This document shows, one piece after another, positions 1-64,000 of a stretch of DNA of 64,000 bases (position 1 is the stretch's first letter; each line of letters begins with the position of its first letter). A program made the translations under genes and the position numbers. The stretch is taken from contig NZ_JODM01000004.1 in assembly GCF_000717995.1 (NCBI RefSeq), forward strand, positions 169,460 to 233,459. Reading direction: 5' to 3'. The notes under the pieces were generated by a model. The model made no database searches. It was not told where the DNA came from and saw only the letters and a list, made by a program, of their open reading frames with translations. The DNA is from Streptomyces violaceorubidus (GTDB lineage Bacteria > Actinomycetota > Actinomycetes > Streptomycetales > Streptomycetaceae).

Positions 1-400
1 CCTGCACAAAGACCCGGATGCCGTCGACGGCGGTGACCTCGCCGTCGGCGCCGGGTACGGCGGTGACGGAGACGTAGGCGTCGGAGGCGTCGTCGAGTTC
101 GAGGCGGTAATAGAGGACACCGTTCCTCGGCAGGGAGCTGCGGTACGTGGAGCCGGCCTCCAGCGGTTCGGCGCCCTCGGTGGCCCGCGCGCCCGCGATC
201 CGCAGGGCGTCGCCGGCGAAGCCGTACCCGGCGCTCGCACCGGCCGCACGGGCGGTGGCTCCGGGCAGGGCCGCGGTCGTGGCCAGTACGAGGGCGGCGG
301 CCGGCACCGCCACCCGGCCGGACACCCTCGGGCGCGCGGTCACCGACGGCCGCGCGCGCCCCGCTCCGGCGTGCCGCCGAGCCCTACACCACCGTGCCAT
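1..400 (-). CDS. Putative secreted protein, N-terminal part (runs off left edge)
   Basis: An open minus-strand frame starts with ATG at 400 and stays open to base 1, giving 133 codons. The N-terminus is arginine-rich, followed by a hydrophobic stretch (AVPAAALVLATTAAL) and a likely signal peptidase site after ARA at about residue 53. The mature part contains YRSSLPRNGVLYYRLELDD and looks like the first beta-sandwich of Streptomyces secreted proteins that often carry a von Willebrand A domain further on; that domain would lie outside the window, so the family is inferred only. It shares its strand with the DLW-39 gene but is separated from it by a terminator. Confidence 0.55.
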   Translation of the reverse strand, partial: MARWCRARRHAGAGRARPSVTARPRVSGRVAVPAAALVLATTAALPGATARAAGASAGYGFAGDALRIAGARATEGAEPLEAGSTYRSSLPRNGVLYYRLELDDASDAYVSVTAVPGADGEVTAVDGIRVFVQ

Positions 401-477
401 GACCCGCCACCCCTCGCCCTCACCGGCGCCGTCGCCGCCCGCCCCCAGCGGACCGTGCCCCGTCGGAACAACACAAA

Positions 478-502
478 ACCCCGACCGTATGACGGCCGGG
501 GT
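478..502 (-). terminator. Rho-independent-like terminator after DLW-39 gene
   Basis: A GC-rich hairpin with arms ACCCCGACCG and CGGCCGGGGT around a 5-base loop. Read on the minus strand it is followed by a T-rich run (GGTTTTGTGTTGTT). It ends the DLW-39 transcript before the secreted-protein gene. Confidence 0.7.
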
Positions 503-529
503 CTGCTCAGGACCGGATGTCGGTCGTTC

Positions 530-658
530 TCACGAACCCGTGGGCACGGAGTCAGTCGCCTCCGTCCACAGATCCTGCTCGGCGCGATCCGCCTGGATCT
601 GGCGGTACACGAGGAGCCCGCCGATGGCGGCCAGTGCGACCAGGAGAAGCTTCTTCAC
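530..658 (-). CDS. DLW-39 family small membrane peptide
   Basis: A 42-residue protein starting at GTG 658 (VKKLLLVALAAIG). It has a short basic N-terminus, one hydrophobic segment (residues 4-19) and a polar tail containing the family signature AEQDLW at residues 26-31. A longer frame extends to 811, but the short start matches the usual length of this actinobacterial family, about 39-42 residues. The family is known from Streptomyces origin regions, normally near the gyrA/tRNA cluster; its function is not known. Here about 9.5 kb of accessory genes lies between it and tRNA-Ile. Confidence 0.8.
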   Translation of the reverse strand: MKKLLLVALAAIGGLLVYRQIQADRAEQDLWTEATDSVPTGS

Positions 659-703
659 CGCGCGACCTCGTCTTTCCTTGACGTAGGGGACCTCTGGCGC
701 CCG

Positions 704-732
704 ACTATACACACCGGCCGATACCGATCGGT
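704..732 (-). promoter_or_regulatory. Possible DLW-39 promoter with upstream palindrome
   Basis: On the minus strand TATAGT (709-704) is a good -10 hexamer 46 bases before the GTG start. A 10-base perfect palindrome, ACCGATCGGT (723-732), lies at about the -35 position; no clear -35 hexamer is seen. The rest of the 659-996 spacer holds one further palindrome, listed separately. Confidence 0.35.
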
Positions 733-889
733 GACCTGCGTCGGCGGTCAACTGCCGGTCGCCGGAACCCTCTAGAAGCGGACGAACCCATTCTGATCGG
801 AGGGTGATCACACCCTCACGGGCGGTGACTTTTGCCCGCCTCTCTCCCTTCTTGGCACCTTTTCCAACCTCTTGCGGCTATTCGGGTGG

Positions 890-903
890 TGTTCATCTGA
901 ACA
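890..903. promoter_or_regulatory. 14-bp perfect palindrome upstream of the DUF6344 gene
   Basis: TGTTCATCTGAACA is a perfect inverted repeat (TGTTCA and TGAACA with a TC centre) about 95 bases before the DUF6344 start codon, in the divergent spacer. It could be an operator; no matching regulator is identified. Confidence 0.35.
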
Positions 904-996
904 TCGACGCGCCACGGGCGCAGGTCCACCACTTCGCGACGCACATACACATCATGAGGAAAGTACGCAAATCGCCCAACCCGAAAGTGAGGGGTC

Positions 997-1404
997 ATGG
1001 CCCGGAACAAGGTCCTGACGCTCTGGACCACCATCGTCACCGCCTTCCTCGCGCTGTGCACGGCGCTCGGACTCATCACGACGACGGCCGCCGCGGCCGT
1101 ACCGCAGACCGGAACGCACAGCAACACCGAGAGCACCTCCCCGGAGGCGGCACCCGCGGCCGCGGCCCCCCGGCCCTGGTCCCGAACCGGTTCCCTGCCC
1201 CCCACGATGAAGCAGCGCATCCGCGCCGAGGCCCACGGCGCGGCGCCCAGTTGCCGCCACCGCCCGCTCGCCGACGCCACAGCCACCAGCACGACCGCCA
1301 CGACCGCCGCCCCGGCCGCCGCCACCGCCACGACCACCGGCGTCCACTGCGGCGACACCGCCGTCGAGCCCCGGGCCCGGCACTCCATCCCGCTCCAGCG
1401 CTGA
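997..1404 (+). CDS. DUF6344 family secreted protein
   Basis: A 135-residue protein with ATG at 997 behind an AGTGAGGGG ribosome site. The N-terminus (MARNKVLTLWTTIVTAFLAL) is basic then hydrophobic, with a signal-type segment to about residue 34 (TTTAAAAVP). The middle carries the block PPTMKQRIRAEAHG and then PSCRHRPLADA, which I recognise from a Streptomyces family of unknown function annotated as DUF6344. The C-terminal third is a low-complexity Ala/Thr tract (residues 90-115) that may be a spacer. It is followed by a strong hairpin, so it is probably a single-gene unit. No function can be assigned. Confidence 0.6.
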   Translation: MARNKVLTLWTTIVTAFLALCTALGLITTTAAAAVPQTGTHSNTESTSPEAAPAAAAPRPWSRTGSLPPTMKQRIRAEAHGAAPSCRHRPLADATATSTTATTAAPAAATATTTGVHCGDTAVEPRARHSIPLQR

Positions 1405-1466
1405 GCGGCCCGCACCACCCCGACCCCGGCACCACGGCGATCTGCGTACGCACCACACGCGAGAAA

Positions 1467-1498
1467 CGGCCCGGCGGCTCGACAGAGCAGCCGGGCCG
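1467..1498 (+). terminator. Terminator hairpin after the DUF6344 gene
   Basis: Inverted repeat with CGGCCCGGC and GCCGGGCCG-type arms, about 63 bases after the stop codon and before the GntR gene promoter. There is no T-run, as is common in Streptomyces. Confidence 0.6.
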
Positions 1499-1554
1499 CC
1501 GTCGTGTGTGCGCGGGACCGTGCGATACCCCGTCAATCCCGGCCATCTCACCCC

Positions 1555-1588
1555 CAACTCTTCAAGACCTCTTGAGGAGTTGTAGCCT
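1555..1588 (+). promoter_or_regulatory. Promoter overlapped by a 28-bp operator palindrome, GntR gene
   Basis: CAACTC-T-TCAAGA-CC-TCTTGA-G-GAGTTG (1555-1582) is an almost perfect inverted repeat. It covers a candidate -35 (TTCAAG, 1561-1566) and runs to the -10 (TAGCCT, 1583-1588; 16-base spacer). The expected start point falls at or near the ATG at 1595, so the mRNA may be leaderless. The position fits autorepression by the encoded GntR protein (inference). Confidence 0.55.
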
Positions 1589-1594
1589 GCGGCC

Positions 1595-2383
1595 ATGCCC
1601 AAGGCCTACGAAGTGATCGCGGACGATCTGCGGCGCTCCATCCGCGCGGGTGAGCGGCGCCCGGGCGACCGACTGCCCTCGGAGGCCGACCTCGCCCACC
1701 ACTACCGGCGCAGCGTTCCGACCGTCCAGAACGCGCTCCGGCTGCTGAGCGACGAGGGCCTGATCGACAAGCGGCACGGTCTCGGCACCTTCGTCCGCCG
1801 GCCCCGCACCCCGGCGGTGCGGGACAACCGCCGGCACCAGTGGGAGAAGGACCGGGCCCGGCGCCCGCTGGCCACGCGGGCCGAGACGGGCGCCACGGAG
1901 CGCGACACCGGCCTGCGGCCCCACGACCTCGTCTTCCACGCCGAGTACCGCGAGCGGGAGGCGTCCGCGGAACTGGCCGAGGCCTTCGGCGTCCCGGAGG
2001 GCACCGTGCTCCTCCGGCGCGTCTACCGGACGCGGTACTCGGCCGAGCCCGCCCCGTTCAACCTCGTGACCTCCTACCTCGTCCGCGACCTGATCGCGGC
2101 CAACCCCGACCTCCTGGACGAGGCCAACGAGCCCTGGCCGGGCGGCACCCAGCACCAGCTCAGCACCGTGGGCATAGAACTGGACCGCGTGGAGGAGCGT
2201 CTGACCGCCCGCCCGCCGACACCGGAGGAGGCCGCGGCCCTGGACCTGCCGCCGGGCACGTCGGTGATCCTGCTCCGCAAGACCTCGTACGACACGGACG
2301 GCCGGGTGGTCGACGTCTCCGACGTCACGCTGCCCGGCGACCGCACCGAACTGCTCTTCACGACCCGTCTGGAAAGGTGGTGA
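1595..2383 (+). CDS. GntR-family (HutC/UTRA) transcriptional regulator
   Basis: A 262-residue regulator. Residues 1-75 form the winged helix-turn-helix typical of GntR proteins (RLPSEADLAHHY, then VPTVQNALRLLSDEGLI and the wing RHGLGTFV). Residues 100-258 fit a UTRA ligand-binding domain (DTGLRPHDL, then LLRRVYRT, FNLVTSYL, VILLRKTSYD), so it should bind a small-molecule effector. No ribosome site precedes the ATG, which agrees with a leaderless message. The stop codon overlaps the GTG of the next gene, a glycosyltransferase, so the two are cotranscribed. The effector is unknown. Confidence 0.88.
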   Translation: MPKAYEVIADDLRRSIRAGERRPGDRLPSEADLAHHYRRSVPTVQNALRLLSDEGLIDKRHGLGTFVRRPRTPAVRDNRRHQWEKDRARRPLATRAETGATERDTGLRPHDLVFHAEYREREASAELAEAFGVPEGTVLLRRVYRTRYSAEPAPFNLVTSYLVRDLIAANPDLLDEANEPWPGGTQHQLSTVGIELDRVEERLTARPPTPEEAAALDLPPGTSVILLRKTSYDTDGRVVDVSDVTLPGDRTELLFTTRLERW

Positions 2384-3198
2384 GTGCCGTCGTGAACCGG
2401 CGCGTCATCGTCGTCACGGCCGTCCACGGCCCCTCCGCCCCCTTCCTCCCCGAGGCCCACGCCTCGCTGTGCGCACAGGAACTGCCCGCCGGCTGGGAGT
2501 GGCGCTGGGTGATCCAGGAGGACGGCCGCACCGAGGACGTCCGGCCCTACGTGCCCGACGACCCGCGGGTCGTGTTCCGCCAGGGGCGCCACGGCCGGCA
2601 GGGCGGGCCCGGGGTGGCGCGCACCATGGCCCTGGCCCACGCGGACGGCGCCTACGTGAAGGTCCTGGACGCCGACGACCGGCTCACGCCGGGCGCTCTG
2701 GCCCGCGACCTGGCCGTCCTGGAGGCCGACCCGTCGATCGGGTGGGCGACCTCGCGGGTCCTGGACCTCCTGCCCGACGGTTCGACGGCCGGCTTCCCCG
2801 GCGACCCGGCGCACGGGCCGATCGAGCGCGGGGCGGTGCTCGACTTCTGGAAGGCCAACGGCTTCCGCGCCCAGGTCCACCCGGCGACCCTCCTCGTCCG
2901 GCGTGACCTGCTGCTCGCCCTCGGCGGCTGGATGGCCCTGCCCGCGTCCGAGGACACCGGCCTGCTGCTGGCGCTGGGCGGCGTGAGCCGGGGCTGGTTC
3001 TCGGCGGAGGTCGGCCTTCTCTACCGCAAGTGGGAGGGCCAGGAGACCGGTCAGGCGGCCCATGTGGACCCCGCGGAGCGCGATGCCCGGATGGCGGTGG
3101 TGGAGGCCAGGGCCCGTGCGCTGACGGCCTTCGGGTGGAGCCTGCCGGAGGGCTCCGACGGCACCGGCCGCTCGGACGGCCCGCACGAGCGCCCCTGA
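2380..3198 (+). CDS. Family 2 glycosyltransferase
   Basis: A 272-residue protein with a GT-A fold start (RRVIVVTAVHGPSAPFL) and the acidic nucleotide-sugar and metal site VLDADDR at residues 95-101 (D97, D99, D100). A later ASEDTGLLLAL segment fits the acceptor-side acidic motif. GTG 2380 overlaps the GntR stop codon by four bases; GTG 2392, four codons in, is an alternative start. No signal peptide or membrane segment is seen, so it is probably cytoplasmic. The substrate is unknown. Coupling to the GntR gene suggests control by that regulator. Confidence 0.8.
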   Translation: MSAVVNRRVIVVTAVHGPSAPFLPEAHASLCAQELPAGWEWRWVIQEDGRTEDVRPYVPDDPRVVFRQGRHGRQGGPGVARTMALAHADGAYVKVLDADDRLTPGALARDLAVLEADPSIGWATSRVLDLLPDGSTAGFPGDPAHGPIERGAVLDFWKANGFRAQVHPATLLVRRDLLLALGGWMALPASEDTGLLLALGGVSRGWFSAEVGLLYRKWEGQETGQAAHVDPAERDARMAVVEARARALTAFGWSLPEGSDGTGRSDGPHERP

Positions 3199-3218
3199 GG
3201 ACAGCCGGCGGGGCACAG

Positions 3219-3302
3219 ATGTACAGGAGGAGGGGCGGGGGGCTCAGGAGGAGCGGGGGCTCAGGAGGGGGGCTCAGGAGGGGCGGAGGGGCACAGGAGG
3301 TG
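3219..3302. repeat. G-rich tandem repeat between convergent genes
   Basis: An almost pure-purine stretch made of variants of GGCTCAGGAGG and GGGGCGG (four copies of CTCAGGAGG or CACAGGAGG). The plus strand has many runs of four to six G and could form G-quadruplexes. It fills most of the gap between the convergent glycosyltransferase and FkbM genes, where no ordinary hairpin terminator is seen. Confidence 0.7.
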
Positions 3303-3318
3303 CGCGGCGGCGCGGCGG

Positions 3319-4260
3319 TCAGGGCAGCCGTTCCGCGTCGGTCCGCGAGAAGACCAGGTCGCTCTCCTCGGTCACCGGCCCGCGCAGACGGACCGGCGCC
3401 CGGGGCGCACCGCTGAGCGCCGCGGGGTAGCTCCCGGGCGCGTAGTCGTTGGCCAGCCGGTAGACGTGGAACCCGGCCTCCCGCATCACCGCCAGCAGGT
3501 CGTCGGCCCGGTCACCGAGCCGGGCCATGCGCTCGGGCGACACCTCGACCGTGATCTCCACGTCGGACCGCAGGGCGCCCAGCACCGGCGCGAGGCCGCG
3601 CACGACGCTCCCCTCCGCGCCCTCGACGTCGATCTTGATCACCCGGGCGGTCGCGATCTCCGCCGCGTCGAGGAGTTCCGGCAGCGGCCGGGCCTCCGTG
3701 CGGAAACTGGACTCCACCGGGCCGTCGTAGGGGACGATGCTGTTCGCCCCCGTGTTCCGTGCGCTGGCGAGCGCGAAGGTCAGCGTCCTGGGGCGGTCGG
3801 AGACGGCGGCGTTGAGCGCCCGGACGTTGCCGAGGGCGTTGAGCCGGGTGTTCCGCACCAGGCGCTGGTGGAGGTCGGGCGACGCCTCGATCGCGACGAC
3901 CCGGCCCCCGTCACCGACGAGCCGGGCCGCCAGGACGCTGAAGACGCCGATGTTGGCCCCCACGTCGACGAAGCCGTCCCCCGGCCGCAGCCGGCGCCGC
4001 AGCCAGCCCGTCAGGTGCGGCTCCCAGACGCCGAACAGGTACAGGTAGCGCTGGATGAGGTCCTGCGTGTCCACGGCGAACAGATCGCCGCTCCGCGCCT
4101 CGACGACGGCCCGGCGCGGGTGCTCGCGCAGCCACGGGTTCAGCCAGCGCGTGGCGAGGGCCGCCTTCCCGAGGGTGCCGGGGCCGTTTCGCACGTACCG
4201 GGCGGCGAGGCCGGCCAGGGCCTCGGCGACGGCGGTGCTCGGCCCGCCCCGGGTACTCAG
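3319..4260 (-). CDS. FkbM-family methyltransferase
   Basis: SAM-dependent O-methyltransferase fold: SAM motif FVDVGANIGVFSVLAARL, then VVAIEASPDL, NVRALNAAVSD and the FkbM hallmark IKIDVEGAEGSVVRGL. It would methylate a small metabolite or sugar; the substrate is unknown. The start is uncertain. I chose CTG 4260, which overlaps the ferredoxin stop codon and has GGAAGGGGG seven bases before it, giving 313 residues. GTG 4314 (overlapping the ferredoxin gene by 58 bases) and GTG 4194 (291 residues) are alternatives. It forms a two-gene operon with the ferredoxin. Confidence 0.75.
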   Translation of the reverse strand: MSTRGGPSTAVAEALAGLAARYVRNGPGTLGKAALATRWLNPWLREHPRRAVVEARSGDLFAVDTQDLIQRYLYLFGVWEPHLTGWLRRRLRPGDGFVDVGANIGVFSVLAARLVGDGGRVVAIEASPDLHQRLVRNTRLNALGNVRALNAAVSDRPRTLTFALASARNTGANSIVPYDGPVESSFRTEARPLPELLDAAEIATARVIKIDVEGAEGSVVRGLAPVLGALRSDVEITVEVSPERMARLGDRADDLLAVMREAGFHVYRLANDYAPGSYPAALSGAPRAPVRLRGPVTEESDLVFSRTDAERLP

Positions 4261-4469
4261 CCCCGGCCCCCTTCCGTCTCCGCGGCCGTGAGGGTGATCG
4301 CGGCGGACGGACACCCCTCGGCCGCCTCCCTCACCCGGGGGGCGTCGACGTCGTGTTCCCGGCCGGGTATGACGGCGCCGAGGCCGTCCACCTGCGTGAA
4401 GACGGCGGGGGCCCGGTGGACGCAGTCTCCGGATCCGTAACACTGCTCGGGGTCGACGGAGATCCTCAT
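4257..4469 (-). CDS. 3Fe-4S ferredoxin (P450-partner type)
   Basis: A 70-residue ferredoxin, MRISVDPEQCYGSGDC at the N-terminus. Cysteines C10, C16 and C53 (the last in EGCPSAAI) follow the C-x5-C...CP pattern of Streptomyces one-cluster ferredoxins, in which the missing fourth ligand implies a [3Fe-4S] cluster. Such proteins usually pass electrons to cytochrome P450s; no P450 gene is present here. A longer frame to 4529 exists, but ATG 4469 fits the family length. Its stop overlaps the methyltransferase start, so the genes are coupled. Confidence 0.85.
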   Translation of the reverse strand: MRISVDPEQCYGSGDCVHRAPAVFTQVDGLGAVIPGREHDVDAPRVREAAEGCPSAAITLTAAETEGGRG

Positions 4470-4556
4470 GCGCACTCCAGGGGCGGTCGGTTCGGAGCCT
4501 TCACGACCTGCCTGCCCACGGACCGGCACGCTGAATCCGCCCTGCCCGCCCGCCTG

Positions 4557-4586
4557 TTGGCCGACCCGCCCCGGTCCTCATAAGAT
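4557..4586 (+). promoter_or_regulatory. Candidate promoter of the 187-residue anchored protein gene
   Basis: TTGGCC (4557-4562) and TAAGAT (4581-4586) with an 18-base spacer resemble a housekeeping promoter; the start point would be near 4593, about 40 bases before the gene. Confidence 0.45.
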
Positions 4587-4631
4587 CATCCGACACTCGT
4601 ACGCAGTGCGGAGTTGTGACTGGGGGACGGT

Positions 4632-5195
4632 TTGGGGACCGGCGAGCAACTCGTGACGATCGCCGCCGTGCTGCTCGGCGCGCTGACCACACACGTCACG
4701 AACCACCTGATGGAGCGGAGCAGGAACCGCCACCGCCTGCTCACGCGCTGGGACGACAAGAAGGTCGACGCCTACGGGGAGTACGTGGACGCCGCCAAGA
4801 TGAGGATCGCCGCGTCCGTGCCGCTGTACGAGGCGCGGGAGGGGCTGCGCGAGAGCCACCGCAGCGAGGAGGAGCTGCGGGAGGACCTGGCGGCGGCGAG
4901 CCTGCGCTGGGGCGCGGCCTTCGAGCGGGTCATGCTGCTCGGCGGGGACGAGGCCATCGAGTCAGGGCACGAGCTGAACGTGGTGCTCGCCGAGATCGAC
5001 TGGCAGGCGACCGGCCGTGTCGAGGGCAGCCTGGAGGAGTGGCGGGAGCGGCACCGGGCGGCCTTCCGCGCCATCAACGCCTTCCACGAGGACGCCAGGG
5101 CCGATCTCGGCATCCGGGGCGGCGTCACCGGCGAGAAGCACCCGGAGCGCGATCTGCTGGTCCCGCCCGCACGCCGTTCGGCCGCCGGGGACTGA
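4632..5195 (+). CDS. Hypothetical membrane-anchored protein
   Basis: A 187-residue protein not recognised as a named family. The first 20 residues (MGTGEQLVTIAAVLLGALTT) form one hydrophobic segment that would anchor it with the bulk in the cytoplasm. The rest is very charged and helical (WDDKKVDAYGEYVDAAKMRIAAS, then REGLRESHRSEEELREDLAAA) and may be a coiled coil. Start TTG 4632 follows a GGGGGA site by four bases; GTG 4653 is the alternative. Similar small anchored helical proteins are common as Streptomyces orphans. It precedes the STAND gene on the same strand but is separated by 384 bases. Confidence 0.6.
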   Translation: MGTGEQLVTIAAVLLGALTTHVTNHLMERSRNRHRLLTRWDDKKVDAYGEYVDAAKMRIAASVPLYEAREGLRESHRSEEELREDLAAASLRWGAAFERVMLLGGDEAIESGHELNVVLAEIDWQATGRVEGSLEEWRERHRAAFRAINAFHEDARADLGIRGGVTGEKHPERDLLVPPARRSAAGD

Positions 5196-5198
5196 CGG

Positions 5199-5234
5199 CG
5201 GGGCCGCGTCGTCCAGGCGGGGCCGCGTCGTCCA
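5199..5234. repeat. Two tandem copies of an 18-bp repeat
   Basis: GCGGGGCCGCGTCGTCCA occurs twice back to back directly after the stop codon of the preceding gene. Confidence 0.7.
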
Positions 5235-5241
5235 CACGTGC

Positions 5242-5305
5242 GCGTCGGCATGGTTTGGCTCCGGTCCCTCCCCTCGTGGGGACCGGTGCCAAACCATGCC
5301 GGCGC
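5242..5305. terminator. 64-base near-perfect hairpin (terminator or small mobile repeat)
   Basis: Arms GCATGGTTTGGC and CCGGTCCC pair with GGGACCGG and GCCAAACCATGC around a 9-base loop, with single T-T mismatches. Pairing extends outward to GCG and CGC at 5242 and 5305. It is far longer and more regular than the other hairpins here. It may end the preceding gene, or be a short inverted-repeat element that exists elsewhere in the genome (inference). Confidence 0.6.
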
Positions 5306-5478
5306 CGTTCTCGCGTGCGGTACCGGACCGGGTCGGAAGGGGCGGGCCGCCGAAGCTGACCGAGAACATGCGGCGTCATGGGGTAGCTCTCCGAGTGCTG
5401 AGCCGCTGACCTGTCCGGGTGCCGCGGGGCCGCCTCGCCACTGCGACGGGATCCTGCCACCCGCGGTCGCCGCAGAGG

Positions 5479-5526
5479 AGGTTCCGGAACCTGGGGCCCG
5501 CCGTAGCCGCAGGTCAGCCGTATAGA
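5479..5526 (+). promoter_or_regulatory. Palindrome and -10 box before the STAND NTPase gene
   Basis: AGGTTCCGGAACCT (5479-5492) is a perfect 14-base palindrome. TATAGA (5521-5526) is a good -10 hexamer 29 bases after it and 53 bases before the gene start. The palindrome covers the -35 side, so it is a candidate operator or activator site. The rest of the 5306-5478 spacer shows nothing I can name. Confidence 0.45.
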
Positions 5527-5579
5527 GTGAGTTTTCCGGTCCGGACGTCCAGGTGCGGGGGAAGTAAGGAGTGGAGACC

Positions 5580-8500
5580 TTGAGTTCCGACTCAGGGGCA
5601 CGCACGGCCTTCGCAGAACGCCTCGCACTGCTGTACAGGGAGGCCGGCAACCCTCCCCTCAAGCGTGTGTCCGAGGCCGTCGTCCGGCTCCAGCGGGTCG
5701 ACGAACGGGGCCGGCCCGTGCGGGTCTCCGCCCAGCGGATCAGTGACTGGCGGCGCGCCAAGAACGTGCCCGCCCAGTTCCCCGCCCTCGCGGCCGTCCT
5801 GCACGTCCTCATCCCCCAGGCGCGGCGCGCCCGGCCGGTACCGGTCTCGGCCGGCCTGTACGACCTGGCCCAGTGGCAGCGCCTGTGGGAGCGGGCGGTG
5901 GCCGACCCGACCGGTGAACGCCCGGCGCCGGCCGCGGCGGCCGAGCAGTCCCCCGCCGAGGCTCCGGCGGCCCCCGGCGGGGTCTGCCCCTACCGGGGAC
6001 TGGCCGCCTACCGCCGGCAGGACGCCGACTGGTTCTTCGGGCGGGAGCGGAGCACGCGGGCCCTCGTCGCCCAGCTCCACGCGACGCAGGACACCGGCGG
6101 CCTGGTCATGCTCGTGGGCGCCTCCGGAGCGGGGAAGTCCTCGCTGCTCAACGCCGGCCTGGTGCCCGCCCTGCGCACGGGCGCGCCGGACTCCTGTGAC
6201 GGTCCGCCCAGGCGGGTGCTCCAGTTCGTGCCGGGGGCCGATCCGCTGGGCGAGCTGACCCGCCACGTACCGCAGCTCGCGTCCGTCGTCGGTGCCATAA
6301 GGGAAGCGGCGACCGAGGAGGCGGCGACCTCCGAGTCCGGCTCCGCCCAGACCCTCCCCGCGGGCGACCCGTTGACGGAGGACACCGCGAGGGCGGCCTT
6401 CGCGGCATGGGCGGCCACCGCGGAGGACCCGTCGGGACGGGACGGGGTGGGCGGGACGGACACGAGAGACGGACCGGCGGACGGGCAGCCCGGGCGGACA
6501 GGGCAGACGAGGCAGACGGCGCAGGCAGGCCGGAACACCCAGGTCGGCCGGACTGGTCGAACTGGCCGAGCCGACGAAGACAGCCGAGGCAACAAAGACC
6601 CCGGAGACAACGGCGACGACGAAGACGACAGGGACGACAGGGACGACAGGGACAACGGCGACCGAGACGACGGAGACAACCGGGCAACCCCGGCTGCCCC
6701 GACGGCTGCCCGCCCGGTCGTCATCGTGGACCAGTTCGAGGAGCTCTTCACCCTCTGCGCCGAGGAAGCGGACCGGCGCGTGTTCATCCGGCTGCTCCAG
6801 GCCGCCTGCGCCCCCGGAGCCGACGGGGAGCCGCCGCCGGTGCTGGTGACCCTGGGCGTACGTGCCGACTTCTACGACCGGTGCCTGCGGTACCCCGAGC
6901 TGGCCGACGCGCTGCAGCACCGGCACATGGTGCTCGGGCCGCTGACCACCGCGGAACTGCGCGAGGCGGTGACCGCTCCGGCCAGAGCCGTCGGCATGGA
7001 GCTCGAACCGGGACTCGCCGAGCTGATCATCCGCGAGGTGAGCACCGACGGCCCGCGCGGGGCCCACGACGCGGGTGTGCTGCCGCTCCTCTCCCACGCC
7101 CTGCTCGCGACCTGGCAGCGGCGCAAGGCGGGCCGGCTGACCCTGGCCGGATACCGCGCGGCCGGCGGCATCCAGGGCGCGGTGGCCGCGACCGCCGAGC
7201 GGGCCTGGTCCGGTCTGGACCCGGCGGCCCGCACGGCCGCGCGGCTGCTGCTGCTCAGGCTGGTCCGGCTGAGCGAGGACACCCAGGCCACCCGCAGGCG
7301 CAGCACGCGGCGCCGGCTGGCCGAGGAGTCGCGGGACCCGGACAAGACCGAGGAGTCCCTCGAGGCGCTGGTGCGGGCCCGGCTGGTGACGCTCGACTCG
7401 GACACCGTGGAGATCACCCACGAGGCCCTGCTCCACGCCTGGCCCCGGCTGCGCGACTGGATCGACGAGGACCGCGCCGGAAACCTGCTGCGCCAGCGGC
7501 TGGAGGAGGACGGCCTGGCCTGGGAGGAGTCGGACCGCGACAGCGCACTGCTCTACCGGGGCTCCCGGCTGGCGCAGGCCGGCGGCTGGGCGAAGTCGGC
7601 CGGCGACACCTACCTGACCCGCAGCGCGGTGGAGTTCCTGGCCGCCGCGGTCAAGCTGCGCAGGCGCACCGTCATGATCAGTCGGGCCGCGGTGTCGGCG
7701 CTGGTCGTGCTGGCCCTCGTGGCCGTCGGCTCGGCGGTGCTCGCCTGGCAGCAGCGCAACGACGCCGTGTTCGAGCAGGTGGTCGCCGAAGCGGACCGGG
7801 TCGAGGACACGGACCCCTCTCTGTCAGCCCAGCTCGACCTGGCGGCGCACCGCCTGCGCCCGGACGACGAGGACGTCAGGAACCGACTGATCTCGATCGT
7901 GAACGCCCCCCTGGCCACCCCGCTCCTCGGGCACACGGGCGCCGTGTACCTCACCTCCTTCAGTCCCGACGGGCGGACCCTGGCGACGGCCAGCTACGAC
8001 CGGACCGTCCGGCTCTGGGACGTGTCGGACCCCGGGCGCCCGAAGCAGCTGGGCAAGCCCCTCACAGGCCACACGAGCTGGGTGAGCACCGCGGTCTTCA
8101 GTCCGGACGGCCGCACCCTGGCCAGCGCCTCGGACGACGGCACGATCCGCCTGTGGGACGTGCGCGACCCCAGCCGCCCGCGCCCGCTCGGCTCCCCCCT
8201 GACCGGCCGCGGCGGCACCGTCTACCTGCTCGCCTTCAGCCCGGACGGCCGCACCCTCGCCTCCGCCCACGACGACCACGCGGTCCGCCTGTGGAACGTG
8301 GCCGACCCGCGCCGCCCCGAGGCCCTCGACACCCTGACCGGCTCCACCGCGGCGGTGCGCTCGGTGGCCTTCAGTCCCGACGGACACACCCTCGCGGCCG
8401 GCGGCGACGACGAGAAGGTCCGGCTCTGGGACGTGGCCGACCCGCGCCGCCCCGAGCCGGTCGGCACACCGCTGGCCGGCCACAGCGGCCTGGTGCACTC

Positions 8501-9899
8501 CGTGGCCTTCAGCCCCGACGGCCGCACCCTCGCCAGCGGCAGCGCGGACGACACCGTGCAGCTCTGGGACGTCACCGATCCCGCCGCGGCCCAGCCCGTC
8601 GGCGCACCGCTCACCGGTCACAGCGGGCCCGTCTGGGCGGTGGCGTTCAGCCCCGACGGCGCCATGCTCGCCGCGAGCAGCGCGGACAGTACGGCCAGCC
8701 TGTGGAACGTCAGCGACCCGGCCTACCCCTCGCAGGTCGGCGTGCCCCTCGCCGGAGGCAGCGGTGAGATGTACGCCCTCGGCTTCAGCCCCGACGGCCA
8801 CACCCTCGCCACCGGCAGCGGTGACAGCAAGGTCCGCCTGTGGTCGCTGCCGACGTCGGACGTGATCGGCCGTATCGGGGACTTCCGCCCGGCGGACGGC
8901 AGGGTGCTGGCCACGGCGGCCCGCGACGGCCGGGTCCGGCTGTGGGACGTGACGGACCCCGCCCGGCCCGTGTCGCTGAGCGCCCCCTTCAGGCCGGGGG
9001 AGGGAGACATACGGTCTCTGGTGTTCTCCCCGGACGGCGAGACGCTCGCGGTGCTCGTGGGGGGCCGCGCGCTGCAACTGTGGGACGTCACGGACCCGGC
9101 CCGGCCCAAGGCCCACGGACCGCCCATGGCGCTGCGCACCCGGTACGCGGGCCCCGACACGCTGGCGTTCAGCCCCGACGGCCACCTCCTGGCCACGGCC
9201 GACGACGACCGCACCATCCAGTTGTGGAACGCCGAGGACCCCGCCCGCCTGCGCCGCCTGGGCAAGCCGCTCGCCGGCCACACGGGATACGTCAACACGC
9301 TCGCCTTCAGCCCGGACGGCCGCACCCTCGCCAGCGGCGGCGCGGACGACGCCGTACGCCTGTGGGACGTCACCGACCCGGCGCACGCCGCCCGCCTCGG
9401 TGCGCCCCGCACCGGGCACCTGGGCCCCGTCAACGTCCTCGCCTACAGTCCCGACGGCCGCACCCTGGCCAGCGGCAGCGACGACGGCACGGTCCGGCTC
9501 TGGGACGTCACCGGGCCGGGCGGAACCTCCGGGGCCCGGACCACGCTCGCCGGACACACCGACTCGGTGATGTCCCTGACGTTCAGCCGCGACGGCTCCA
9601 CCCTGGCCAGCGGCGCCAACGACAACGCGGTCCGGCTCTGGAGCGTCACCGACCCCGCCGAGGCCGCCCCGAACGGGCAGGCGATGAGCCTCAACGCCAA
9701 GACGGGCACCTTCCTGTCCTTCAGCCCCGTGCGCCGCATGCTCGGGGTCTCCAGCGGCACGGACACCGTCCGGCTGTGGAGCCTGGGCGTGGACGACGCC
9801 ATCGACCGCATCTGCTCGGCCACCCGGGGTGTGCTGACCGAGGAGAAGTGGCACGAGTACCTGCCGCGCCTGGATTACGAACCGCCGTGCGAGCAATGA
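5580..9899 (+). CDS. STAND-type NTPase with transmembrane helix and 14 WD40 repeats
   Basis: 1,439 residues; TTG 5580 is chosen because AAGGAG lies eight bases before it (GTG 5571 touches that site). Order: an N-terminal helical region (about 1-125) with a helix-turn-helix look (VSAQRISDWRRAK); a linker; then an nSTAND1 NTPase domain beginning CPYRGLAAYRRQDADWFFGRE, with Walker A GASGAGKSS at 180-188 and Walker B VVIVDQFEEL around D384. A low-complexity insert of about 90 residues (roughly 290-380) splits the two motifs. A helical STAND region follows (to about 690), one transmembrane helix (about 703-725), and 14 WD40-like units (FSPDGRTLAS...VRLWDV) from about 785 to 1415, enough for two seven-blade propellers; unit 8 is shortened. 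STAND proteins are signal-triggered oligomerising switches; the target here is unknown. Confidence 0.9.
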   Translation: MSSDSGARTAFAERLALLYREAGNPPLKRVSEAVVRLQRVDERGRPVRVSAQRISDWRRAKNVPAQFPALAAVLHVLIPQARRARPVPVSAGLYDLAQWQRLWERAVADPTGERPAPAAAAEQSPAEAPAAPGGVCPYRGLAAYRRQDADWFFGRERSTRALVAQLHATQDTGGLVMLVGASGAGKSSLLNAGLVPALRTGAPDSCDGPPRRVLQFVPGADPLGELTRHVPQLASVVGAIREAATEEAATSESGSAQTLPAGDPLTEDTARAAFAAWAATAEDPSGRDGVGGTDTRDGPADGQPGRTGQTRQTAQAGRNTQVGRTGRTGRADEDSRGNKDPGDNGDDEDDRDDRDDRDNGDRDDGDNRATPAAPTAARPVVIVDQFEELFTLCAEEADRRVFIRLLQAACAPGADGEPPPVLVTLGVRADFYDRCLRYPELADALQHRHMVLGPLTTAELREAVTAPARAVGMELEPGLAELIIREVSTDGPRGAHDAGVLPLLSHALLATWQRRKAGRLTLAGYRAAGGIQGAVAATAERAWSGLDPAARTAARLLLLRLVRLSEDTQATRRRSTRRRLAEESRDPDKTEESLEALVRARLVTLDSDTVEITHEALLHAWPRLRDWIDEDRAGNLLRQRLEEDGLAWEESDRDSALLYRGSRLAQAGGWAKSAGDTYLTRSAVEFLAAAVKLRRRTVMISRAAVSALVVLALVAVGSAVLAWQQRNDAVFEQVVAEADRVEDTDPSLSAQLDLAAHRLRPDDEDVRNRLISIVNAPLATPLLGHTGAVYLTSFSPDGRTLATASYDRTVRLWDVSDPGRPKQLGKPLTGHTSWVSTAVFSPDGRTLASASDDGTIRLWDVRDPSRPRPLGSPLTGRGGTVYLLAFSPDGRTLASAHDDHAVRLWNVADPRRPEALDTLTGSTAAVRSVAFSPDGHTLAAGGDDEKVRLWDVADPRRPEPVGTPLAGHSGLVHSVAFSPDGRTLASGSADDTVQLWDVTDPAAAQPVGAPLTGHSGPVWAVAFSPDGAMLAASSADSTASLWNVSDPAYPSQVGVPLAGGSGEMYALGFSPDGHTLATGSGDSKVRLWSLPTSDVIGRIGDFRPADGRVLATAARDGRVRLWDVTDPARPVSLSAPFRPGEGDIRSLVFSPDGETLAVLVGGRALQLWDVTDPARPKAHGPPMALRTRYAGPDTLAFSPDGHLLATADDDRTIQLWNAEDPARLRRLGKPLAGHTGYVNTLAFSPDGRTLASGGADDAVRLWDVTDPAHAARLGAPRTGHLGPVNVLAYSPDGRTLASGSDDGTVRLWDVTGPGGTSGARTTLAGHTDSVMSLTFSRDGSTLASGANDNAVRLWSVTDPAEAAPNGQAMSLNAKTGTFLSFSPVRRMLGVSSGTDTVRLWSLGVDDAIDRICSATRGVLTEEKWHEYLPRLDYEPPCEQ
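6624..6659 (+). repeat. 9-bp in-frame tandem repeat in the STAND gene
   Basis: GACGACAGG is repeated three times (6624-6650) followed by the variant GACAACGGC, coding for the Asp/Arg-rich stretch DDRDDRDDRDNGD. Being a multiple of three, copy-number change would alter the insert length without breaking the frame. Confidence 0.75.
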
Positions 9900-9995
9900 G
9901 AACACCGACAAAAACGTGATCCCCGTCACATCACCGGCACCCGACCGACCAGTCGGCACCCACCGGACACCCGGCCTTGTTAGCCTTGGCCATGG

Positions 9996-10039
9996 CCCGG
10001 CCGCTGGCGCATCCCCCGTCGCCAGCGGTCGGGTCTTTT
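9996..10039 (+). terminator. Terminator of the STAND NTPase gene
   Basis: Hairpin CCCGGCCGCTGGCG with CGCCAGCGGTCGGG followed by TCTTTT. It lies about 100 bases after the stop codon. Nothing else is seen between 9900 and 10114. Confidence 0.8.
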
Positions 10040-10114
10040 CCTGCCCGCCGCACAGGACCTCGACCGGCCAAACCGGAACGCCAGGACGCCCCCGGGGATT
10101 TCGACCGCGAACGC

Positions 10115-10150
10115 CGAAGACCCCCAACCGGATCCGGCTGGGGGTCTTCG
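10115..10150 (-). terminator. Terminator hairpin after tRNA-Ile
   Basis: An almost perfect inverted repeat, CGAAGACCCCCA...TGGGGGTCTTCG, lies seven bases beyond the 3' end of the tRNA gene in its direction of transcription. Confidence 0.75.
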
Positions 10151-10157
10151 TCTGGTG

Positions 10158-10231
10158 TGGGGCTAACAGGATTTGAACCTGTGGCCTCATCCTTATCAGG
10201 GATGCGCTCTAACCAACTGAGCTATAGCCCC
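10158..10231 (-). tRNA. tRNA-Ile (anticodon GAT)
   Basis: The minus strand reads GGGGCTATAGCTCAGTTGG... with a complete cloverleaf: acceptor GGGGCTA/TAGCCCC, D-arm AGCTCAGTTGGTTAGAGC, anticodon loop CTGATAAG (GAT), and T-arm with GTTCAAATCC. The discriminator base is A at 10158 and CCA is not encoded. This tRNA normally lies close to gyrA in Streptomyces and marks the left border of the conserved core here. Confidence 0.97.
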
Positions 10232-10343
10232 GCCGCGCTCTGCGGTGTGTGTCCCGCGCGCTGACCCCTGAAGATTAGCGCACGAGGCGGGCAGTCCCAA
10301 AATCGGTTGTCGCGCGGCTGACGAGCGCGGTCGGGCTCGCCGA

Positions 10344-11069
10344 TCACTCGTCCTCGGCGAGCGTCAGCTCCACGCCGCCGACGAAGCCGGCGGACAGGTT
10401 GTAGATGAACGCGCCGAGGGTGGCCAGGGCCGTCGCGAGGACGACGTCGATCACCGCGATGATCGTCGTGAACAGCAGCACGTTGGGCAGCGACAGGAAG
10501 GACTGCAGGTCGAAGCCGTTGGACTCGTTGGATCCGGTGGCTTCGGAGATCGTGCCGCCGACCGTCGAGAAGACGCCCATGGCGTCCATGACCATCCACA
10601 GCACGGCGGCCGCGACGATGGTGCAGATGCCGAGCGCGATGGACAGCAGGAAGCTGACCTTCATCACCGACCACGGGTCGGCCTTCGACACGCGCAGGCG
10701 CGCCTTGCGCACGCGGGGCGTGGTGCGCGCGCCGGTGCGCGGGCGGCGCACGGCCGCCGTGTTGCCGCCGTGGGTCTGGTAGGCCTGCGGCGGGTGGTAG
10801 GGCCCGCCGGGCTGCTGGGGCTGCCGTTCTCCCGGCAGCGGCGAGGCCGCCTGCTGAGTCTGCTGGCCTCGGGTGTCCGTCACAGTTCCCCCCTGGGATC
10901 CATGCGTTGAGGACGAGCTCTCCGAGTGCGAGTCGGTCGCTCCGTCGTCGATCTTGCGCAGTTGAGTCGTGTGCGAATCCGTCGCACGCGCGGCGGAGCC
11001 ACGGCCGCCGCCGCCCGTTTCCGTACCCGTGGGGGTACCGGTCGATCCGGCGCCCGTGGCTCCGCTCAC
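10344..11069 (-). CDS. DUF3566 membrane protein
   Basis: A 241-residue protein beginning at GTG 11069 behind GAGGAGAGAG. Residues 1-125 are polar and low in complexity (Ser, Thr, Gln, Gly). The C-terminal DUF3566 domain has two membrane helices: SFLLSIALGICTIVAAAVLW and LLFTTIIAVIDVVLATALAT, with a loop carrying the SFLSLPNVL segment, and ends in the acidic tail LTLAEDE. It is the gyrA-adjacent membrane protein found across actinobacteria (as in the mycobacterial gyrA neighbour) and its function is unknown. It starts 18 bases after gyrA and is probably part of the gyrase operon. Confidence 0.9.
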   Translation of the reverse strand: MSGATGAGSTGTPTGTETGGGGRGSAARATDSHTTQLRKIDDGATDSHSESSSSTHGSQGGTVTDTRGQQTQQAASPLPGERQPQQPGGPYHPPQAYQTHGGNTAAVRRPRTGARTTPRVRKARLRVSKADPWSVMKVSFLLSIALGICTIVAAAVLWMVMDAMGVFSTVGGTISEATGSNESNGFDLQSFLSLPNVLLFTTIIAVIDVVLATALATLGAFIYNLSAGFVGGVELTLAEDE

Positions 11070-11087
11070 GATGACTCTCTCCTCGTG

Positions 11088-13682
<2,595 letters not shown>

Positions 13683-13724
13683 TGCTGGTGAAGGTCCTTC
13701 CTGGTGCGGTCAGCTGAGACCGAC

Positions 13725-15884
<2,160 letters not shown>

Positions 15885-15927
15885 CTAGTCCCGGACGGTC
15901 CCCGTACTCGGGGCGGGATTCTCTCTC

Positions 15928-15970
15928 ATTCTACCGGTACCACTGACACTGATGGGGGTTTGCCGGTACC
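15928..15970 (-). promoter_or_regulatory. Candidate gyrB promoter region
   Basis: On the minus strand TAGAAT (15933-15928) is a good -10, about 143 bases before gyrB. No convincing -35 is seen. Two copies of CCGGTACC (15934-15941 and 15963-15970) flank the expected -35 area. The remainder of the 15786-16219 spacer shows no gene. Confidence 0.35.
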
Positions 15971-16219
15971 TGAGTCCGCATGTGCCGCCCTGAACGAGGC
16001 TTGTCCGACTCCCGATATACGGAAGGGGGCCTCAAGAGGCTCACAACGGCACTCAGCGCTTCGAGGCGTCAACCCTTTGCTACTTGGGAGTCAGAACCCG
16101 CTCCGACGGCCCGCGCGGGGGTACGACGCGGCGCGCGCGGACGGTTCACTCCGACCCTCGGCGCGCTTTTTTGTGAGGTACGTCACGTATGCCTGACGGG
16201 GTGCCAGACCACCCGTACG

Positions 16220-16789
16220 TCACCCGTAGGTGTCGCCCGGCCCCTGGCTGCCGGGCGCCCGCAACGGCCCGTAACGCCGGCCGGGACCACCCGCGCCACC
16301 CGGTCCGAGGACCTTGATCATCCGCACCGATCCGTGCCCCAGGTCCTCGTTGAGACGGGCCACCAGCGTCGGCGCGAGCAGCCGCAGGTTCGTCGCCCAC
16401 GCCGTCGAGTCGCAGCGCACCACCAGCACCCGCTCGTCCTCGTCGTACCGCTCCGGCACACAGTGCTTCGCCACGTCCTCACCGACGATCTGCGGCCAGC
16501 GGCCCATCACCCCGCCCACCGCCGCCGGAGTCTCCCAGCCGCGCTCGGTGATCAGCCGGTTGATCGCGGAACCCAGCGCCATGGGGTCACGGCCGTCGGC
16601 CCGCGCCCCGGAGCGCAGGCCCCCGCGCCGCGCCTGCTTCTTCTGCTGGGCCGCGTCCCCGCGCGCGCGTGCCGCCTCCCGCGCCGCCCTGAGCGCCACA
16701 CGCGCGAGGTCGACGCCGGACGGCTCCGGGCCGCTCCCGCGCTCGCGGGGGGACGGTGCGGGGCCCGGCTCCGGTGCGCCCCCGCTCAT
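16220..16789 (-). CDS. DUF721 protein (DciA-like)
   Basis: 189 residues from ATG 16789, which overlaps the recF stop as ATGA. After a basic low-complexity N-terminus (to about 70) it carries the DUF721 domain: [32 protein letters not shown] and then [31 protein letters not shown], a KH-like fold. DUF721 proteins include DciA, which helps load the replicative helicase DnaB in bacteria without DnaC or DnaI. That job is plausible here because the chromosome carries dnaB and no dnaC is seen nearby (inference). It belongs to the gnd-recF-DUF721 run. Confidence 0.9.
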
Positions 16790-17907
16790 ACGCGCTCCAC
16801 CGTCCCCTCCGCCACCGTGAACCGCGCCCCCGCCAGCACATGCGGTACGTCGTCGTCGACCGCGGCCGTCACCAGCACCTGCTCCCCGGGCGCCACCAGC
16901 TCGGCCAGCCGCTCCCGGCGCCGCGCGTCCAGCTCGGCGAAGACGTCGTCCAGCACCAGCACCGGCTCGTTGCCCTCCGCCCGCAACAGATCGAACGAGG
17001 CCAGCCTGAGCGCCAGCGCGTACGACCACGACTCGCCGTGGGAGGCGTAGCCCTTGGCGGGCAGGGAGCCGAGCTTCAGCAGCAGGTCGTCCCGGTGCGG
17101 ACCGACCAGCGTGACGCCCCGCTCGATCTCCTGCTTGCGCGCCTCGGCGAGCGCCGCCATCAGCTGCTCGTAGAGGTCCTCGCGCGTGTGCGCCTCACCG
17201 GGCGCCGAGGGCTTGTAATCCAGGGCGACGGGGCCGCCGCCGGGGGCCAGCTGCTCGTACGCCTTGTCGGCCAGCGGCTGCACGGCCGCGATCAGGTCGA
17301 GGCGCTGGGCGAGCAGCTCGGCGCCCGCGCGCGCGAGGTGCTGGTCCCAGACCTCGAGCGTGGACAGGTCCAGCGTGCGGCCGCCGTGCCGGCGGGCGAG
17401 CGCGGCCGACTTCAGCAGGGTGTTGCGCTGCTTGAGGACCCGGTCGTAGTCGGAGCGCACCCCGGCCATCCGCGGCGAACGGGCGGTGATCAGCTCGTCC
17501 AGGAAACGGCGTCGCTCACCGGGATCGCCCTTCACCAGCGCGAGGTCCTCCGGCGCGAAGAGCACGGTGCGCACGATGCCGAGCACGTCACGCGGCTTGA
17601 CCTGCGCGGACCTGTTGACGCGGGCGCGGTTGGCCCGGCCCGGGTTCAGCTCCAGCTCGATCAGCTGCTGCCGCTCGCCCTGCCGGACCTGGGCCCGGAT
17701 CACGGCACGCTCGGCGCCCATGCGCACCAGCGGGGCGTCGAAGGAGACCCGGTGGCTGCCGAGGGTGGCGAGGTAGCCGACCGCCTCGACCAGGTTCGTC
17801 TTGCCCTGCCCATTCGGGCCGACGAAGGCGGTGACGCCCGGGTCCAGGGGCACCTCGACCCGGGCGTACGAACGGAAGTCGGCCAGCGACAGATGCGTGA
17901 CGTGCAT
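16786..17907 (-). CDS. recF: DNA replication and repair protein RecF
   Basis: 373 residues. Walker A GPNGQGKT lies at 30-37 in the typical [16 protein letters not shown] context. The ABC signature region ([17 protein letters not shown]) and Walker B ([14 protein letters not shown]) lie near the C-terminus. An SMC-like ATPase that helps load RecA at gaps during replication restart and repair. Stop overlaps the start of the DUF721 gene, and 30 bases separate it from gnd upstream. Confidence 0.97.
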
Positions 17908-17937
17908 GGTCGTGCGCCGACCTCCCCAGCCTTCCGG

Positions 17938-18813
17938 TTACTTCTTCTCGACCGCGTGGCCGCCGAACTGGTTCCGCAGCGCGGCGATCATCTTCATCTG
18001 CGGCGAGTCGTCCTGCCGGGACGCGAACCGCGCGAAGAGGGAGGCCGTGATCGCGGGCAGCGGCACCGCGTTGTCGATCGCCGCCTCCACAGTCCAGCGT
18101 CCCTCACCGGAGTCCTGTGCATAACCCCGGAGCCCGTCCAGGTGCTCGTCGTCGTCGAGCGCGTTGACCGCCAGGTCGAGCAGCCAGGAACGGATCACCG
18201 TGCCCTCCTGCCAGGAGCGGAAGACCTCGCGGACGTTCTCCACGGAGTCGACCTTCTCCAGCAGCTCCCAGCCCTCGGCGTAGGCCTGCATCATGGCGTA
18301 CTCGATGCCGTTGTGGACCATCTTCGCGAAGTGGCCCGCGCCCACCTTGCCGGCGTGCACGGCACCGAAGTCGCCCTCCGGCTTGAGGGCGTCGAAGACC
18401 GGCTGCACCTTGGCGACGTTCTCGGCGTCGCCGCCGTACATCAGCGCGTAACCGTTCTCCAGGCCCCACACGCCGCCGGAGACGCCGCAGTCGACGAAGC
18501 CTATGCCCTTGGCCGCCAGCTCCTCGGCGTGCTTCTCGTCGTCCGTCCAGCGGGAGTTGCCGCCGTCCACGACGACGTCGCCGGGCTCCAGCAGCTCGCC
18601 GAGCCGGTCGACGGTGGCCTGGGTGGCCTCGCCGGCCGGGACCATCACCCACACCACGCGCGGTGCGCTGAGCTTGCCCACAAGCTCTTCCAGGCTGTGG
18701 ACGTCGGCGAGGTCCGGATTGCGGTCGAATCCGACGACGGTGTGGCCCGCGCGGCGGATCCGCTCGCGCATGTTGCCGCCCATCTTGCCGAGGCCGACGA
18801 GACCGAGCTCCAT
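17938..18813 (-). CDS. gnd: 6-phosphogluconate dehydrogenase, decarboxylating (short type)
   Basis: 291 residues. The Rossmann start MELGLVGLGKMGGNM binds the nicotinamide cofactor. Catalytic-region motifs are VDCGVSGGVWGLENGYALM and the substrate helix HAGKVGAGHFAKMVHNGIEY, with the general-base lysine in HFAKMVHN. It oxidises 6-phosphogluconate to ribulose 5-phosphate and CO2 in the pentose phosphate pathway. It is the short NAD-preferring type, about 300 residues rather than 470. Its place between dnaN and recF is the usual Streptomyces order. Confidence 0.93.
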   Translation of the reverse strand: MELGLVGLGKMGGNMRERIRRAGHTVVGFDRNPDLADVHSLEELVGKLSAPRVVWVMVPAGEATQATVDRLGELLEPGDVVVDGGNSRWTDDEKHAEELAAKGIGFVDCGVSGGVWGLENGYALMYGGDAENVAKVQPVFDALKPEGDFGAVHAGKVGAGHFAKMVHNGIEYAMMQAYAEGWELLEKVDSVENVREVFRSWQEGTVIRSWLLDLAVNALDDDEHLDGLRGYAQDSGEGRWTVEAAIDNAVPLPAITASLFARFASRQDDSPQMKMIAALRNQFGGHAVEKK

Positions 18814-19022
18814 CAGTTGTGTTCCTTAGGTGTGCGAGGTGGCAAGGCGGCACCTCCGAACCCGCCGGATGCGTGCCGCGGCACTTTCGTACCCGCGTCG
18901 AGCCTAAACCCGGACGCCCGTGCACAGCTGTGGGCATACGCGCTCAGACGTATGCCCCCACCTGCGGGTTCGTCCCCACCCTGTGGACGGCCACCGACGG
19001 TGCCACCGGCCGCGAGCGAAGC

Positions 19023-20153
19023 TCAGCCGCTCAGCCGCACCGGCATGATCAGGTACTTGTAGGCCTCGTCCGCCTCGGCGTCCACCGCGGGCTTGCCGCT
19101 GAGCAGGGCCGGCTTCGTGGACGTCGTGAAGGACAGCTGCGCGACCGGGGAGTCGATCGCGCTCAGGCCGTCCAGCAGGAAGGTCGGGTTGAAGGCGATC
19201 GAGATGTCGTCGCCCTCCAGCTGGGCGTCGACCCTTTCCACAGCCTGTGCGTCGTCACTGGAGCCGGCCTCCAGGATGAGCACGCCCTGCTCGAAGCTGA
19301 GCCGCACCGGGGTGTTGCGCTCGGCGACCAGCGCCACGCGCTTGACGGCCTCCACGAAGGGGGCGGTCTCGATCACCGCGACGCTGTTGAACTCCGTCGG
19401 GAAGAGCGTCTTGTACTTCGGGAGGTCGCCCTCCAGCAGACGCGTCGTCGTGCGGCGGCCCGCGCCCTCGAAACCGATCAGGCCCTCGCCCGCGCCCGAG
19501 CCGGACAGCGCCAGGATCACCTGGTCACCGCTGGTCAGCGCCTTGGCGGTGTCCTGGAGCGTCTTGGCGGGCACCAGGGCGACCGCGGAGATGTCCGGGT
19601 TCTCCGGCTTCCACAGGAACTCGCGGACCGCGAAGCGGTAGCGGTCGGTGGAGGCCAGCGTCACCGAGTCGCCCTCGATCTCGATGCGCACACCGGTCAG
19701 GACGGGCAGCGTGTCGTCGCGGCCGGCGGCGATGGCCACCTGCTGCACGGCCGAGGCGAAGACCTCGCCGGGGACCGTGCCCGTCGCCTCCGGCATCTGC
19801 GGCAGCGCCGGGTACTCCTCCACCGGCAGGGTGTGGAGGGTGAACCGCGAGGAGCCGCAGACCACCGTCGCCCGTACACCGTCTGTGGAAATCTCCACCG
19901 GCCGGTTGGGGAGGGCGCGGGAGATGTCCGCGAGCAGCCGGCCCGAGACGAGGACCGTGCCCTCCTCCTCGACCTCCGCCTCCACCGACACCCGCGCCGA
20001 GACCTCGTAGTCGAAGCTGGACAGGCTCAACTGCCCCTCCTCGGCCTTCAGCAGCAGGCCCGCGAGGACCGGCGCCGGCGGACGGGCCGGGAGGCTGCGA
20101 GCCGCCCAGGCCACTGCCTCCGCGAGTACGTCGCGTTCCACCCGGATCTTCAC
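19023..20153 (-). CDS. dnaN: DNA polymerase III beta subunit (sliding clamp)
   Basis: 376 residues from GTG 20153, behind the site AGGAGGCGG; the open frame upstream to 20615 lies in oriC and is not coding. Three repeated clamp domains: KIRVERDVLAEAVAWAAR at the start, GRDDTLPVLTGVRIEIEGD in domain 2, and the C-terminal clamp tail YKYLIMPVRLSG that binds partners. It forms the ring that tethers polymerase III and also recruits repair proteins. It is divergent in arrangement from nothing: dnaA and dnaN both read away on the minus strand with oriC between them. Confidence 0.97.
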   Translation of the reverse strand: MKIRVERDVLAEAVAWAARSLPARPPAPVLAGLLLKAEEGQLSLSSFDYEVSARVSVEAEVEEEGTVLVSGRLLADISRALPNRPVEISTDGVRATVVCGSSRFTLHTLPVEEYPALPQMPEATGTVPGEVFASAVQQVAIAAGRDDTLPVLTGVRIEIEGDSVTLASTDRYRFAVREFLWKPENPDISAVALVPAKTLQDTAKALTSGDQVILALSGSGAGEGLIGFEGAGRRTTTRLLEGDLPKYKTLFPTEFNSVAVIETAPFVEAVKRVALVAERNTPVRLSFEQGVLILEAGSSDDAQAVERVDAQLEGDDISIAFNPTFLLDGLSAIDSPVAQLSFTTSTKPALLSGKPAVDAEADEAYKYLIMPVRLSG

Positions 20154-21055
20154 TGTTGCCGCCTCCTGCTGTTGCCGGCGCTGCTCGCCCTGCTTCGCCT
20201 TCGTCGTCTGACCGGTGTCGTCCGCCGCTGTGAGGGGCAGAACACCGGGGACCAGTCTGACGCACCCCACTGACAGTAGGTGCCGTTCGGGGTCAAGTCG
20301 TGACGAGGGGCGGTCGGGCTCGAGAGAGCGAGTTGTGCACAGGACCCGCTTCGAAACGGATTCCGCTCTCTCTCTAGTCGTCAGTAGTAGTAGGGCCTGT
20401 GGATACCGTGGATAACCTCGTTTGCCCAGGTCAGGGCAGGAATTTTGTCCACGGGGCCTGTGGGCGGAGCCGGTGGACAACCGGGCCCTTCTGTGGAGAA
20501 CAGAAAGTTCTGCACACACCGTGCACAGGGAGAGGCGACTTCTCCCCAGCGCCGTCCCCAGCTTTACCCACGTTTCCCACAGCCCAACCAGGCAGCCTGG
20601 TGTGACGCCTTTCACTCGACGCGGTGACAGGGCGCGTCACGTTGCCGAACAGTGGACAGGCATGTGGAGAAGCCGGGAATCGCTGGGGACAACCCCGCCC
20701 ATCCTGTGGGTTGCCCGTGGACAACCGCATGCACAGCCTGTGGACCAGTTCTTTGTCCACAGGCTGTGGAGATCCTTCGTCCACGAATCCACAGGGAGCT
20801 GACCTGCGCTGATGATCCCTCAACAGCCTGGCCTGTGGACAGGATCGGGACAACTTCCCAGTCCCCAAGGTGTGGACGGAAAAAACCGGCCCAATCTGTG
20901 GAGGACGCCCGTAACCCGGCAGGTATTCGAACAGCGGCCAGGACAGCCGTACGAGCCGGTGGGGAGGCGGGGACGTGCGGAGGCGGGCCCGGAGCACGCG
21001 AAAGGCGCCCTCGGGAGGTCCCGGGGGCGCCTTTCGAGGCCGGTGCCGGCGGCCG
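20154..21055. other. oriC: Chromosomal origin of replication (oriC)
   Basis: A 902-base non-coding region between dnaA and dnaN holding about 19 DnaA-box-like 9-mers on both strands. One is a perfect TTGTCCACA (20753-20761). One-mismatch boxes include 20333-20341 (TTGTGCACA), 20398-20406, 20407-20415, 20445-20453 (TTGTCCACG), 20472-20480, 20492-20500, 20663-20671, 20716-20724, 20739-20747 and 20834-20842 (TGTGGACAG). Weaker ones are at 20573, 20765, 20777, 20785, 20871 and 20897. They fall in two groups (20333-20500 and 20650-20905) with a box-poor gap at 20510-20640. Number, spread and preference for TTGTCCACA match the known Streptomyces oriC. No long AT-rich unwinding element stands out; the least GC-rich part is 20355-20395. 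Confidence 0.97.
20999..21036 (-). terminator. Terminator of dnaA
   Basis: CGAAAGGCGCCCTCGGGA pairs with TCCCGGGGGCGCCTTTCG, a strong stem 20 bases after the dnaA stop codon, at the edge of oriC. It would keep dnaA transcription out of the origin. Confidence 0.8.
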
Positions 21056-23038
21056 TCAGCCGTTCTTGATGCGGTTGGTCAGCTCGGTCACCTGGTTGTA
21101 GATCGAGCGCCGCTCGGCCATCAGATTGCGGATCTTGCGGTCGGCGTGCATCACCGTGGTGTGGTCCCGGCCGCCGAACAGCGCGCCGATCTTCGGCAGC
21201 GAGAGGTCCGTCAGCTCGCGGCACAGGTACATGGCGATCTGCCGGGCGGTCACGAGCGCCCGCCCGCGCGAGGTGCCGCACAGGTCCTCGACCGTGAGGC
21301 CGAAGTAGTCCGCGGTCGCGCCCATGATGGCCGTGGACGTGATCTCGGGCGCCGAGTCCTCGCCGCCGGGGATCAGGTCCTTGAGGACGATCTCGGTCAG
21401 GCCCAGGTCCACCGGCTGCCGGTTGAGCGACGCGAAGGCCGTCACCCGGATCAGCGCGCCCTCCAGCTCGCGGATGTTGCGCGAGATCCGCGAGGCGATG
21501 AACTCCAGCACCTCCGGCGGGGCGTTGAGCTGCTCCTGGACCGCCTTCTTGCGCAGGATCGCGATGCGCGTCTCCAGCTCCGGCGGCTGGACGTCGGTGA
21601 TCAGCCCCCACTCGAAGCGGTTGCGGAGCCGGTCCTCCAGGGTCACCAGCTGCTTGGGCGGCCGGTCGCTGGAGAGCACGATCTGCTTGTTGGCGTTGTG
21701 GAGGGTGTTGAAGGTGTGGAAGAACTCCTCCTGCGTCGACTCCTTGTCCGCGAGGAACTGGATGTCGTCCACGAGCAGGATGTCCATCTCGCGGTAGCGC
21801 TTGCGGAAGCTGTCGCCCTTGCCGTCGCGGATGGAGTTGATGAACTCGTTGGTGAACTCCTCCGAGCTGACGTAGCGCACCCGCGTGCCCGGGTACAGGC
21901 TGCGCGCGTAGTGCCCGATGGCGTGCAGCAGGTGGGTCTTGCCGAGTCCCGACTCCCCGTAGATGAACAGGGGGTTGTACGCCTTGGCGGGTGCTTCGGC
22001 GACGGCCACGGCCGCCGCGTGGGCGAAGCGGTTGGAGGCGCCGATGACGAAGGTGTCGAAGAGGTACTTCGGGTTCAGCCGCGCGGTCGGCTCGCCGGGG
22101 CCGGTCGCCGGCGCGGGCTGTGCGGCCAGCGGTCCGGGCGCGCCGGTGGCGGGTCCGGGTCCGACGGGGCCGCCGCGATGGACGTGGCCCGACCCCGAGG
22201 GGGGCTCGGGCAGATCGCGGCGGGGGCCGCGCTGCTCGTAGTCGCCCCGCTGCTGGTCGTAGTCCGCGCGCGGCTTGTCGTAGTCGCCCCGCTGCTGCTC
22301 GTAGTCGCCGCGGGCCTTCTCGTAGTCGCTCCGGGACTGCTCGTACTCGCCGCGCTGGGCCTCGTACGAGGGGCGCTCGGGCGGCTGCGGCCGGTAGTCC
22401 TGCGGGTACGAGGAGTGCGGGTCGTGGGAGTACGGCGGCGGCTCCTGGCCGTAGGGCTCCTGGGACGGGGAGGCGTAGGGGTCCCGCTCCGGGAAGCCGA
22501 GGCGCTGCTGCTGCCAGCCGTAGTCGTCCTGCTGCGCGGGGCGGGGCCAGGAGCCGGGCTCGGGGCGCTGGTACTCCTGCGGGTAGGCGGGCCGGGCGGT
22601 GGGGAGCTGGTCGGCGCGGTGGCGCCCGTACCCCTCGTACTCGTCGCGGTACTCCTCGCGGCCGCCCTGCCCGGGGGCGGGGAGCTCGGGCTCCTCGTAG
22701 CGGGACGGAGGGCGGGAGGGCGGTGCCTGGGGCGCCTGGGGAGCGGGGCCTGCCGGTTCGCCCGCGGTGTCGTCGACGGTGATCGCGATGCGGATCGGGC
22801 GCCCGCACTCGCGGCTCAGGGTCTCGCTGACGATCGGGGCGAGGCGGCCCTCCAGTACGCCCTTCGCAAATTCGTTCGGTACGGCGAGCAGGGCCGTGTC
22901 GGCGACCAGCGCGAGCGGCTGGCAGCGGCGGATCCAGTGCTCGTCCTTCGACTCGACGCCCTGCCCGCGGCCCTCGCCGAGGAGTTGCTCCAATACGCGT
23001 GGCCACACTGCGGCAAGATCGGCAGGTACGTCAGCCAC
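21056..23038 (-). CDS. dnaA: Chromosomal replication initiator DnaA
   Basis: 660 residues from GTG 23038 ([20 protein letters not shown]). Domain I covers about 1-90. Domain II, about 90-320, is extremely long and rich in Pro, Gln, Tyr and Arg, as known for Streptomyces DnaA. Domain III is AAA+ with Walker A GESGLGKT near 360, Walker [11 protein letters not shown] and the sensor segment SSDRPPKQL. Domain IV binds DNA with [15 protein letters not shown]. It binds DnaA boxes in oriC, opens the duplex and helps load DnaB. A DnaA box beside its promoter suggests autoregulation. Confidence 0.98.
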
Positions 23039-23139
23039 AGGGCACGCTCTCTCACGAGTCCCTCGAAGGTGTGATTCGGGGACGGGTCGGGATGAAACTC
23101 GGGTGGGGCAGGGATAAGGGAACGAATCGGAGTCCAGTC

Positions 23140-23194
23140 ACGGTAGTCAGCGCGACGGGTAGGGTTCAAGTTGTTGTCCCCAGCCTGTGGACAA
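23140..23194 (-). promoter_or_regulatory. dnaA promoter with adjacent DnaA box
   Basis: On the minus strand TTGAAC (23169-23164) and TACCGT (23145-23140) are 18 bases apart. A perfect DnaA box, TGTGGACAA on the plus strand (23186-23194), lies 16 bases upstream of the -35. This is the arrangement expected for DnaA control of its own gene. Confidence 0.6.
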
Positions 23195-23216
23195 GTGTCT
23201 CCCGGTCACCGCTGGT

Positions 23217-23246
23217 TTGACCGAATGGCGCATTCGCACGTACCGT
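23217..23246 (+). promoter_or_regulatory. Candidate rpmH promoter
   Basis: TTGACC (23217-23222), 18-base spacer, TACCGT (23241-23246). The transcript would start near 23253, leaving a leader of about 160 bases before rpmH. It diverges from the dnaA promoter. Confidence 0.55.
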
Positions 23247-23414
23247 AACCAGGTCGAGTTGTCGATGGCTGCTGCCGCCTGCCTCCGATGGGCACAGGTC
23301 ACGTCCAAGGTGATCGAAAAGCGGTGCACTCGGGCGTAACGCGAGCTACTCGTGGGCGCACGGTGACAGCCAGGACGGCACCCCGCCAACCCCGATTCTT
23401 TCTGGAGCCCCCGA

Positions 23415-23552
23415 GTGAGCAAGCGCACCTTCCAGCCGAACAACCGTCGCCGCGCGAAGACCCACGGCTTCCGGCTGCGTATGCGTACCCGTGCCGGCCG
23501 CGCGATTCTCGCGACCCGCCGCAGCAAGGGTCGCGCCCGTCTGTCCGCCTGA
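23415..23552 (+). CDS. rpmH: 50S ribosomal protein L34
   Basis: 45 residues, GTG 23415, [18 protein letters not shown] and a very basic C-terminus ending GRARLSA. Complete and typical of L34. It is missing as a separate entry in frames longer than 60 residues but is clear from its sequence and position. First gene of the rpmH-rnpA-yidD-yidC-jag group; rnpA follows 21 bases later. Confidence 0.97.
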
Positions 23553-23573
23553 TCCCGGTCAGGTCATGACATC

Positions 23574-23945
23574 GTGCTGCCCACCGAGAACCGGCTGAGG
23601 CGGCGCGAGGACTTCGCGACCGCGGTACGACGAGGTCGCCGGGCCGGCCGCCCGGCCCTCGTCGTCCACCTTCGAAGCGGTGCCACGGACCCGCACGCGC
23701 CTGGGGAGAGCGCTCCCCGGACACGTGCGGGTTTCGTCGTGAGCAAAGCCGTGGGTGGCGCGGTCGTGCGCAACAAGGTGAAGCGCAGGCTTCGCCACCT
23801 GATGCGCGACCGGATCGACCTGTTGCCCCCCGGTAGCCTGGTAGTCGTACGAGCGCTGCCCGGTGCGGGTGACGCCGACCATGCACAGCTGGCCCGAGAC
23901 CTGGACGCCGCCCTGGCGCGGCTACTGGGAGGGGGCGCGCGATGA
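23574..23945 (+). CDS. rnpA: Ribonuclease P protein component
   Basis: 123 residues, GTG 23574. The start [25 protein letters not shown] and the RNR-type motif [21 protein letters not shown] are the RNA-binding signature of RnpA. It helps RNase P RNA remove 5' leaders from tRNA precursors. Its stop overlaps the yidD start as ATGA. Confidence 0.95.
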
Positions 23946-24316
23946 AGTACCCACTGCTGGCTCTGATCAAGCTCTACCAGTGGACGATCAGTCCGCTGCT
24001 GGGGCCGGTGTGCAAGTACTACCCGTCGTGTTCCCACTACGGCTACACGGCCATCGACCGGCACGGAGCCGTCAAGGGCACGGCACTCACCGCCTGGCGC
24101 ATCCTGCGGTGCAATCCGTGGTCGCTGGGCGGCGTGGACCATGTTCCGCCGCGCAAGCGCCCGCGGTGGCACGAAATGCTGCGTGCCGCCTGGCGGGCAC
24201 GCAAGGGCGGGACCTCCGCCGCCGAACCGGCCACCGAAGGACGGCCTGCTCATCCGAGCCCGTCCGATCCTTCGGGCCCGGCCGCAGAGACCTCGCCCCA
24301 TGCCCAAGGAGCATGA
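23942..24316 (+). CDS. yidD: Membrane protein insertion efficiency factor YidD
   Basis: 124 residues. The core [23 protein letters not shown] and the following [21 protein letters not shown] are the YidD family signature with its conserved cysteines ([12 protein letters not shown]). After residue 85 there is a Pro/Ala/Ser tail not present in the E. coli protein. It acts at the inner membrane face with YidC, encoded four bases downstream. Confidence 0.95.
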
Positions 24317-24319
24317 TTA

Positions 24320-25615
24320 GTGGACACGATTGCCAGCCTCTTCAGCTTTATCACCTGGCCCGTCTCCTGGGTCATCGTCCAGTTCCACACGGTGTACGGG
24401 GCGATCTTCGGACCTGACACCGGATGGGCCTGGGGCCTGTCCATCGTGTCCCTGGTGATCCTCATCCGCATCTGCCTGATCCCGCTCTTCGTGAAGCAGA
24501 TCAAGGCGACGCGCGGGATGCAGACGCTCCAGCCGGAGATGAAGAAGATCCAGGAGCGCTACAAGAACGACAAGCAGCGTCAGTCCGAAGAGATGATGAA
24601 GCTGTACAAGGAGACGGGTACCAACCCGCTCTCCTCGTGCCTTCCCATCCTGGCGCAGTCCCCGTTCTTCTTCGCCCTGTACCACGTGCTCAACGGCATC
24701 GCCTCGGGCGACACCATCGGCGCGGTCAACCAGGACCTGCTCCAGAGCGCGCAGAAGGCACACATCTTCGGGGCTCCGCTGGCCTCCAAGTTCTTCAGCA
24801 GCGAGAGCGAGGTCGCCGCCCTCAGCGCCTCCCTGACCGACGTCCGCGTCGTCACCGCGATCATGATCGTGCTGATGTCGGCCTCGCAGTTCTTCACCCA
24901 GCGCCAGCTGATGACGAAGAACGTCGACACCACGGTGAAGACGCCGTTCATGCAGCAGCAGAAGATGCTGATGTACGTCTTCCCCGTCATGTTCGCCGTC
25001 TTCGGTGTGAACTTCCCCGTCGGTGTCCTCGTCTACTGGCTGACCACCAACGTGTGGACCATGGGCCAGCAGATGTACGTCATCCGCAACAACCCGACGC
25101 CGGGTTCCAAGGCGCAGGCCGCCTACCTGGAGCGGCTGCACAAGAGCGTCACCGAGCACGGCGGGACCCGTGGCCGGGGCCAGAAGGCCATCGTGAAGGC
25201 GATCGTCGCCAAGGGCCGGGACCGCAACGAGGCCGAGCGGAAGTTCATCAACGGCCTGAACAAGGCGGGCATGGCGGCTCAGGCCGACGGCACCGTGGTG
25301 AAGAACGATGCCGCCGTGGCCGCCCAGAGTGCGGACGGCTCGACCGAGACGACCGCGGGCCAGCCCAAGCGCCAGCAGCCGAAGCGGCAGAGCAAGTCGC
25401 AGCGCCAGGCCAAGCCCGTCGGCGAGGCCGAGCCGAAGACGTCGCTGACCAAGTCGGACGAGCCGCAGGACGCCAGGCCGGCCGACAAGCAGGAGGCCAA
25501 GCCTGCCGCCGGGGCCAAGAAGCCCGCTCAGAAGTCCGGCGGCGGTGGCCGCAGCAAGGCCCAGTCCGGACAGCGCAAGGGCCCGCAGCGGCCCAAGTCC
25601 CCGTCGAAGAAGTAA
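24320..25615 (+). CDS. yidC: Membrane protein insertase YidC/Oxa1
   Basis: 431 residues, GTG 24320. Actinobacterial (Oxa1-like) type without the large periplasmic domain. Membrane segments include [70 protein letters not shown] and [22 protein letters not shown] positive residue in the first pair (R471-type, here within ILIRICLIP) faces the insertion groove. The C-terminal 150 residues are Lys-rich ([17 protein letters not shown]) and probably contact the ribosome. It inserts membrane proteins with or without SecYEG. Confidence 0.96.
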
Positions 25616-25630
25616 GAAGGAGTCCATCCC

Positions 25631-26143
25631 GTGACGGAAGGCACCACCTCCGCCGCTGCCGAAGGTGCAGACACCCTCACCCGCCTCGAGCAGGAGGGCG
25701 AGATCGCCGCGGACTACCTGGAGGGTCTGCTCGACATCGCCGACCTCGACGGCGACATCGACATGGACGTCGAGGCCGACCGCGCCTCCGTCTCGATCAT
25801 CAGCGACAGCCAGAGCAGGGACCTGCAGAAGCTGGTCGGCCGGGACGGTGAGGTACTGGAGGCTCTGCAGGAGCTCACGCGCCTCGCCGTGCACCGGGAG
25901 ACCGGTGACCGCAGCCGACTGATGCTCGACATCGCGGGTTACCGGGCCGAGAAGCGCGCCGAGCTGTCCGAGCTGGGCGCCAAGGCCGCGGCCGAGGTCA
26001 GGAGCAGCGGCGAGTCCGTGCGGCTGAAGCCGATGACGCCCTTCGAGCGCAAGGTCGTGCACGACGCGGTCAAGGCCGCCGGACTGCGCAGCGAGTCCGA
26101 GGGCGAGGAGCCGGAGCGCTTCGTCGTCGTGCTTCCCGCCTGA
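25631..26143 (+). CDS. jag: Jag/KhpB-like RNA-binding protein (KH and R3H domains)
   Basis: 170 residues, GTG 25631. Residues about 30-105 form a KH domain (DIDMDVEADRASVSIISD, then LVGRDGEVLEALQELTRLAV with the GxxG-like loop GRDG). The R3H domain follows (LKPMTPFERKVVHDAVKAAG), and the end is FVVVLPA. The N-terminal Jag domain of firmicutes is absent, as usual in actinobacteria. It binds RNA and always follows yidC. A terminator follows. Confidence 0.93.
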   Translation: MTEGTTSAAAEGADTLTRLEQEGEIAADYLEGLLDIADLDGDIDMDVEADRASVSIISDSQSRDLQKLVGRDGEVLEALQELTRLAVHRETGDRSRLMLDIAGYRAEKRAELSELGAKAAAEVRSSGESVRLKPMTPFERKVVHDAVKAAGLRSESEGEEPERFVVVLPA

Positions 26144-26160
26144 TCGGTCCTCTCGTTCAC

Positions 26161-26196
26161 CGGCCCCGTCTGTTGCGCAGGCGGGGCCGAATTTTG
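26161..26196 (+). terminator. Terminator after jag
   Basis: CGGCCCCGTCTG and CAGGCGGGGCCG form a stem with a five-base loop, followed by AATTTTG. It closes the rpmH-jag unit. Confidence 0.85.
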
Positions 26197-26267
26197 TCAG
26201 CCTGATAGTTCTGGTGGTTCTGGTACCGACGCCCGGTGCGCCGGTGCCGTACGGAAGGACGGTCCCC

Positions 26268-26987
26268 GTGTCGGAGGCAGCGGAGCTTCCCCCTGTACCC
26301 GAGCAGGCACGTGACGTGTTCGGCGATCGCTACGCGGACGCGGTCCGCTACGCGGAACTGCTTGCCGAGGCGGGGGTGAAACGCGGCCTGATCGGTCCGC
26401 GTGAAGTGCCCCGACTCTGGGAGCGGCACCTGCTGAACTGCGCGGTGCTCTCCGAGGTCGTGCCCGAAGGAGTGACGGTGTGCGACGTCGGTTCGGGAGC
26501 CGGTCTGCCCGGGATCCCGCTGGCGCTGGTACGGGAAGACCTGAAGATCACCCTTCTTGAGCCGCTGCTGCGTCGCACGAACTTCCTGTCCGAGGTCGTG
26601 GAGCTGCTGGGCCTGGACCATGTCACCGTCGTACGGGGCCGGGCCGAGGAGGTCATGGGCAAGCTGCCGCCGGTGCATGTGGTGACGGCCCGCGCCGTCG
26701 CGCCGCTGGACCGCCTCGCCACCTGGGGCATTCCGCTGTTGCGCCCGTACGGTGAGATGCTCGCCCTCAAGGGTGACGCGGCCGAGGAGGAGCTGAAGGC
26801 GGCAACCGCGGCGCTGAGCAAGCTCGGCGCGGAGGAGACGTCCATCCTTCACGTCGGGGAGGGCGTGGTGGACCCCATGTCCACCGTGGTGCGGGTCGAG
26901 GTCGGGGAGAGCCCCGGTGGTGTGCGTTTCGCCGCCAAGCGGGCCAAGGCCGCTCGGACCGGGCGCACGCGCCGACGCCGCGGATAG
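26268..26987 (+). CDS. rsmG: 16S rRNA (guanine527-N7)-methyltransferase
   Basis: 239 residues from GTG 26268 (VSEAAELPPVPEQ), preceded by GGAAGGACGG; the frame opens at 26214. SAM motif VCDVGSGAGLPGIPLAL, then ITLLEPLLRRTNFLSEVVELL and VVTARAVAPLDRLATWGIPLLRP, all RsmG hallmarks. It methylates G527 of 16S rRNA; loss gives low-level streptomycin resistance and, in Streptomyces, antibiotic overproduction. It keeps its usual place before parA. Confidence 0.95.
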   Translation: MSEAAELPPVPEQARDVFGDRYADAVRYAELLAEAGVKRGLIGPREVPRLWERHLLNCAVLSEVVPEGVTVCDVGSGAGLPGIPLALVREDLKITLLEPLLRRTNFLSEVVELLGLDHVTVVRGRAEEVMGKLPPVHVVTARAVAPLDRLATWGIPLLRPYGEMLALKGDAAEEELKAATAALSKLGAEETSILHVGEGVVDPMSTVVRVEVGESPGGVRFAAKRAKAARTGRTRRRRG

Positions 26988-27076
26988 CACTGATGGTCCG
27001 CCGTACTCCACACAAGCTGCCCTGCCCCCGTATGCCGGAGTGTCGCGGCAGTTAGGCGTTGGCCGCGCTGCATCGT

Positions 27077-27090
27077 GTTTCACGTGAAAC
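27077..27090. promoter_or_regulatory. parS: parS site 1 (parA leader)
   Basis: Perfect GTTTCACGTGAAAC, the Streptomyces ParB-binding centromere palindrome. It lies 159 bases before the chosen parA start. Confidence 0.97.
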
Positions 27091-27185
27091 GTCGCTCACT
27101 GCTGCACGGCATCATCAGCCGCGGCCGCGCCGCGGCCGACCCCCGCGACCGAAAGCCTCTCGGGTCGCTCGGCGAGGGCATGGAG

Positions 27186-27212
27186 TTGTCCACAGAGGTG
27201 GATTTCTCCACA
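27186..27212. promoter_or_regulatory. DnaA box pair in the parA leader
   Basis: Perfect TTGTCCACA (27186-27194) and TTCTCCACA (27204-27212, one mismatch), on the same strand, 18 bases start to start, just before the chosen parA start. Confidence 0.6.
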
Positions 27213-27248
27213 GAAGACCAGGCCTCACTGGTTCATGACCCCGAGGGC

Positions 27249-28322
27249 ATGGGAGGCTCTGTTCATTGCGAGCCTGAAGTCGAGGAGAGTGAATCCTTGC
27301 GGTCCGACGCCAATATCGCGGGACCGATGACCGATCCGGTCCCCGGTCCCCGTACCGAGTCGATGGGGGCGGATGTTTCACGTGAAACACCGCCTCCGAT
27401 GGACGACACTCCGATCGGTCGAGCTGCCCAACTCGCGGTGGAGGCTCTGGGCCGCGCCGGCGAGGGGCTGCCGCGGCCCGAGCAGACCCGGGTCATGGTC
27501 GTGGCCAACCAGAAGGGCGGTGTGGGCAAGACGACGACGACCGTCAATCTGGCCGCGTCACTCGCCCTGCACGGAGCGAGAGTCCTGGTCGTCGACCTCG
27601 ACCCGCAGGGCAACGCCTCCACCGCGCTGGGTATCGACCATCACGCCGACGTTCCCTCCATCTATGACGTGCTGGTCGAGAGCCGTCCGCTCTCGGAAGT
27701 GGTCCAGCCGGTCCCGGATGTCGAGGGTCTGTTCTGTGCGCCCGCCACGATCGATCTCGCCGGTGCGGAGATCGAGCTGGTCTCTCTGGTCGCACGTGAG
27801 AGCCGTCTCCAGCGGGCGATCACTGCATACGAGCAGCCGCTGGACTACATCCTCATCGACTGCCCGCCCTCCCTGGGCCTGCTGACCGTCAACGCGCTCG
27901 TCGCGGGCCAGGAGGTGCTGATCCCGATCCAGTGCGAGTACTACGCCCTGGAGGGGCTGGGACAGCTGCTGCGCAACGTCGACCTGGTGCGGGGGCATCT
28001 CAACCCCACGCTGCATGTGTCGACCATCCTCCTCACCATGTACGACGGGCGGACGCGGCTCGCGTCGCAGGTCGCGGACGAGGTGCGCAGCCACTTCGGC
28101 GAGGAGGTACTGCGGACGAGCATTCCCCGCTCGGTCCGTATTTCCGAGGCCCCGAGCTACGGGCAGACGGTACTGACCTACGATCCAGGATCAAGTGGAG
28201 CCCTCTCCTATCTGGAGGCGGCCCGTGAGATCGCGCTGAAGGGTGTGGGCGTCAACTACGACGGGACCCACGCTCACGTCGGCGCCCAGAATGATCCGAG
28301 CATGGTGAAGGGGATCCAGTGA
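27249..28322 (+). CDS. parA: Chromosome partitioning ATPase ParA
   Basis: 357 residues from ATG 27249; the frame is open from 27075 (415 residues), where the first codons are the parS site itself (FHVKR), and ATG 27363 is another option, so the N-terminus is uncertain. Deviant Walker A KGGVGKTTTTVNLA, switch DLDPQGNAST and Walker B LIDCPPSLGLL are all intact. It is a DNA-binding ATPase that moves or anchors ParB-parS complexes, at hyphal tips and during sporulation septation in Streptomyces. parB overlaps by four bases. A second parS lies inside the gene and encodes VSRET. Confidence 0.93.
   Translation: MGGSVHCEPEVEESESLRSDANIAGPMTDPVPGPRTESMGADVSRETPPPMDDTPIGRAAQLAVEALGRAGEGLPRPEQTRVMVVANQKGGVGKTTTTVNLAASLALHGARVLVVDLDPQGNASTALGIDHHADVPSIYDVLVESRPLSEVVQPVPDVEGLFCAPATIDLAGAEIELVSLVARESRLQRAITAYEQPLDYILIDCPPSLGLLTVNALVAGQEVLIPIQCEYYALEGLGQLLRNVDLVRGHLNPTLHVSTILLTMYDGRTRLASQVADEVRSHFGEEVLRTSIPRSVRISEAPSYGQTVLTYDPGSSGALSYLEAAREIALKGVGVNYDGTHAHVGAQNDPSMVKGIQ
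27375..27388. promoter_or_regulatory. parS: parS site 2 (inside parA)
   Basis: Perfect GTTTCACGTGAAAC within the parA coding sequence, read as part of D-V-S-R-E-T. Confidence 0.97.
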
Positions 28323-29428
28323 GTGAGCGACGGAGGGGGTTGGGCCGTGGTCTGGGCGCACTGATCCCCAACGCCCCGACCGAGAAGTCGGTCGCCTCGG
28401 CGGCTCTGGGAACCGCGGCCTCCGCGGGCCCCGGGACGATGCCGTTGCTGCCCAACGAGCGTGGAGTGGCCGCGGCGAAGGTGGCCACGCTGGCGCATGT
28501 TTCACGTGAAACGGAAGAGCCGGCCTCACCGCAGGGAGCGGAGGGACTCCGGCCGCCCATGGGGGCGCACTTCGCCGAGGTTCCTCTCGACGCCATCACG
28601 CCGAATCCGAAGCAGCCACGCAAGGACTTCGACGACGACGCTCTGGCCGAGCTCGTCACCTCCATCAGGGAGGTGGGCCTTCTCCAGCCGGTTGTCGTAC
28701 GGCCGACGGAGCCCGGGCGCTATGAACTCATCATGGGTGAGCGCCGTTTCCGAGCCTGCCGAGAGCTGGAGCTGGACGCCATCCCGGCGATCGTGCGGGC
28801 GACGGAGGACGAGAAGCTCCTCCTGGACGCACTGCTGGAGAACCTGCACCGCGCTCAGCTGAACCCGCTGGAAGAGGCGTTCGCCTACGACCAGTTGCTG
28901 AAGGACTTCAACTGCACGCACGACCAGCTGGCGGACCGCATCGGTCGCTCCCGCCCGCAGGTGTCCAACACCCTGCGTCTGCTGAAACTTTCCCCGAAGG
29001 TGCAGAACCGGGTGGCCGCTGGTGTGCTCTCCGCCGGGCACGCGCGAGCCCTGCTGTCCGTGGACGACCCGGAGGAGCAGGACCGGCTGGCGCACCGCAT
29101 CGTGGCCGAGGGGCTCTCGGTGCGGTCGGTCGAGGAGATCGTGACCCTGATGGGTTCCCGGCCGCAGAAGCCGCAGCGAGCCAAGGGCCCGCGAGCCGGC
29201 TCTCTGGTCTCTCCGGCGCTCTCGGAACTGGCGACGCGGCTCTCGGATCGCTTCGAGACGCGCGTGAAGGTCGACCTGGGACAGAAGAAGGGGAAGATCA
29301 CCGTCGAGTTCGCCTCCATGGACGACCTTGAGCGGATCCTCGGAAGTCTCGCTCCCGGCGAAGGCCCCGTGCTGCAGAAGGGCCTCCTTGAGGACGGAGA
29401 CGACGGGGACGAGGACGTCCAGTCCTGA
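28319..29428 (+). CDS. parB: Chromosome partitioning protein ParB
   Basis: 369 residues, GTG 28319 overlapping the parA stop. The N-terminal peptide SERRRGLGRGLGALIP stimulates ParA ATPase in this family. The CTP-binding part includes NPKQPRKDFDDDALAELVTSI and the GERRFRAC motif. The helix-turn-helix that reads parS lies at CTHDQLADRIGRSRPQVSNTLRLL. The C-terminal dimerisation part ends VEFASMDDLERILGSL. ParB loads at parS and spreads as a CTP-gated clamp. The linker between residues 60 and 68 is encoded by a parS site. A terminator follows. Confidence 0.97.
   Translation: MSERRRGLGRGLGALIPNAPTEKSVASAALGTAASAGPGTMPLLPNERGVAAAKVATLAHVSRETEEPASPQGAEGLRPPMGAHFAEVPLDAITPNPKQPRKDFDDDALAELVTSIREVGLLQPVVVRPTEPGRYELIMGERRFRACRELELDAIPAIVRATEDEKLLLDALLENLHRAQLNPLEEAFAYDQLLKDFNCTHDQLADRIGRSRPQVSNTLRLLKLSPKVQNRVAAGVLSAGHARALLSVDDPEEQDRLAHRIVAEGLSVRSVEEIVTLMGSRPQKPQRAKGPRAGSLVSPALSELATRLSDRFETRVKVDLGQKKGKITVEFASMDDLERILGSLAPGEGPVLQKGLLEDGDDGDEDVQS
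28499..28512. promoter_or_regulatory. parS: parS site 3 (inside parB)
   Basis: Perfect GTTTCACGTGAAAC within parB, read as H-V-S-R-E-T. Confidence 0.97.
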
Positions 29429-29472
29429 TGCTCGGGTAGGGGGAGCACCCAAGGGTGCTTCGACTGCCTCAA

Positions 29473-29520
29473 GGGCGGGCCGTGTCCGGTGCATACCGGA
29501 ACACGGCCCGCCCTTTGCTT
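29473..29520 (+). terminator. Terminator of parAB
   Basis: GGGCGGGCCGTGT pairs with ACACGGCCCGCCC (inner CCGG pair extends the stem), followed by TTTGCTTT. Strong, with a T-run. Confidence 0.9.
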
Positions 29521-29611
29521 TACGGCGGTGTCGGGGTTACCACATCGTGGATACGATGCGATCGAGATGGCGTTGTCACCTGGCAGTACCTCTGAGAGGA
29601 AGGCAGGGGCC

Positions 29612-29869
29612 ATGCGAACGATGAGCCGTACCGAACTGGTGAGCGCGGGCCTGGGGCTGGGCGCGGTCGGTGGGTTCATTGGCAGCCTGCTCAGGGAACG
29701 GAGCGTTCTGACAGCCGCCCGCGACGCGGCAGGGGAAGGAAGCGAGGAACAGCCTTCATGGGGCGCCGGCTTGTACCGCTCACGCTGGACAACCTTCAGG
29801 ACCTTCCCCAGCGCTGTCGCTCGTGCGTCTTCTGGGAACTGGACCCCGTCAGTGGCGAGGCCGCGGTAA
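29612..29869 (+). CDS. Possible small membrane protein upstream of the GNAT gene
   Basis: An 85-codon frame from ATG 29612 with a good site AGGAAGGCAGGGG before it: MRTMSRTELVSAGLGLGAVG, one hydrophobic segment (LVSAGLGLGAVGGFIGSLL) and then RERSVLTAARDAAGEG. The first 49 residues look like real coding sequence. The last 36 overlap the GNAT gene in another frame, and read Arg/Ser-rich, so the true protein may have lost its stop codon position or the overlap may be genuine. No known function. Confidence 0.4.
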   Translation: MRTMSRTELVSAGLGLGAVGGFIGSLLRERSVLTAARDAAGEGSEEQPSWGAGLYRSRWTTFRTFPSAVARASSGNWTPSVARPR

Positions 29870-30375
29870 AGGCGGGCACGCAGGCTCTGGAGAAGGAGTC
29901 CTGGATCTCCGCCGTTCTGCTGGACTGGGGGTCCTGCGGTCGGGTGGTCTACGTCGACGACGTACCGGTGGGCTTCGTTCTCTACGCACCGCCCGCCTAT
30001 GTACCGCGCTCAGCGGCTTTCCCGACCAGTCCGGTCTCCTCCGACGCGGTCCAGTTGATGACGGCATTCGTGATGCCGGGGTACCAGGGGCAGGGACTCG
30101 GCCGGGTGATGGTCCAGACGGTCGCCAAGGATCTTCTGCGACGTGGCTTCAAGGCGATCGAGGCGTTCGGGGATGCCCGCTGGAAGGAGCCTGCCTGTGT
30201 CCTGCCGGCGGATCATCTTCTGGCGGTCGGGTTCAAGACGGTCCGGCCGCATGCCCGGCATCCGCGACTGCGGTTGGATCTGCGGTCCACGCTGTCCTGG
30301 AAGGAAGACGTGGAGATGGCGCTGGACCGCCTGCTCGGTGCCGTTCAGAAGGAACCGGTGTTGCGTCCGCTGTAG
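29758..30375 (+). CDS. GNAT-family N-acetyltransferase
   Basis: 205 residues, ATG 29758, with GAGGA nine bases before it. Acetyl-CoA-binding motif A is VMPGYQGQGLGRVMVQTVAKDLLRRGF, with the (R/Q)xxGx(G/A) loop as QGQGLG. The N-terminal part contains RCRSCVFWELDP with two cysteines. This GNAT gene is a regular neighbour of parB in Streptomyces; the acceptor substrate is unknown. It ends before a bidirectional terminator shared with trxA. Confidence 0.85.
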   Translation: MGRRLVPLTLDNLQDLPQRCRSCVFWELDPVSGEAAVKAGTQALEKESWISAVLLDWGSCGRVVYVDDVPVGFVLYAPPAYVPRSAAFPTSPVSSDAVQLMTAFVMPGYQGQGLGRVMVQTVAKDLLRRGFKAIEAFGDARWKEPACVLPADHLLAVGFKTVRPHARHPRLRLDLRSTLSWKEDVEMALDRLLGAVQKEPVLRPL

Positions 30376-30402
30376 TGACGGCACCGGAGGGAGCGGTAAA
30401 CC

Positions 30403-30434
30403 GAATGGGCCGACCCGGTCGGGTCGGCCCATTC
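30403..30434. terminator. Bidirectional terminator between GNAT gene and trxA
   Basis: Perfect stem GAATGGGCCGACCC / GGGTCGGCCCATTC with loop GGTC. It lies between convergent genes and ends two bases before a parS site. Confidence 0.9.
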
Positions 30435-30436
30435 GT

Positions 30437-30450
30437 GTTTCACGTGAAAC
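30437..30450. promoter_or_regulatory. parS: parS site 4 (between GNAT gene and trxA)
   Basis: Perfect GTTTCACGTGAAAC, intergenic, directly beside the bidirectional terminator. Confidence 0.97.
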
Positions 30451-30479
30451 GTCAGTCGACGCTCATCAGTCGGCGGTCG

Positions 30480-30812
30480 TCAGTCCGCGATGAAGTCTTC
30501 GAGGTCGCGGACGATCGCGGCCTTCGGCTTCGCACCGACGATGGTCTTGGCGACCTCGCCGCCCTGGTAGACGTTCAGGGTCGGGATGGACATGACGCCG
30601 TACTTGGCGGCCGTACCCGGGTTCTCGTCGATGTTGAGCTTGACGATCTCGATCTTGTCGCCGTACTCGGCGGCGATCGCTTCGAGGGACGGCGCGATCT
30701 GACGGCACGGACCGCACCAGGCGGCCCAGAAGTCCACCAGGACGGGCTTGTCGTTCTTGAGGACGTCCTGCTCGAAGGAGTCGTCGGTCACATGCTTCAG
30801 GGTGCCGGCCAC
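30480..30812 (-). CDS. trxA: Thioredoxin
   Basis: 110 residues with the redox site WCGPC (C33, C36) in VDFWAAWCGPCRQIAPSLEAI and the cis-proline loop VMSIPTLNVY. A full-length thioredoxin reduced by the thioredoxin reductase encoded 38 bases upstream. The pair forms the disulfide-reducing system of the cytoplasm and in Streptomyces is under sigma-R control at one locus; no sigma-R promoter was identified here with confidence. Confidence 0.96.
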   Translation of the reverse strand: MAGTLKHVTDDSFEQDVLKNDKPVLVDFWAAWCGPCRQIAPSLEAIAAEYGDKIEIVKLNIDENPGTAAKYGVMSIPTLNVYQGGEVAKTIVGAKPKAAIVRDLEDFIAD

Positions 30813-30850
30813 GGCGGGCTCCTAACTGGTTGGTGCGGGGGATGGGGTGT

Positions 30851-31819
30851 TCAGACGGCGGTCTTCTCGGGCTCCGCCTTGTCCTCGTCGCTGAGGGCGG
30901 CGAGGTAGCGCTCGGCGTCGAGAGCGGCGGAGCAGCCGGTGCCCGCGGCGGTGATCGCCTGCCGGTAGGTGTGGTCGACCACGTCACCGGCCCCGAAGAC
31001 ACCCGTCAGGTTGGTGCGGGTCGAGGGCGCGTCGACCTTCAGGTAGCCCTCCGGGTCCAGGTCGAGCTGGCCCTTGAAGAGCTCAGTGCGCGGGTCGTGG
31101 CCGATCGCGATGAACAGGCCGGTCACCGGAAGATCAGAGAGCTCGCCGGTCTTGATGTTGCGCAGCTTCAGGCCCGCCAGCTTCTGCTCGCCCTGAACCT
31201 CGGCGATCTCGCTGTCCCAGACGAACGTGATCTTGGGGTCGGCGAAGGCACGCTCCTGCATCGCCTTGGAGGCACGCAGGGTGTCACGGCGGTGGACGAT
31301 CGTGACGGACTTCGCGAAGCGGGAGAGGAACGTGGCCTCCTCCATCGCGGTGTCACCGCCGCCGATCACGGCGATGTCCTGGTCCTTGAAGAAGAAGCCG
31401 TCACAGGTCGCGCACCAGGAGACACCGCGGCCGGACAGAGCGTCCTCGTTCGGCAGGCCGAGCTTGCGGTGCTGGGAACCGGTGGTGACGATGACGGCCT
31501 TGGCCCGGTGGACCGTTCCCGCGGTGTCGGTGACGGTCTTGATCTCACCGCTGAGGTCGACGGCCACGACGTCGTCCGGGATCAGCTCGGCACCGAAGCG
31601 CTCCGCCTGGGCCCGCATGTTGTCCATGAGCTCGGGGCCCATGATGCCGTCCTGGAAGCCGGGGAAGTTCTCCACCTCGGTGGTGTTCATCAGCGCACCG
31701 CCCGCGGTGACGGCACCTTCGAACACGAGCGGCTTCAGCGACGCGCGCGCGGTGTAGAGCGCCGCCGTGTAGCCGGCGGGCCCGGAGCCGATGATGATCA
31801 CGTTTCGGACGTCGCTCAC
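30851..31819 (-). CDS. trxB: Thioredoxin reductase (NADPH)
   Basis: 322 residues, GTG 31819. FAD-binding [16 protein letters not shown] at the start, redox-active CATC (C136, C139) in [18 protein letters not shown]-binding [17 protein letters not shown], and the C-terminal FAD contact [34 protein letters not shown]. It reduces thioredoxin using NADPH. Transcribed with trxA. Confidence 0.97.
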
Positions 31820-31978
31820 GGCTTCATTCCTCGTCTCTGGACTGCGTCTTCAGGGCCGGGTGGAGCTGCACTCGGAACTCTCACCCCACCTAACGGATCC
31901 TACGGGGCGCGCATTCCCGCTGTGTCCGGGCACACGGCGGCAGGGCCGGGCCGCACGAGGAGGAGGAAGGCCGGACCG

Positions 31979-32848
31979 CTACGAACGCGCGTAGGAGTGC
32001 TTGAGAAGGATCTTGGCCTTGCCCACTGCGGGCTGATCCACGCACGCCGTCTCGACGATGTAGGCGGTGACCCGGGTGTCATTGGTGGCGTCGGACAGCA
32101 CCACCAGCAGGGCTTCCTTACCCCGGTAGACGCCCGGCTCCGTGGCGATCACAGCGTCGTCGCGTCCGATGCCCTTGCGGACGCACTCAGGAACGGTCGG
32201 CTGCTTGAAGACATGGTTCTCGGCGATGTCGCCGCCGTTCTCGGACTCCATGCCGAAGCTCCGCGGCGTGCGGGACCCGCTCTGGGCGCCGCCGTCCGCG
32301 ACGAGGTGGGTGACCTTGTCCTTGAGTCGCCCCTCGGAGAAGGTGTCCACGAGCGCGGTCTGCTGCTCGCGGGCGGTGTTGCCGGACGAGCTCTCCTCGG
32401 TGAGGGAGGACACGACGACCGAGCCCAGTCCGATGGCGGCAGCGGCGGCCACGGCGCCGAGGACAGCGATCCTTCGCCGCCCGCCTGGACGGCGGTCCTT
32501 GCGTCCGGGACCGGTGGAGGAGAGGCGAGCGTGCCCGGAGGGCCGGTCGACCGGTGCCGAGGTTTCACGTGAAACACGTGCGCCGTCGGCGACGCCCGGC
32601 GCCGGCTCGGCTGCCAGGGCGGCGTCTATACGGGCGGCCACATCGTCCGGCATGGGCCCCGGGGCAGGCAGGGTGCCGAGCAGTCCTTGGATCTCGGTGA
32701 GCGAGGCGTAGACGTCCGCGCAGAGCTCGCAGCCTTCCAGGTGCTGGCGTACTTCGGGGGTCCGTGCGGTCGGGAGGATGCCTTCGGCGAGGTCGGCGAT
32801 CTCCGCGACGTCCGGGTGCCCGGTCTTGTCCGTCGTCGACGACGTCAC
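31979..32848 (-). CDS. Zinc-type anti-sigma factor partner of SigM
   Basis: 289 residues from GTG 32848, which overlaps the sigM stop as GTGA. The anti-sigma zinc motif H-x3-C-x2-C is HLEGCELC (H36, C40, C43). A single membrane helix lies at about 127-146 (AVLGAVAAAAAIGLGSVVVS) and the C-terminal 140 residues would face outside. It should hold SigM at the membrane until a signal arrives. Residues 92-96 (VSRET) are encoded by a parS site. The order sigM-anti-sigma-trxB-trxA also occurs in mycobacteria. Confidence 0.85.
   Translation of the reverse strand: MTSSTTDKTGHPDVAEIADLAEGILPTARTPEVRQHLEGCELCADVYASLTEIQGLLGTLPAPGPMPDDVAARIDAALAAEPAPGVADGARVSRETSAPVDRPSGHARLSSTGPGRKDRRPGGRRRIAVLGAVAAAAAIGLGSVVVSSLTEESSSGNTAREQQTALVDTFSEGRLKDKVTHLVADGGAQSGSRTPRSFGMESENGGDIAENHVFKQPTVPECVRKGIGRDDAVIATEPGVYRGKEALLVVLSDATNDTRVTAYIVETACVDQPAVGKAKILLKHSYARS
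32562..32575. promoter_or_regulatory. parS: parS site 5 (inside the anti-sigma gene)
   Basis: Perfect GTTTCACGTGAAAC in the coding sequence, encoding part of R-V-S-R-E-T on the minus strand. Confidence 0.97.
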
Positions 32849-33555
32849 GCTCGTCCACCTCCGCCCTTCACTGCGGTTGAATCGCCCGGCGCTGCTTCCG
32901 ACGGTCCCGCTGCGGGTGGGACGGATGCCCCCTGCGTCCGGTTCCGTTCCGGGCCGGGCTTCCTGTTCTCTCCGCCGCCGTCCGGACGCAGGTGGGTGAG
33001 CAGCGGAAGGAGCCTGGCTCTTCCCCGGGCACAACGACTCTTGATCGTTCCGGCCGGTACGTCGAGGATGCGGGCGGCCTCCGTGACGGGGTAGCCCTGC
33101 ATGTCGACCAGCACGAGGGCGGCCCGCTGTTCGGCGGGCAGGGTGCCCAGGGCCTCCAGCAGCTGACGGTGGAGATCGTTGCGCTCGGCGGGGGCGGAGG
33201 CCGACTCGTGCGGCTCCAGCAGCTGCTCCAGGCGCTCGGTGTCGTCGACGGGCGCGGTCTTCCGCGAGGCGGCCTTGCGGGCGCGGTCCAGACAGGCGTT
33301 CACCGTGATCCGGTGCAGCCAGGTGGTGACGGCTGCCTGACCGCGGAAAGTGTGGGCGGCCCGGTAGGCGGAGACGAGCGCGTCCTGGACGGCGTCGGCG
33401 GCCTCCTCGCGATCCCCCAGCGTCCGCAGGGCCACCGCCCAGAGCCGGTCGCGGTGACGGCGCACAAGCTCACCGAAGGCGTCGGGGTCGCCCTCGACGT
33501 GGCGGGCGAGGAGGTCCTGGTCGTCGATGTCGCCGTACCCGGTGTCATCCGCCAC
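32845..33555 (-). CDS. sigM: ECF RNA polymerase sigma factor SigM
   Basis: 236 residues. Region 2 is DPDAFGELVRRHRDRLWAVALRTLGD followed by DAVQDALVSAYR and the -10 reading helix FRGQAAVTTWLHRITVNACLD. Region 4 is LPAEQRAALVLVDMQGYPVTEAARILDVPAGTIKSRCARGRARL. A 45-residue Pro/Gly-rich tail follows. It directs RNA polymerase to a stress regulon and is paired with the membrane anti-sigma protein encoded by the overlapping next gene. The name is given by synteny with mycobacterial sigM. Confidence 0.88.
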   Translation of the reverse strand: MADDTGYGDIDDQDLLARHVEGDPDAFGELVRRHRDRLWAVALRTLGDREEAADAVQDALVSAYRAAHTFRGQAAVTTWLHRITVNACLDRARKAASRKTAPVDDTERLEQLLEPHESASAPAERNDLHRQLLEALGTLPAEQRAALVLVDMQGYPVTEAARILDVPAGTIKSRCARGRARLLPLLTHLRPDGGGENRKPGPERNRTQGASVPPAAGPSEAAPGDSTAVKGGGGRA

Positions 33556-33585
33556 AGGCCCCCTCCCCCTTTCCTCGGAGGGCCC

Positions 33586-35304
33586 TCAGCCCTTGAACGT
33601 CACGTCGGTGATCGCCTGCTTGTAGCCGGCGTTGCTGTAGCCGTCGGCCGGGGCATTCGGTACATCGGTCATCCACAGCAGGACGTACCGCGTCTTCACG
33701 GGCTTCGAGGCCTTGGCCGTGAGCGAGGTGCCGGTCGTGGTGGCGCTCGCGATCTCCTTCATGCCGTCGACTCCCGTCGAGGGCGTCAGGGAATCGGTGG
33801 CGTAGAAGTGCACGGTCGTGTGATCACCCGTGTACCGGAGTCCTATCGACGCCGTCGAGACGTCCTGCGGTGAACCGAGGTCGTAGACGATGCCGACCCC
33901 GGGTTTGTACGGCGCGAGCCTCGGCCCTTCGTTGTACTTCTTGGTGCGCCAGAAGGTAGAGGTGTCGGCGTCGTAGGTGTTGGCCACGTCCTGCGGTGCC
34001 TGGGCACTGCCGCTGGCGACGTACTCCTGGGCCCTCCGAACGGTGATCGGCTTGACCGGCCTGGTCTGCTCGTCGTTCTTGTCGTTGCCGTCGACCGTCT
34101 GGGTCTGGTTCGGGTCGTCGGCCTTGCCGCCCCGTTCCATGAGGGCGTCCGCGAGCTGCCAGCTGCCGAGGCCGAGTGCGGCGATCAACAGGGCCGAGAC
34201 GCTCCACTTCAAGGCCTTGCCCGTACGGCTCTGCAGCGGGGGCGGCGGCGTCGGTACGGGCGGGGTGACACCGGGATGCGGTGCCGGGCGGCCGTACGCG
34301 CCCTGCTGGTAGGCCGTGTGCTGGTACTGGGGCGGTGCGGTGTACGCCGGCTCCGGCGGGCGGATGCGTGGCATCTCGCCGATCGCCTTCACCAGTTCCT
34401 CCGGCGTCGTGCACGGGGACTCGTGACGGGAGGCGGTGGCGCCGTCGTTGGCGAGCGCCCGCATCGCCAGTTCGGACAGACCGCGGTGGACGCCGGCCCG
34501 CACCTGGTCCGGCGGGATCAGCCCGAGGTCCTTGGGCAGCCCCGCCAGACCGTACGCGTCGCTCTCGTACGGCCAGCGCTGGGTGAGCGTGGCGTAGAGC
34601 AGGGCGCCGATGGCCTCGGTGTCGGTGCGCTGCGGAGTGTCGGAACTGATGCCGCGCAGCGCGGCGTTGACGGCGAGTCCGCGGATCCGCCACTGCCCCG
34701 TCGACGTACGCAGTACCGCGTTGGGGTTCAGGCGAAGATGGGCCAGGCCCTCACGGTGGGCGGCCGCCATGGCGGACGAGACCTGACTGACCATCTGGTA
34801 GGCGTCGTAGACCTCCAGGGGCCCGGAGGCCAGGAGCGCGGTCAGTTCGGTGGCGTCGGGGAGCCACTCGTGCACGACGTAGACGAGGTCGTTGTCCTCG
34901 ACGGCATCTAGTACCTGGACGAAGCGGGGGTCACCGAGCAGGGCGGAGGAGCGCGCTGCCGCCAGGACGGACCGGGCTCGCGGGTGGTCCGCCGGCAGGA
35001 GGTGGACTCCGACGGCGCGGCGCAGCTTCTCGTCGACGGCCCGCCAGCTGCTGAAGCCGTCCAGACGGGTGACGCATTCCTCGAGGCGGTAGCGTCTGGC
35101 GAGCTTGTGCCCGCTGTGCAGTTCGGGAGGCGAGGCCTTGCCGGATTCCTCGCTCGTGGGGTTCCCCTGTGCCTCGTCGCTGTCCGTGTTCCGCTCCCGG
35201 TTGTTGGCCACCCCGTCGGCCGTGGACTGGTCCGCCTCCGCGGTCAGCGGCTCATCGCCGCTGTTGTCTGCCACGTCGACGGCAGCTGTGCTCCGTTCCG
35301 CCAC
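33586..35304 (-). CDS. Membrane pseudokinase, MurJ partner
   Basis: 572 residues from GTG 35304, behind GGAGGCAGGAACG; the open frame reaches 35622 but overlaps murJ-side sequence without a good start. After a polar Asp/Ser/Thr tail, residues about 75-330 have a protein-kinase fold, but it is degenerate: the catalytic HRD loop reads AHLRLNPNAVL and the DFG position reads RIRGLA, and the lysine strand reads VGVHLLPAD. Then a Pro-rich segment, a membrane helix (VSALLIAALGLGSWQL) and an outside C-terminal discoidin-like domain (ANTYDADTSTFWRT, then YDLGSPQDVSTASIGLRY). In mycobacteria the same module is fused to MviN/MurJ and recruits FhaA when phosphorylated; here it is a separate gene beside murJ. 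Confidence 0.85.
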   Translation of the reverse strand: MAERSTAAVDVADNSGDEPLTAEADQSTADGVANNRERNTDSDEAQGNPTSEESGKASPPELHSGHKLARRYRLEECVTRLDGFSSWRAVDEKLRRAVGVHLLPADHPRARSVLAAARSSALLGDPRFVQVLDAVEDNDLVYVVHEWLPDATELTALLASGPLEVYDAYQMVSQVSSAMAAAHREGLAHLRLNPNAVLRTSTGQWRIRGLAVNAALRGISSDTPQRTDTEAIGALLYATLTQRWPYESDAYGLAGLPKDLGLIPPDQVRAGVHRGLSELAMRALANDGATASRHESPCTTPEELVKAIGEMPRIRPPEPAYTAPPQYQHTAYQQGAYGRPAPHPGVTPPVPTPPPPLQSRTGKALKWSVSALLIAALGLGSWQLADALMERGGKADDPNQTQTVDGNDKNDEQTRPVKPITVRRAQEYVASGSAQAPQDVANTYDADTSTFWRTKKYNEGPRLAPYKPGVGIVYDLGSPQDVSTASIGLRYTGDHTTVHFYATDSLTPSTGVDGMKEIASATTTGTSLTAKASKPVKTRYVLLWMTDVPNAPADGYSNAGYKQAITDVTFKG

Positions 35305-35443
35305 CGTCGTTCCTGCCTCCCCATTCCGTGCGCGTCGGCCGACTTCCGATCCGCGCGTCCGACGCCGAACCCAATTGTGCCCACAGTCCGCCGCTATGCA
35401 CGACACACAGCGGTGGACGATGGTTGTGCGCCTACCCCGGGTC

Positions 35444-37882
35444 TCAGCGTCCCAGGCGTCCGCGCACCATGCCGACCAGAGAGTTGACTTCCTCGATGCG
35501 CATGCGGCGGGCGGCGACGAAGAAGACACCGAACAGAAGCACTCCGCCGGCCAGCAGCGCGGCGAACGAACCCACGACGCCCTGGCCGAGCGCGCGGCTG
35601 ATCGCGTAGCAGGCGGCGCCACTGAGCAGGGCGGCCGGTACGGACGCGATGCACAGCCGGGCGTAGGTCCGCAGCACCCGGGCGCCGTCCAGGTCCCCGC
35701 CCAACCGCTTGCGCAGCCTGCGCCAGGCGACGCCCACGCCGATCACATAGGCCAGGCCGTAGCTGGCCGCCATGCCGACGACGGCCCAGCGCGAGGGCAG
35801 CAGGAGGAAACACAGGCCCGAGGCGGCGGCGTTGACCACGGCCACGATGACGGTGTTGTAGAAGGGCGTCCGGGTGTCCTCGTAGGCGTAGAAGGCGCGC
35901 AGGACGACGTACTGCACGGAGTACGGGATGAGACCGAGGCCGAAGGCCATGAGCATGTAGCCCATGTTGGTGGCCGCGCCCGTGCCCGAGGAGCCGAAGA
36001 TCAGGGTGCACATCGGGATGCCGAGCGCGACGAATCCGAAGGACACCGGCACGATGGCGACGGCCGTGGTGCGCAGGCCCTGGGAGATGTCGTCGCGCAC
36101 CGCTCCCCCGTCCTCCTCGGACGCCGAGCGGGAGATGCGGGGCAGCAGCGCGGCCATCAGGGAAACGGTGATGATGGCCTGCGGCAGGCCCCAGATGAGC
36201 TGGGCGTTGGCGTAGGCGCTGTAACCGGTGCCGGCAAGGTCGGTGTCCGTGACCGACGCCGTGGCGAGCTGGATGACGACGAGGGCGCCCGCCTGGTTGG
36301 CGAGGACGAAAAGGATCGTCCACTTGGCGAGCATCGCGGCCTTGCCGAGGCCGTGGCCCCGCCAGTCGAACCGCAGCCGGAGCCTGAACCCGGTCTCGCG
36401 CAGGTAGGGGATCATCGCCAGGGCCTGGACGACGAGGCCGAGCAGGATGCCGATACCGAGGAGCTGCTTGCCTTCCGCCGGGATGGTCGCCACCGTCATA
36501 CCGGAGTCGGCGGCCGTGCCGTAGACCCAGAGGAACATGCCTAGGGTGACGATGATGACGATGTTGTTCAGGACCGGGGTCCACATCATCGCGCCGAACC
36601 GCCCACGTGCGTTGAGGATCTGCCCCATCACGACGTGGACGCCCATGAAGAAGATGGACGGCAGGAAGTACCGGGTGAAGGTGACGGCCGTCTCGTTGGC
36701 CGCGGGATCCGAGGCCACCGGGTTCGACAGCGCGCGCACCAGCAGCGGGGCCGCGAGCATGCCCAGCGCGGTGAGGATGCCAAGGGCCACCATGACCAGG
36801 GTCAGGAGCCGGTTGGCGTAGGCCTCGCCACCGTCGTCGTCGTCCTTCATGGCGCGGACGAGCTGGGGAACGAAGACCGAGTTGAGACCGCCGCCGACGG
36901 TGAGGATGTAGATCATCGTCGGCAGCTGGTAGGCGATCTGGAAGGACTCGCCCAGCAACGCGAGGCCCAGGGCCGAAACGATCATCGCGGACCGGATGAA
37001 CCCGGTCAGCCGCGACACCATCGTGCCCGCCGCCATCACGGCGCTCGACTTCAGCAGGCCCCCCGCGCGCCCGCCCTTCTTGGGCGCGGCCGACGTGCTC
37101 GCGGGAGCGGGCTCGGGCTCCTGGAGCGGGGCCTCGGCCGCCTCCGTGGTGGGTGCCACCGCGTACTGGCCGGGTGCGGGCGCCGCGTGCTGCCCGTGCG
37201 CCGAAGCGCTGCCGTACTGTCCCTGCGCCGGAGCCGGACCGCCGTACGGGCCGTGTGCCCCGGCGTTCCCGTAGGGGCCGGGCTCCTGGTGCCCGCCGTA
37301 CGGTCCGGGGGCCGGCGGGGTGCCGTACTGCCCCGGCCCTGCCGCACCGCCGTACGGTTCCGGGGCGGGAGCCGGAGCGGGCACGGCCGCCTGGTCGTCG
37401 TACGCGGGGTGGCTGCCGCCCTGCTGCTGGTCGCGGAAGAGGTGCGCGAAGGCGTCCGGCTCATGACGCTGCTCACCGGCCTGGCCGACCAGGTCGTCGA
37501 CGCCCACGAACTGGGTGGTCCGAGGATCGTCGCCGTACGGCAGGTACTGCGTCGGGCCCTCCGGTTCGGGGGCCGGGGTCGGCGCCCAGACGCGGGGGTC
37601 GGGGGCGTAGGGCGACTGGGAGGGCTGGGAGTACAGCGGCTGCTGAGGCGGGTAGGTCCCCGGGGGCGGCGGGGGGTGCGCGGCGCGGTCGTAGAGCGCC
37701 TCGGAGACCGGGTCCTGGGCGGAGAGGTCCTGTGCCCGGTAGGGGTCCTGGTCGTAGGCGTCCTGGAGGTACATGTCCGCAGGCTGCTGCGGCGGTGTCT
37801 GTCCCGGGTCCGGCGGCGGACCCTGGGGGTGACCCGAGCCGTCCACGGCCTGACCGCGGTCACCGTCGTACGGCGCGTTCAT
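35444..37882 (-). CDS. murJ: Lipid II flippase MurJ (MviN) with long N-terminal extension
   Basis: 812 residues. Residues 1-280 are a low-complexity Pro/Gln/Gly/Tyr extension with repeats of the type GPYGG and APGQYA. The 14-helix MurJ core begins SSAVMAAGTMVSRLTGFIRSAM and includes FVPQLVRAMKDDDDG and the central-cavity arginines of the family. It moves lipid II across the membrane for peptidoglycan synthesis. The extension is cytoplasmic and may be a platform for partner proteins. The pseudokinase lies downstream and DUF6049 upstream, as in other actinobacteria. Confidence 0.93.
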   Translation of the reverse strand: MNAPYDGDRGQAVDGSGHPQGPPPDPGQTPPQQPADMYLQDAYDQDPYRAQDLSAQDPVSEALYDRAAHPPPPPGTYPPQQPLYSQPSQSPYAPDPRVWAPTPAPEPEGPTQYLPYGDDPRTTQFVGVDDLVGQAGEQRHEPDAFAHLFRDQQQGGSHPAYDDQAAVPAPAPAPEPYGGAAGPGQYGTPPAPGPYGGHQEPGPYGNAGAHGPYGGPAPAQGQYGSASAHGQHAAPAPGQYAVAPTTEAAEAPLQEPEPAPASTSAAPKKGGRAGGLLKSSAVMAAGTMVSRLTGFIRSAMIVSALGLALLGESFQIAYQLPTMIYILTVGGGLNSVFVPQLVRAMKDDDDGGEAYANRLLTLVMVALGILTALGMLAAPLLVRALSNPVASDPAANETAVTFTRYFLPSIFFMGVHVVMGQILNARGRFGAMMWTPVLNNIVIIVTLGMFLWVYGTAADSGMTVATIPAEGKQLLGIGILLGLVVQALAMIPYLRETGFRLRLRFDWRGHGLGKAAMLAKWTILFVLANQAGALVVIQLATASVTDTDLAGTGYSAYANAQLIWGLPQAIITVSLMAALLPRISRSASEEDGGAVRDDISQGLRTTAVAIVPVSFGFVALGIPMCTLIFGSSGTGAATNMGYMLMAFGLGLIPYSVQYVVLRAFYAYEDTRTPFYNTVIVAVVNAAASGLCFLLLPSRWAVVGMAASYGLAYVIGVGVAWRRLRKRLGGDLDGARVLRTYARLCIASVPAALLSGAACYAISRALGQGVVGSFAALLAGGVLLFGVFFVAARRMRIEEVNSLVGMVRGRLGR

Positions 37883-37925
37883 GGTTACCCCACCTCATCG
37901 TCCCGGGCCGACCGGCCACGACATC

Positions 37926-40331
37926 TCAACGGTCCACTCTCTCACCCGTGCCGGACGGGTCGGTGCTTTCCGCTGCGGTGTCCGGTGTCGGGTCACTCGG
38001 CTGCTCCGGGTCGTCTGCCCGGGCCGGCGCCGCGGACTCGTCCGTGGGACGCCCTTCGGGCTCCCCCGGGTTCTCCGGGCCGTTCTCGGCGTTGTCCGAG
38101 GCCTCCGGCTCCTCGGAGCCGCCCTCCTCGTCCTTCTCGGCGGCACGGGCCGCGGCACGCTTGCGCTGCGTGTACATCCGGAAGCCGGCGAGGACCAGCA
38201 GCAGAACGCCGCCTCCGATGACGAGCATCACGGTGGCCGTGATCTCCGTGACCTTCACGTCGAAGGTCACAGGGGCGCCGTACGGCCGTCCGTCCTTCGT
38301 GTACAGCTGGGCGATCACCGTCGCCCGGCCATTGGCGTTGGCCGACGTGGTGAACTTCACCGACTGGCTGTGGCCGCCGGATACCGAGATCGGCTGCTCC
38401 TCGTAGCGGGCGCCGTCGATCTCGAGGCGGGTCGGGTTCGTCGAGGTGAGCCGCAGGACCAGGGGTCCCACGTCCTGCACGAGGTTGTTCTGCACCGTGA
38501 CCGGGATCGTGGCGCTGCGGCCGGAGAGCTTCGTCTCCGACTTGTCGATCAGTCTGACCCGGCCGGCCAGCCCGTCGAGGTACGACTTCACGTCGGCGCG
38601 GAACGACTTCGCCTCGGTGGCCCGGCCGCGCCACGACACGGACATCTCCCGGTTCAGGGCGCGACCGAAGGGCGTCACCACCCGGGACGGGTCCGAGAGC
38701 ACGACCTTGAAGCTGTCCAGGGCGTCCTGCGTCTGGGCGCTCTGTACGAAGGCCGACCGGGGCAGCTCCTTCTTGCGCAGCGCCGACGGGTAGGAGGAGG
38801 TCCCCGGAACCTTGGTGGTGGCGTCCGGGTCCGGCTTGGCCGCGGAGGCCTCCGTCAGCTTCTGGGACTGGGACCAGGTGCCGCCCTGGAGGGCCCGCAG
38901 GCCCTCGGCCATCGCGCGCGCCTGGCTCCCGGTGGGCGTCCGCTGAGGGGCGATGACGACGCTGCGCTGCTTGCCGGTCTGGAGCCCCAGGCCCAGGCTC
39001 TGGGCAAGGAAGCGCTGCACGGCGAGCGTGGACGCGGACGCGCTCGTCAGGTCGCCCTCGAAGGCCGTGGACATCCGGGCGTCCGCCACGACGGCCGTCG
39101 TCCCGCCGCCGATGGGACGGGCGGCGGACGGTGTGTAGGAGAGGCCGTTGGTCTCCTGGAGGCTGTCGCTGCGCGCGATCACCTTGTCGGCGCCCGCGGA
39201 GGTGGCGACCTTGACGATCGACCGGTCGACGGCGCCGTCCACGGGCCAGGCGAAGTCGGTGTTCGGCTTCACATGGAGGATCGGTTCGACCGTGTTGTCG
39301 ACGACGTCCGTCGCGTCCTTGAGCTGACTCAGCGAGCCGGTGACATCCGTGCCGTTGTGGGCCAGGGACGCCAGGTCGGGGTCGGCGAAGGGGAGCGCGA
39401 CGACCTCCTCGTCGGCCACCGCGTCCTGCAGGTCGGCCAGCCACTGCTTGGCGACCGCCTGGTGGGTGCCCACGGTGGTCTTGTCCCCGTCCCGGACGCG
39501 GTAGCTGCCCGTCATCGCGTCGACGGACGCCAGCAGGTCCGGATCGACCACCCAGGTGACGTCGAGGTCCTTGCCCAGCGCCACCATCTGGTTCAGGCGG
39601 CCGCCGGGGGAGATCTCCTTTGCCAGGTCGTTGTTGAGGAAGACCGGGGTCTGCTCCTCGTTCGGCCCCGTTTCGGCGGCCATGTGCGTCGTCGAGACGA
39701 GCGGCCACAGCGCCGTGGTCCTGGTCCTGGTGTCGGCCTCGCCGGGCTGCCACGGCAGGAAGGTGCGCTGGATGCCGAGGATCTGCTCCCACGGCTGAGC
39801 GGAGGTCTCGCCGGACAGTGAGACGGCGAATTCGTAGACGCCGTCGTTGCCGAGGTTCAGGTCGTCCACCGGCACGGAGATGTTGAAGTGCTCGGCGACA
39901 CCGGGGGTGAGCTTGGAGAACTCGTCGGTGTACTTGTCGTCGATCTCCGGAGAGATGGAGCCCTGGAGGTCGTCGCTGTTCTTGGCGATCGAGTCGACCG
40001 ACGAACGGGTGTCGACCGGTGGGCCCACGCGCAGGCCCACATGGGCGTCGGTGACGGCCTGCTTGCCGTGGTTGGTCACGGTGCCCGAGACGGTCACCGT
40101 GTCCCCGTCCGTGGGCGCGGAGGGGGTGAGTGAGTCGACGGCCACGGCCACCGAGCCCGAGTCGGAGTCGGTCAGGGCGGCGGCGGCCTCCTCGGCGTGC
40201 GCCGAGCCGGCGGCGGGCAGCTGGACGAGACCGGCCAGCAGCGGCGCCCCGGCGAGCAGTGCCGTGGTGCGCCGCAGCCACCGGCGGGCAGGTGAGGCAC
40301 TGGTCCCCTGGAAGTCTGCCGCCTCGGCCAC
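37926..40331 (-). CDS. DUF6049 family membrane-anchored secreted protein
   Basis: 801 residues. The N-terminus (RRWLRRTTALLAGAPLLAGLVQLPAAGSAHA) is a signal peptide. The outside part, about 45-700, has Ig-like segments (VTVSGTVTNHGKQAVTDAHVGLRVG) and the conserved WVVDPDLLASVDAM block, and ends in a membrane helix (ATVMLVIGGGVLLLVLAGF). A short, very acidic tail of about 80 residues lies inside. It is the homologue of the large secreted protein next to mviN in mycobacteria (Rv3909 type). Function unknown; the neighbours suggest cell wall work. It is 44 bases upstream of murJ. Confidence 0.85.
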   Translation of the reverse strand: MAEAADFQGTSASPARRWLRRTTALLAGAPLLAGLVQLPAAGSAHAEEAAAALTDSDSGSVAVAVDSLTPSAPTDGDTVTVSGTVTNHGKQAVTDAHVGLRVGPPVDTRSSVDSIAKNSDDLQGSISPEIDDKYTDEFSKLTPGVAEHFNISVPVDDLNLGNDGVYEFAVSLSGETSAQPWEQILGIQRTFLPWQPGEADTRTRTTALWPLVSTTHMAAETGPNEEQTPVFLNNDLAKEISPGGRLNQMVALGKDLDVTWVVDPDLLASVDAMTGSYRVRDGDKTTVGTHQAVAKQWLADLQDAVADEEVVALPFADPDLASLAHNGTDVTGSLSQLKDATDVVDNTVEPILHVKPNTDFAWPVDGAVDRSIVKVATSAGADKVIARSDSLQETNGLSYTPSAARPIGGGTTAVVADARMSTAFEGDLTSASASTLAVQRFLAQSLGLGLQTGKQRSVVIAPQRTPTGSQARAMAEGLRALQGGTWSQSQKLTEASAAKPDPDATTKVPGTSSYPSALRKKELPRSAFVQSAQTQDALDSFKVVLSDPSRVVTPFGRALNREMSVSWRGRATEAKSFRADVKSYLDGLAGRVRLIDKSETKLSGRSATIPVTVQNNLVQDVGPLVLRLTSTNPTRLEIDGARYEEQPISVSGGHSQSVKFTTSANANGRATVIAQLYTKDGRPYGAPVTFDVKVTEITATVMLVIGGGVLLLVLAGFRMYTQRKRAAARAAEKDEEGGSEEPEASDNAENGPENPGEPEGRPTDESAAPARADDPEQPSDPTPDTAAESTDPSGTGERVDR

Positions 40332-40543
40332 GCGCTCGCCCGTCCCTCGTCGTGATCAGTGGTCGTCGGAATGTGCGTCCACGCATGGTAACGATGTGCG
40401 CCGAGGGGAAGTGCCGCGGAGTACGCCACAAGATCGGCGGGCGGGCCGGGCCCTCCCGCTATGTGCGCCTATAAAGGGAGCGGTACGGAAGCGGGGGATT
40501 CGGTGCGCGTTCTACGGGGGCGCCTGTCTCCGCCCGGGCCACG

Positions 40544-40549
40544 TACCCT
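40544..40549 (+). promoter_or_regulatory. Possible -10 of a leaderless pcnA transcript
   Basis: TACCCT lies nine bases before the GTG start, so the message may begin at or near the start codon. No ribosome site is visible and no clear -35 was found. The rest of the 40332-40557 divergent spacer shows nothing else I can name. Confidence 0.35.
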
Positions 40550-40557
40550 GTTCTGTT

Positions 40558-42003
40558 GTGCCGAACGCCAACGAAGTCAGCCCCAGCGTCCTGAGCCAGG
40601 AGCAGCACCGCACGGTGAGTGAGCCGCTGCGGATCGCCCCTGTCGCCGACGATCTCGCCCGCCGCTTTCAGGAGGCCGGGTTCTCGCTCGCCCTGGTCGG
40701 CGGCTCGGTCCGGGACGCCTTGCTCGGGCGGCTCGGCAACGACCTGGACTTCACGACCGACGCCCGCCCTCAGGACGTACTGAAGATCATGCGTCCCTGG
40801 GCGGACGCGGTCTGGGATGTCGGGATCGCCTTCGGCACGGTCGGAGGGCAGAAGGACGGCTGGCAGATCGAGGTGACCACCTACCGGTCGGAGGCGTACG
40901 ACCGCACCTCGCGCAAGCCCGAGGTGTCCTACGGTGACTCCATCGAGGAGGACCTCGTCCGGCGTGACTTCACGGTGAACGCGATGGCCGTCGCGCTTCC
41001 GGAGAAGGCGTTCATCGACCCGTACGGCGGACTCGACGACCTTGCGGCCCGGGTGCTGCGTACTCCCGGGACTCCCGAGGACTCGTTCTCGGACGACCCG
41101 CTCCGGATGATGCGGGCCGCGCGCTTCGCCGCACAGCTCGACTTCGAGGTGGCGCCGGAGGTCGTGAAGGCCATGCACGACATGGCCGGGCGCATCGACA
41201 TCGTCTCCGCCGAGCGGGTCCGGGACGAGTTGAACAAGCTCATCCTCTCCCCGCACCCGCGCAAGGGGCTGAGCCTGCTGGTGGAGACGGGCCTGGCCGC
41301 CCGGGTCCTGCCCGAGCTGCCGGCCCTGCGACTGGAGCGCGACGAGCACCACCGGCACAAGGACGTCTACGACCACACCCTCATCGTCCTGGAGCAGGCG
41401 ATGGCCCTGGAGAGCGACGGGCCCGACCTCACCCTGCGCCTGGCCGCCCTGCTGCACGACATCGGCAAGCCGCGCACCCGCCGCTTCGAGAAGGACGGCA
41501 GGGTCTCGTTCCACCACCACGAGGTGGTGGGCGCCAAGATGACGAAGAAGCGCATGACCGCGCTCAAGTACTCCAACGAGCTGGTGAAGGACGTCTCACG
41601 CCTGGTCGAGCTGCATCTGCGCTTCCACGGCTACGGCACGGGTGAGTGGACGGACTCCGCGGTCCGCCGCTATGTCCGGGACGCGGGCCCGCTGCTCGGC
41701 CGTCTCCACAAGCTGACGCGATCGGACTGCACGACACGCAACAAGCGCAAGGCGGCGGCCCTCTCCCGTGCCTACGACGGTCTGGAGGAACGGATCGAGC
41801 AGCTTCAGCAGCAGGAGGAGCTGGACGCGATCCGCCCGGACCTGGACGGCAACCAGATCATGGAGATCCTCGGCATCCGTCCCGGACCGGCCGTCGGCCA
41901 GGCGTACAAGCACCTGATGGAGCTTCGCCTGGAGAACGGGCCGATGGGGCACGACGCGGCGGTGGCGGCGCTGAAGGAGTGGTGGGCCGGCCAGGAGGCG
42001 TGA
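40558..42003 (+). CDS. pcnA: CCA tRNA nucleotidyltransferase
   Basis: 481 residues from GTG 40558 (VPNANEVSPSVLSQEQ); upstream codons of the open frame are antisense to the DUF6049 gene. Class II head: LVGGSVRDALLGRLGNDLDFTTDARP with the two catalytic aspartates (DLDF), the flexible loop DLVRRDFTVNAMA and the base-selecting DDPLRMMRAARFAAQLDF. A C-terminal HD domain follows (ALLHDIGKPRTRRF, then FHHHEVVGAKMT), which can carry phosphohydrolase activity. It adds or repairs the 3' CCA of tRNAs. The tRNA-Ile in this window lacks an encoded CCA. Confidence 0.95.
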   Translation: MPNANEVSPSVLSQEQHRTVSEPLRIAPVADDLARRFQEAGFSLALVGGSVRDALLGRLGNDLDFTTDARPQDVLKIMRPWADAVWDVGIAFGTVGGQKDGWQIEVTTYRSEAYDRTSRKPEVSYGDSIEEDLVRRDFTVNAMAVALPEKAFIDPYGGLDDLAARVLRTPGTPEDSFSDDPLRMMRAARFAAQLDFEVAPEVVKAMHDMAGRIDIVSAERVRDELNKLILSPHPRKGLSLLVETGLAARVLPELPALRLERDEHHRHKDVYDHTLIVLEQAMALESDGPDLTLRLAALLHDIGKPRTRRFEKDGRVSFHHHEVVGAKMTKKRMTALKYSNELVKDVSRLVELHLRFHGYGTGEWTDSAVRRYVRDAGPLLGRLHKLTRSDCTTRNKRKAAALSRAYDGLEERIEQLQQQEELDAIRPDLDGNQIMEILGIRPGPAVGQAYKHLMELRLENGPMGHDAAVAALKEWWAGQEA

Positions 42004-42022
42004 CCCGAGGATGACGAACAGA

Positions 42023-42060
42023 CGAAGGGGCGATGTTTCACGTGAAACATCGCCCCTTCG
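42023..42060. terminator. parS: 38-bp perfect palindrome: terminator with parS site 6 at its centre
   Basis: CGAAGGGGCGAT and ATCGCCCCTTCG flank a perfect parS (42035-42048, GTTTCACGTGAAAC), making one uninterrupted 38-base palindrome. It lies between the convergent pcnA and LppU-type genes and would act as terminator in both directions as RNA, and as ParB site as DNA. Confidence 0.85.
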
Positions 42061-42077
42061 CCGTCTGTGACGGTGCC

Positions 42078-42605
42078 TTACTTGTCCTTCAGGCAGAGCA
42101 GGAAGTCGCTGCCGCTGCCGCTCTCGGTGTACGAGTACTGGAAGTCCTTGGCGGCTTCGGAGCACTTGCTCTCAGCGGTGAGAGCGGAGAAGGACCCCTT
42201 GATCTTGGCCAGCACCACGTACTGGGCCTTCGCGTCGCCGCAGTCGACGACCTCGAGGTCCGGGTCGGTGTCGCTGGTGCTGCCGCGGTGCATGCAGTCG
42301 CCGACCGCAGCGGTGTCGGCGTCGTCCCGGCTGGCGATGTAACCGCCGACCGCTACACCCACGACGACCACCGCGATGACGATGTTCTTGATCGTCTTGA
42401 AGCTCAGCTTGCGGCGGGCCGGCTGCGGCGGCACCGGGGCGTACGGGGCACCCTGCTGCGGGAAGCCGGGCTGACCGGGCTGGCCTGCCTGCTGCGGGAA
42501 GCCCGGCTGCCCCTGGGCGTAGGGGTTCTGCCCCTGGGGCTGCTGCGGAGCCTGCGGCGGGTTCTGCGCGAACGGGTTGCCCTGAGGCGGCGGCTGGGTG
42601 GTCAC
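42078..42605 (-). CDS. LppU/SCO3897 family membrane protein
   Basis: 175 residues from GTG 42605 (VTTQPPPQGNPFAQ), with GGGGGAC before it. The first 75 residues are Pro/Gln/Gly-rich (repeats of GFPQQ and GQPG). One membrane helix follows (KNIVIAVVVVGVAVGGYIAS, about 92-111) and an outside domain with cysteines in GDCMHRG, EVVDCGDAKAQY, SKCSEA and LLCLKDK that probably form two disulfides. It matches the Streptomyces protein family named after SCO3897 and mycobacterial LppU. Function unknown. Confidence 0.8.
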   Translation of the reverse strand: MTTQPPPQGNPFAQNPPQAPQQPQGQNPYAQGQPGFPQQAGQPGQPGFPQQGAPYAPVPPQPARRKLSFKTIKNIVIAVVVVGVAVGGYIASRDDADTAAVGDCMHRGSTSDTDPDLEVVDCGDAKAQYVVLAKIKGSFSALTAESKCSEAAKDFQYSYTESGSGSDFLLCLKDK

Positions 42606-42711
42606 TGGGGGTCCCCCTGGAATAGGTGCGTGTCGCGAACATGCCGCGAGATAAGACGCACGTAAGCTACCGGGTCCCACTGACAACTCTGTAGCCCAAT
42701 GGGCCTCTGTG

Positions 42712-43989
42712 TCACTGATGTGACACTCGTCGACTCTCAAACCGGGCCATAGCTGCCGCAACCACTCCGTAGAGCACGGAGACCGTCACGACCAGCTGAA
42801 CCGACCGGCCGTCAGGCGGCAGCATGAGCGCGGCCACCCCGGCCGCGCCGACGAAGGCCACGTTGAACAGCACGTCGTAGACGGAGAAGATCCGGCCCCG
42901 GAAGGTGTCGTCGACCAGGGACTGCACGACCGTGTCGGTCGCGATCTTCGCTCCCTGCGTGGTCAGGCCCAGCACGAAGGCGGCGGCGAGCAGGGGCGCC
43001 GTGGCGAACGGCAGTCCCAGCGCCGGCACCAGCACGGTGGCGACCGCCGCGCACACGGCCATCCAGCGACCGGGTCCCAGCCTTCCCGCGGCCCAGGGGG
43101 TGACCACCGCCGCCGCGAAGAACCCGGCCCCGGAGACCCCCAGCGCCAGCCCCAGCAGGGCGAGCCCCTCCTCCGTGTCCGAGGAGAGGGAGTACCGGCA
43201 CAGCATCAACAGCATCACCAGCAGGGCGCCGTAGCAGAACCGCATCAGCGTCATGCCCGCGAGTGCCCAGGCCGCTTCCCGGCGGACGGGCGCGGCGAGA
43301 TGACGCACGCCCGCCACCAGGTCGCGGGCCGTGCCGGTGAGCGCCGAGGCCAGCCTGGGCGGTACGCGTTCCGGGTCGGGGCCGAGCAGGTCCACGGCGA
43401 TCCGCAGCGACGCCAGCGCCCCGCACAGATAGAGGCCGGCGCCGAGCAGCACCACTGCGGCGTCGGAGTCGGAGACGACGAGGCGTACGACGAAGGCGAG
43501 GCCGCCGCCCGCAGTGGCGGCCAGGGTGCCGGCCGTCGGGGAGAGCGAGTTGGCGATCACCAGACGTTCGGCGTCGACCACCCGGGGCAGCGCGGCGGAC
43601 AGACCCGCGAGGACGAAGCGGTTGACGGCCGTGACACAGAGGGCCGAGACGTAGAAGAGCCAGTCGGGAACGGAGGCGACCATCAGCACCGCCGTCACCG
43701 AGGCCAGCGCGGCACGCAGCAGGTTGCCGTACAGGAAGACCTGGCGGCGGCGCCAGCGGTCGAGGAGGACGCCGGCGAAAGGCCCCACCAGGGAGTACGG
43801 AAGCAGCAGCACCGCCATCGCGGAGGCGATCGCGGCGGGCGAGGTCTGTTTCTCCGGGGAGAAGACGACGTAGGTGGCGAGCGCGACCTGGTAGATACCG
43901 TCGGCGCCCTGGGAGAGCAGGCGAACGGCGAGCAGGCGCCGAAACCCCTTCAGGCGCAGCAGGACGCGCAGGTCACGGACGACGGCCAT
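42712..43989 (-). CDS. MFS transporter
   Basis: 425 residues from ATG 43989, with GAGG eight bases before it (GTG 43995 is possible). About 12 hydrophobic segments; the loop between helices 2 and 3 reads GVLLDRWRRRQVFLYGNLLRA, the MFS signature (GxLaDrxGrkxxl form). It resembles drug or macrolide efflux carriers; substrate unknown. It keeps its place between the SCO3897-type gene and inositol phosphate synthase in Streptomyces. Confidence 0.85.
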   Translation of the reverse strand: MAVVRDLRVLLRLKGFRRLLAVRLLSQGADGIYQVALATYVVFSPEKQTSPAAIASAMAVLLLPYSLVGPFAGVLLDRWRRRQVFLYGNLLRAALASVTAVLMVASVPDWLFYVSALCVTAVNRFVLAGLSAALPRVVDAERLVIANSLSPTAGTLAATAGGGLAFVVRLVVSDSDAAVVLLGAGLYLCGALASLRIAVDLLGPDPERVPPRLASALTGTARDLVAGVRHLAAPVRREAAWALAGMTLMRFCYGALLVMLLMLCRYSLSSDTEEGLALLGLALGVSGAGFFAAAVVTPWAAGRLGPGRWMAVCAAVATVLVPALGLPFATAPLLAAAFVLGLTTQGAKIATDTVVQSLVDDTFRGRIFSVYDVLFNVAFVGAAGVAALMLPPDGRSVQLVVTVSVLYGVVAAAMARFESRRVSHQ

Positions 43990-44012
43990 GGGCACAGCCT
44001 CACATACGGGAA

Positions 44013-44042
44013 GGGTCCCCGGGTCATGCGACCCGGGGACCC
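44013..44042 (-). terminator. Terminator of ino1
   Basis: Perfect stem GGGTCCCCGGGTC / GACCCGGGGACCC with loop ATGC, 25 bases after the ino1 stop codon. Confidence 0.85.
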
Positions 44043-44067
44043 TCGGCAGACCGGGGTCAGCGGCTGC

Positions 44068-45150
44068 TCAGCGCTCGACCTCGCCCGCGATGAACTTCTC
44101 GACGTTGGCACGGGCCTCGTCGTCGAAGTACTGGACCGGCGGGGACTTCATGAAGTAGCTCGACGCCGACAGGATCGGGCCGCCGATGCCGCGGTCCTTG
44201 GCGATCTTCGCGGCGCGCAGGGCGTCGATGATGACACCGGCCGAGTTCGGGGAGTCCCAGACCTCGAGCTTGTACTCGAGGTTCAGCGGGACGTCACCGA
44301 AGGCGCGGCCCTCGAGGCGGACGTAGGCCCACTTGCGGTCGTCGAGCCAGGCGACGTAGTCGGACGGGCCGATGTGGACGTTGTCCGCACCCAGGTCGCG
44401 GTCGGGGATCTGGGAGGTGACGGCCTGCGTCTTGGAGATCTTCTTGGACTCCAGGCGCTCGCGCTCGAGCATGTTCTTGAAGTCCATGTTGCCGCCGACG
44501 TTCAGCTGCATCGTGCGGTCCAGGACGACGCCCCGGTCCTCGAACAGCTTCGCCATGACGCGGTGCGTGATGGTGGCGCCGACCTGCGACTTGATGTCGT
44601 CGCCGACGATCGGGACGCCCGCCTCGGTGAATTTGTCCGCCCACTCCTTGGTGCCGGCGATGAAGACCGGGAGGGCGTTGACGAAGGCGACCTTGGCGTC
44701 GATGGCGCACTGGGCGTAGTACTTCGCCGCGACCTCGGAACCGACGGGCAGGTAGCAGACGAGCACGTCGACCTGCTTGTCCTTGAGGACCTGGACGATG
44801 TCGACCGGCGCCTCGGCGGACTCCTCGATGGTCTGGCGGTAGTACTTGCCGAGACCGTCGTGCGTGTGGCCGCGCTGGACCTGGACGCCGGTGTTCGGCA
44901 CGTCGCAGATCTTGATGGTGTTGTTCTCGGAGGCGCCGATGGCGTCCGCGAGGTCCAGGCCGACCTTCTTGGCGTCCACGTCGAAGGCGGCGACGAACTC
45001 GATGTCACTGACGTGGTAGTCGCCGAACTGGACGTGCATCAGGCCGGGGACCTTGGCCGCCGGGTCGGCGTCCTTGTAGTACTCGACGCCCTGCACCAGC
45101 GATGCGGCGCAGTTGCCCACACCGACGATGGCTACGCGAACCGAACCCAT
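44068..45150 (-). CDS. ino1: Inositol-3-phosphate synthase
   Basis: 360 residues from ATG 45150, with GGGAGC before it. N-terminal NAD-binding [20 protein letters not shown]; conserved blocks [47 protein letters not shown] and LNVGGNMDF. The lysines in SKTQAVTSQ and the DDIKSQ block are the catalytic ones of this family. It converts glucose 6-phosphate to inositol 3-phosphate, the first step toward phosphatidylinositol and mycothiol. The PadR gene lies 44 bases upstream on the same strand, so the two are probably cotranscribed. Confidence 0.95.
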
Positions 45151-45194
45151 TCCGGTTGCTCCCTGTGTGTACGAGTGAGGCCCTGACTGGGCGC

Positions 45195-45872
45195 TCACGT
45201 GGCGGTGTCGCCGGGCGTATCCGGCCGGGGGTCGTCCCCCGGCCGGGGCAGGCCGCCCGTCGCTCCAGATGTCGTGTCCTGTTGAGCGGTCCCCTCGGCG
45301 GCGGAACCCCTCAGGTCCCGCCCCGCCCGCTCGCTCTCGATGAGCTCGTTCAGCCAGCGCACTTCGCGCTCCACGGACTCCATTCCATGGCGCTGCAGCT
45401 CAAGCGTGTAGTCGTCGAGTCGCTCCCGGGTGCGGGCCAGCGAGGTCCGCATCTTCTCCAGGCGCTCCTCCAGCCGGCTGCGCCGTCCCTCGAGCACGCG
45501 CATGCGTACGTCTCGCGACGTCTGCCCGAAGAACGCGAAGCGAGCGGCGAAGGTCTCGTCCTCGTACGCGTCCGGGCCCGTCTGGGAGAGGAGCTGCTCG
45601 AAGTGTTCCTTACCGTCGGCCGTCAACCGGTAGACGATCTTGGCGCGGCGTCCCGTGAGGGAAGCGGCGGCCTCGCCGACGTTCCCCGGTTCCTCGATCA
45701 ACCAGCCGTTGGCGACCAGCGTCTTGAGGCAGGGGTAGAGCGTCCCGTAGCTGAACGCCCGGAACACACCCAGTGACGTGTTGAGCCGTTTACGCAGCTC
45801 GTAGCCGTGCATCGGGGACTCGCGGAGCAGGCCGAGTACGGCGAACTCGAGGATGCCGGATCTCCGGCTCAT
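45195..45872 (-). CDS. PadR-family transcriptional regulator
   Basis: 225 residues. Winged helix at 1-85 ([24 protein letters not shown], then [18 protein letters not shown] and the wing [14 protein letters not shown]). The rest, to about 190, is a long helical dimerisation part ([26 protein letters not shown]) with a coiled-coil look, then a Pro/Gly/Thr tail. A strong palindrome lies just upstream. It probably represses itself and ino1 (inference). Confidence 0.9.
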
Positions 45873-45898
45873 CGTCGCCTCCTCTCGCCCTTATGCCG

Positions 45899-45927
45899 TG
45901 CTGATGTATCGACTCGATACATCAGCA
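45899..45927. promoter_or_regulatory. PadR operator palindrome
   Basis: TGCTGATGTATCG-ACT-CGATACATCAGCA is a perfect 13-base inverted repeat with a three-base centre. It includes the ATGTAT...ATACAT core typical of PadR sites, and lies 27 bases before the padR start codon. The rest of the 45873-46224 spacer shows no other clear element. Confidence 0.8.
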
Positions 45928-46224
45928 CGATAGAACGAGCTTCTGCGTGCGACAAGAGGTGAACTGGTGAACGGGATCACATCAGGGTTTCATCGCGAGC
46001 AAGTTGCCTGATTTGAGGTGAACTTCGGGCCGCGGGGGTTTTGACGGTGCGTAGTGTGTGCGCCATGCAAACCACCGGGAACCGAGTGACGTCTGGGGGC
46101 GTCCCTGTCCCCGGTGCAGTACGGGTGAATGCGGAAGGGGCCGCAGCCGTACTTCGGGGGGACCGGAAACCAGCCGCCTTTACCAGGCGCGCAAAGGTGC
46201 GCCTGCCCGAGGAGTAGTCGTTCG

Positions 46225-48918
46225 ATGAGCGAGCACCGTCGCAAACCGCCGCCGCCGCAGGGAGGCGGACGTGCCGCGGCCCGACGCGGTCAGTCCGGTT
46301 CGTCCTCCGGCCGCCGTGCGGCACCGCGAGGCGCCACAGGGTCTCCGTCCGGCTCGTACGGTCCGGACGAGGAACAGCGGGCGTACGGAAGTCGCGCCGA
46401 AGCCCGGCGCGCGGCACAGCGGAACGGGGGCGGCCGTCGCAGGGCGGCCGAGCCGGGCCGCGACCGGAGAGGGGCACCCGGCGGTCCCGCAGGGCCCGGG
46501 AGGGGACGCGCCGCGGCGCCCGGCAAGAAGCGGATGATCGACTACCCGCGCCACGACAAGGACGGGTGGCACCGCTGGGTGCCGTCCTGGCGGCTCGTCT
46601 CCGGGCTGTGCATCGCCTTCATCGGCTGCCTGGTCGGTGCCGCCGGCCTTGCGTACGCCATGGTGAGCGTCCCGGTCGTCGACGATTCCGCCAAGGCGCA
46701 GAACAACGTCTACTACTGGGACGACAACACCCGGATGGTGGCCACCGGCGGTGACCGCAACCGCCAGAACGTCAATCTCTCGCAGATCCCGAAGGCGATG
46801 CGCAACGCCGTCATCTCGCAGGAGAACAAGACGTTCTACACCGACAGCGGCATCGACCCCAAGGGCATCGCCCGGGCCGTGTTCAACATGGCCAGGGGCG
46901 GTGAGACCCAGGGTGGCTCCACCATCACCCAGCAGTACGTGAAGAACGCGATGCTCAACGACCAGTCGCAGACGATCTCCCGCAAGGTCAAGGAGATCTT
47001 CGTCTCGATCAAGGTCGGTGCCGAGGAACCGAAGGACACGATCCTCGAGGGCTACCTGAACTCCGCCTACTACGGCCGCGGCTCCTACGGCGTCCAGGCA
47101 GCCGCACGGGCGTACTTCAACGTCGACGCCGTCGACCTCAACCCGGGGCAGTGCGCCTTCCTGTCGGCGGTGCTCAAGGGTGCCACCTACTACGACCCCG
47201 CGGGCTCGATCGCGATCGACCCGGCGGCCACGCCCGAGGCGAACAAGAAGCGGGCCTTCTCCCAGATGCAGGACACCCTCGACAAGATGGTGGAGTACAA
47301 GCATCTGAGCCAGGCGGAACGGGCCAAGTACACCGAACTCCCCACCACGCAGAATCCGCAGTCGAACGCGAATCTGGGTGGCCAGATCGGCTACCTCGTC
47401 AGGCTCGCCAAGGCCTCCGTGGTCCGGAGCGGCGCGGTGACGGAGCAGCAGCTGGAGAAGGGCGGCTACTCGATCTACACGACCTTCGAGAAGAAGAAGG
47501 TCGACGAGCTCGAGAAGGCGGTCAAGAAGGTCTACAAGGAGAAGATCGACCCGAAGAAGCGCCCCAAGACGGACACCCACGTCCAGTTCGGCGGTGCTTC
47601 CATCGACACCCAGACCGGGGCGATCAAGGCCATCTACGGCGGTGAGGACGCGACCAAGCACTTCACCAACAACGCCGACGTGACCGGTGCCCAGGTCGGT
47701 TCGACGTTCAAGCCGTTCGTGCTCGCGGCCGCGATGAAGTGGGGTGTGCGCGACCCGGACCTCGGTCCGGTCCAGGCCCAGGACGAGCGCACCGTCGTCT
47801 CCCCGAAGAGCCTCTACAGCGGCAAGAACGACCTCAAGATCAATAACTATGACGGGTCGATCTGGGAGAACGAGAAGGGCGAGCAGTGGCGCCAGGAGAA
47901 CGACGGTCAGGACAACGTCGGTAACCCGCCGGACTACAAGATCGACCTCCGTGAGGCGATGCGGGAGTCGGTGAACTCCGCCTTCGTGCAGCTCGGCATG
48001 GACGTCGGCCTGGACAAGGTGAAGGAGTCCGCCGTGGACGCGGGGCTCCTGGAGGACAGCCTGGCCGGTTCCGGCTACCCGTCCTTCTCCATCGGTGTCT
48101 CGGACCCGAGCGCCATCCGCATGGCGGGCGCGTACGCCACCTTCGCGGACAGCGGCAAGCAGCGCGAGCCGTACTCCGTCACGAAGGTGACGAGCAAGGA
48201 CGGCACGCTCTACACGCACAAGGTCAAGGAGAAGCAGGCGTTCACGGCGAAGGTCGCGGACAACGTGACGGACGTCCTGAAGACCGTCGTCGAGAAGGGA
48301 ACGGGTTCCAACGCCCAGCTGCCCGGACGTGAGGTGGCCGGTAAGACCGGTACCACCGACGGCAACAAGTCCGCCTGGTTCGTCGGCTACACCCCGCAGC
48401 TGTCGACCGCGATCAGCATGTACCGCTACCCGGACGACGAGACCATCAAGGACCGTACGTTCCTGGAGATGTTCGGAACCGGTGGCGAGAAGAAGATCCA
48501 CGGTGCCTCCTTCCCGTCCACGATCTGGCAGGACTACATGTCCGATGCGGTCAAGGGCATGAAGGCCGAGAAGTTCCCGAAGCCGGAGCCCATCGGCCAG
48601 GTCATCAACGACACCCCGTCGCCGACCCCCACGCCCTCCCCCTCTCCCTCTGCTTCCGAGACCGAGGAGACCAGCCCGTCGCCGTCGCCGTCGCCCAGCG
48701 ACACCGCGCCCAGTCCTTCGCCTTCCGCGAGCGAGACGTGCAGTGTCTGGGACTGGAACTGCGGGAACGGGAGCAATTCCGGTAACGGCAACGGAGGCGG
48801 TGGCCCTGGCGGCGCGGAGGGAAGCCAATCGCCTTCACCGTCGGCCAGTGAGACGGTGGGAGAAGGCGACACCAACGGAAACAGCCGTGGCAACACGATC
48901 TTGGGTCCGAATGGCTAG
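46225..48918 (+). CDS. Class A penicillin-binding protein (transglycosylase and transpeptidase)
   Basis: 897 residues from ATG 46225, behind GAGGAG. A basic, Pro/Gly/Arg-rich cytoplasmic tail (1-112), one membrane helix (LVSGLCIAFIGCLVGAAGLAYAM, about 113-136), a GT51 domain with the catalytic glutamate E200 (ISQENKTFY) and GGSTITQQYVKN, then a transpeptidase with S493-TFK (GSTFKPF), SVN and KTGT starting at K707. A Ser/Pro/Thr-rich wall-spanning tail follows (PSPTPTPSPSPSASE), with one Cys pair in CSVWDWNC and a Gly/Asn-rich end. It polymerises and cross-links peptidoglycan; bifunctional PBP of the family conserved in this region. Confidence 0.95.
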   Translation: MSEHRRKPPPPQGGGRAAARRGQSGSSSGRRAAPRGATGSPSGSYGPDEEQRAYGSRAEARRAAQRNGGGRRRAAEPGRDRRGAPGGPAGPGRGRAAAPGKKRMIDYPRHDKDGWHRWVPSWRLVSGLCIAFIGCLVGAAGLAYAMVSVPVVDDSAKAQNNVYYWDDNTRMVATGGDRNRQNVNLSQIPKAMRNAVISQENKTFYTDSGIDPKGIARAVFNMARGGETQGGSTITQQYVKNAMLNDQSQTISRKVKEIFVSIKVGAEEPKDTILEGYLNSAYYGRGSYGVQAAARAYFNVDAVDLNPGQCAFLSAVLKGATYYDPAGSIAIDPAATPEANKKRAFSQMQDTLDKMVEYKHLSQAERAKYTELPTTQNPQSNANLGGQIGYLVRLAKASVVRSGAVTEQQLEKGGYSIYTTFEKKKVDELEKAVKKVYKEKIDPKKRPKTDTHVQFGGASIDTQTGAIKAIYGGEDATKHFTNNADVTGAQVGSTFKPFVLAAAMKWGVRDPDLGPVQAQDERTVVSPKSLYSGKNDLKINNYDGSIWENEKGEQWRQENDGQDNVGNPPDYKIDLREAMRESVNSAFVQLGMDVGLDKVKESAVDAGLLEDSLAGSGYPSFSIGVSDPSAIRMAGAYATFADSGKQREPYSVTKVTSKDGTLYTHKVKEKQAFTAKVADNVTDVLKTVVEKGTGSNAQLPGREVAGKTGTTDGNKSAWFVGYTPQLSTAISMYRYPDDETIKDRTFLEMFGTGGEKKIHGASFPSTIWQDYMSDAVKGMKAEKFPKPEPIGQVINDTPSPTPTPSPSPSASETEETSPSPSPSPSDTAPSPSPSASETCSVWDWNCGNGSNSGNGNGGGGPGGAEGSQSPSPSASETVGEGDTNGNSRGNTILGPNG

Positions 48919-48945
48919 CTAGTTCCAGAGTCGCCGAGAACGGGT

Positions 48946-48959
48946 GTTTCACGTGAAAC
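48946..48959. promoter_or_regulatory. parS: parS site 7 (after the PBP gene)
   Basis: Perfect GTTTCACGTGAAAC, extended by flanking CGGGT and ACCCG into a 24-base palindrome (48941-48964). Confidence 0.97.
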
Positions 48960-48967
48960 ACCCGCAA

Positions 48968-48981
48968 GTTTCACGTGAAAC
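48968..48981. promoter_or_regulatory. parS: parS site 8 (paired with site 7)
   Basis: Perfect GTTTCACGTGAAAC, 22 bases from the start of site 7, so both sites lie on about the same face of the helix (two turns). Confidence 0.97.
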
Positions 48982-48984
48982 ACG

Positions 48985-49014
48985 GGCCGCCGCACCCACG
49001 AGGGTGCGGCGGCC
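48985..49014 (+). terminator. Terminator after the PBP gene
   Basis: GGCCGCCGCACCC and GGGTGCGGCGGCC with loop ACGA, directly after the two parS sites. Confidence 0.85.
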
Positions 49015-49052
49015 CCGGCGTGTTCCCAGGTGCGTACGGCAGGATGTGCCCC

Positions 49053-50552
49053 ATGCCCAGTGCAGAATCGACGCCAGCGAGCGTGCACGAGCCGGACCCG
49101 GTGCGGCCGACCAGAGAGGACGCGGTCGCTGCCGCCGGCAGCGAGCTGATCGGCGGCCCGCTGGGCCGACGCGCCCTGCTCGGCTCGTCCTGGTGGACCC
49201 CCGTGCGGGTAATCGCGCTCGTGGCGATCGGCATGTTCGCCCTAGGACTCGTCCAGAAGGCACCCTGCTACAACGGTGCGTGGTTCTTCGGAGCCAGTTC
49301 CCAGTACACGCACGCGTGCTACTCGGACATCCCGCACCTCTACCAGGGCCGCGGGTTCGTCGACGGGCTCGTCCCGTACTTCGACAAGCTCCCCGGTGAC
49401 ATGGAGTACCTGGAGTACCCCGTCCTGACCGGCCTGTTCATGGAGGTCGCGTCCTGGCTCACGCCGGGCAGCGGGACCATCCAGGACCAGGAGCAGTGGT
49501 ACTGGATGGTCAACGCCGGGATGCTCATGGTCTGCGCGGCCGTGATCTCCGTCTGCGTGACCCGCACGCACGCCCGGCGCCCCTGGGACGGTCTGCTGGT
49601 CGCCCTGGCCCCCGCCTTCGCGCTGACCGCCACGGTCAACTGGGATCTGTTGGCGGTCGCCCTGACGGCCGCCGCCGTGCTCATGTGGTCCCGTGAGCGT
49701 CCGCTGGCCTTCGGCGTGCTGCTGGGCCTGGCCACGGCTGCCAAGCTCTATCCCTTCCTGATCCTCGGCCCCCTGCTCGTCCTGTGCTGGCGGGCGGGCA
49801 AATGGCGGGCGTTCGGGACAGCGCTGGGAGGCGCGGCCGTCGCCTGGCTCGTGGTGAACCTGCCAGTGATGCTCTTCGCCTTCGACGGCTGGTCGAAGTT
49901 CTACACGTTCAGTCAGGAACGCGGCGTGGACTTCGGGTCCTTCTGGCTGATCCTGGGACAGAACTCCGCGAACCCGCTCAGCACCGAGACCGTCAACACC
50001 CTCGCCACGCTTCTCATGCTGCTGTGCTGCGGCGCCGTCGCGGCGCTCACACTGACCGCACCTAGGCGCCCGCGGTTCGCCCAGCTCGCTTTCCTGATCG
50101 TCGCGGCGTTCATCCTCACCAACAAGGTCTACTCACCGCAGTACGTGCTCTGGCTGGTGCCGCTGGCCGTGCTGGCCCGGCCGAAGTGGCGGGACTTCCT
50201 GATCTGGCAGGCGTGCGAGGTGGCCTACTTCCTCGGCATCTGGATGTACCTCGCGTACACGACCAGCGGTGACGCCCACAAGGGCCTGCCGACGGACGGC
50301 TACCACTGGGCCATCGGGCTGCACCTGCTGGGCACCCTGTTCCTCTGCGCCATGGTGGTGCGCGACATCCTGATGCCGGACCGGGACCCCGTCCGGCGGA
50401 CGGGCGCCGACGACCCCTCGGGCGGTGTGCTGGACGGTGCGGAGGACGTCTTCGTCCTGGGCCCCGCGGCTCGGACGGAGCGGACCGCGGCCCACTCCGA
50501 AGGGCCACAGGTGCACTGGGGCAAGGGCCGGCAGCCGAACGGTTCGCTCTGA
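49053..50552 (+). CDS. GT87-family membrane glycosyltransferase (DUF2029)
   Basis: 499 residues from ATG 49053, with AGGATG seven bases before it (ATG 49044 is also possible). About 10-12 membrane helices, starting VRVIALVAIGMFALGLVQ. The first outside loop has the conserved YNGAWFFG and SDIPHLYQGRGFVDG blocks with the acidic residue expected of GT-C enzymes, and EYPVLTGLFM follows. GT87 enzymes use polyprenyl-phosphate sugars such as mannose. The product is unknown. Its neighbours (PBP, FemX) point to the cell envelope. Confidence 0.85.
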   Translation: MPSAESTPASVHEPDPVRPTREDAVAAAGSELIGGPLGRRALLGSSWWTPVRVIALVAIGMFALGLVQKAPCYNGAWFFGASSQYTHACYSDIPHLYQGRGFVDGLVPYFDKLPGDMEYLEYPVLTGLFMEVASWLTPGSGTIQDQEQWYWMVNAGMLMVCAAVISVCVTRTHARRPWDGLLVALAPAFALTATVNWDLLAVALTAAAVLMWSRERPLAFGVLLGLATAAKLYPFLILGPLLVLCWRAGKWRAFGTALGGAAVAWLVVNLPVMLFAFDGWSKFYTFSQERGVDFGSFWLILGQNSANPLSTETVNTLATLLMLLCCGAVAALTLTAPRRPRFAQLAFLIVAAFILTNKVYSPQYVLWLVPLAVLARPKWRDFLIWQACEVAYFLGIWMYLAYTTSGDAHKGLPTDGYHWAIGLHLLGTLFLCAMVVRDILMPDRDPVRRTGADDPSGGVLDGAEDVFVLGPAARTERTAAHSEGPQVHWGKGRQPNGSL

Positions 50553-50578
50553 GTGAACGCGTGAAACGGCGCACGTGA

Positions 50579-50620
50579 AAGGCCGTACACGAAGGTCGGC
50601 AAGACGTCGTGTACGGCCTT
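50579..50620. terminator. Bidirectional terminator between GT87 and racemase-fold genes
   Basis: AAGGCCGTACAC pairs with GTGTACGGCCTT around an 18-base loop, between convergent genes. Confidence 0.7.
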
Positions 50621-50641
50621 CTCGCGGGTACGGCCCGTTCG

Positions 50642-51673
50642 CTAGCGATCGAGGATGCGGTCGAACTGCGTGGTGGTGTGCCGCAGATGGGCCACCAGCT
50701 CGTCACCCACCTTGGGCTCCGCCGCGTCCGAGGGAACGAACAGGATCGACACCTGCATGTGCGGCGGCTCCGCGAACCAGCGCTGCTTGCCGCTCCAGAC
50801 GAACGGCGAGAGGTTCCGGTTGACCGTGGCGAGGCCGGCCCGGGCGACACCCTTGGCCCGCGGCATGACGCCGTGCAGCGCCTTCGGAGCCTCCAGGCCC
50901 ACCCCGTGCGAGGTACCGCCCGCCACGACCACCAGGAAACCGTCCGAGGCGGCCTTCTGCTGCCGGTAGCCGAAGCGCTCGCCCTTGGCGACACGCGTGA
51001 CGTCCAGGACCGCGCCGCGGTACTCGGTGGCCTCGTGGTCCCCCAGCCACAGCCGGGTGCCGATCCGGGCGCGGAAGCGGGTCTGCGGGAACTGCTGCTG
51101 GAGCCGGGCCAGTTCGTCGGCCTTGAGATGGCTCACGAACATGGTGTGCAGCGGCAGCCGGGCCGCGCGCAGCCGGTCCATCCAGCCGATGACCTCCTCG
51201 ACGGCGTCCGAGCCGTCGGTACGGTCCAGCGGCAGGTGGATGGCGAAGCCCTCCAGCCGGACGTTCTCTATGGCGGCGTGCAGCTGCGGCAGGTCCTGCT
51301 CGCTGATGCCGTGCCGCTTCATCGAGGACATCACCTCGATGACCACGCGCGCGCCCACCAGGCCGTACACCCCGTCGATGGAGGACACCGAGCGCACGAC
51401 GCGGTCGGGCAGCGGCACGGGTTCCTCACCGCGCCGGTACGGCGTCAGGACCAGCAGGTCACCGCCGAAGAAGTCCTTGATACGGGCGGCCTCGTAGGTG
51501 GTGCCGACGGCCAGTACGTCCGAGCCCAGCCGCGTGGCCTCCTCCGCCAGCCGCTCGTGACCGAACCCGTAGCCGTTGCCCTTGCAGACCGGGACCAGCC
51601 CGGGGAACTGCTCCTGCACGTGCTTGTGGTGCGCCCGCCAGCGCGCGGTGTCGACGTAGAGCGTGAGCGCCAT
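50642..51673 (-). CDS. Alanine racemase family protein
   Basis: 343 residues. The PLP site PVCKGNGYGFGHE (K31) and strand VLAVGTTYEAARI match the N-terminal barrel of alanine racemase. The C-terminal barrel shows GTSHGVGLEAPKALHG and a proline-rich substrate segment, but is shorter and less like alanine racemase, so racemase activity on alanine is not assured. It is coded just after femX on the same strand (61 bases apart), as in other Streptomyces, which suggests a role in the peptidoglycan bridge or its amino acid supply (inference). Confidence 0.8.
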   Translation of the reverse strand: MALTLYVDTARWRAHHKHVQEQFPGLVPVCKGNGYGFGHERLAEEATRLGSDVLAVGTTYEAARIKDFFGGDLLVLTPYRRGEEPVPLPDRVVRSVSSIDGVYGLVGARVVIEVMSSMKRHGISEQDLPQLHAAIENVRLEGFAIHLPLDRTDGSDAVEEVIGWMDRLRAARLPLHTMFVSHLKADELARLQQQFPQTRFRARIGTRLWLGDHEATEYRGAVLDVTRVAKGERFGYRQQKAASDGFLVVVAGGTSHGVGLEAPKALHGVMPRAKGVARAGLATVNRNLSPFVWSGKQRWFAEPPHMQVSILFVPSDAAEPKVGDELVAHLRHTTTQFDRILDR

Positions 51674-51734
51674 GGCCGGACCTGGGACCTTTCTCGTCGT
51701 TGTCAGAGGTGCGGATCGGGGATGGGCGGTGCGG

Positions 51735-52856
51735 TCAGCGGCGCGACATGTAGATGTCGAGCGCCTTGTGGAGCAGCTTGTTCAGCGGGAAGTCCCACTC
51801 ACCGAGGTACTCGGCCGCCTGACCGCCCGTACCCACCTTGAACTGGATCAGGCCGAAGAGGTGGTCGCTCTCGTCCAGGGAGTCGGAGATGCCACGCAGG
51901 TCGTAGACGGTGGCGCCCAGCGCGTAGGAGTCGCGGAGCATGGCCCACTGCATGGCGTTCGACGGCCTGACCTCGCGGCCGATGTTGTCGGAGGCGCCGT
52001 AGGAGTACCAGACGTGCCCGCCGACGACGAGCATGGTCGCCGCGGACAGGTTCACCCCGTTGTGCCGGGCGAAGTACAGCCGCATGCGGTTGGGGTCCTC
52101 GTTGTTGAGGGCCGCCCACATGCGCTGGAAGTACGAGAGCGGACGCGGCCGGAAGTGGTCGCGCACGGCCGTGATCTCGTACAGGCGCTGCCACTCCTCC
52201 AGGTCGTGGTAGCCGCCCTGGACGACCTCGACACCGGCCTTCTCGGCCTTCTTGATGTTGCGGCGCCACAACTGGTTGAAGTTCTTGTGGACCTCTTCCA
52301 GGGAGCGGTTGGCCAACGGCACCTGGAAGACGTAGCGGGGCTGCACGTCACCGAAGCCGGCGCCGCCGTCCTCGCCCTGCTGCCAGCCCATGCGGCGCAG
52401 CTTGTCGGCCACCTCGAAGGCGCGCGGCTCGATGTGGTCCGCCTCTATGTCCCGCAGCCGCTTGACGTCGGGGTCCTGGATGCCCTTCTTGATGGACGTC
52501 GCGTCCCAGCGCCGGATGATCACCGGCGGGCCCATCTTCACGGAGAAGGCGCCCTGCTGCTTGAGGTGCGCCAGCATCGGCTCCATCCAGTCCTGGAGGT
52601 TCGGTGCGAACCAGTTGATGACCGGGCCCTCGGGCAGGTAGGCGAGGTAACGCTTGATCTTGGGCAGCTGGCGGTAGAGGACGAGACCCACACCGACCAG
52701 CTCACCGGTCCGGTCGTCGAACCAGCCGAGGTTCTCCGAGCGCCATTCCGCCTTGACGTCCGCCCATGCCGGGACCTGCATGTGGCTCGCCGCCGGCAGA
52801 CTCTGGATGTAGGCCAGATGCTGCTCGCGGCTGATGGTCCTCAGGGTCAGGCTCAT
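51735..52856 (-). CDS. femX: FemX-type peptidoglycan bridge aminoacyltransferase
   Basis: 373 residues, FemABX fold with two GNAT-like parts: HMQVPAWADVKAEWRSENLGWF and GVGLVLYRQLPKIKRYLAYLPEGPV first, then NFNQLWRRNIKKAEKAGVEVVQG, DNIGREVRPSNAMQWAMLRDSYALGATVYDLRGIS and FKVGTGGQAAEYLGEWDFPLN. It uses glycyl-tRNA to add the first glycine to lipid II stem peptide (LL-diaminopimelate in Streptomyces). It also supports vancomycin resistance in VanX/FemX-bearing species. Confidence 0.9.
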   Translation of the reverse strand: MSLTLRTISREQHLAYIQSLPAASHMQVPAWADVKAEWRSENLGWFDDRTGELVGVGLVLYRQLPKIKRYLAYLPEGPVINWFAPNLQDWMEPMLAHLKQQGAFSVKMGPPVIIRRWDATSIKKGIQDPDVKRLRDIEADHIEPRAFEVADKLRRMGWQQGEDGGAGFGDVQPRYVFQVPLANRSLEEVHKNFNQLWRRNIKKAEKAGVEVVQGGYHDLEEWQRLYEITAVRDHFRPRPLSYFQRMWAALNNEDPNRMRLYFARHNGVNLSAATMLVVGGHVWYSYGASDNIGREVRPSNAMQWAMLRDSYALGATVYDLRGISDSLDESDHLFGLIQFKVGTGGQAAEYLGEWDFPLNKLLHKALDIYMSRR

Positions 52857-52993
52857 TCGGGGCGCTCCTCGGGCTGGTGTGTCCCCATGGGTACAGGGGC
52901 TCCGGCTCTCGCGCGAAGCCTACTGCGCCCTGTGAGCGCCCCGTCCGGCGTACGGCTGGAAGGGGTTGCCGGCGGGCAGCCGGACGGCGGGGA

Positions 52994-53299
52994 TCAGCCG
53001 ACGAGCCCGCCGTGGTAGATGCCGAAGAACAGACCGAGTGCGGAGGCGCCGAGTCCCAGTACCAGGCCGAAGCGCTCCCGTGTCGTCACGGACACGTACT
53101 GGCCGTAGCCGCCGGTCAGGACACCGAGGAGCCCCGCCCAGGAGGTCAGTACGTGCAGTCCGCGGAAGCTCGCGGTGGCCAGGGCGAGCACGCCCAGCAC
53201 CACGGTCACGGCCAGGAGGGAGTCCTGGAGGGGGTGTCGTTTGCCGTCGGTGGCCAGCAGGCCGGTCCGGGGCTTGGCGGGTCGCATGATCTGTGCCAT
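52994..53299 (-). CDS. Small membrane protein
   Basis: 101 residues, ATG 53299 behind GGAGG. A basic N-terminus ([20 protein letters not shown]), then three hydrophobic segments: [35 protein letters not shown] and [21 protein letters not shown]. It occurs in this place in Streptomyces genomes as a conserved integral membrane protein of unknown function. The gap 53300-53574 to rpsF holds the leader hairpin described separately. Confidence 0.75.
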
Positions 53300-53442
53300 G
53301 GAGAACCTCCTGCCGAAGGCAGTGTGTTTTAGCCCTCACATCCCTGAGTACCGATTGTGTCCCCCCGGGGCCGGATTTCAACCGCAAGGCGACAGGCGGG
53401 TACGCTGTGCCTTCCGCACCGGTGTCTGATGCCGGCCACGAC

Positions 53443-53468
53443 CGGGCCACCTCCTCGGAGGAGGCCCG
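53443..53468 (+). promoter_or_regulatory. Hairpin in the rpsF leader
   Basis: CGGGCC-AC-CTCC and GGAG-GAGGCCCG pair around a very short loop, about 107 bases before rpsF. Leaders of rpsF operons in many bacteria carry an S6:S18-binding element; this stem is a candidate for part of one, but the CCG motif was not verified. Confidence 0.3.
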
Positions 53469-53574
53469 ATTGTCAGTGGGTCCTGGTTTACTCGTTGATG
53501 CCGGTGCGAACGCATCGCAACCCTCCTGCCACGGAACGACCGTGGCCGCTGAGTCCAAAGGAGGTGGGTTCCAC

Positions 53575-53865
53575 ATGCGTCACTACGAGGTGATGGTCAT
53601 CCTCGACCCCGATCTCGAGGAGCGCGCTGTCTCCCCGCTGATCGAGAACTTCCTCTCTGTCGTCCGTGACGGCGGCGGAAAGGTCGAGAAGGTCGACACC
53701 TGGGGTCGTCGTCGTCTCTCGTACGAGATCAAGAAGAAGCCCGAGGGCGTCTACTCGGTCATCGACCTGCAGGCCGAGCCTGCGGTCGTCAAGGAGCTCG
53801 ACCGCCAGATGAACCTGAACGAGTCGGTCCTCCGGACCAAGGTCCTCCGTCCCGAGACCCACTGA
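53575..53865 (+). CDS. rpsF: 30S ribosomal protein S6
   Basis: 96 residues, ATG 53575 behind [30 protein letters not shown], then [23 protein letters not shown] and the end [10 protein letters not shown] are typical of S6. It binds S18 in the platform of the small subunit. First gene of rpsF-ssb-rpsR-rplI. Confidence 0.97.
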
Positions 53866-53944
53866 GCCTCCCGCTCAGCTGATCCCGGGATTCGAGTAGC
53901 AGCAACCAAGCAGCCAGAGCAGCAAACCCGCCGAGAGGTTCCCC

Positions 53945-54538
53945 ATGGCAGGCGAGACCGTCATCACGGTCGTCGGCAATCTTGTCGACGACCCCGAGCT
54001 GCGCTTCACCCCGTCCGGTGCGGCCGTCGCGAAGTTCCGCGTCGCGTCGACCCCCCGCACCTTCGACCGCCAGACGAACGAGTGGAAGGACGGCGAGAGC
54101 CTTTTCCTCACCTGCTCGGTCTGGCGCCAGGCGGCGGAGAACGTCGCCGAGTCGCTCCAGCGAGGCATGCGCGTCATCGTGCAGGGCCGGCTGAAGCAGC
54201 GGTCCTACGAGGACCGTGAGGGCGTCAAGCGCACGGTCTACGAGCTGGACGTCGACGAGGTCGGCGCCAGCCTGCGCAGCGCCACGGCCAAGGTCACCAA
54301 GACCTCGGGCCAGGGCCGCGGAGGCCAGGGCGGTTACGGCGGCGGTGGCGGCCAGGGTGGCGGCGGCTGGGGCGGCGGCCCCGGTGGCGGCCAGCAGGGC
54401 GGCGGCGCTCCGGCCGACGACCCCTGGGCGACCGGCACTCCTGCCGGTGGCCAGCAGGGTGGTGGCGGCCAGGGCGGCAGCGGCTGGGGCGGTGGCTCCG
54501 GCGGCGGTGGCGGCTACTCGGACGAGCCCCCCTTCTAA
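53945..54538 (+). CDS. ssb: Single-stranded DNA-binding protein
   Basis: 197 residues. OB fold at 1-112 ([30 protein letters not shown], then [19 protein letters not shown] and [17 protein letters not shown]). A Gly-rich, intrinsically disordered linker ([16 protein letters not shown]) follows and the acidic partner-binding tip is DEPPF at the end. The essential SSB of the chromosome; it coats single-stranded DNA at forks and recruits partners. Its linker is longer than that of the E. coli protein. Confidence 0.97.
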
Positions 54539-54584
54539 GCGGGCGGGCTCTACCCACACTTCTTGATCACACAGGAGAAACACC

Positions 54585-54821
54585 ATGGCTAAGCCGCCTG
54601 TGCGCAAGCCGAAGAAGAAGGTCTGCGCGTTCTGCAAGGACAAGGTCACGTACGTGGACTACAAGGACACGAACATGCTGCGGAAGTTCATTTCCGACCG
54701 CGGCAAGATCCGTGCCCGCCGCGTGACCGGCAACTGCACCCAGCACCAGCGTGACGTCGCCACGGCCGTGAAGAACAGCCGTGAGATGGCGCTGCTGCCC
54801 TACACCTCCACTGCGCGATAA
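54585..54821 (+). CDS. rpsR: 30S ribosomal protein S18
   Basis: 78 residues, ATG 54585, preceded by [29 protein letters not shown], then [24 protein letters not shown] and ending LLPYTSTAR. Contains the CxxC pair (CAFC), typical of the zinc-type S18. It binds S6. Position between ssb and rplI is the usual one. Confidence 0.97.
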
Positions 54822-54839
54822 GGGAAGGGTGACCGAAAC

Positions 54840-55286
54840 ATGAAGATCATCCTCACCCACGAGGTCACCGGTCTCGGTGCCGCGGGCGACGTCGTCGACG
54901 TCAAGGACGGTTACGCTCGCAACTACCTGATCCCGCGGAAGTTCGCGATCCGCTGGACCAAGGGTGGCGAGAAGGACGTCGAGCAGATCCGTCGTGCTCG
55001 CAAGATCCACGAGATCCAGACCATCGAGCAGGCCAACCAGGTGAAGGCCAAGCTCGAGGGTGTGAAGGTCCGTCTGGCCGTCCGCTCCGGCGACGCCGGT
55101 CGTCTCTTCGGCTCTGTCACCCCGGCCGACGTCGCTTCGGCGATCAAGGCCGCCGGTGGCCCCGAGGTCGACAAGCGCCGCATCGAGCTGGGCTCGCCGA
55201 TCAAGACCCTGGGCGCCCACGAGACGTCCGTGCGTCTGCACCCCGAGGTTGACGCCAAGGTCAGCATCGAGGTCGTCGCTGCCTGA
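54840..55286 (+). CDS. rplI: 50S ribosomal protein L9
   Basis: 148 residues. N-terminal [37 protein letters not shown], connecting helix, and C-terminal domain with [14 protein letters not shown] and [20 protein letters not shown]. Full length. Last gene of the rpsF operon; a strong terminator follows. Confidence 0.97.
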
Positions 55287-55310
55287 GCACTGCTCTCGCT
55301 GAAGCGATGA

Positions 55311-55352
55311 GAGGGGCCGCATCTCCCGTCGGGGATGCGGCCCCTCTTCGTG
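55311..55352. terminator. Bidirectional terminator between rplI and the MATE gene
   Basis: GAGGGGCCGCATC pairs with GATGCGGCCCCTC, followed on the plus strand by TTCGTG. It serves convergent genes. Confidence 0.85.
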
Positions 55353-55369
55353 ACCGTGTGCGTAGCCAT

Positions 55370-55383
55370 GTTTCCCGTGGAAC
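55370..55383. promoter_or_regulatory. Degenerate parS-like site
   Basis: GTTTCCCGTGGAAC differs from the parS consensus at positions 6 and 11. It lies 27 bases from perfect site 9 and may be an eroded or weak ParB site. Confidence 0.5.
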
Positions 55384-55396
55384 GCCGCGTTTCACC

Positions 55397-55410
55397 GTTT
55401 CACGTGAAAC
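55397..55410. promoter_or_regulatory. parS: parS site 9 (end of the MATE gene)
   Basis: Perfect GTTTCACGTGAAAC, extended to a 20-base palindrome by ACC and GGT (55394-55413). It ends at the stop codon of the MATE gene. Confidence 0.97.
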
Positions 55411-55412
55411 GG

Positions 55413-56750
55413 TCAGCGCGTCGCGCCCGTGACGACCCAGCGACCCGATCGGGTACGCAGCCACAGGGTCACCAGACGCATTGCCATCATCAGTGTCATG
55501 GCCCCCCACAGGGCGGTGAGCCCACCGCCGAGCTTGGGGACGAGAAGCGCCGCGGGGATGAAGACCGCCAGGGTCAGCAGCATGGCCCAGGCAAGGTAGG
55601 GCCCATCACCCGCACCCATGAGGACACCGTCCAGGACGTAGACCACGCCGCATATCGGCTGTGCGACGGCCACGATCACCAGTGCGGGCAGCGCAGCGTC
55701 CTTGACTGTGGAGTCTCCGGTGAACAGGGGCAGGAACGCCGGCCGGGACAGCACCACGAGCAGACCCAGCACGACCCCGACAGCGACCCCCCACTCCACC
55801 ATCCTGCGACAGGCCTCGCGAGCCCCCTGGGCGTCGTCCGCGCCCAGATAGCGCCCGATGATGGCCTGCCCGGCGATGGCGATGGCGTCGAGAGCGAAGG
55901 CGAGCAGGCTCCACAGGGACAGGACGATCTGATGGGCGGCGATGTCGGCGTCTCCGAGTCGGGCCGCCACGGCCGTCGCGATCATGAGAATGGCGCGCAG
56001 GGAGAGCGTACGCACCAGCAGCGGCATCCCGGCCTGGGCGGAGGCCCTGATCCCGGCCGGGTCCGGGCGCAGGGAGGCCCCGTGGCGTCGGGCTCCGCGG
56101 ATGACCACCCACAGATAGACCGCGGCCATTCCGCACTGAGCGATGACGGTGCCCCAGGCGGAGCCGGCGATGCCGAGTCCGGCGCCGTAGACCAGCGCGA
56201 CATTGAGGACGGCGTTGGCGAGGAAACCGGCCACGGCCACGTAGAGGGGAGTCCGGGTGTTCTGCAGTCCCCTCAGTACACCGGTCGAGGCGAGTACGAC
56301 GAGCATGGCGGGGATGCCGAGGGCGGAGATCCGCAGATAGGTGGTGGCGTAGGGAGCCGCGGTGTCGGAGGCGCCGAAGAGTTCCACGAGAGGCGGCGCC
56401 GTGGGCAGAACGACCGCTATGACGGCGGCGCCGAGCAGCAGTGCGAGCCAGATGCCGTCCATCCCCTGACGGATCGCTGCTTGCAGATCGCCCGCGCCGA
56501 CGCGACGGGAGACGGCCGCGGTGGTGGCGTAGGCGAGGAAGACGAACACACTGACGGCCGTGGTGAGCAGGGCCGAGGCGATGCCGAGCCCCGCGAGCTG
56601 AGCGGTCCCGAGGTGGCCGACGATGGCACTGTCGGCCAGGACAAAGAGAGGCTCGGCGACGAGCGCGCCGAAGGCCGGGACTGCCAGCGCGACGATCTCG
56701 CGGTCGTGTCGTCGCCGGACGGTTCGGGTGCGCGCGGGGGCCTGTGTCAT
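55413..56750 (-). CDS. MATE-family efflux transporter (DinF type)
   Basis: 445 residues from ATG 56750 (MTQAPARTRTVRRRHDRE); an upstream TTG at 56759 is less likely. Twelve hydrophobic segments in two related halves. The N-terminal motif ALAVPAFGALVAEPLFVLADSAIVGHLGTAQLAGLGIA is the MATE/DinF hallmark. It would exchange cations for drugs or metabolites; substrate unknown. It keeps its usual place next to dnaB in Streptomyces. Confidence 0.9.
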   Translation of the reverse strand: MTQAPARTRTVRRRHDREIVALAVPAFGALVAEPLFVLADSAIVGHLGTAQLAGLGIASALLTTAVSVFVFLAYATTAAVSRRVGAGDLQAAIRQGMDGIWLALLLGAAVIAVVLPTAPPLVELFGASDTAAPYATTYLRISALGIPAMLVVLASTGVLRGLQNTRTPLYVAVAGFLANAVLNVALVYGAGLGIAGSAWGTVIAQCGMAAVYLWVVIRGARRHGASLRPDPAGIRASAQAGMPLLVRTLSLRAILMIATAVAARLGDADIAAHQIVLSLWSLLAFALDAIAIAGQAIIGRYLGADDAQGAREACRRMVEWGVAVGVVLGLLVVLSRPAFLPLFTGDSTVKDAALPALVIVAVAQPICGVVYVLDGVLMGAGDGPYLAWAMLLTLAVFIPAALLVPKLGGGLTALWGAMTLMMAMRLVTLWLRTRSGRWVVTGATR

Positions 56751-56764
56751 GAGCACCAATCTAA

Positions 56765-57027
56765 TCGTCCACAGGTAAGAGATGCAAAGCTTTGCTGACC
56801 CTTACGATTGCTCTCGCGCCGTGTACTTCCGGGCACGGGTCGAAGTGATCTTGGTCCGACCGGGAAAGTTTTTCTTCTGCACAGGCGGTGGATGGCAAAG
56901 GCGCAGTTCAGAGGGGTCTCGCCAAGAGGGCTAGGGGCTTGTTCACAGGCCTGTCCACCGGGTCGTGCACAGGTTTGGCGGAGTTCTCCACAGCATCTGG
57001 CCGGTCGTCCACATGGCCTGTGGATAA
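56765..57027. promoter_or_regulatory. DnaA box cluster upstream of dnaB
   Basis: Between 56765 and 57027 there is one perfect DnaA box (TGTGGATAA, reverse of TTATCCACA, 57019-57027) and several with one or two mismatches: TCGTCCACA 56765-56773, TTGTTCACA 56939-56947, TCGTGCACA 56963-56971, TTCTCCACA 56984-56992 and TCGTCCACA 57005-57013. The cluster from 56939 to 57027 is as dense as oriC. The rest of the 56751-57209 spacer shows no gene; dnaB lies further on. Confidence 0.65.
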
Positions 57028-57209
57028 CCAGATTGGCTGACGGTGCCCGCGGGCCTACGGTTATCCGGCGCCTGCTCCGTCCGTCGGCAGATGAACCGTC
57101 ACAAAACCGACGCGCCAGAACCGGAGTTGGGCGTCTTATTTGTCAGTGCCGTGCCGTAGAAATGAGGGGCACGGCGAGGTCCGCACAGCGGACGGGAGGA
57201 GGTGGCTCG

Positions 57210-58685
57210 GTGAGCATTTCCGAGCCCTTGGACGACCCGTGGGCCGACAGCGGCCCCAGCGATCGTCTGCCTGCTTCCCGCCGCCGCAGCGAGGGCGGCC
57301 GCGGCCGGGACGATCAGCACGAGCGCGGCCCGGACAGCGGGTGGGACGGCGGAGGCGCGGCGTTCGAGCGGGTGCCGCCGCAGGATCTGGACGCCGAGCA
57401 GTCCGTCCTCGGCGGCATGCTCCTGTCCAAGGACGCCATCGCCGACGTCGTCGAGATCCTCAAGGGCCACGACTTCTACAAGCCGGCCCACGAGACGGTC
57501 TACCAGGCCATCCTCGACGTCTACGCCAAGGGCGAGCCCGCCGACCCGATCACGATCGCCGCCGAGCTCACCAAGCGCGGGGAGATCAACAAGGTCGGCG
57601 GCGCCTCGTATCTGCACACCCTCGTCCAGACCGTACCGACGGCCGCGAACGCCGCGTACTACGCGGAGATCGTGCACGAGCGGGCGGTCCTGCGCCGGCT
57701 GGTGGAGGCCGGCACCCGGATCACCCAGATGGGATACGCGGCCGACGACGACGTCGACGAGATCGTCAACCGTGCCCAGGCCGAGATCTACGCCGTCACC
57801 GAGCAGCGCACCAGCGAGGACTATCTGCCGCTCGGCGACATCATGGAGGGCGCGCTCGACGAGATCGAGGCGATCGGGTCGCGCAGCGGCGAGATGACCG
57901 GTGTGCCAACGGGTTTCACGGACTTCGATTCGCTGACCAACGGCCTGCACCCCGGGCAGATGATCGTCATCGCCGCACGTCCCGCGATGGGCAAGTCGAC
58001 CCTCGCGCTGGACTTCGCGCGGGCCGCCTCGATCAAGAACAACCTGCCGAGCGTCATCTTCTCCCTGGAGATGGGACGCAATGAGATCGCGATGCGACTG
58101 CTGTCCGCCGAGGCCCGCGTCGCGCTGCACCACATGCGGTCGGGCACGATGACGGACGACGACTGGACCCGGCTGGCGCGCCGGATGCCGGACGTGTCGG
58201 CCGCCCCGCTCTACATCGACGACTCCCCGAACCTGTCGATGATGGAGATCCGCGCCAAGTGCCGTCGCCTCAAGCAGCGCAACGACCTCAAGCTGGTCGT
58301 CATCGACTACCTCCAGCTGATGCAGTCCGGCGGTTCGAAGCGTTCCGAGAGCCGGCAGCAGGAGGTCTCGGACATGTCCCGTAACCTCAAGCTCCTGGCG
58401 AAGGAGCTGGAGATCCCGGTCATCGCGCTCTCCCAGCTGAACCGTGGTCCCGAGCAGCGCACCGACAAGAAGCCCATGGTCTCCGACCTGCGTGAGTCCG
58501 GTTCGATCGAGCAGGACGCGGACATGGTCATCCTGCTGCACCGGGAGGACGCCTACGAGAAGGAGTCGCCGCGCGCGGGCGAGGCGGACCTGATCGTAGC
58601 CAAGCACCGTAACGGCCCGACGGCGACCATCACGGTCGCCTTCCAGGGCCACTATTCGCGCTTCGTGGACATGGCCCAGACCTGA
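57210..58685 (+). CDS. dnaB: Replicative DNA helicase DnaB
   Basis: 491 residues from GTG 57210, behind GGAGGAGG; the longer open frame to 56808 is in the spacer. The N-terminal domain begins after a polar tail (PQDLDAEQSVLGGMLLSKDAIADVVEIL). The RecA-like motor carries Walker A ARPAMGKSTLALDF, Walker B VVIDYLQLM and the arginine finger region SRQQEVSDMSRNLKLLAKEL, then LSQLNRGPEQRTDKKPMVSDLRESGSIEQDADMV. No intein is present. It is the hexameric helicase loaded at oriC by DnaA and probably a DciA-like factor. A Tn7-like element begins 29 bases after the stop codon. Confidence 0.97.
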   Translation: MSISEPLDDPWADSGPSDRLPASRRRSEGGRGRDDQHERGPDSGWDGGGAAFERVPPQDLDAEQSVLGGMLLSKDAIADVVEILKGHDFYKPAHETVYQAILDVYAKGEPADPITIAAELTKRGEINKVGGASYLHTLVQTVPTAANAAYYAEIVHERAVLRRLVEAGTRITQMGYAADDDVDEIVNRAQAEIYAVTEQRTSEDYLPLGDIMEGALDEIEAIGSRSGEMTGVPTGFTDFDSLTNGLHPGQMIVIAARPAMGKSTLALDFARAASIKNNLPSVIFSLEMGRNEIAMRLLSAEARVALHHMRSGTMTDDDWTRLARRMPDVSAAPLYIDDSPNLSMMEIRAKCRRLKQRNDLKLVVIDYLQLMQSGGSKRSESRQQEVSDMSRNLKLLAKELEIPVIALSQLNRGPEQRTDKKPMVSDLRESGSIEQDADMVILLHREDAYEKESPRAGEADLIVAKHRNGPTATITVAFQGHYSRFVDMAQT

Positions 58686-58714
58686 GAGCCGGTCATGTAG
58701 GGTCTCAGATTTCG

Positions 58715-58773
58715 TGTCGGAATCTCACGGTCGATGTCGGATGGAAGTCGGATCCGACACCGAGCTGAGATTC
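58715..58773. repeat. Transposon end with TnsB-site-like repeats
   Basis: TGTCGGA occurs at 58715 and 58735, 20 bases apart. GTCGGATCCGAC (58747-58758) is a 12-base palindrome that carries an inverted copy of the motif. GAATCTCA (58720-58727) has its complement TGAGATTC at 58766-58773. Arrays of imperfect repeats behind a terminal TGT are the mark of Tn7-like ends. Confidence 0.65.
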
Positions 58774-58883
58774 GCAGGTCGCTGCTGTACCTCATTCGAG
58801 TGAAAGCGTTGCTGGTGTGCTCCCGTCGGCATCTTGGGCGGGAGCATCGTGCTGCCAGGGGCAACTCCAACTCGGGAGTGGGG

Positions 58884-59591
58884 ATGGAAGCGACGGTCAG
58901 CTTTCGTGGGCACGGTGGCGGGGTTGAAGAGTGTTCCTGGGCGTCTGTGGCACCGGCGTTGCTGCAGACGGCTCATCCGTGGCGGACGTTCCGCTGGTAC
59001 AGGGACCAGAAGCACTACTCGGGCACCTACTGGTCGGCGACGATGCGCGACCACGTGATCTACGAGTCACGACTTGAGCTGTCGCGTTTGCTCTTCGCCG
59101 ATTTTGATCCGTCCGTACGCGCCATCGTGGCCCAGCCCTTTCTGCTGCAGACGGTGGTGGAGGGGAGGATGCGTCGGCACATTCCGGACTATCTCCTTCT
59201 CACCGGACAGGTGCCGGTGGTGGTCGACGTCAAGCCGTTGCAGCGGTTGTCCAAGCCGGAGGTGGCGTTCACCTTCGACTGGACCCGGAGGGCGGTGGAA
59301 TCGCGGGGATGGAAGTACGAGGTCTGGAGCGAGCCTCCGGCCGCAGAGCTGGAGAACATCCGGTTCCTCGCGGGTTACCGCAGGGATTGGCTGTTCAGCC
59401 CCGAGATTCTGGAAGAGCTGCGTGATGCGGATGTCGATGGGCTTGTTCTAGGGCAGGCCATGGAGTGTCTGCCGGATCGTCCAGAGCCTCAAGTCCGTGC
59501 TGCGATCCACCATTTGCTCTGGACGCAGGTCTTCTTAACTGATCTCGACCGGCCGCTCGGCCCTTCGCACGTCCTGAGGAGGGCAGCGTGA
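58884..59591 (+). CDS. tnsA: TnsA-like transposase endonuclease subunit
   Basis: 235 residues from ATG 58884 (MEATVSFRGHGGGVEEC), with GGGAG before it; the open frame to 58734 lies inside the transposon end. Restriction-endonuclease-like fold with the catalytic residues E61 (IYESRLELSRLL), D102 (RRHIPDYLL) and K117 (VVVDVKP). It cuts the 5' strands at the element ends and turns TnsB-type joining into cut-and-paste transposition. All key residues are intact. The stop overlaps the tnsB start. Confidence 0.9.
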   Translation: MEATVSFRGHGGGVEECSWASVAPALLQTAHPWRTFRWYRDQKHYSGTYWSATMRDHVIYESRLELSRLLFADFDPSVRAIVAQPFLLQTVVEGRMRRHIPDYLLLTGQVPVVVDVKPLQRLSKPEVAFTFDWTRRAVESRGWKYEVWSEPPAAELENIRFLAGYRRDWLFSPEILEELRDADVDGLVLGQAMECLPDRPEPQVRAAIHHLLWTQVFLTDLDRPLGPSHVLRRAA

Positions 59592-61717
59592 GTAGGGCGG
59601 CCGCTCGCGTCGGTGTTGGTACGCGCTTCCGCTATGACGGGGAATCCGTCGAGGTGGTGGAGATGGCTGCGACCACAGCGGGCAACGAAGTGGTCTTGAA
59701 GGACGACCATGGGCGGCTTCTGAGGCTGTCGCTCAAGGAACTGCTGTTCTCCGACCGCGCTGCGATCAGTCCTGATGGCCCAGGACCGTCCGCAGATGAC
59801 GAAGGCGAGATCGCCTCCGTGGTCCTCGGACAGCTCGATACGGAGGAGAAGCAGAAGGTCCTGGAGCGAGCTGGGCATGTCCGTGAGGTGCTGACCGGTT
59901 ATCGCTCCGGCAGCGGGGAGCTGGCGGCTGACGACGAGCCGAGGGTCAGCTACGACGTGGCAGTGCCGATGGAGGCGAGGAAGGCAGCCAAGGCGGCGGA
60001 ACTTGGCGTGACGACCCGCACCATTGAGCGCTGGGTCGCTGGATTTCTCCAGCATGGCGAGGCCGGGCTTGCACCAAGGAGGACGCGGTCGGAGCGGTCG
60101 CAGACCTCGGTCGATGATCGGTGGGTGGAGACCGCGGTGGAGGTGATGGTCGAGCACACCGATCAGTCGCGGCCGTCGCGGACTGTGGTGATCGAGCGGA
60201 CCCGGGCTCGGGTGATTGCGCGGTTCGGTGAGGGGGTGGTGGCGCAGCCGAGTCGGGCGACGGCGTTTCGGCTGCTGGAGGAGCTGGAGCGACGACATCC
60301 GCTGTTCCGGCTGAGTACGAAGCGCAACCGGGATATTGCCGGTCGGCCGGAGGGGCAGTATGGCAAGTTGCGGCCGACGCGGCCGGGCGAGTACCTGCTG
60401 ATGGACTCCACCCGCCTGGACGTCTTCGCGTTCGACCCGCTGACGCTCAAGTGGGTTCAGGCCGAATTGAGTGTCGGGATGGACTGGTACACCCGTTGCG
60501 TCACGGGGATCCGGCTGACGCCGGTATCGACAAAGGCAGTGGATGTCAGCGCGGTGCTTTTCCAGTCGTTTCGGCCGAGGCCGGCGGGGCGGGACTGGCC
60601 GCGGCACGCCGTCTGGCCCGAGCACGGCATCCCCCGCACCGTCCTGGTCGACGTCGAGGGCGCTACCGGGCCGGGCTTGGCCTCGCCTCCTTTGGTCCCC
60701 GAGACGCTGGTCGTCGACCACGGCAAGGTCTATGTCTCGGAGCATCTGACCAGCGTCTGCCGCCGGATGGGCATCTCCATCCAGCCGGCCCGGCTGCGGA
60801 CGGGCCGCGACAAGGGGCCGGTTGAGCGCTATTTCCGGACCCTGCGGGAGGGGCTGCTGCAGGTGCTGCCCGGCTACAAGGGGCCCGACATCCACTCGCG
60901 GGGCGAGAACCCGGAGGACGACGCGTTCTTCTTCCTCGACGAGCTTGAGGCAATCATCCGGGAGTGGACCGCGGCGGTCTATCACTGCAGGCAGCACTCC
61001 AGCCTGGTCGATCCAGGCCTGCCGGGACTGCGGATGTCCCCGGCGAAGATGTTCGAGCACGGCATGGCGCGGGCGGGCTACATCGAAGCACCCCGCGACC
61101 GGGACCTGGCCTTTGAGTTCCTGCAGACGAAGTGGCGCACGGTCCAGCACTACGGGGTCGAGATCGGCCGCCGCCGCTACAGCGGCCCCGGCCTGCCCGA
61201 GCCGGGCATCCGCAGCCCCTACGACAGTCCGGTCAAGAACGGCTGGCCGTTCCAAGTGGACCCCGACGACATCACCAAGATCTACTTCCGCAACCCCACA
61301 ACCCGCGAATGGCACACCCTGACCTGGGAGCACGCACCATCGACCGAAATGCCGTTAAGTGAGGACGCGTTGGCATTCGCCCGGCAGCTGGCTGCCTCGA
61401 AGTATCGCTTTCCCGACGACCGGCTCGCTGTCGCCGACTTGCTTCAGCGGTGGAACCTCGGACTGGGCACCACGATCGCCGAGCGGCGCATGGCCCTGCG
61501 GCTCTCGCGCGAGCAGGCCGCCATCGAGCTTCCGGAGAGTGAGGCGGAGACCGTCGTCTCGCTTCCGTCCGTACGCAAGGCCCTTGGCCAGGACAAGGAG
61601 GCCACGGAACCGCGGGAGCCCGACGTGGTGACGGAGACGGGGGACGACGACGAGGCCGATCTGGAGGACCTCGCCGAAGAGAACGACTTCTACGCCGATG
61701 CTCTGGAGGACGTGTGA
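59588..61717 (+). CDS. tnsB: TnsB-like DDE transposase
   Basis: 709 residues, GTG 59588. The N-terminal part holds DNA-binding helix-turn-helix segments (AKAAELGVTTRTIERWVAGFLQHG at 134-157). The RNase-H-fold catalytic domain has the DDE triad D273 (LLMDSTRLD), D377 (LVVDHGKVY) and E413 (GPVERYF). A Mu-type C-terminal domain follows (LTWEHAPSTEMPL). The last 60 residues are acidic (DDDEADLEDLAEE) and probably bind TnsC. It binds the ends and performs 3' strand cutting and joining. It looks active. Confidence 0.93.
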   Translation: MSRAAARVGVGTRFRYDGESVEVVEMAATTAGNEVVLKDDHGRLLRLSLKELLFSDRAAISPDGPGPSADDEGEIASVVLGQLDTEEKQKVLERAGHVREVLTGYRSGSGELAADDEPRVSYDVAVPMEARKAAKAAELGVTTRTIERWVAGFLQHGEAGLAPRRTRSERSQTSVDDRWVETAVEVMVEHTDQSRPSRTVVIERTRARVIARFGEGVVAQPSRATAFRLLEELERRHPLFRLSTKRNRDIAGRPEGQYGKLRPTRPGEYLLMDSTRLDVFAFDPLTLKWVQAELSVGMDWYTRCVTGIRLTPVSTKAVDVSAVLFQSFRPRPAGRDWPRHAVWPEHGIPRTVLVDVEGATGPGLASPPLVPETLVVDHGKVYVSEHLTSVCRRMGISIQPARLRTGRDKGPVERYFRTLREGLLQVLPGYKGPDIHSRGENPEDDAFFFLDELEAIIREWTAAVYHCRQHSSLVDPGLPGLRMSPAKMFEHGMARAGYIEAPRDRDLAFEFLQTKWRTVQHYGVEIGRRRYSGPGLPEPGIRSPYDSPVKNGWPFQVDPDDITKIYFRNPTTREWHTLTWEHAPSTEMPLSEDALAFARQLAASKYRFPDDRLAVADLLQRWNLGLGTTIAERRMALRLSREQAAIELPESEAETVVSLPSVRKALGQDKEATEPREPDVVTETGDDDEADLEDLAEENDFYADALEDV

Positions 61718-62832
61718 GCGAGAAACGTGTTCCGGAGCCGGACAGTCTCGCCCTGTCGCGGAAAGAGGACTTCAAGGCATTCGCCGAGAGCCCCCGCCGC
61801 AGTCGGCCCGATCTGCTGACCCGCAAGGAGCTGAAGTCCCTGGCCACGCAGGCGCGGGCGGACTACGACCGGCAGCGCAGGAAGTGGCACGCGAACATCG
61901 GCCCGGTCAAGACGCCGCAACTGGCTGAGCTCCACGAGGACTTGTGGGACATCGTCGACAGCAACGAGCAGGACGGTGACAAGGCCAAGGGGGCGGTGGC
62001 CGTCGACGCATTCCCGGGGCTGGGCAAGACGACCTCGGTGCTGGCCTTCGCCCGCGACTTCCACCAGCGCGAGATCGAGGAGTCGGGCCCGTTCACGAGC
62101 CAGGGACACGAGCGGATCCCCGTCTGCCGGGTCGGGCTGACCGGGAACACCGGGATGAAAGATCTCAACCGAGCCATGCTGGAGTTCTTCGGCCACCCCG
62201 GGCAGGGGCGGGGCACCACCGCCCAGTTCGGACGGCGGGTGCTGGACTGTGTGTTGTCCTGCGAAGTCCGCCTGGTGGTTCTGGACGATCTGCACTTTTT
62301 GAAGTGGGGGCAGAAGAGCGGCATCGAGGTGAGTAATCACCTGAAGTGGATCGCCAACGAGTTCCCGGTGACGTTGCTGATGGTGGGGGTCGAACTCGCG
62401 GAGAAGGGCCTGTTCGGTGAGGGAACGAACGGGCGCGACACAGCCCTGGCCCAGACCGGCCGCCGCACCACCCGCCTGGGGCTGCGTCCGTTCACCATCG
62501 ATACGGAGGCCGGGCGCCGGGAGTGGCGGCAGATGCTGCTGGCCCTTGAACAGCGTGTCGTGCTCACCGACAAGCACCCCGGCATGCTCGCGGACGACCT
62601 GTCGGACTACCTCTTTGCCCGCAGCACCGGACACATCGGCTCGCTGATGACGCTGATCAACCGGGGCTGCCAGCGGGCGGTCCGCACCGGTGCCGAGCGT
62701 CTGGACCAGGAGCTGATGGACCGGGTGAAGAACGACGAGGCGTCCGAGGCGGCCCGCCTCGAACTCCAGGCGGCGTTGGAGAAGCGGCGGCTGACCAGCC
62801 GCCCGCGATCCCGGAGCCGACGAGCCGCATGA
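61714..62832 (+). CDS. tnsC: TnsC-like AAA+ transposition regulator
   Basis: 372 residues, GTG 61714 overlapping the tnsB stop. Walker A DAFPGLGKTT (99-108) and Walker B LVVLDDLHFL (D191, D192), then an AAA+ lid and TGHIGSLMTLINRGCQRAV. The basic C-terminal tail (RLTSRPRSRSRRAA) could contact DNA. TnsC forms ATP-dependent filaments on target DNA chosen by TniQ and recruits TnsA and TnsB. It is intact. The stop overlaps the tniQ start. Confidence 0.92.
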   Translation: MSEKRVPEPDSLALSRKEDFKAFAESPRRSRPDLLTRKELKSLATQARADYDRQRRKWHANIGPVKTPQLAELHEDLWDIVDSNEQDGDKAKGAVAVDAFPGLGKTTSVLAFARDFHQREIEESGPFTSQGHERIPVCRVGLTGNTGMKDLNRAMLEFFGHPGQGRGTTAQFGRRVLDCVLSCEVRLVVLDDLHFLKWGQKSGIEVSNHLKWIANEFPVTLLMVGVELAEKGLFGEGTNGRDTALAQTGRRTTRLGLRPFTIDTEAGRREWRQMLLALEQRVVLTDKHPGMLADDLSDYLFARSTGHIGSLMTLINRGCQRAVRTGAERLDQELMDRVKNDEASEAARLELQAALEKRRLTSRPRSRSRRAA

Positions 62833-63907
62833 GAGAGCTGGCCCGCACCCTGCCGATCCGGCTGCCTCCACTACCTGGTGAGGCCCTGGACTCCTGGCTG
62901 GAGGCAACGGCTCGCCGGATGGACACCACACTCGGTGATGTTCTGCTGCACTGCGGCTTCCCCGTCCGTCAGCGGGCCGGAAACCAATTCCGGGGCATCC
63001 CGACGGACTGGACGATCTTCCTTGACGAGCGGTTGACCGCAGCCGTCGCGCACGCCTCCGGCACGGCCCCGGAGGCGGTCACTGCCATGACGCTGGCGCA
63101 CTACGACGGACGGGCCCTGCAGATGAGCAGCGGAGGCCGGGCCGTGTCGCGGCATGTCCTTTGGGGCCGCGGACGGGGATCCCGGTTCTGCCCGGACTGC
63201 CTGCGCTCCAGCGGTGGGCGCTGGCAGTTGTCCTGGCGGCTCGGATTCTCCTTCGCATGCACCCGGCACCGCCGCCTGCTGGCGGACCGCTGCCCGCACT
63301 GCGGGCAGGTTCCGCGCCAGCGACCCCGTTCCGGGCGGTCCGTTCCCCGGCCTGAACTCTGCGGCAATCCACCGATCCGCCCCGGCGGTCTGATCTCGGC
63401 GGGCTGCGGCACGGATCTGACCCATGCTCCAACGCTTCCCCTGCCTGCTGGCCACCCTGTCCTTGCGGCGCAGGACCGGGTGATGGAGATCATCGAAACG
63501 CAGACGGCGGCCTTCGTCCTTACCGGACTGCCCCGCAACGGGCACCAGCGGTGCTGGCCGACATCCGGGCCCTGGGCATCCGTGTCCTGAGCGATCTTCC
63601 CGCCGCCGCCCTGCGGGAACAGATGCCGGCCGACATCGCAGAAGCGCACCTCGCCACCGATCCGGTCGCCCCGCACCTCGAACGGGCGGCGGACCGCCCG
63701 GGGTTCATAGCCCCACCGCGAGCCGCGGACACCGCAGTTGCGGTCACCATGGCCCTGGGCATCCTTCAACAGCCGGGAATCCATCCGGCTGGCGAGGCCC
63801 TGCGGGGCCTGCTGGAAGCAGTACGCGAGGAACTCACGCAGATCTCGGTCACGAGCATCGACGACTGGGGCCGGGGCATCAGCCCGGTGCTGCAGTCCGT
63901 GCACCTA
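62829..63907 (+). pseudogene. tniQ: tniQ (TnsD-like target selector), frameshifted and IS-interrupted
   Basis: The first frame reads 240 codons: a TniQ start (RTLPIRLPPLPGEALDSWLEATARRMDTTL) and zinc pairs C121/C124, C144/H147 and C155/C158 (CPDC, CTRH, CPHC). It then shifts near 63549. Reading on in the next frame gives the natural continuation RALGIRVLSDLPAAALREQM. Adding one G at 63549-63551 restores a single frame (HQR-VLADIRALG). The frame is then cut at 63907 by an insertion sequence. TniQ chooses the target site, so the element is unlikely to move by itself. Confidence 0.85.
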
Positions 63908-64000
63908 GGGCCTGTTGCGAAAGTGGATCTTGTTCGTTGATGATCACGTCCTGTGAGACGTGGGGATCTGACGAATGGCCAGTGGGCCCGGCTTGAGCCT
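63908..64000 (+). mobile_element. Left end of an IS5-type insertion sequence
   Basis: From 63908 the sequence GGCCTGTTGCGAAAGTGG has the look of a Streptomyces IS5-group terminal repeat, and 45 bases on a transposase frame opens. CTAG at 63905-63908 is a common target for this group. The other end is outside the window. Confidence 0.75.
63953..64000 (+). CDS. IS5-family transposase, N-terminal fragment (runs off right edge)
   Basis: GTG 63953 opens a frame of 16 codons, VRRGDLTNGQWARLEP, which matches the usual beginning of Streptomyces IS5-family transposases (helix with LTxxQWxxLEPLLP). No stop before the window ends. Confidence 0.75.
   Translation, partial: MRRGDLTNGQWARLEP

Follow-up and report, generated by a model that had tools for sequence, protein, structure and literature searches.

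Does the Tn7-like element that stands directly behind dnaB in Streptomyces violaceorubidus lie there by accident, or does it belong to a family that seeks out the 3' end of this gene? The window, by which we mean the whole 64,000-nt stretch of DNA that was analysed, holds the tnsA side of this element (Table 1). The original prediction, made from the letters of the window, was that the selector protein of the element reads the end of dnaB. We therefore examined the boundaries and gene content of the element, its relatives in Streptomyces and beyond, and the distance between dnaB and the transposon end.

Table 1. Positions in the window of dnaB and of the features of the element behind it
Feature	Position	Strand	Basis or remark
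dnaB, replicative DNA helicase, attachment gene	57210..58685	+	Pfam DnaB N and C domains
Putative target of the selector, last dnaB codons (...AKHRNGPT...FVDMAQT stop)	58596..58695	+	Ruler across differing dnaB genes
Left 5-bp target duplicate, GGTCA	58691..58695	+	Right copy on contig C26 is GGTCG
tnsA-side transposon end, terminal TGTAGGGTCTCA	58696..58800	+	Eight element ends aligned; boundary common to different sites
tnsA	58884..59591	+	NF033179; start codon uncertain
tnsB, probable DDE transposase	59588..61717	+	HTH_28 above cut-off; gene order as in relatives
tnsC, AAA ATPase (TniB-like)	61714..62832	+	PF13401 and PF05621 above cut-off
tnsD/tniQ, 5' part, TniQ domain	62829..63590	+	PF06527, 75.5 bits; ended by a frameshift near 63550
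tnsD/tniQ, continuation in another frame	63551..63908	+	85-89% match to close relatives; boundary with insertion sequence set by eye
Insertion sequence end	63909..64000	.	Recognised by eye; contig stops at 64000

The element in the window

As first noted, tnsA, tnsB and tnsC are open frames in a single operon with the tnsA side facing dnaB. The target gene scores 360 bits with the Pfam DnaB_C model, and its GTG start at 57210 was picked by eye, guided by an upstream AGGAGG. TnsA scores 251.8 bits with NCBIfam NF033179 (cut-off 110) and 26.2 bits with PF08722, just below the cut-off of 26.5. For TnsB, the rve and Mu-transpos_C scores (17.3 and 16.6 bits) are both below cut-off, and its relatives are annotated as Mu transposase C-terminal; TnsC scores 46.8 bits with PF13401 and 40.3 bits with PF05621. 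The Pfam TnsA model gave no match in a search of the same genome and none in the control genomes either; relatives were sought with protein queries, this model having matched nowhere.

The transposon end had been placed at the TGT at 58715, 29 bp past the dnaB stop codon. The real end is the terminal TGTAGGGTCTCA at 58696, 10 bp past the stop and 25 nt on from the ATG of FVDM (58671-58673). The sequence common to elements at different sites starts at this position, and several relatives have the 5 bp preceding the corresponding TGT once more behind ...CCTACA. The first of the internal repeats accounts for the TGT at 58715, and the internal repeats of the end region, TGTCGGAATCTCA and TGTCGGATGG, are putative TnsB-type sites. 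The duplicate expected from the earlier boundary, TTTCG, is replaced by GGTCA on the left and GGTCG on the right.

The right half of the element is found elsewhere in this genome assembly, on contig C26, where the junction reads CCTACA-GGTCG: the right end GAGAACCTACA is followed by GGTCG, identical to GGTCA at 4/5 positions, and then by the gene that comes next after dnaB where the site is empty. A second match to the right-end pattern, on contig C51 of this genome, was dropped because its mismatch falls within CCTACA. The selector gene shifts frame near 63550 and is interrupted by an insertion sequence at about 63908, and the remainder of tnsD resumes on C26 behind the other end of the insertion sequence. 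These lesions, seen against the intact 882-aa relative in the sister element L103, rule out an intact tniQ; with its TnsD broken, the window copy is not expected to home unaided any more.

Recurrence behind dnaB in Streptomyces

Of 392 Streptomyces genomes, 42 have dnaB followed by a TGTRGG end, at stop-to-end offsets of 8 (n = 8), 9 (n = 5), 10 (n = 24), 11 (n = 4) and 19 bp (n = 1). A recurrent spacing had been foreseen and is present, but its value is 8-11 bp after the stop in 41/42 rather than about 29 bp. By our rough estimate, chance would give a TGTRGG at one of the 22 allowed offsets in a few of ~300 dnaB ends. The tnsA side is turned towards dnaB in all 19 of the 42 ends that have tns matches; in the stretches fetched for the other 23, a clear tns match is absent. 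A strict pattern returned 32 stretches of named genomes, 30 from Streptomyces and two from Actinacidiphila. Some of the 42 may be chance occurrences of TGTRGG, namely L116 (offset 19) and ends that lack the further repeats, for example L120, L127 and L130.

The same site emerges from the tnsA relatives. Among 30 such loci from 295 Streptomyces genomes, dnaB lies no more than 1.5 kb upstream of tnsA in 15 (one of these dnaB genes being a 40% paralogue), and a sixteenth is linked to dnaB via contig ends. Two of these 30 nearest relatives were not placed, and the remainder have ends elsewhere, six of them with perfect 5-bp duplicates. Related elements at many unrelated sites had been named as an outcome that would refute the original prediction, and this is seen in part: with 16/30 relatives behind a dnaB gene and 12/30 elsewhere, dnaB is a main site of this element family, though not an exclusive one.

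Measured from a fixed dnaB codon, the transposon end lies at a distance of 22-26 nt in 49/50 loci, though the position of the stop varies. With the dnaB tail counted from F (replaced by I in one dnaB) and L116 set aside, tails of six residues have stop-to-end distances of 12-14 and codon-to-end distances of 24-26, tails of seven residues 7-11 and 22-26, and tails of eight residues 5-7 and 23-25. The outlier is L116, at 34 nt, and a plasmid case, L238, measures 29 nt; L108 and L127 do not fit the ruler expression and stand outside it. Since the codon distance is near constant while the stop codon moves, the coding end of dnaB is, judging from these sequences, probably what is read.

TnsD and the choice of site

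The selector can be seen whole in L103 (matching Streptomyces acidicola), a complete sister element of 8,361 bp in which the frames passing as genes are tnsA, tnsB, tnsC, an 882-aa TnsD, a DUF3626 gene and a 100-aa ORF. TnsD is about 880 aa in intact relatives, and that of L103 combines a TniQ domain (PF06527, 72.7 bits) with a LysR-type HTH. The best PDB fold match of TnsD in Foldseek is the TnsD-TnsC-DNA complex 8v32, a weak match (E 7e-3, with an rmsd of 29 across 584 columns) that we take as a pointer only. A LysR-type tail as a marker of dnaB use was discarded, as L037 has a similar tail by eye and yet lies behind an OmpA-family gene.

Across 24 rows of a TnsD tree, the dnaB label changes seven times, a value matched or bettered in 135 of 500 shuffles of the labels; with the 18 window-type rows there are six changes, reached or beaten by 377 of 500 shuffles. 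The tree excludes frames under 500 aa (those of the window, L050, L052, L070, L114 and L121), and in the label test L046 was left out while L033 and L108 were scored as dnaB. Beyond the closest clade, where 5/5 are at dnaB, these shuffles reveal no clustering of dnaB users on the tree.

Such a scatter would be expected if the site were picked by a host protein or a DNA feature at dnaB ends and TnsD merely tethered TnsC, and the same can be said of the finding that TnsDs of 720-899 aa with unlike tails occur at dnaB. We nevertheless regard this as unlikely, given the near-constant distance and single orientation, the LysR-type DNA-binding domain in the arm of the window's subfamily, and the precedent of Tn7, whose own TnsD reads the coding end of glmS (PMC11406308). 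We infer instead that TnsD is the reader of the dnaB end.

Target duplicates, other families and plasmids

Perfect 5-bp duplicates were identified at dnaB genes for thirteen elements. These are L035, L038, L039, L040 and L045 in a first set of loci (5/13 dnaB-linked loci), L103, L104 (tns-less), L109, L117, L126 and L108 (of a more distant lineage) in a second (6/28), and G195, at two dnaB genes. Several of the loci with no perfect duplicate are decayed or interrupted by contig ends. Elements with both ends found have 5-bp duplicates, the one exception seen being G028, in which CCGGA comes after the nearest right end, against GCCGT on the left. The duplicate sequences differ among complete elements. 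In G195, identical element copies stand behind two different dnaB genes, and both G028 and G195 have stacked elements at the dnaB site. The comparison with empty sites that had been proposed was also possible, empty dnaB sites being present in L137, L141 and L144.

Three further families of this class also have elements behind dnaB. In a class-level search of 394 genomes, dnaB is upstream in 7 of 20 other genomes with a TnsA at E<=1e-30, and the dnaB cases at this level fall in families f1, f6, f16 and f20. We opened 17 plasmid regions, 16 among the best-listed of 175 TnsA-matching records and one among the best-listed of 69 TnsD-matching records; an annotated dnaB is directly upstream in three, and two carry no annotation. 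When three dnaB proteins were compared by tblastn with the upstream stretch of the 11 first-batch regions, only L205 matched. The plasmid element of Streptomyces sp. NBC_01217, whose TnsD shares 63% identity with the L103 protein, is not at dnaB.

It could still be argued that a single ancient insertion behind dnaB was inherited along the Streptomyces tree and decayed there with no repeated homing, given that one genus holds most of the cases and that 23/42 ends have no clear tns match in the stretches fetched. This explanation is largely refuted, and we consider it highly improbable: the duplicates differ between complete cases, empty sites exist, on plasmids and in other families the dnaB genes that precede the elements differ, and neither the twin copies of G195 nor the stacked elements would be expected from it. 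An RNA-guided element (CAST) carrying a dnaB-directed spacer is scarcely credible, for although att genes are targeted by guide RNAs in several CASTs (PMC11406308), the L103 frames passing as genes leave no room for a Cas operon.

The predicted homing to the dnaB 3' end is thus borne out by repetition across species, dnaB genes and plasmids, by the duplicates, and by one orientation at a near-constant distance. We put the probability at roughly 0.87 that the window element, now decayed, represents a Tn7-like transposon with this site as its homing target.

Relation to known Tn7-like transposons

The biochemical roles of the Tns proteins are presumably those of Tn7. By this analogy, TnsA and TnsB of the intact relatives would cut and join the TGTAGG...CCTACA ends, and TnsC would form the bridge. 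The large TnsD carries its TniQ domain at the front and a helical, putatively DNA-reading arm behind, which in the window's subfamily has a LysR-type winged helix at the back. Through contact made by this arm, TnsD may read the last dnaB codons, such that the tnsA end is placed 22-26 nt past the FVDM codon and dnaB is left whole.

The likeness to Tn7 extends to TnsA, TnsC and a probable TnsB with a TniQ-domain TnsD, TGT/ACA ends, 5-bp duplicates, a tnsA-side end beside the target gene and insertion just past the coding end. However, Tn7 inserts 25 bp behind glmS, whereas the target here is dnaB, with the end 10 bp past the stop. The TnsD of Tn7 has about 508 aa, in contrast to the about 880 aa and LysR-type C-terminal domain of TnsD in the window's subfamily, and, unlike Tn7, some plasmid copies stand behind plasmid dnaB genes. 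No TnsE-like gene is among the L103 frames, where only the 100-aa ORF and the DUF3626 gene pass the coding filter behind tnsD.

Among Tn7-like transposons, clade 2 is described as dominated by Actinobacteria and experimentally uncharacterised (Benler 2021, PMC8649781). The element resembles it in host phylum, any placement in this clade being putative, but the part of that paper available to us states no attachment gene. Tn7706 of Rhodococcus erythropolis, with nine copies on plasmids and islands, is likewise actinobacterial, with tnsA, tnsB, tniQ and tniB, and the word dnaB is absent from its text as available (PMC12915292). The sites named in PMC11406308, with its Table 1, include parE, yhiN, comM, tRNA, guaC, yciA, ffs and rsmJ; elements at these sites similarly home to a conserved gene, and dnaB is missing from the sites named in the available part of that paper. 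We found no paper that names dnaB as a Tn7-type site, so that it appears to be a previously unreported landing site for a Tn7-type transposon, though supplementary site lists could already name it.

An essential and very conserved gene thereby joins the short list of attachment sites for Tn7-type elements, and the actinobacterial Tn7-like elements gain a defined landing site. The 8.4-kb set of L103 is a candidate site-specific insertion tool for Streptomyces, which could be tested. As large plasmids of actinobacteria have dnaB genes in addition to the chromosomal one, a single TnsD reading the conserved coding ends of replicative-helicase genes might offer the element a safe home in the chromosome as well as a vehicle in plasmids, without separate targeting of plasmids by TnsE or CRISPR, a proposal to which we give slightly less than even odds. 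That plasmid dnaB genes are used points to a simple route in which one targeting protein provides for both residence and spread.

The transposon end and the missing half of the element

The original prediction that dnaB is the attachment gene for this family of Tn7-like elements was sensed correctly and proved real in the follow-up, but the transposon end was placed 19 bp too far into the element, at a TGT that belongs to the first internal repeat. Relatives inserted at quite different sites agree with the window from the earlier TGT onward and diverge upstream of it, which sets the boundary there.

Features of the element in the window
Feature	Position	Remark
dnaB	stop at 58685	tnsA, tnsB and tnsC come next, their frames overlapping
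tnsA-side transposon end, TGTAGGGTCTCA	starts 58696	10 bp past the dnaB stop
First internal repeat	TGT at 58715
tniQ frame shift	near 63550
IS	starts ~63908

The five bases ahead of the left TGT are found again at the far end of relatives, after ...CCTACA or a close variant, both at dnaB (L035, L038, L039, L040 and L045) and elsewhere (L036, L037, L042, L047, L048, L057, L066 and L069). This duplicate was perfect in 5 of the 13 dnaB-linked loci of the first comparison, some of the others being decayed or cut by contig ends, and in 6 of 28 further dnaB loci; the right end of L034 carries another 5 bp than its left side.

Contig C4 runs out where the window does. A search of the same genome for the far end, with one mismatch allowed, matched two places. 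On contig C26, a far end, GAGAACCTACA-GGTCG, adjoins the gene found downstream of dnaB where no element is inserted (79–80% over 1.4 kb to the empty sites L137 and L144). The order there is part of an IS, then tnsD from about codon 360, then the transposon end, and codons 390–877, the stretch compared, match the intact sister element L103 at 81%. From joining the two halves it follows that the element is ~8.2 kb without the IS and that its selector is broken. The predicted 5-bp duplication is present in the relatives named above; the element's own copy is GGTCA/GGTCG, equal at four of five bases, and not TTTCG.

How often dnaB is the site

A TnsA relative was found in 162 of 295 Streptomyces genomes. 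In 15 of 30 fetched loci dnaB lay no more than 1.5 kb upstream of tnsA (one being a 40% paralogue), and a sixteenth, L004 of genome G195, was joined via contig ends; two loci had no clear end. Related elements at unrelated sites, named beforehand as the observation that would count against dnaB, do occur (12/30), but 16/30 are at dnaB. A dnaB end followed by the pattern TGTRGG was present in 42 of 392 genomes, some of which may be chance matches; 19 of them had tns matches, with the tnsA side facing dnaB in all 19. The offset was 8–11 bp in 41 and 19 in one. Thirty-two stretches from named genomes, 30 of Streptomyces and two of Actinacidiphila, showed the strict pattern. The exact dnaB end of the window's genome was shared by 16 of 31 genomes (itself and 30 relatives), with a TGT end in three of the 16 and a scar-like TGTAGAGCCTCAG in another of them, L145. 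At class level, TnsA was detected at E<=1e-30 in 21 of 394 genomes, and dnaB lay upstream in 7 of the 20 besides our own, from four families.

Repeated insertion and plasmid copies

In G195, a single contig spans the element from end to end and nothing more. It overlaps two left and two right neighbours by 127 bp, which gives two identical copies behind two dnaB genes. The copy at the chromosomal-type dnaB has GGCGG on both sides and that at the second dnaB has CCGTG; we infer the pairing of left and right ends from these duplicates. The second dnaB (483 aa, 47% identical) is on contig C32, whose first 12 kb are 72% covered at 91% identity by TraB-encoding S. cellulosae plasmids, and whose dnaB stretch is 84–86% to plasmids of S. 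anulatus and NBC_00536. C32 is a putative plasmid, an integrated copy being the alternative.

The same placement behind dnaB is seen on Mycolicibacterium alvei pJCM12272 (end 7 bp past the stop), on an M. aubagnense plasmid, in a record named Tsukamurella plasmid 14, and on contig G017:C538, similar to plasmids of S. glaucescens and S. lividans 1326. DnaB-like helicases are described as carried by large actinobacterial plasmids in passages of PMC7478629. Among the matches listed, 3 of the 17 plasmid regions opened had an annotated dnaB directly upstream, and thus most of these copies are elsewhere. In the M. aubagnense element, a bleomycin-resistance gene (BLMT) predicted by PLSDB lies exactly over tnsC (L235:6343-7467), which looks like a labelling error.

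Besides L103, perfect duplicates flank four dnaB elements in which tns genes gave no match, namely L117 (201 bp), L104 (615 bp), L126 (1,894 bp) and L109 (3,266 bp), possibly non-autonomous derivatives moved in trans, and ACCGC is perfectly duplicated at dnaB in L108, of a more distant lineage. Genome G028 has two elements stacked with 5 bp between them. Stacking of two elements at one dnaB site, 5–7 bp apart, is located at L034:12375-12395 and L193:100-140; a neighbouring diverged relative is therefore no bar to insertion.

Probable recognition of the dnaB coding end

The distance from the first base of the FVDM ATG codon in the dnaB tail to the transposon end could be measured in 50 of 52 loci (L108 and L127 fell outside the ruler expression), and was 22–26 nt in 49; the exception, L116, measured 34 nt. 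A dnaB tail shortened by one residue (L213, L214 and L223) goes with a greater stop-to-end distance, 12–14, and a tail lengthened by one residue with a smaller distance, 7 (L049) and 5 (second dnaB of G195). M. aubagnense, with CTG instead of ATG, measures 24 nt and Tsukamurella 29 nt. In 13 ends aligned side by side, conserved letters some 70 nt farther upstream encode AKHRNGP, and the DNA between does not vary in length. This points to recognition of the dnaB coding end, much as Tn7 TnsD reads the glmS coding end according to passages of PMC11406308.

The complete L103 element (8,361 bp, duplicate CCGCT) encodes TnsA, TnsB, TnsC, an 882-aa TnsD, a DUF3626 protein and a 100-aa ORF. Its TnsD has a TniQ domain (residues 9–151) and a LysR-type HTH (810–869) whose PDB sequence matches are LysR DNA-binding domains; 445 proteins matched at E<=1e-30 among 7,988 candidates scored. 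The AlphaFold model is mostly helical (mean pLDDT 81.5, pTM 0.69), and its best PDB match, a weak one, is the TnsD-TnsC-DNA complex 8v32. Public databases label several TnsD-like proteins (among P0022, P0032, P0044 and P0051) as 'LysR family transcriptional regulator', and some, such as P0047 of DH41 (671 aa), are ~665-aa forms without the TniQ domain, although on contig L033, which matches P0047, the frame stays open for 883 aa.

Against homing to dnaB stands the scatter of dnaB-linked elements over the TnsD tree. The dnaB label changes 7 times in 24 rows, which 135 of 500 shuffles reach or beat, and 6 times in the window-type group of 18 (377 of 500); the nearest clade alone is pure for dnaB (5/5). 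Given this scatter, either dnaB is the older site, which elements have left many times, or TnsD does not choose the site by itself. Element parts also seem to have been exchanged, because the similarities of TnsA, TnsC and TnsD do not run parallel (69%, 95% and 84% in L038).

Other sites, cargo and novelty

A more distant tnsABC lineage ends 7–8 bp past the stop of the glyceraldehyde-3-phosphate dehydrogenase gene gap in three Streptomyces genomes (L060, identified by a Pfam run; L064 and L221, by eye), a possible second new attachment gene. The L065 and L066 elements end immediately past a tRNA-Met gene, with an ARAGORN tRNA-Met near the end in both; L065 has a second tRNA-Met 12 kb further on. 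Sites are shared within the pairs L036/L055, L063/L070 (a glycosyltransferase-2 gene in L063) and L050/L057, and the family therefore has several further recurrent sites. The cargo of the dnaB element L035 includes anti-phage genes of the Lamassu type, LmuA and LmuB, and that of L045 an OLD/AAA-like protein.

The sites named for Tn7-type elements in passages and Table 1 of PMC11406308 are glmS, yhiN, comM, parE, tRNA, guaC, yciA, ffs, rsmJ and plasmid resolution sites; passages on Tn7-like elements in PMC10293859, PMC8649781 and PMC12915292 were also considered. Where dnaB and Tn7 terms meet, DnaB is a negative control in the passages of PMC10991518, and dnaB has other senses in those of PMC6464166, PMC9867215 and PMC7478629. 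In searches of open PMC papers, none of those listed was seen to name dnaB as a Tn7-type site. The type of transposon is a known one, but dnaB appears to be new as its attachment gene.
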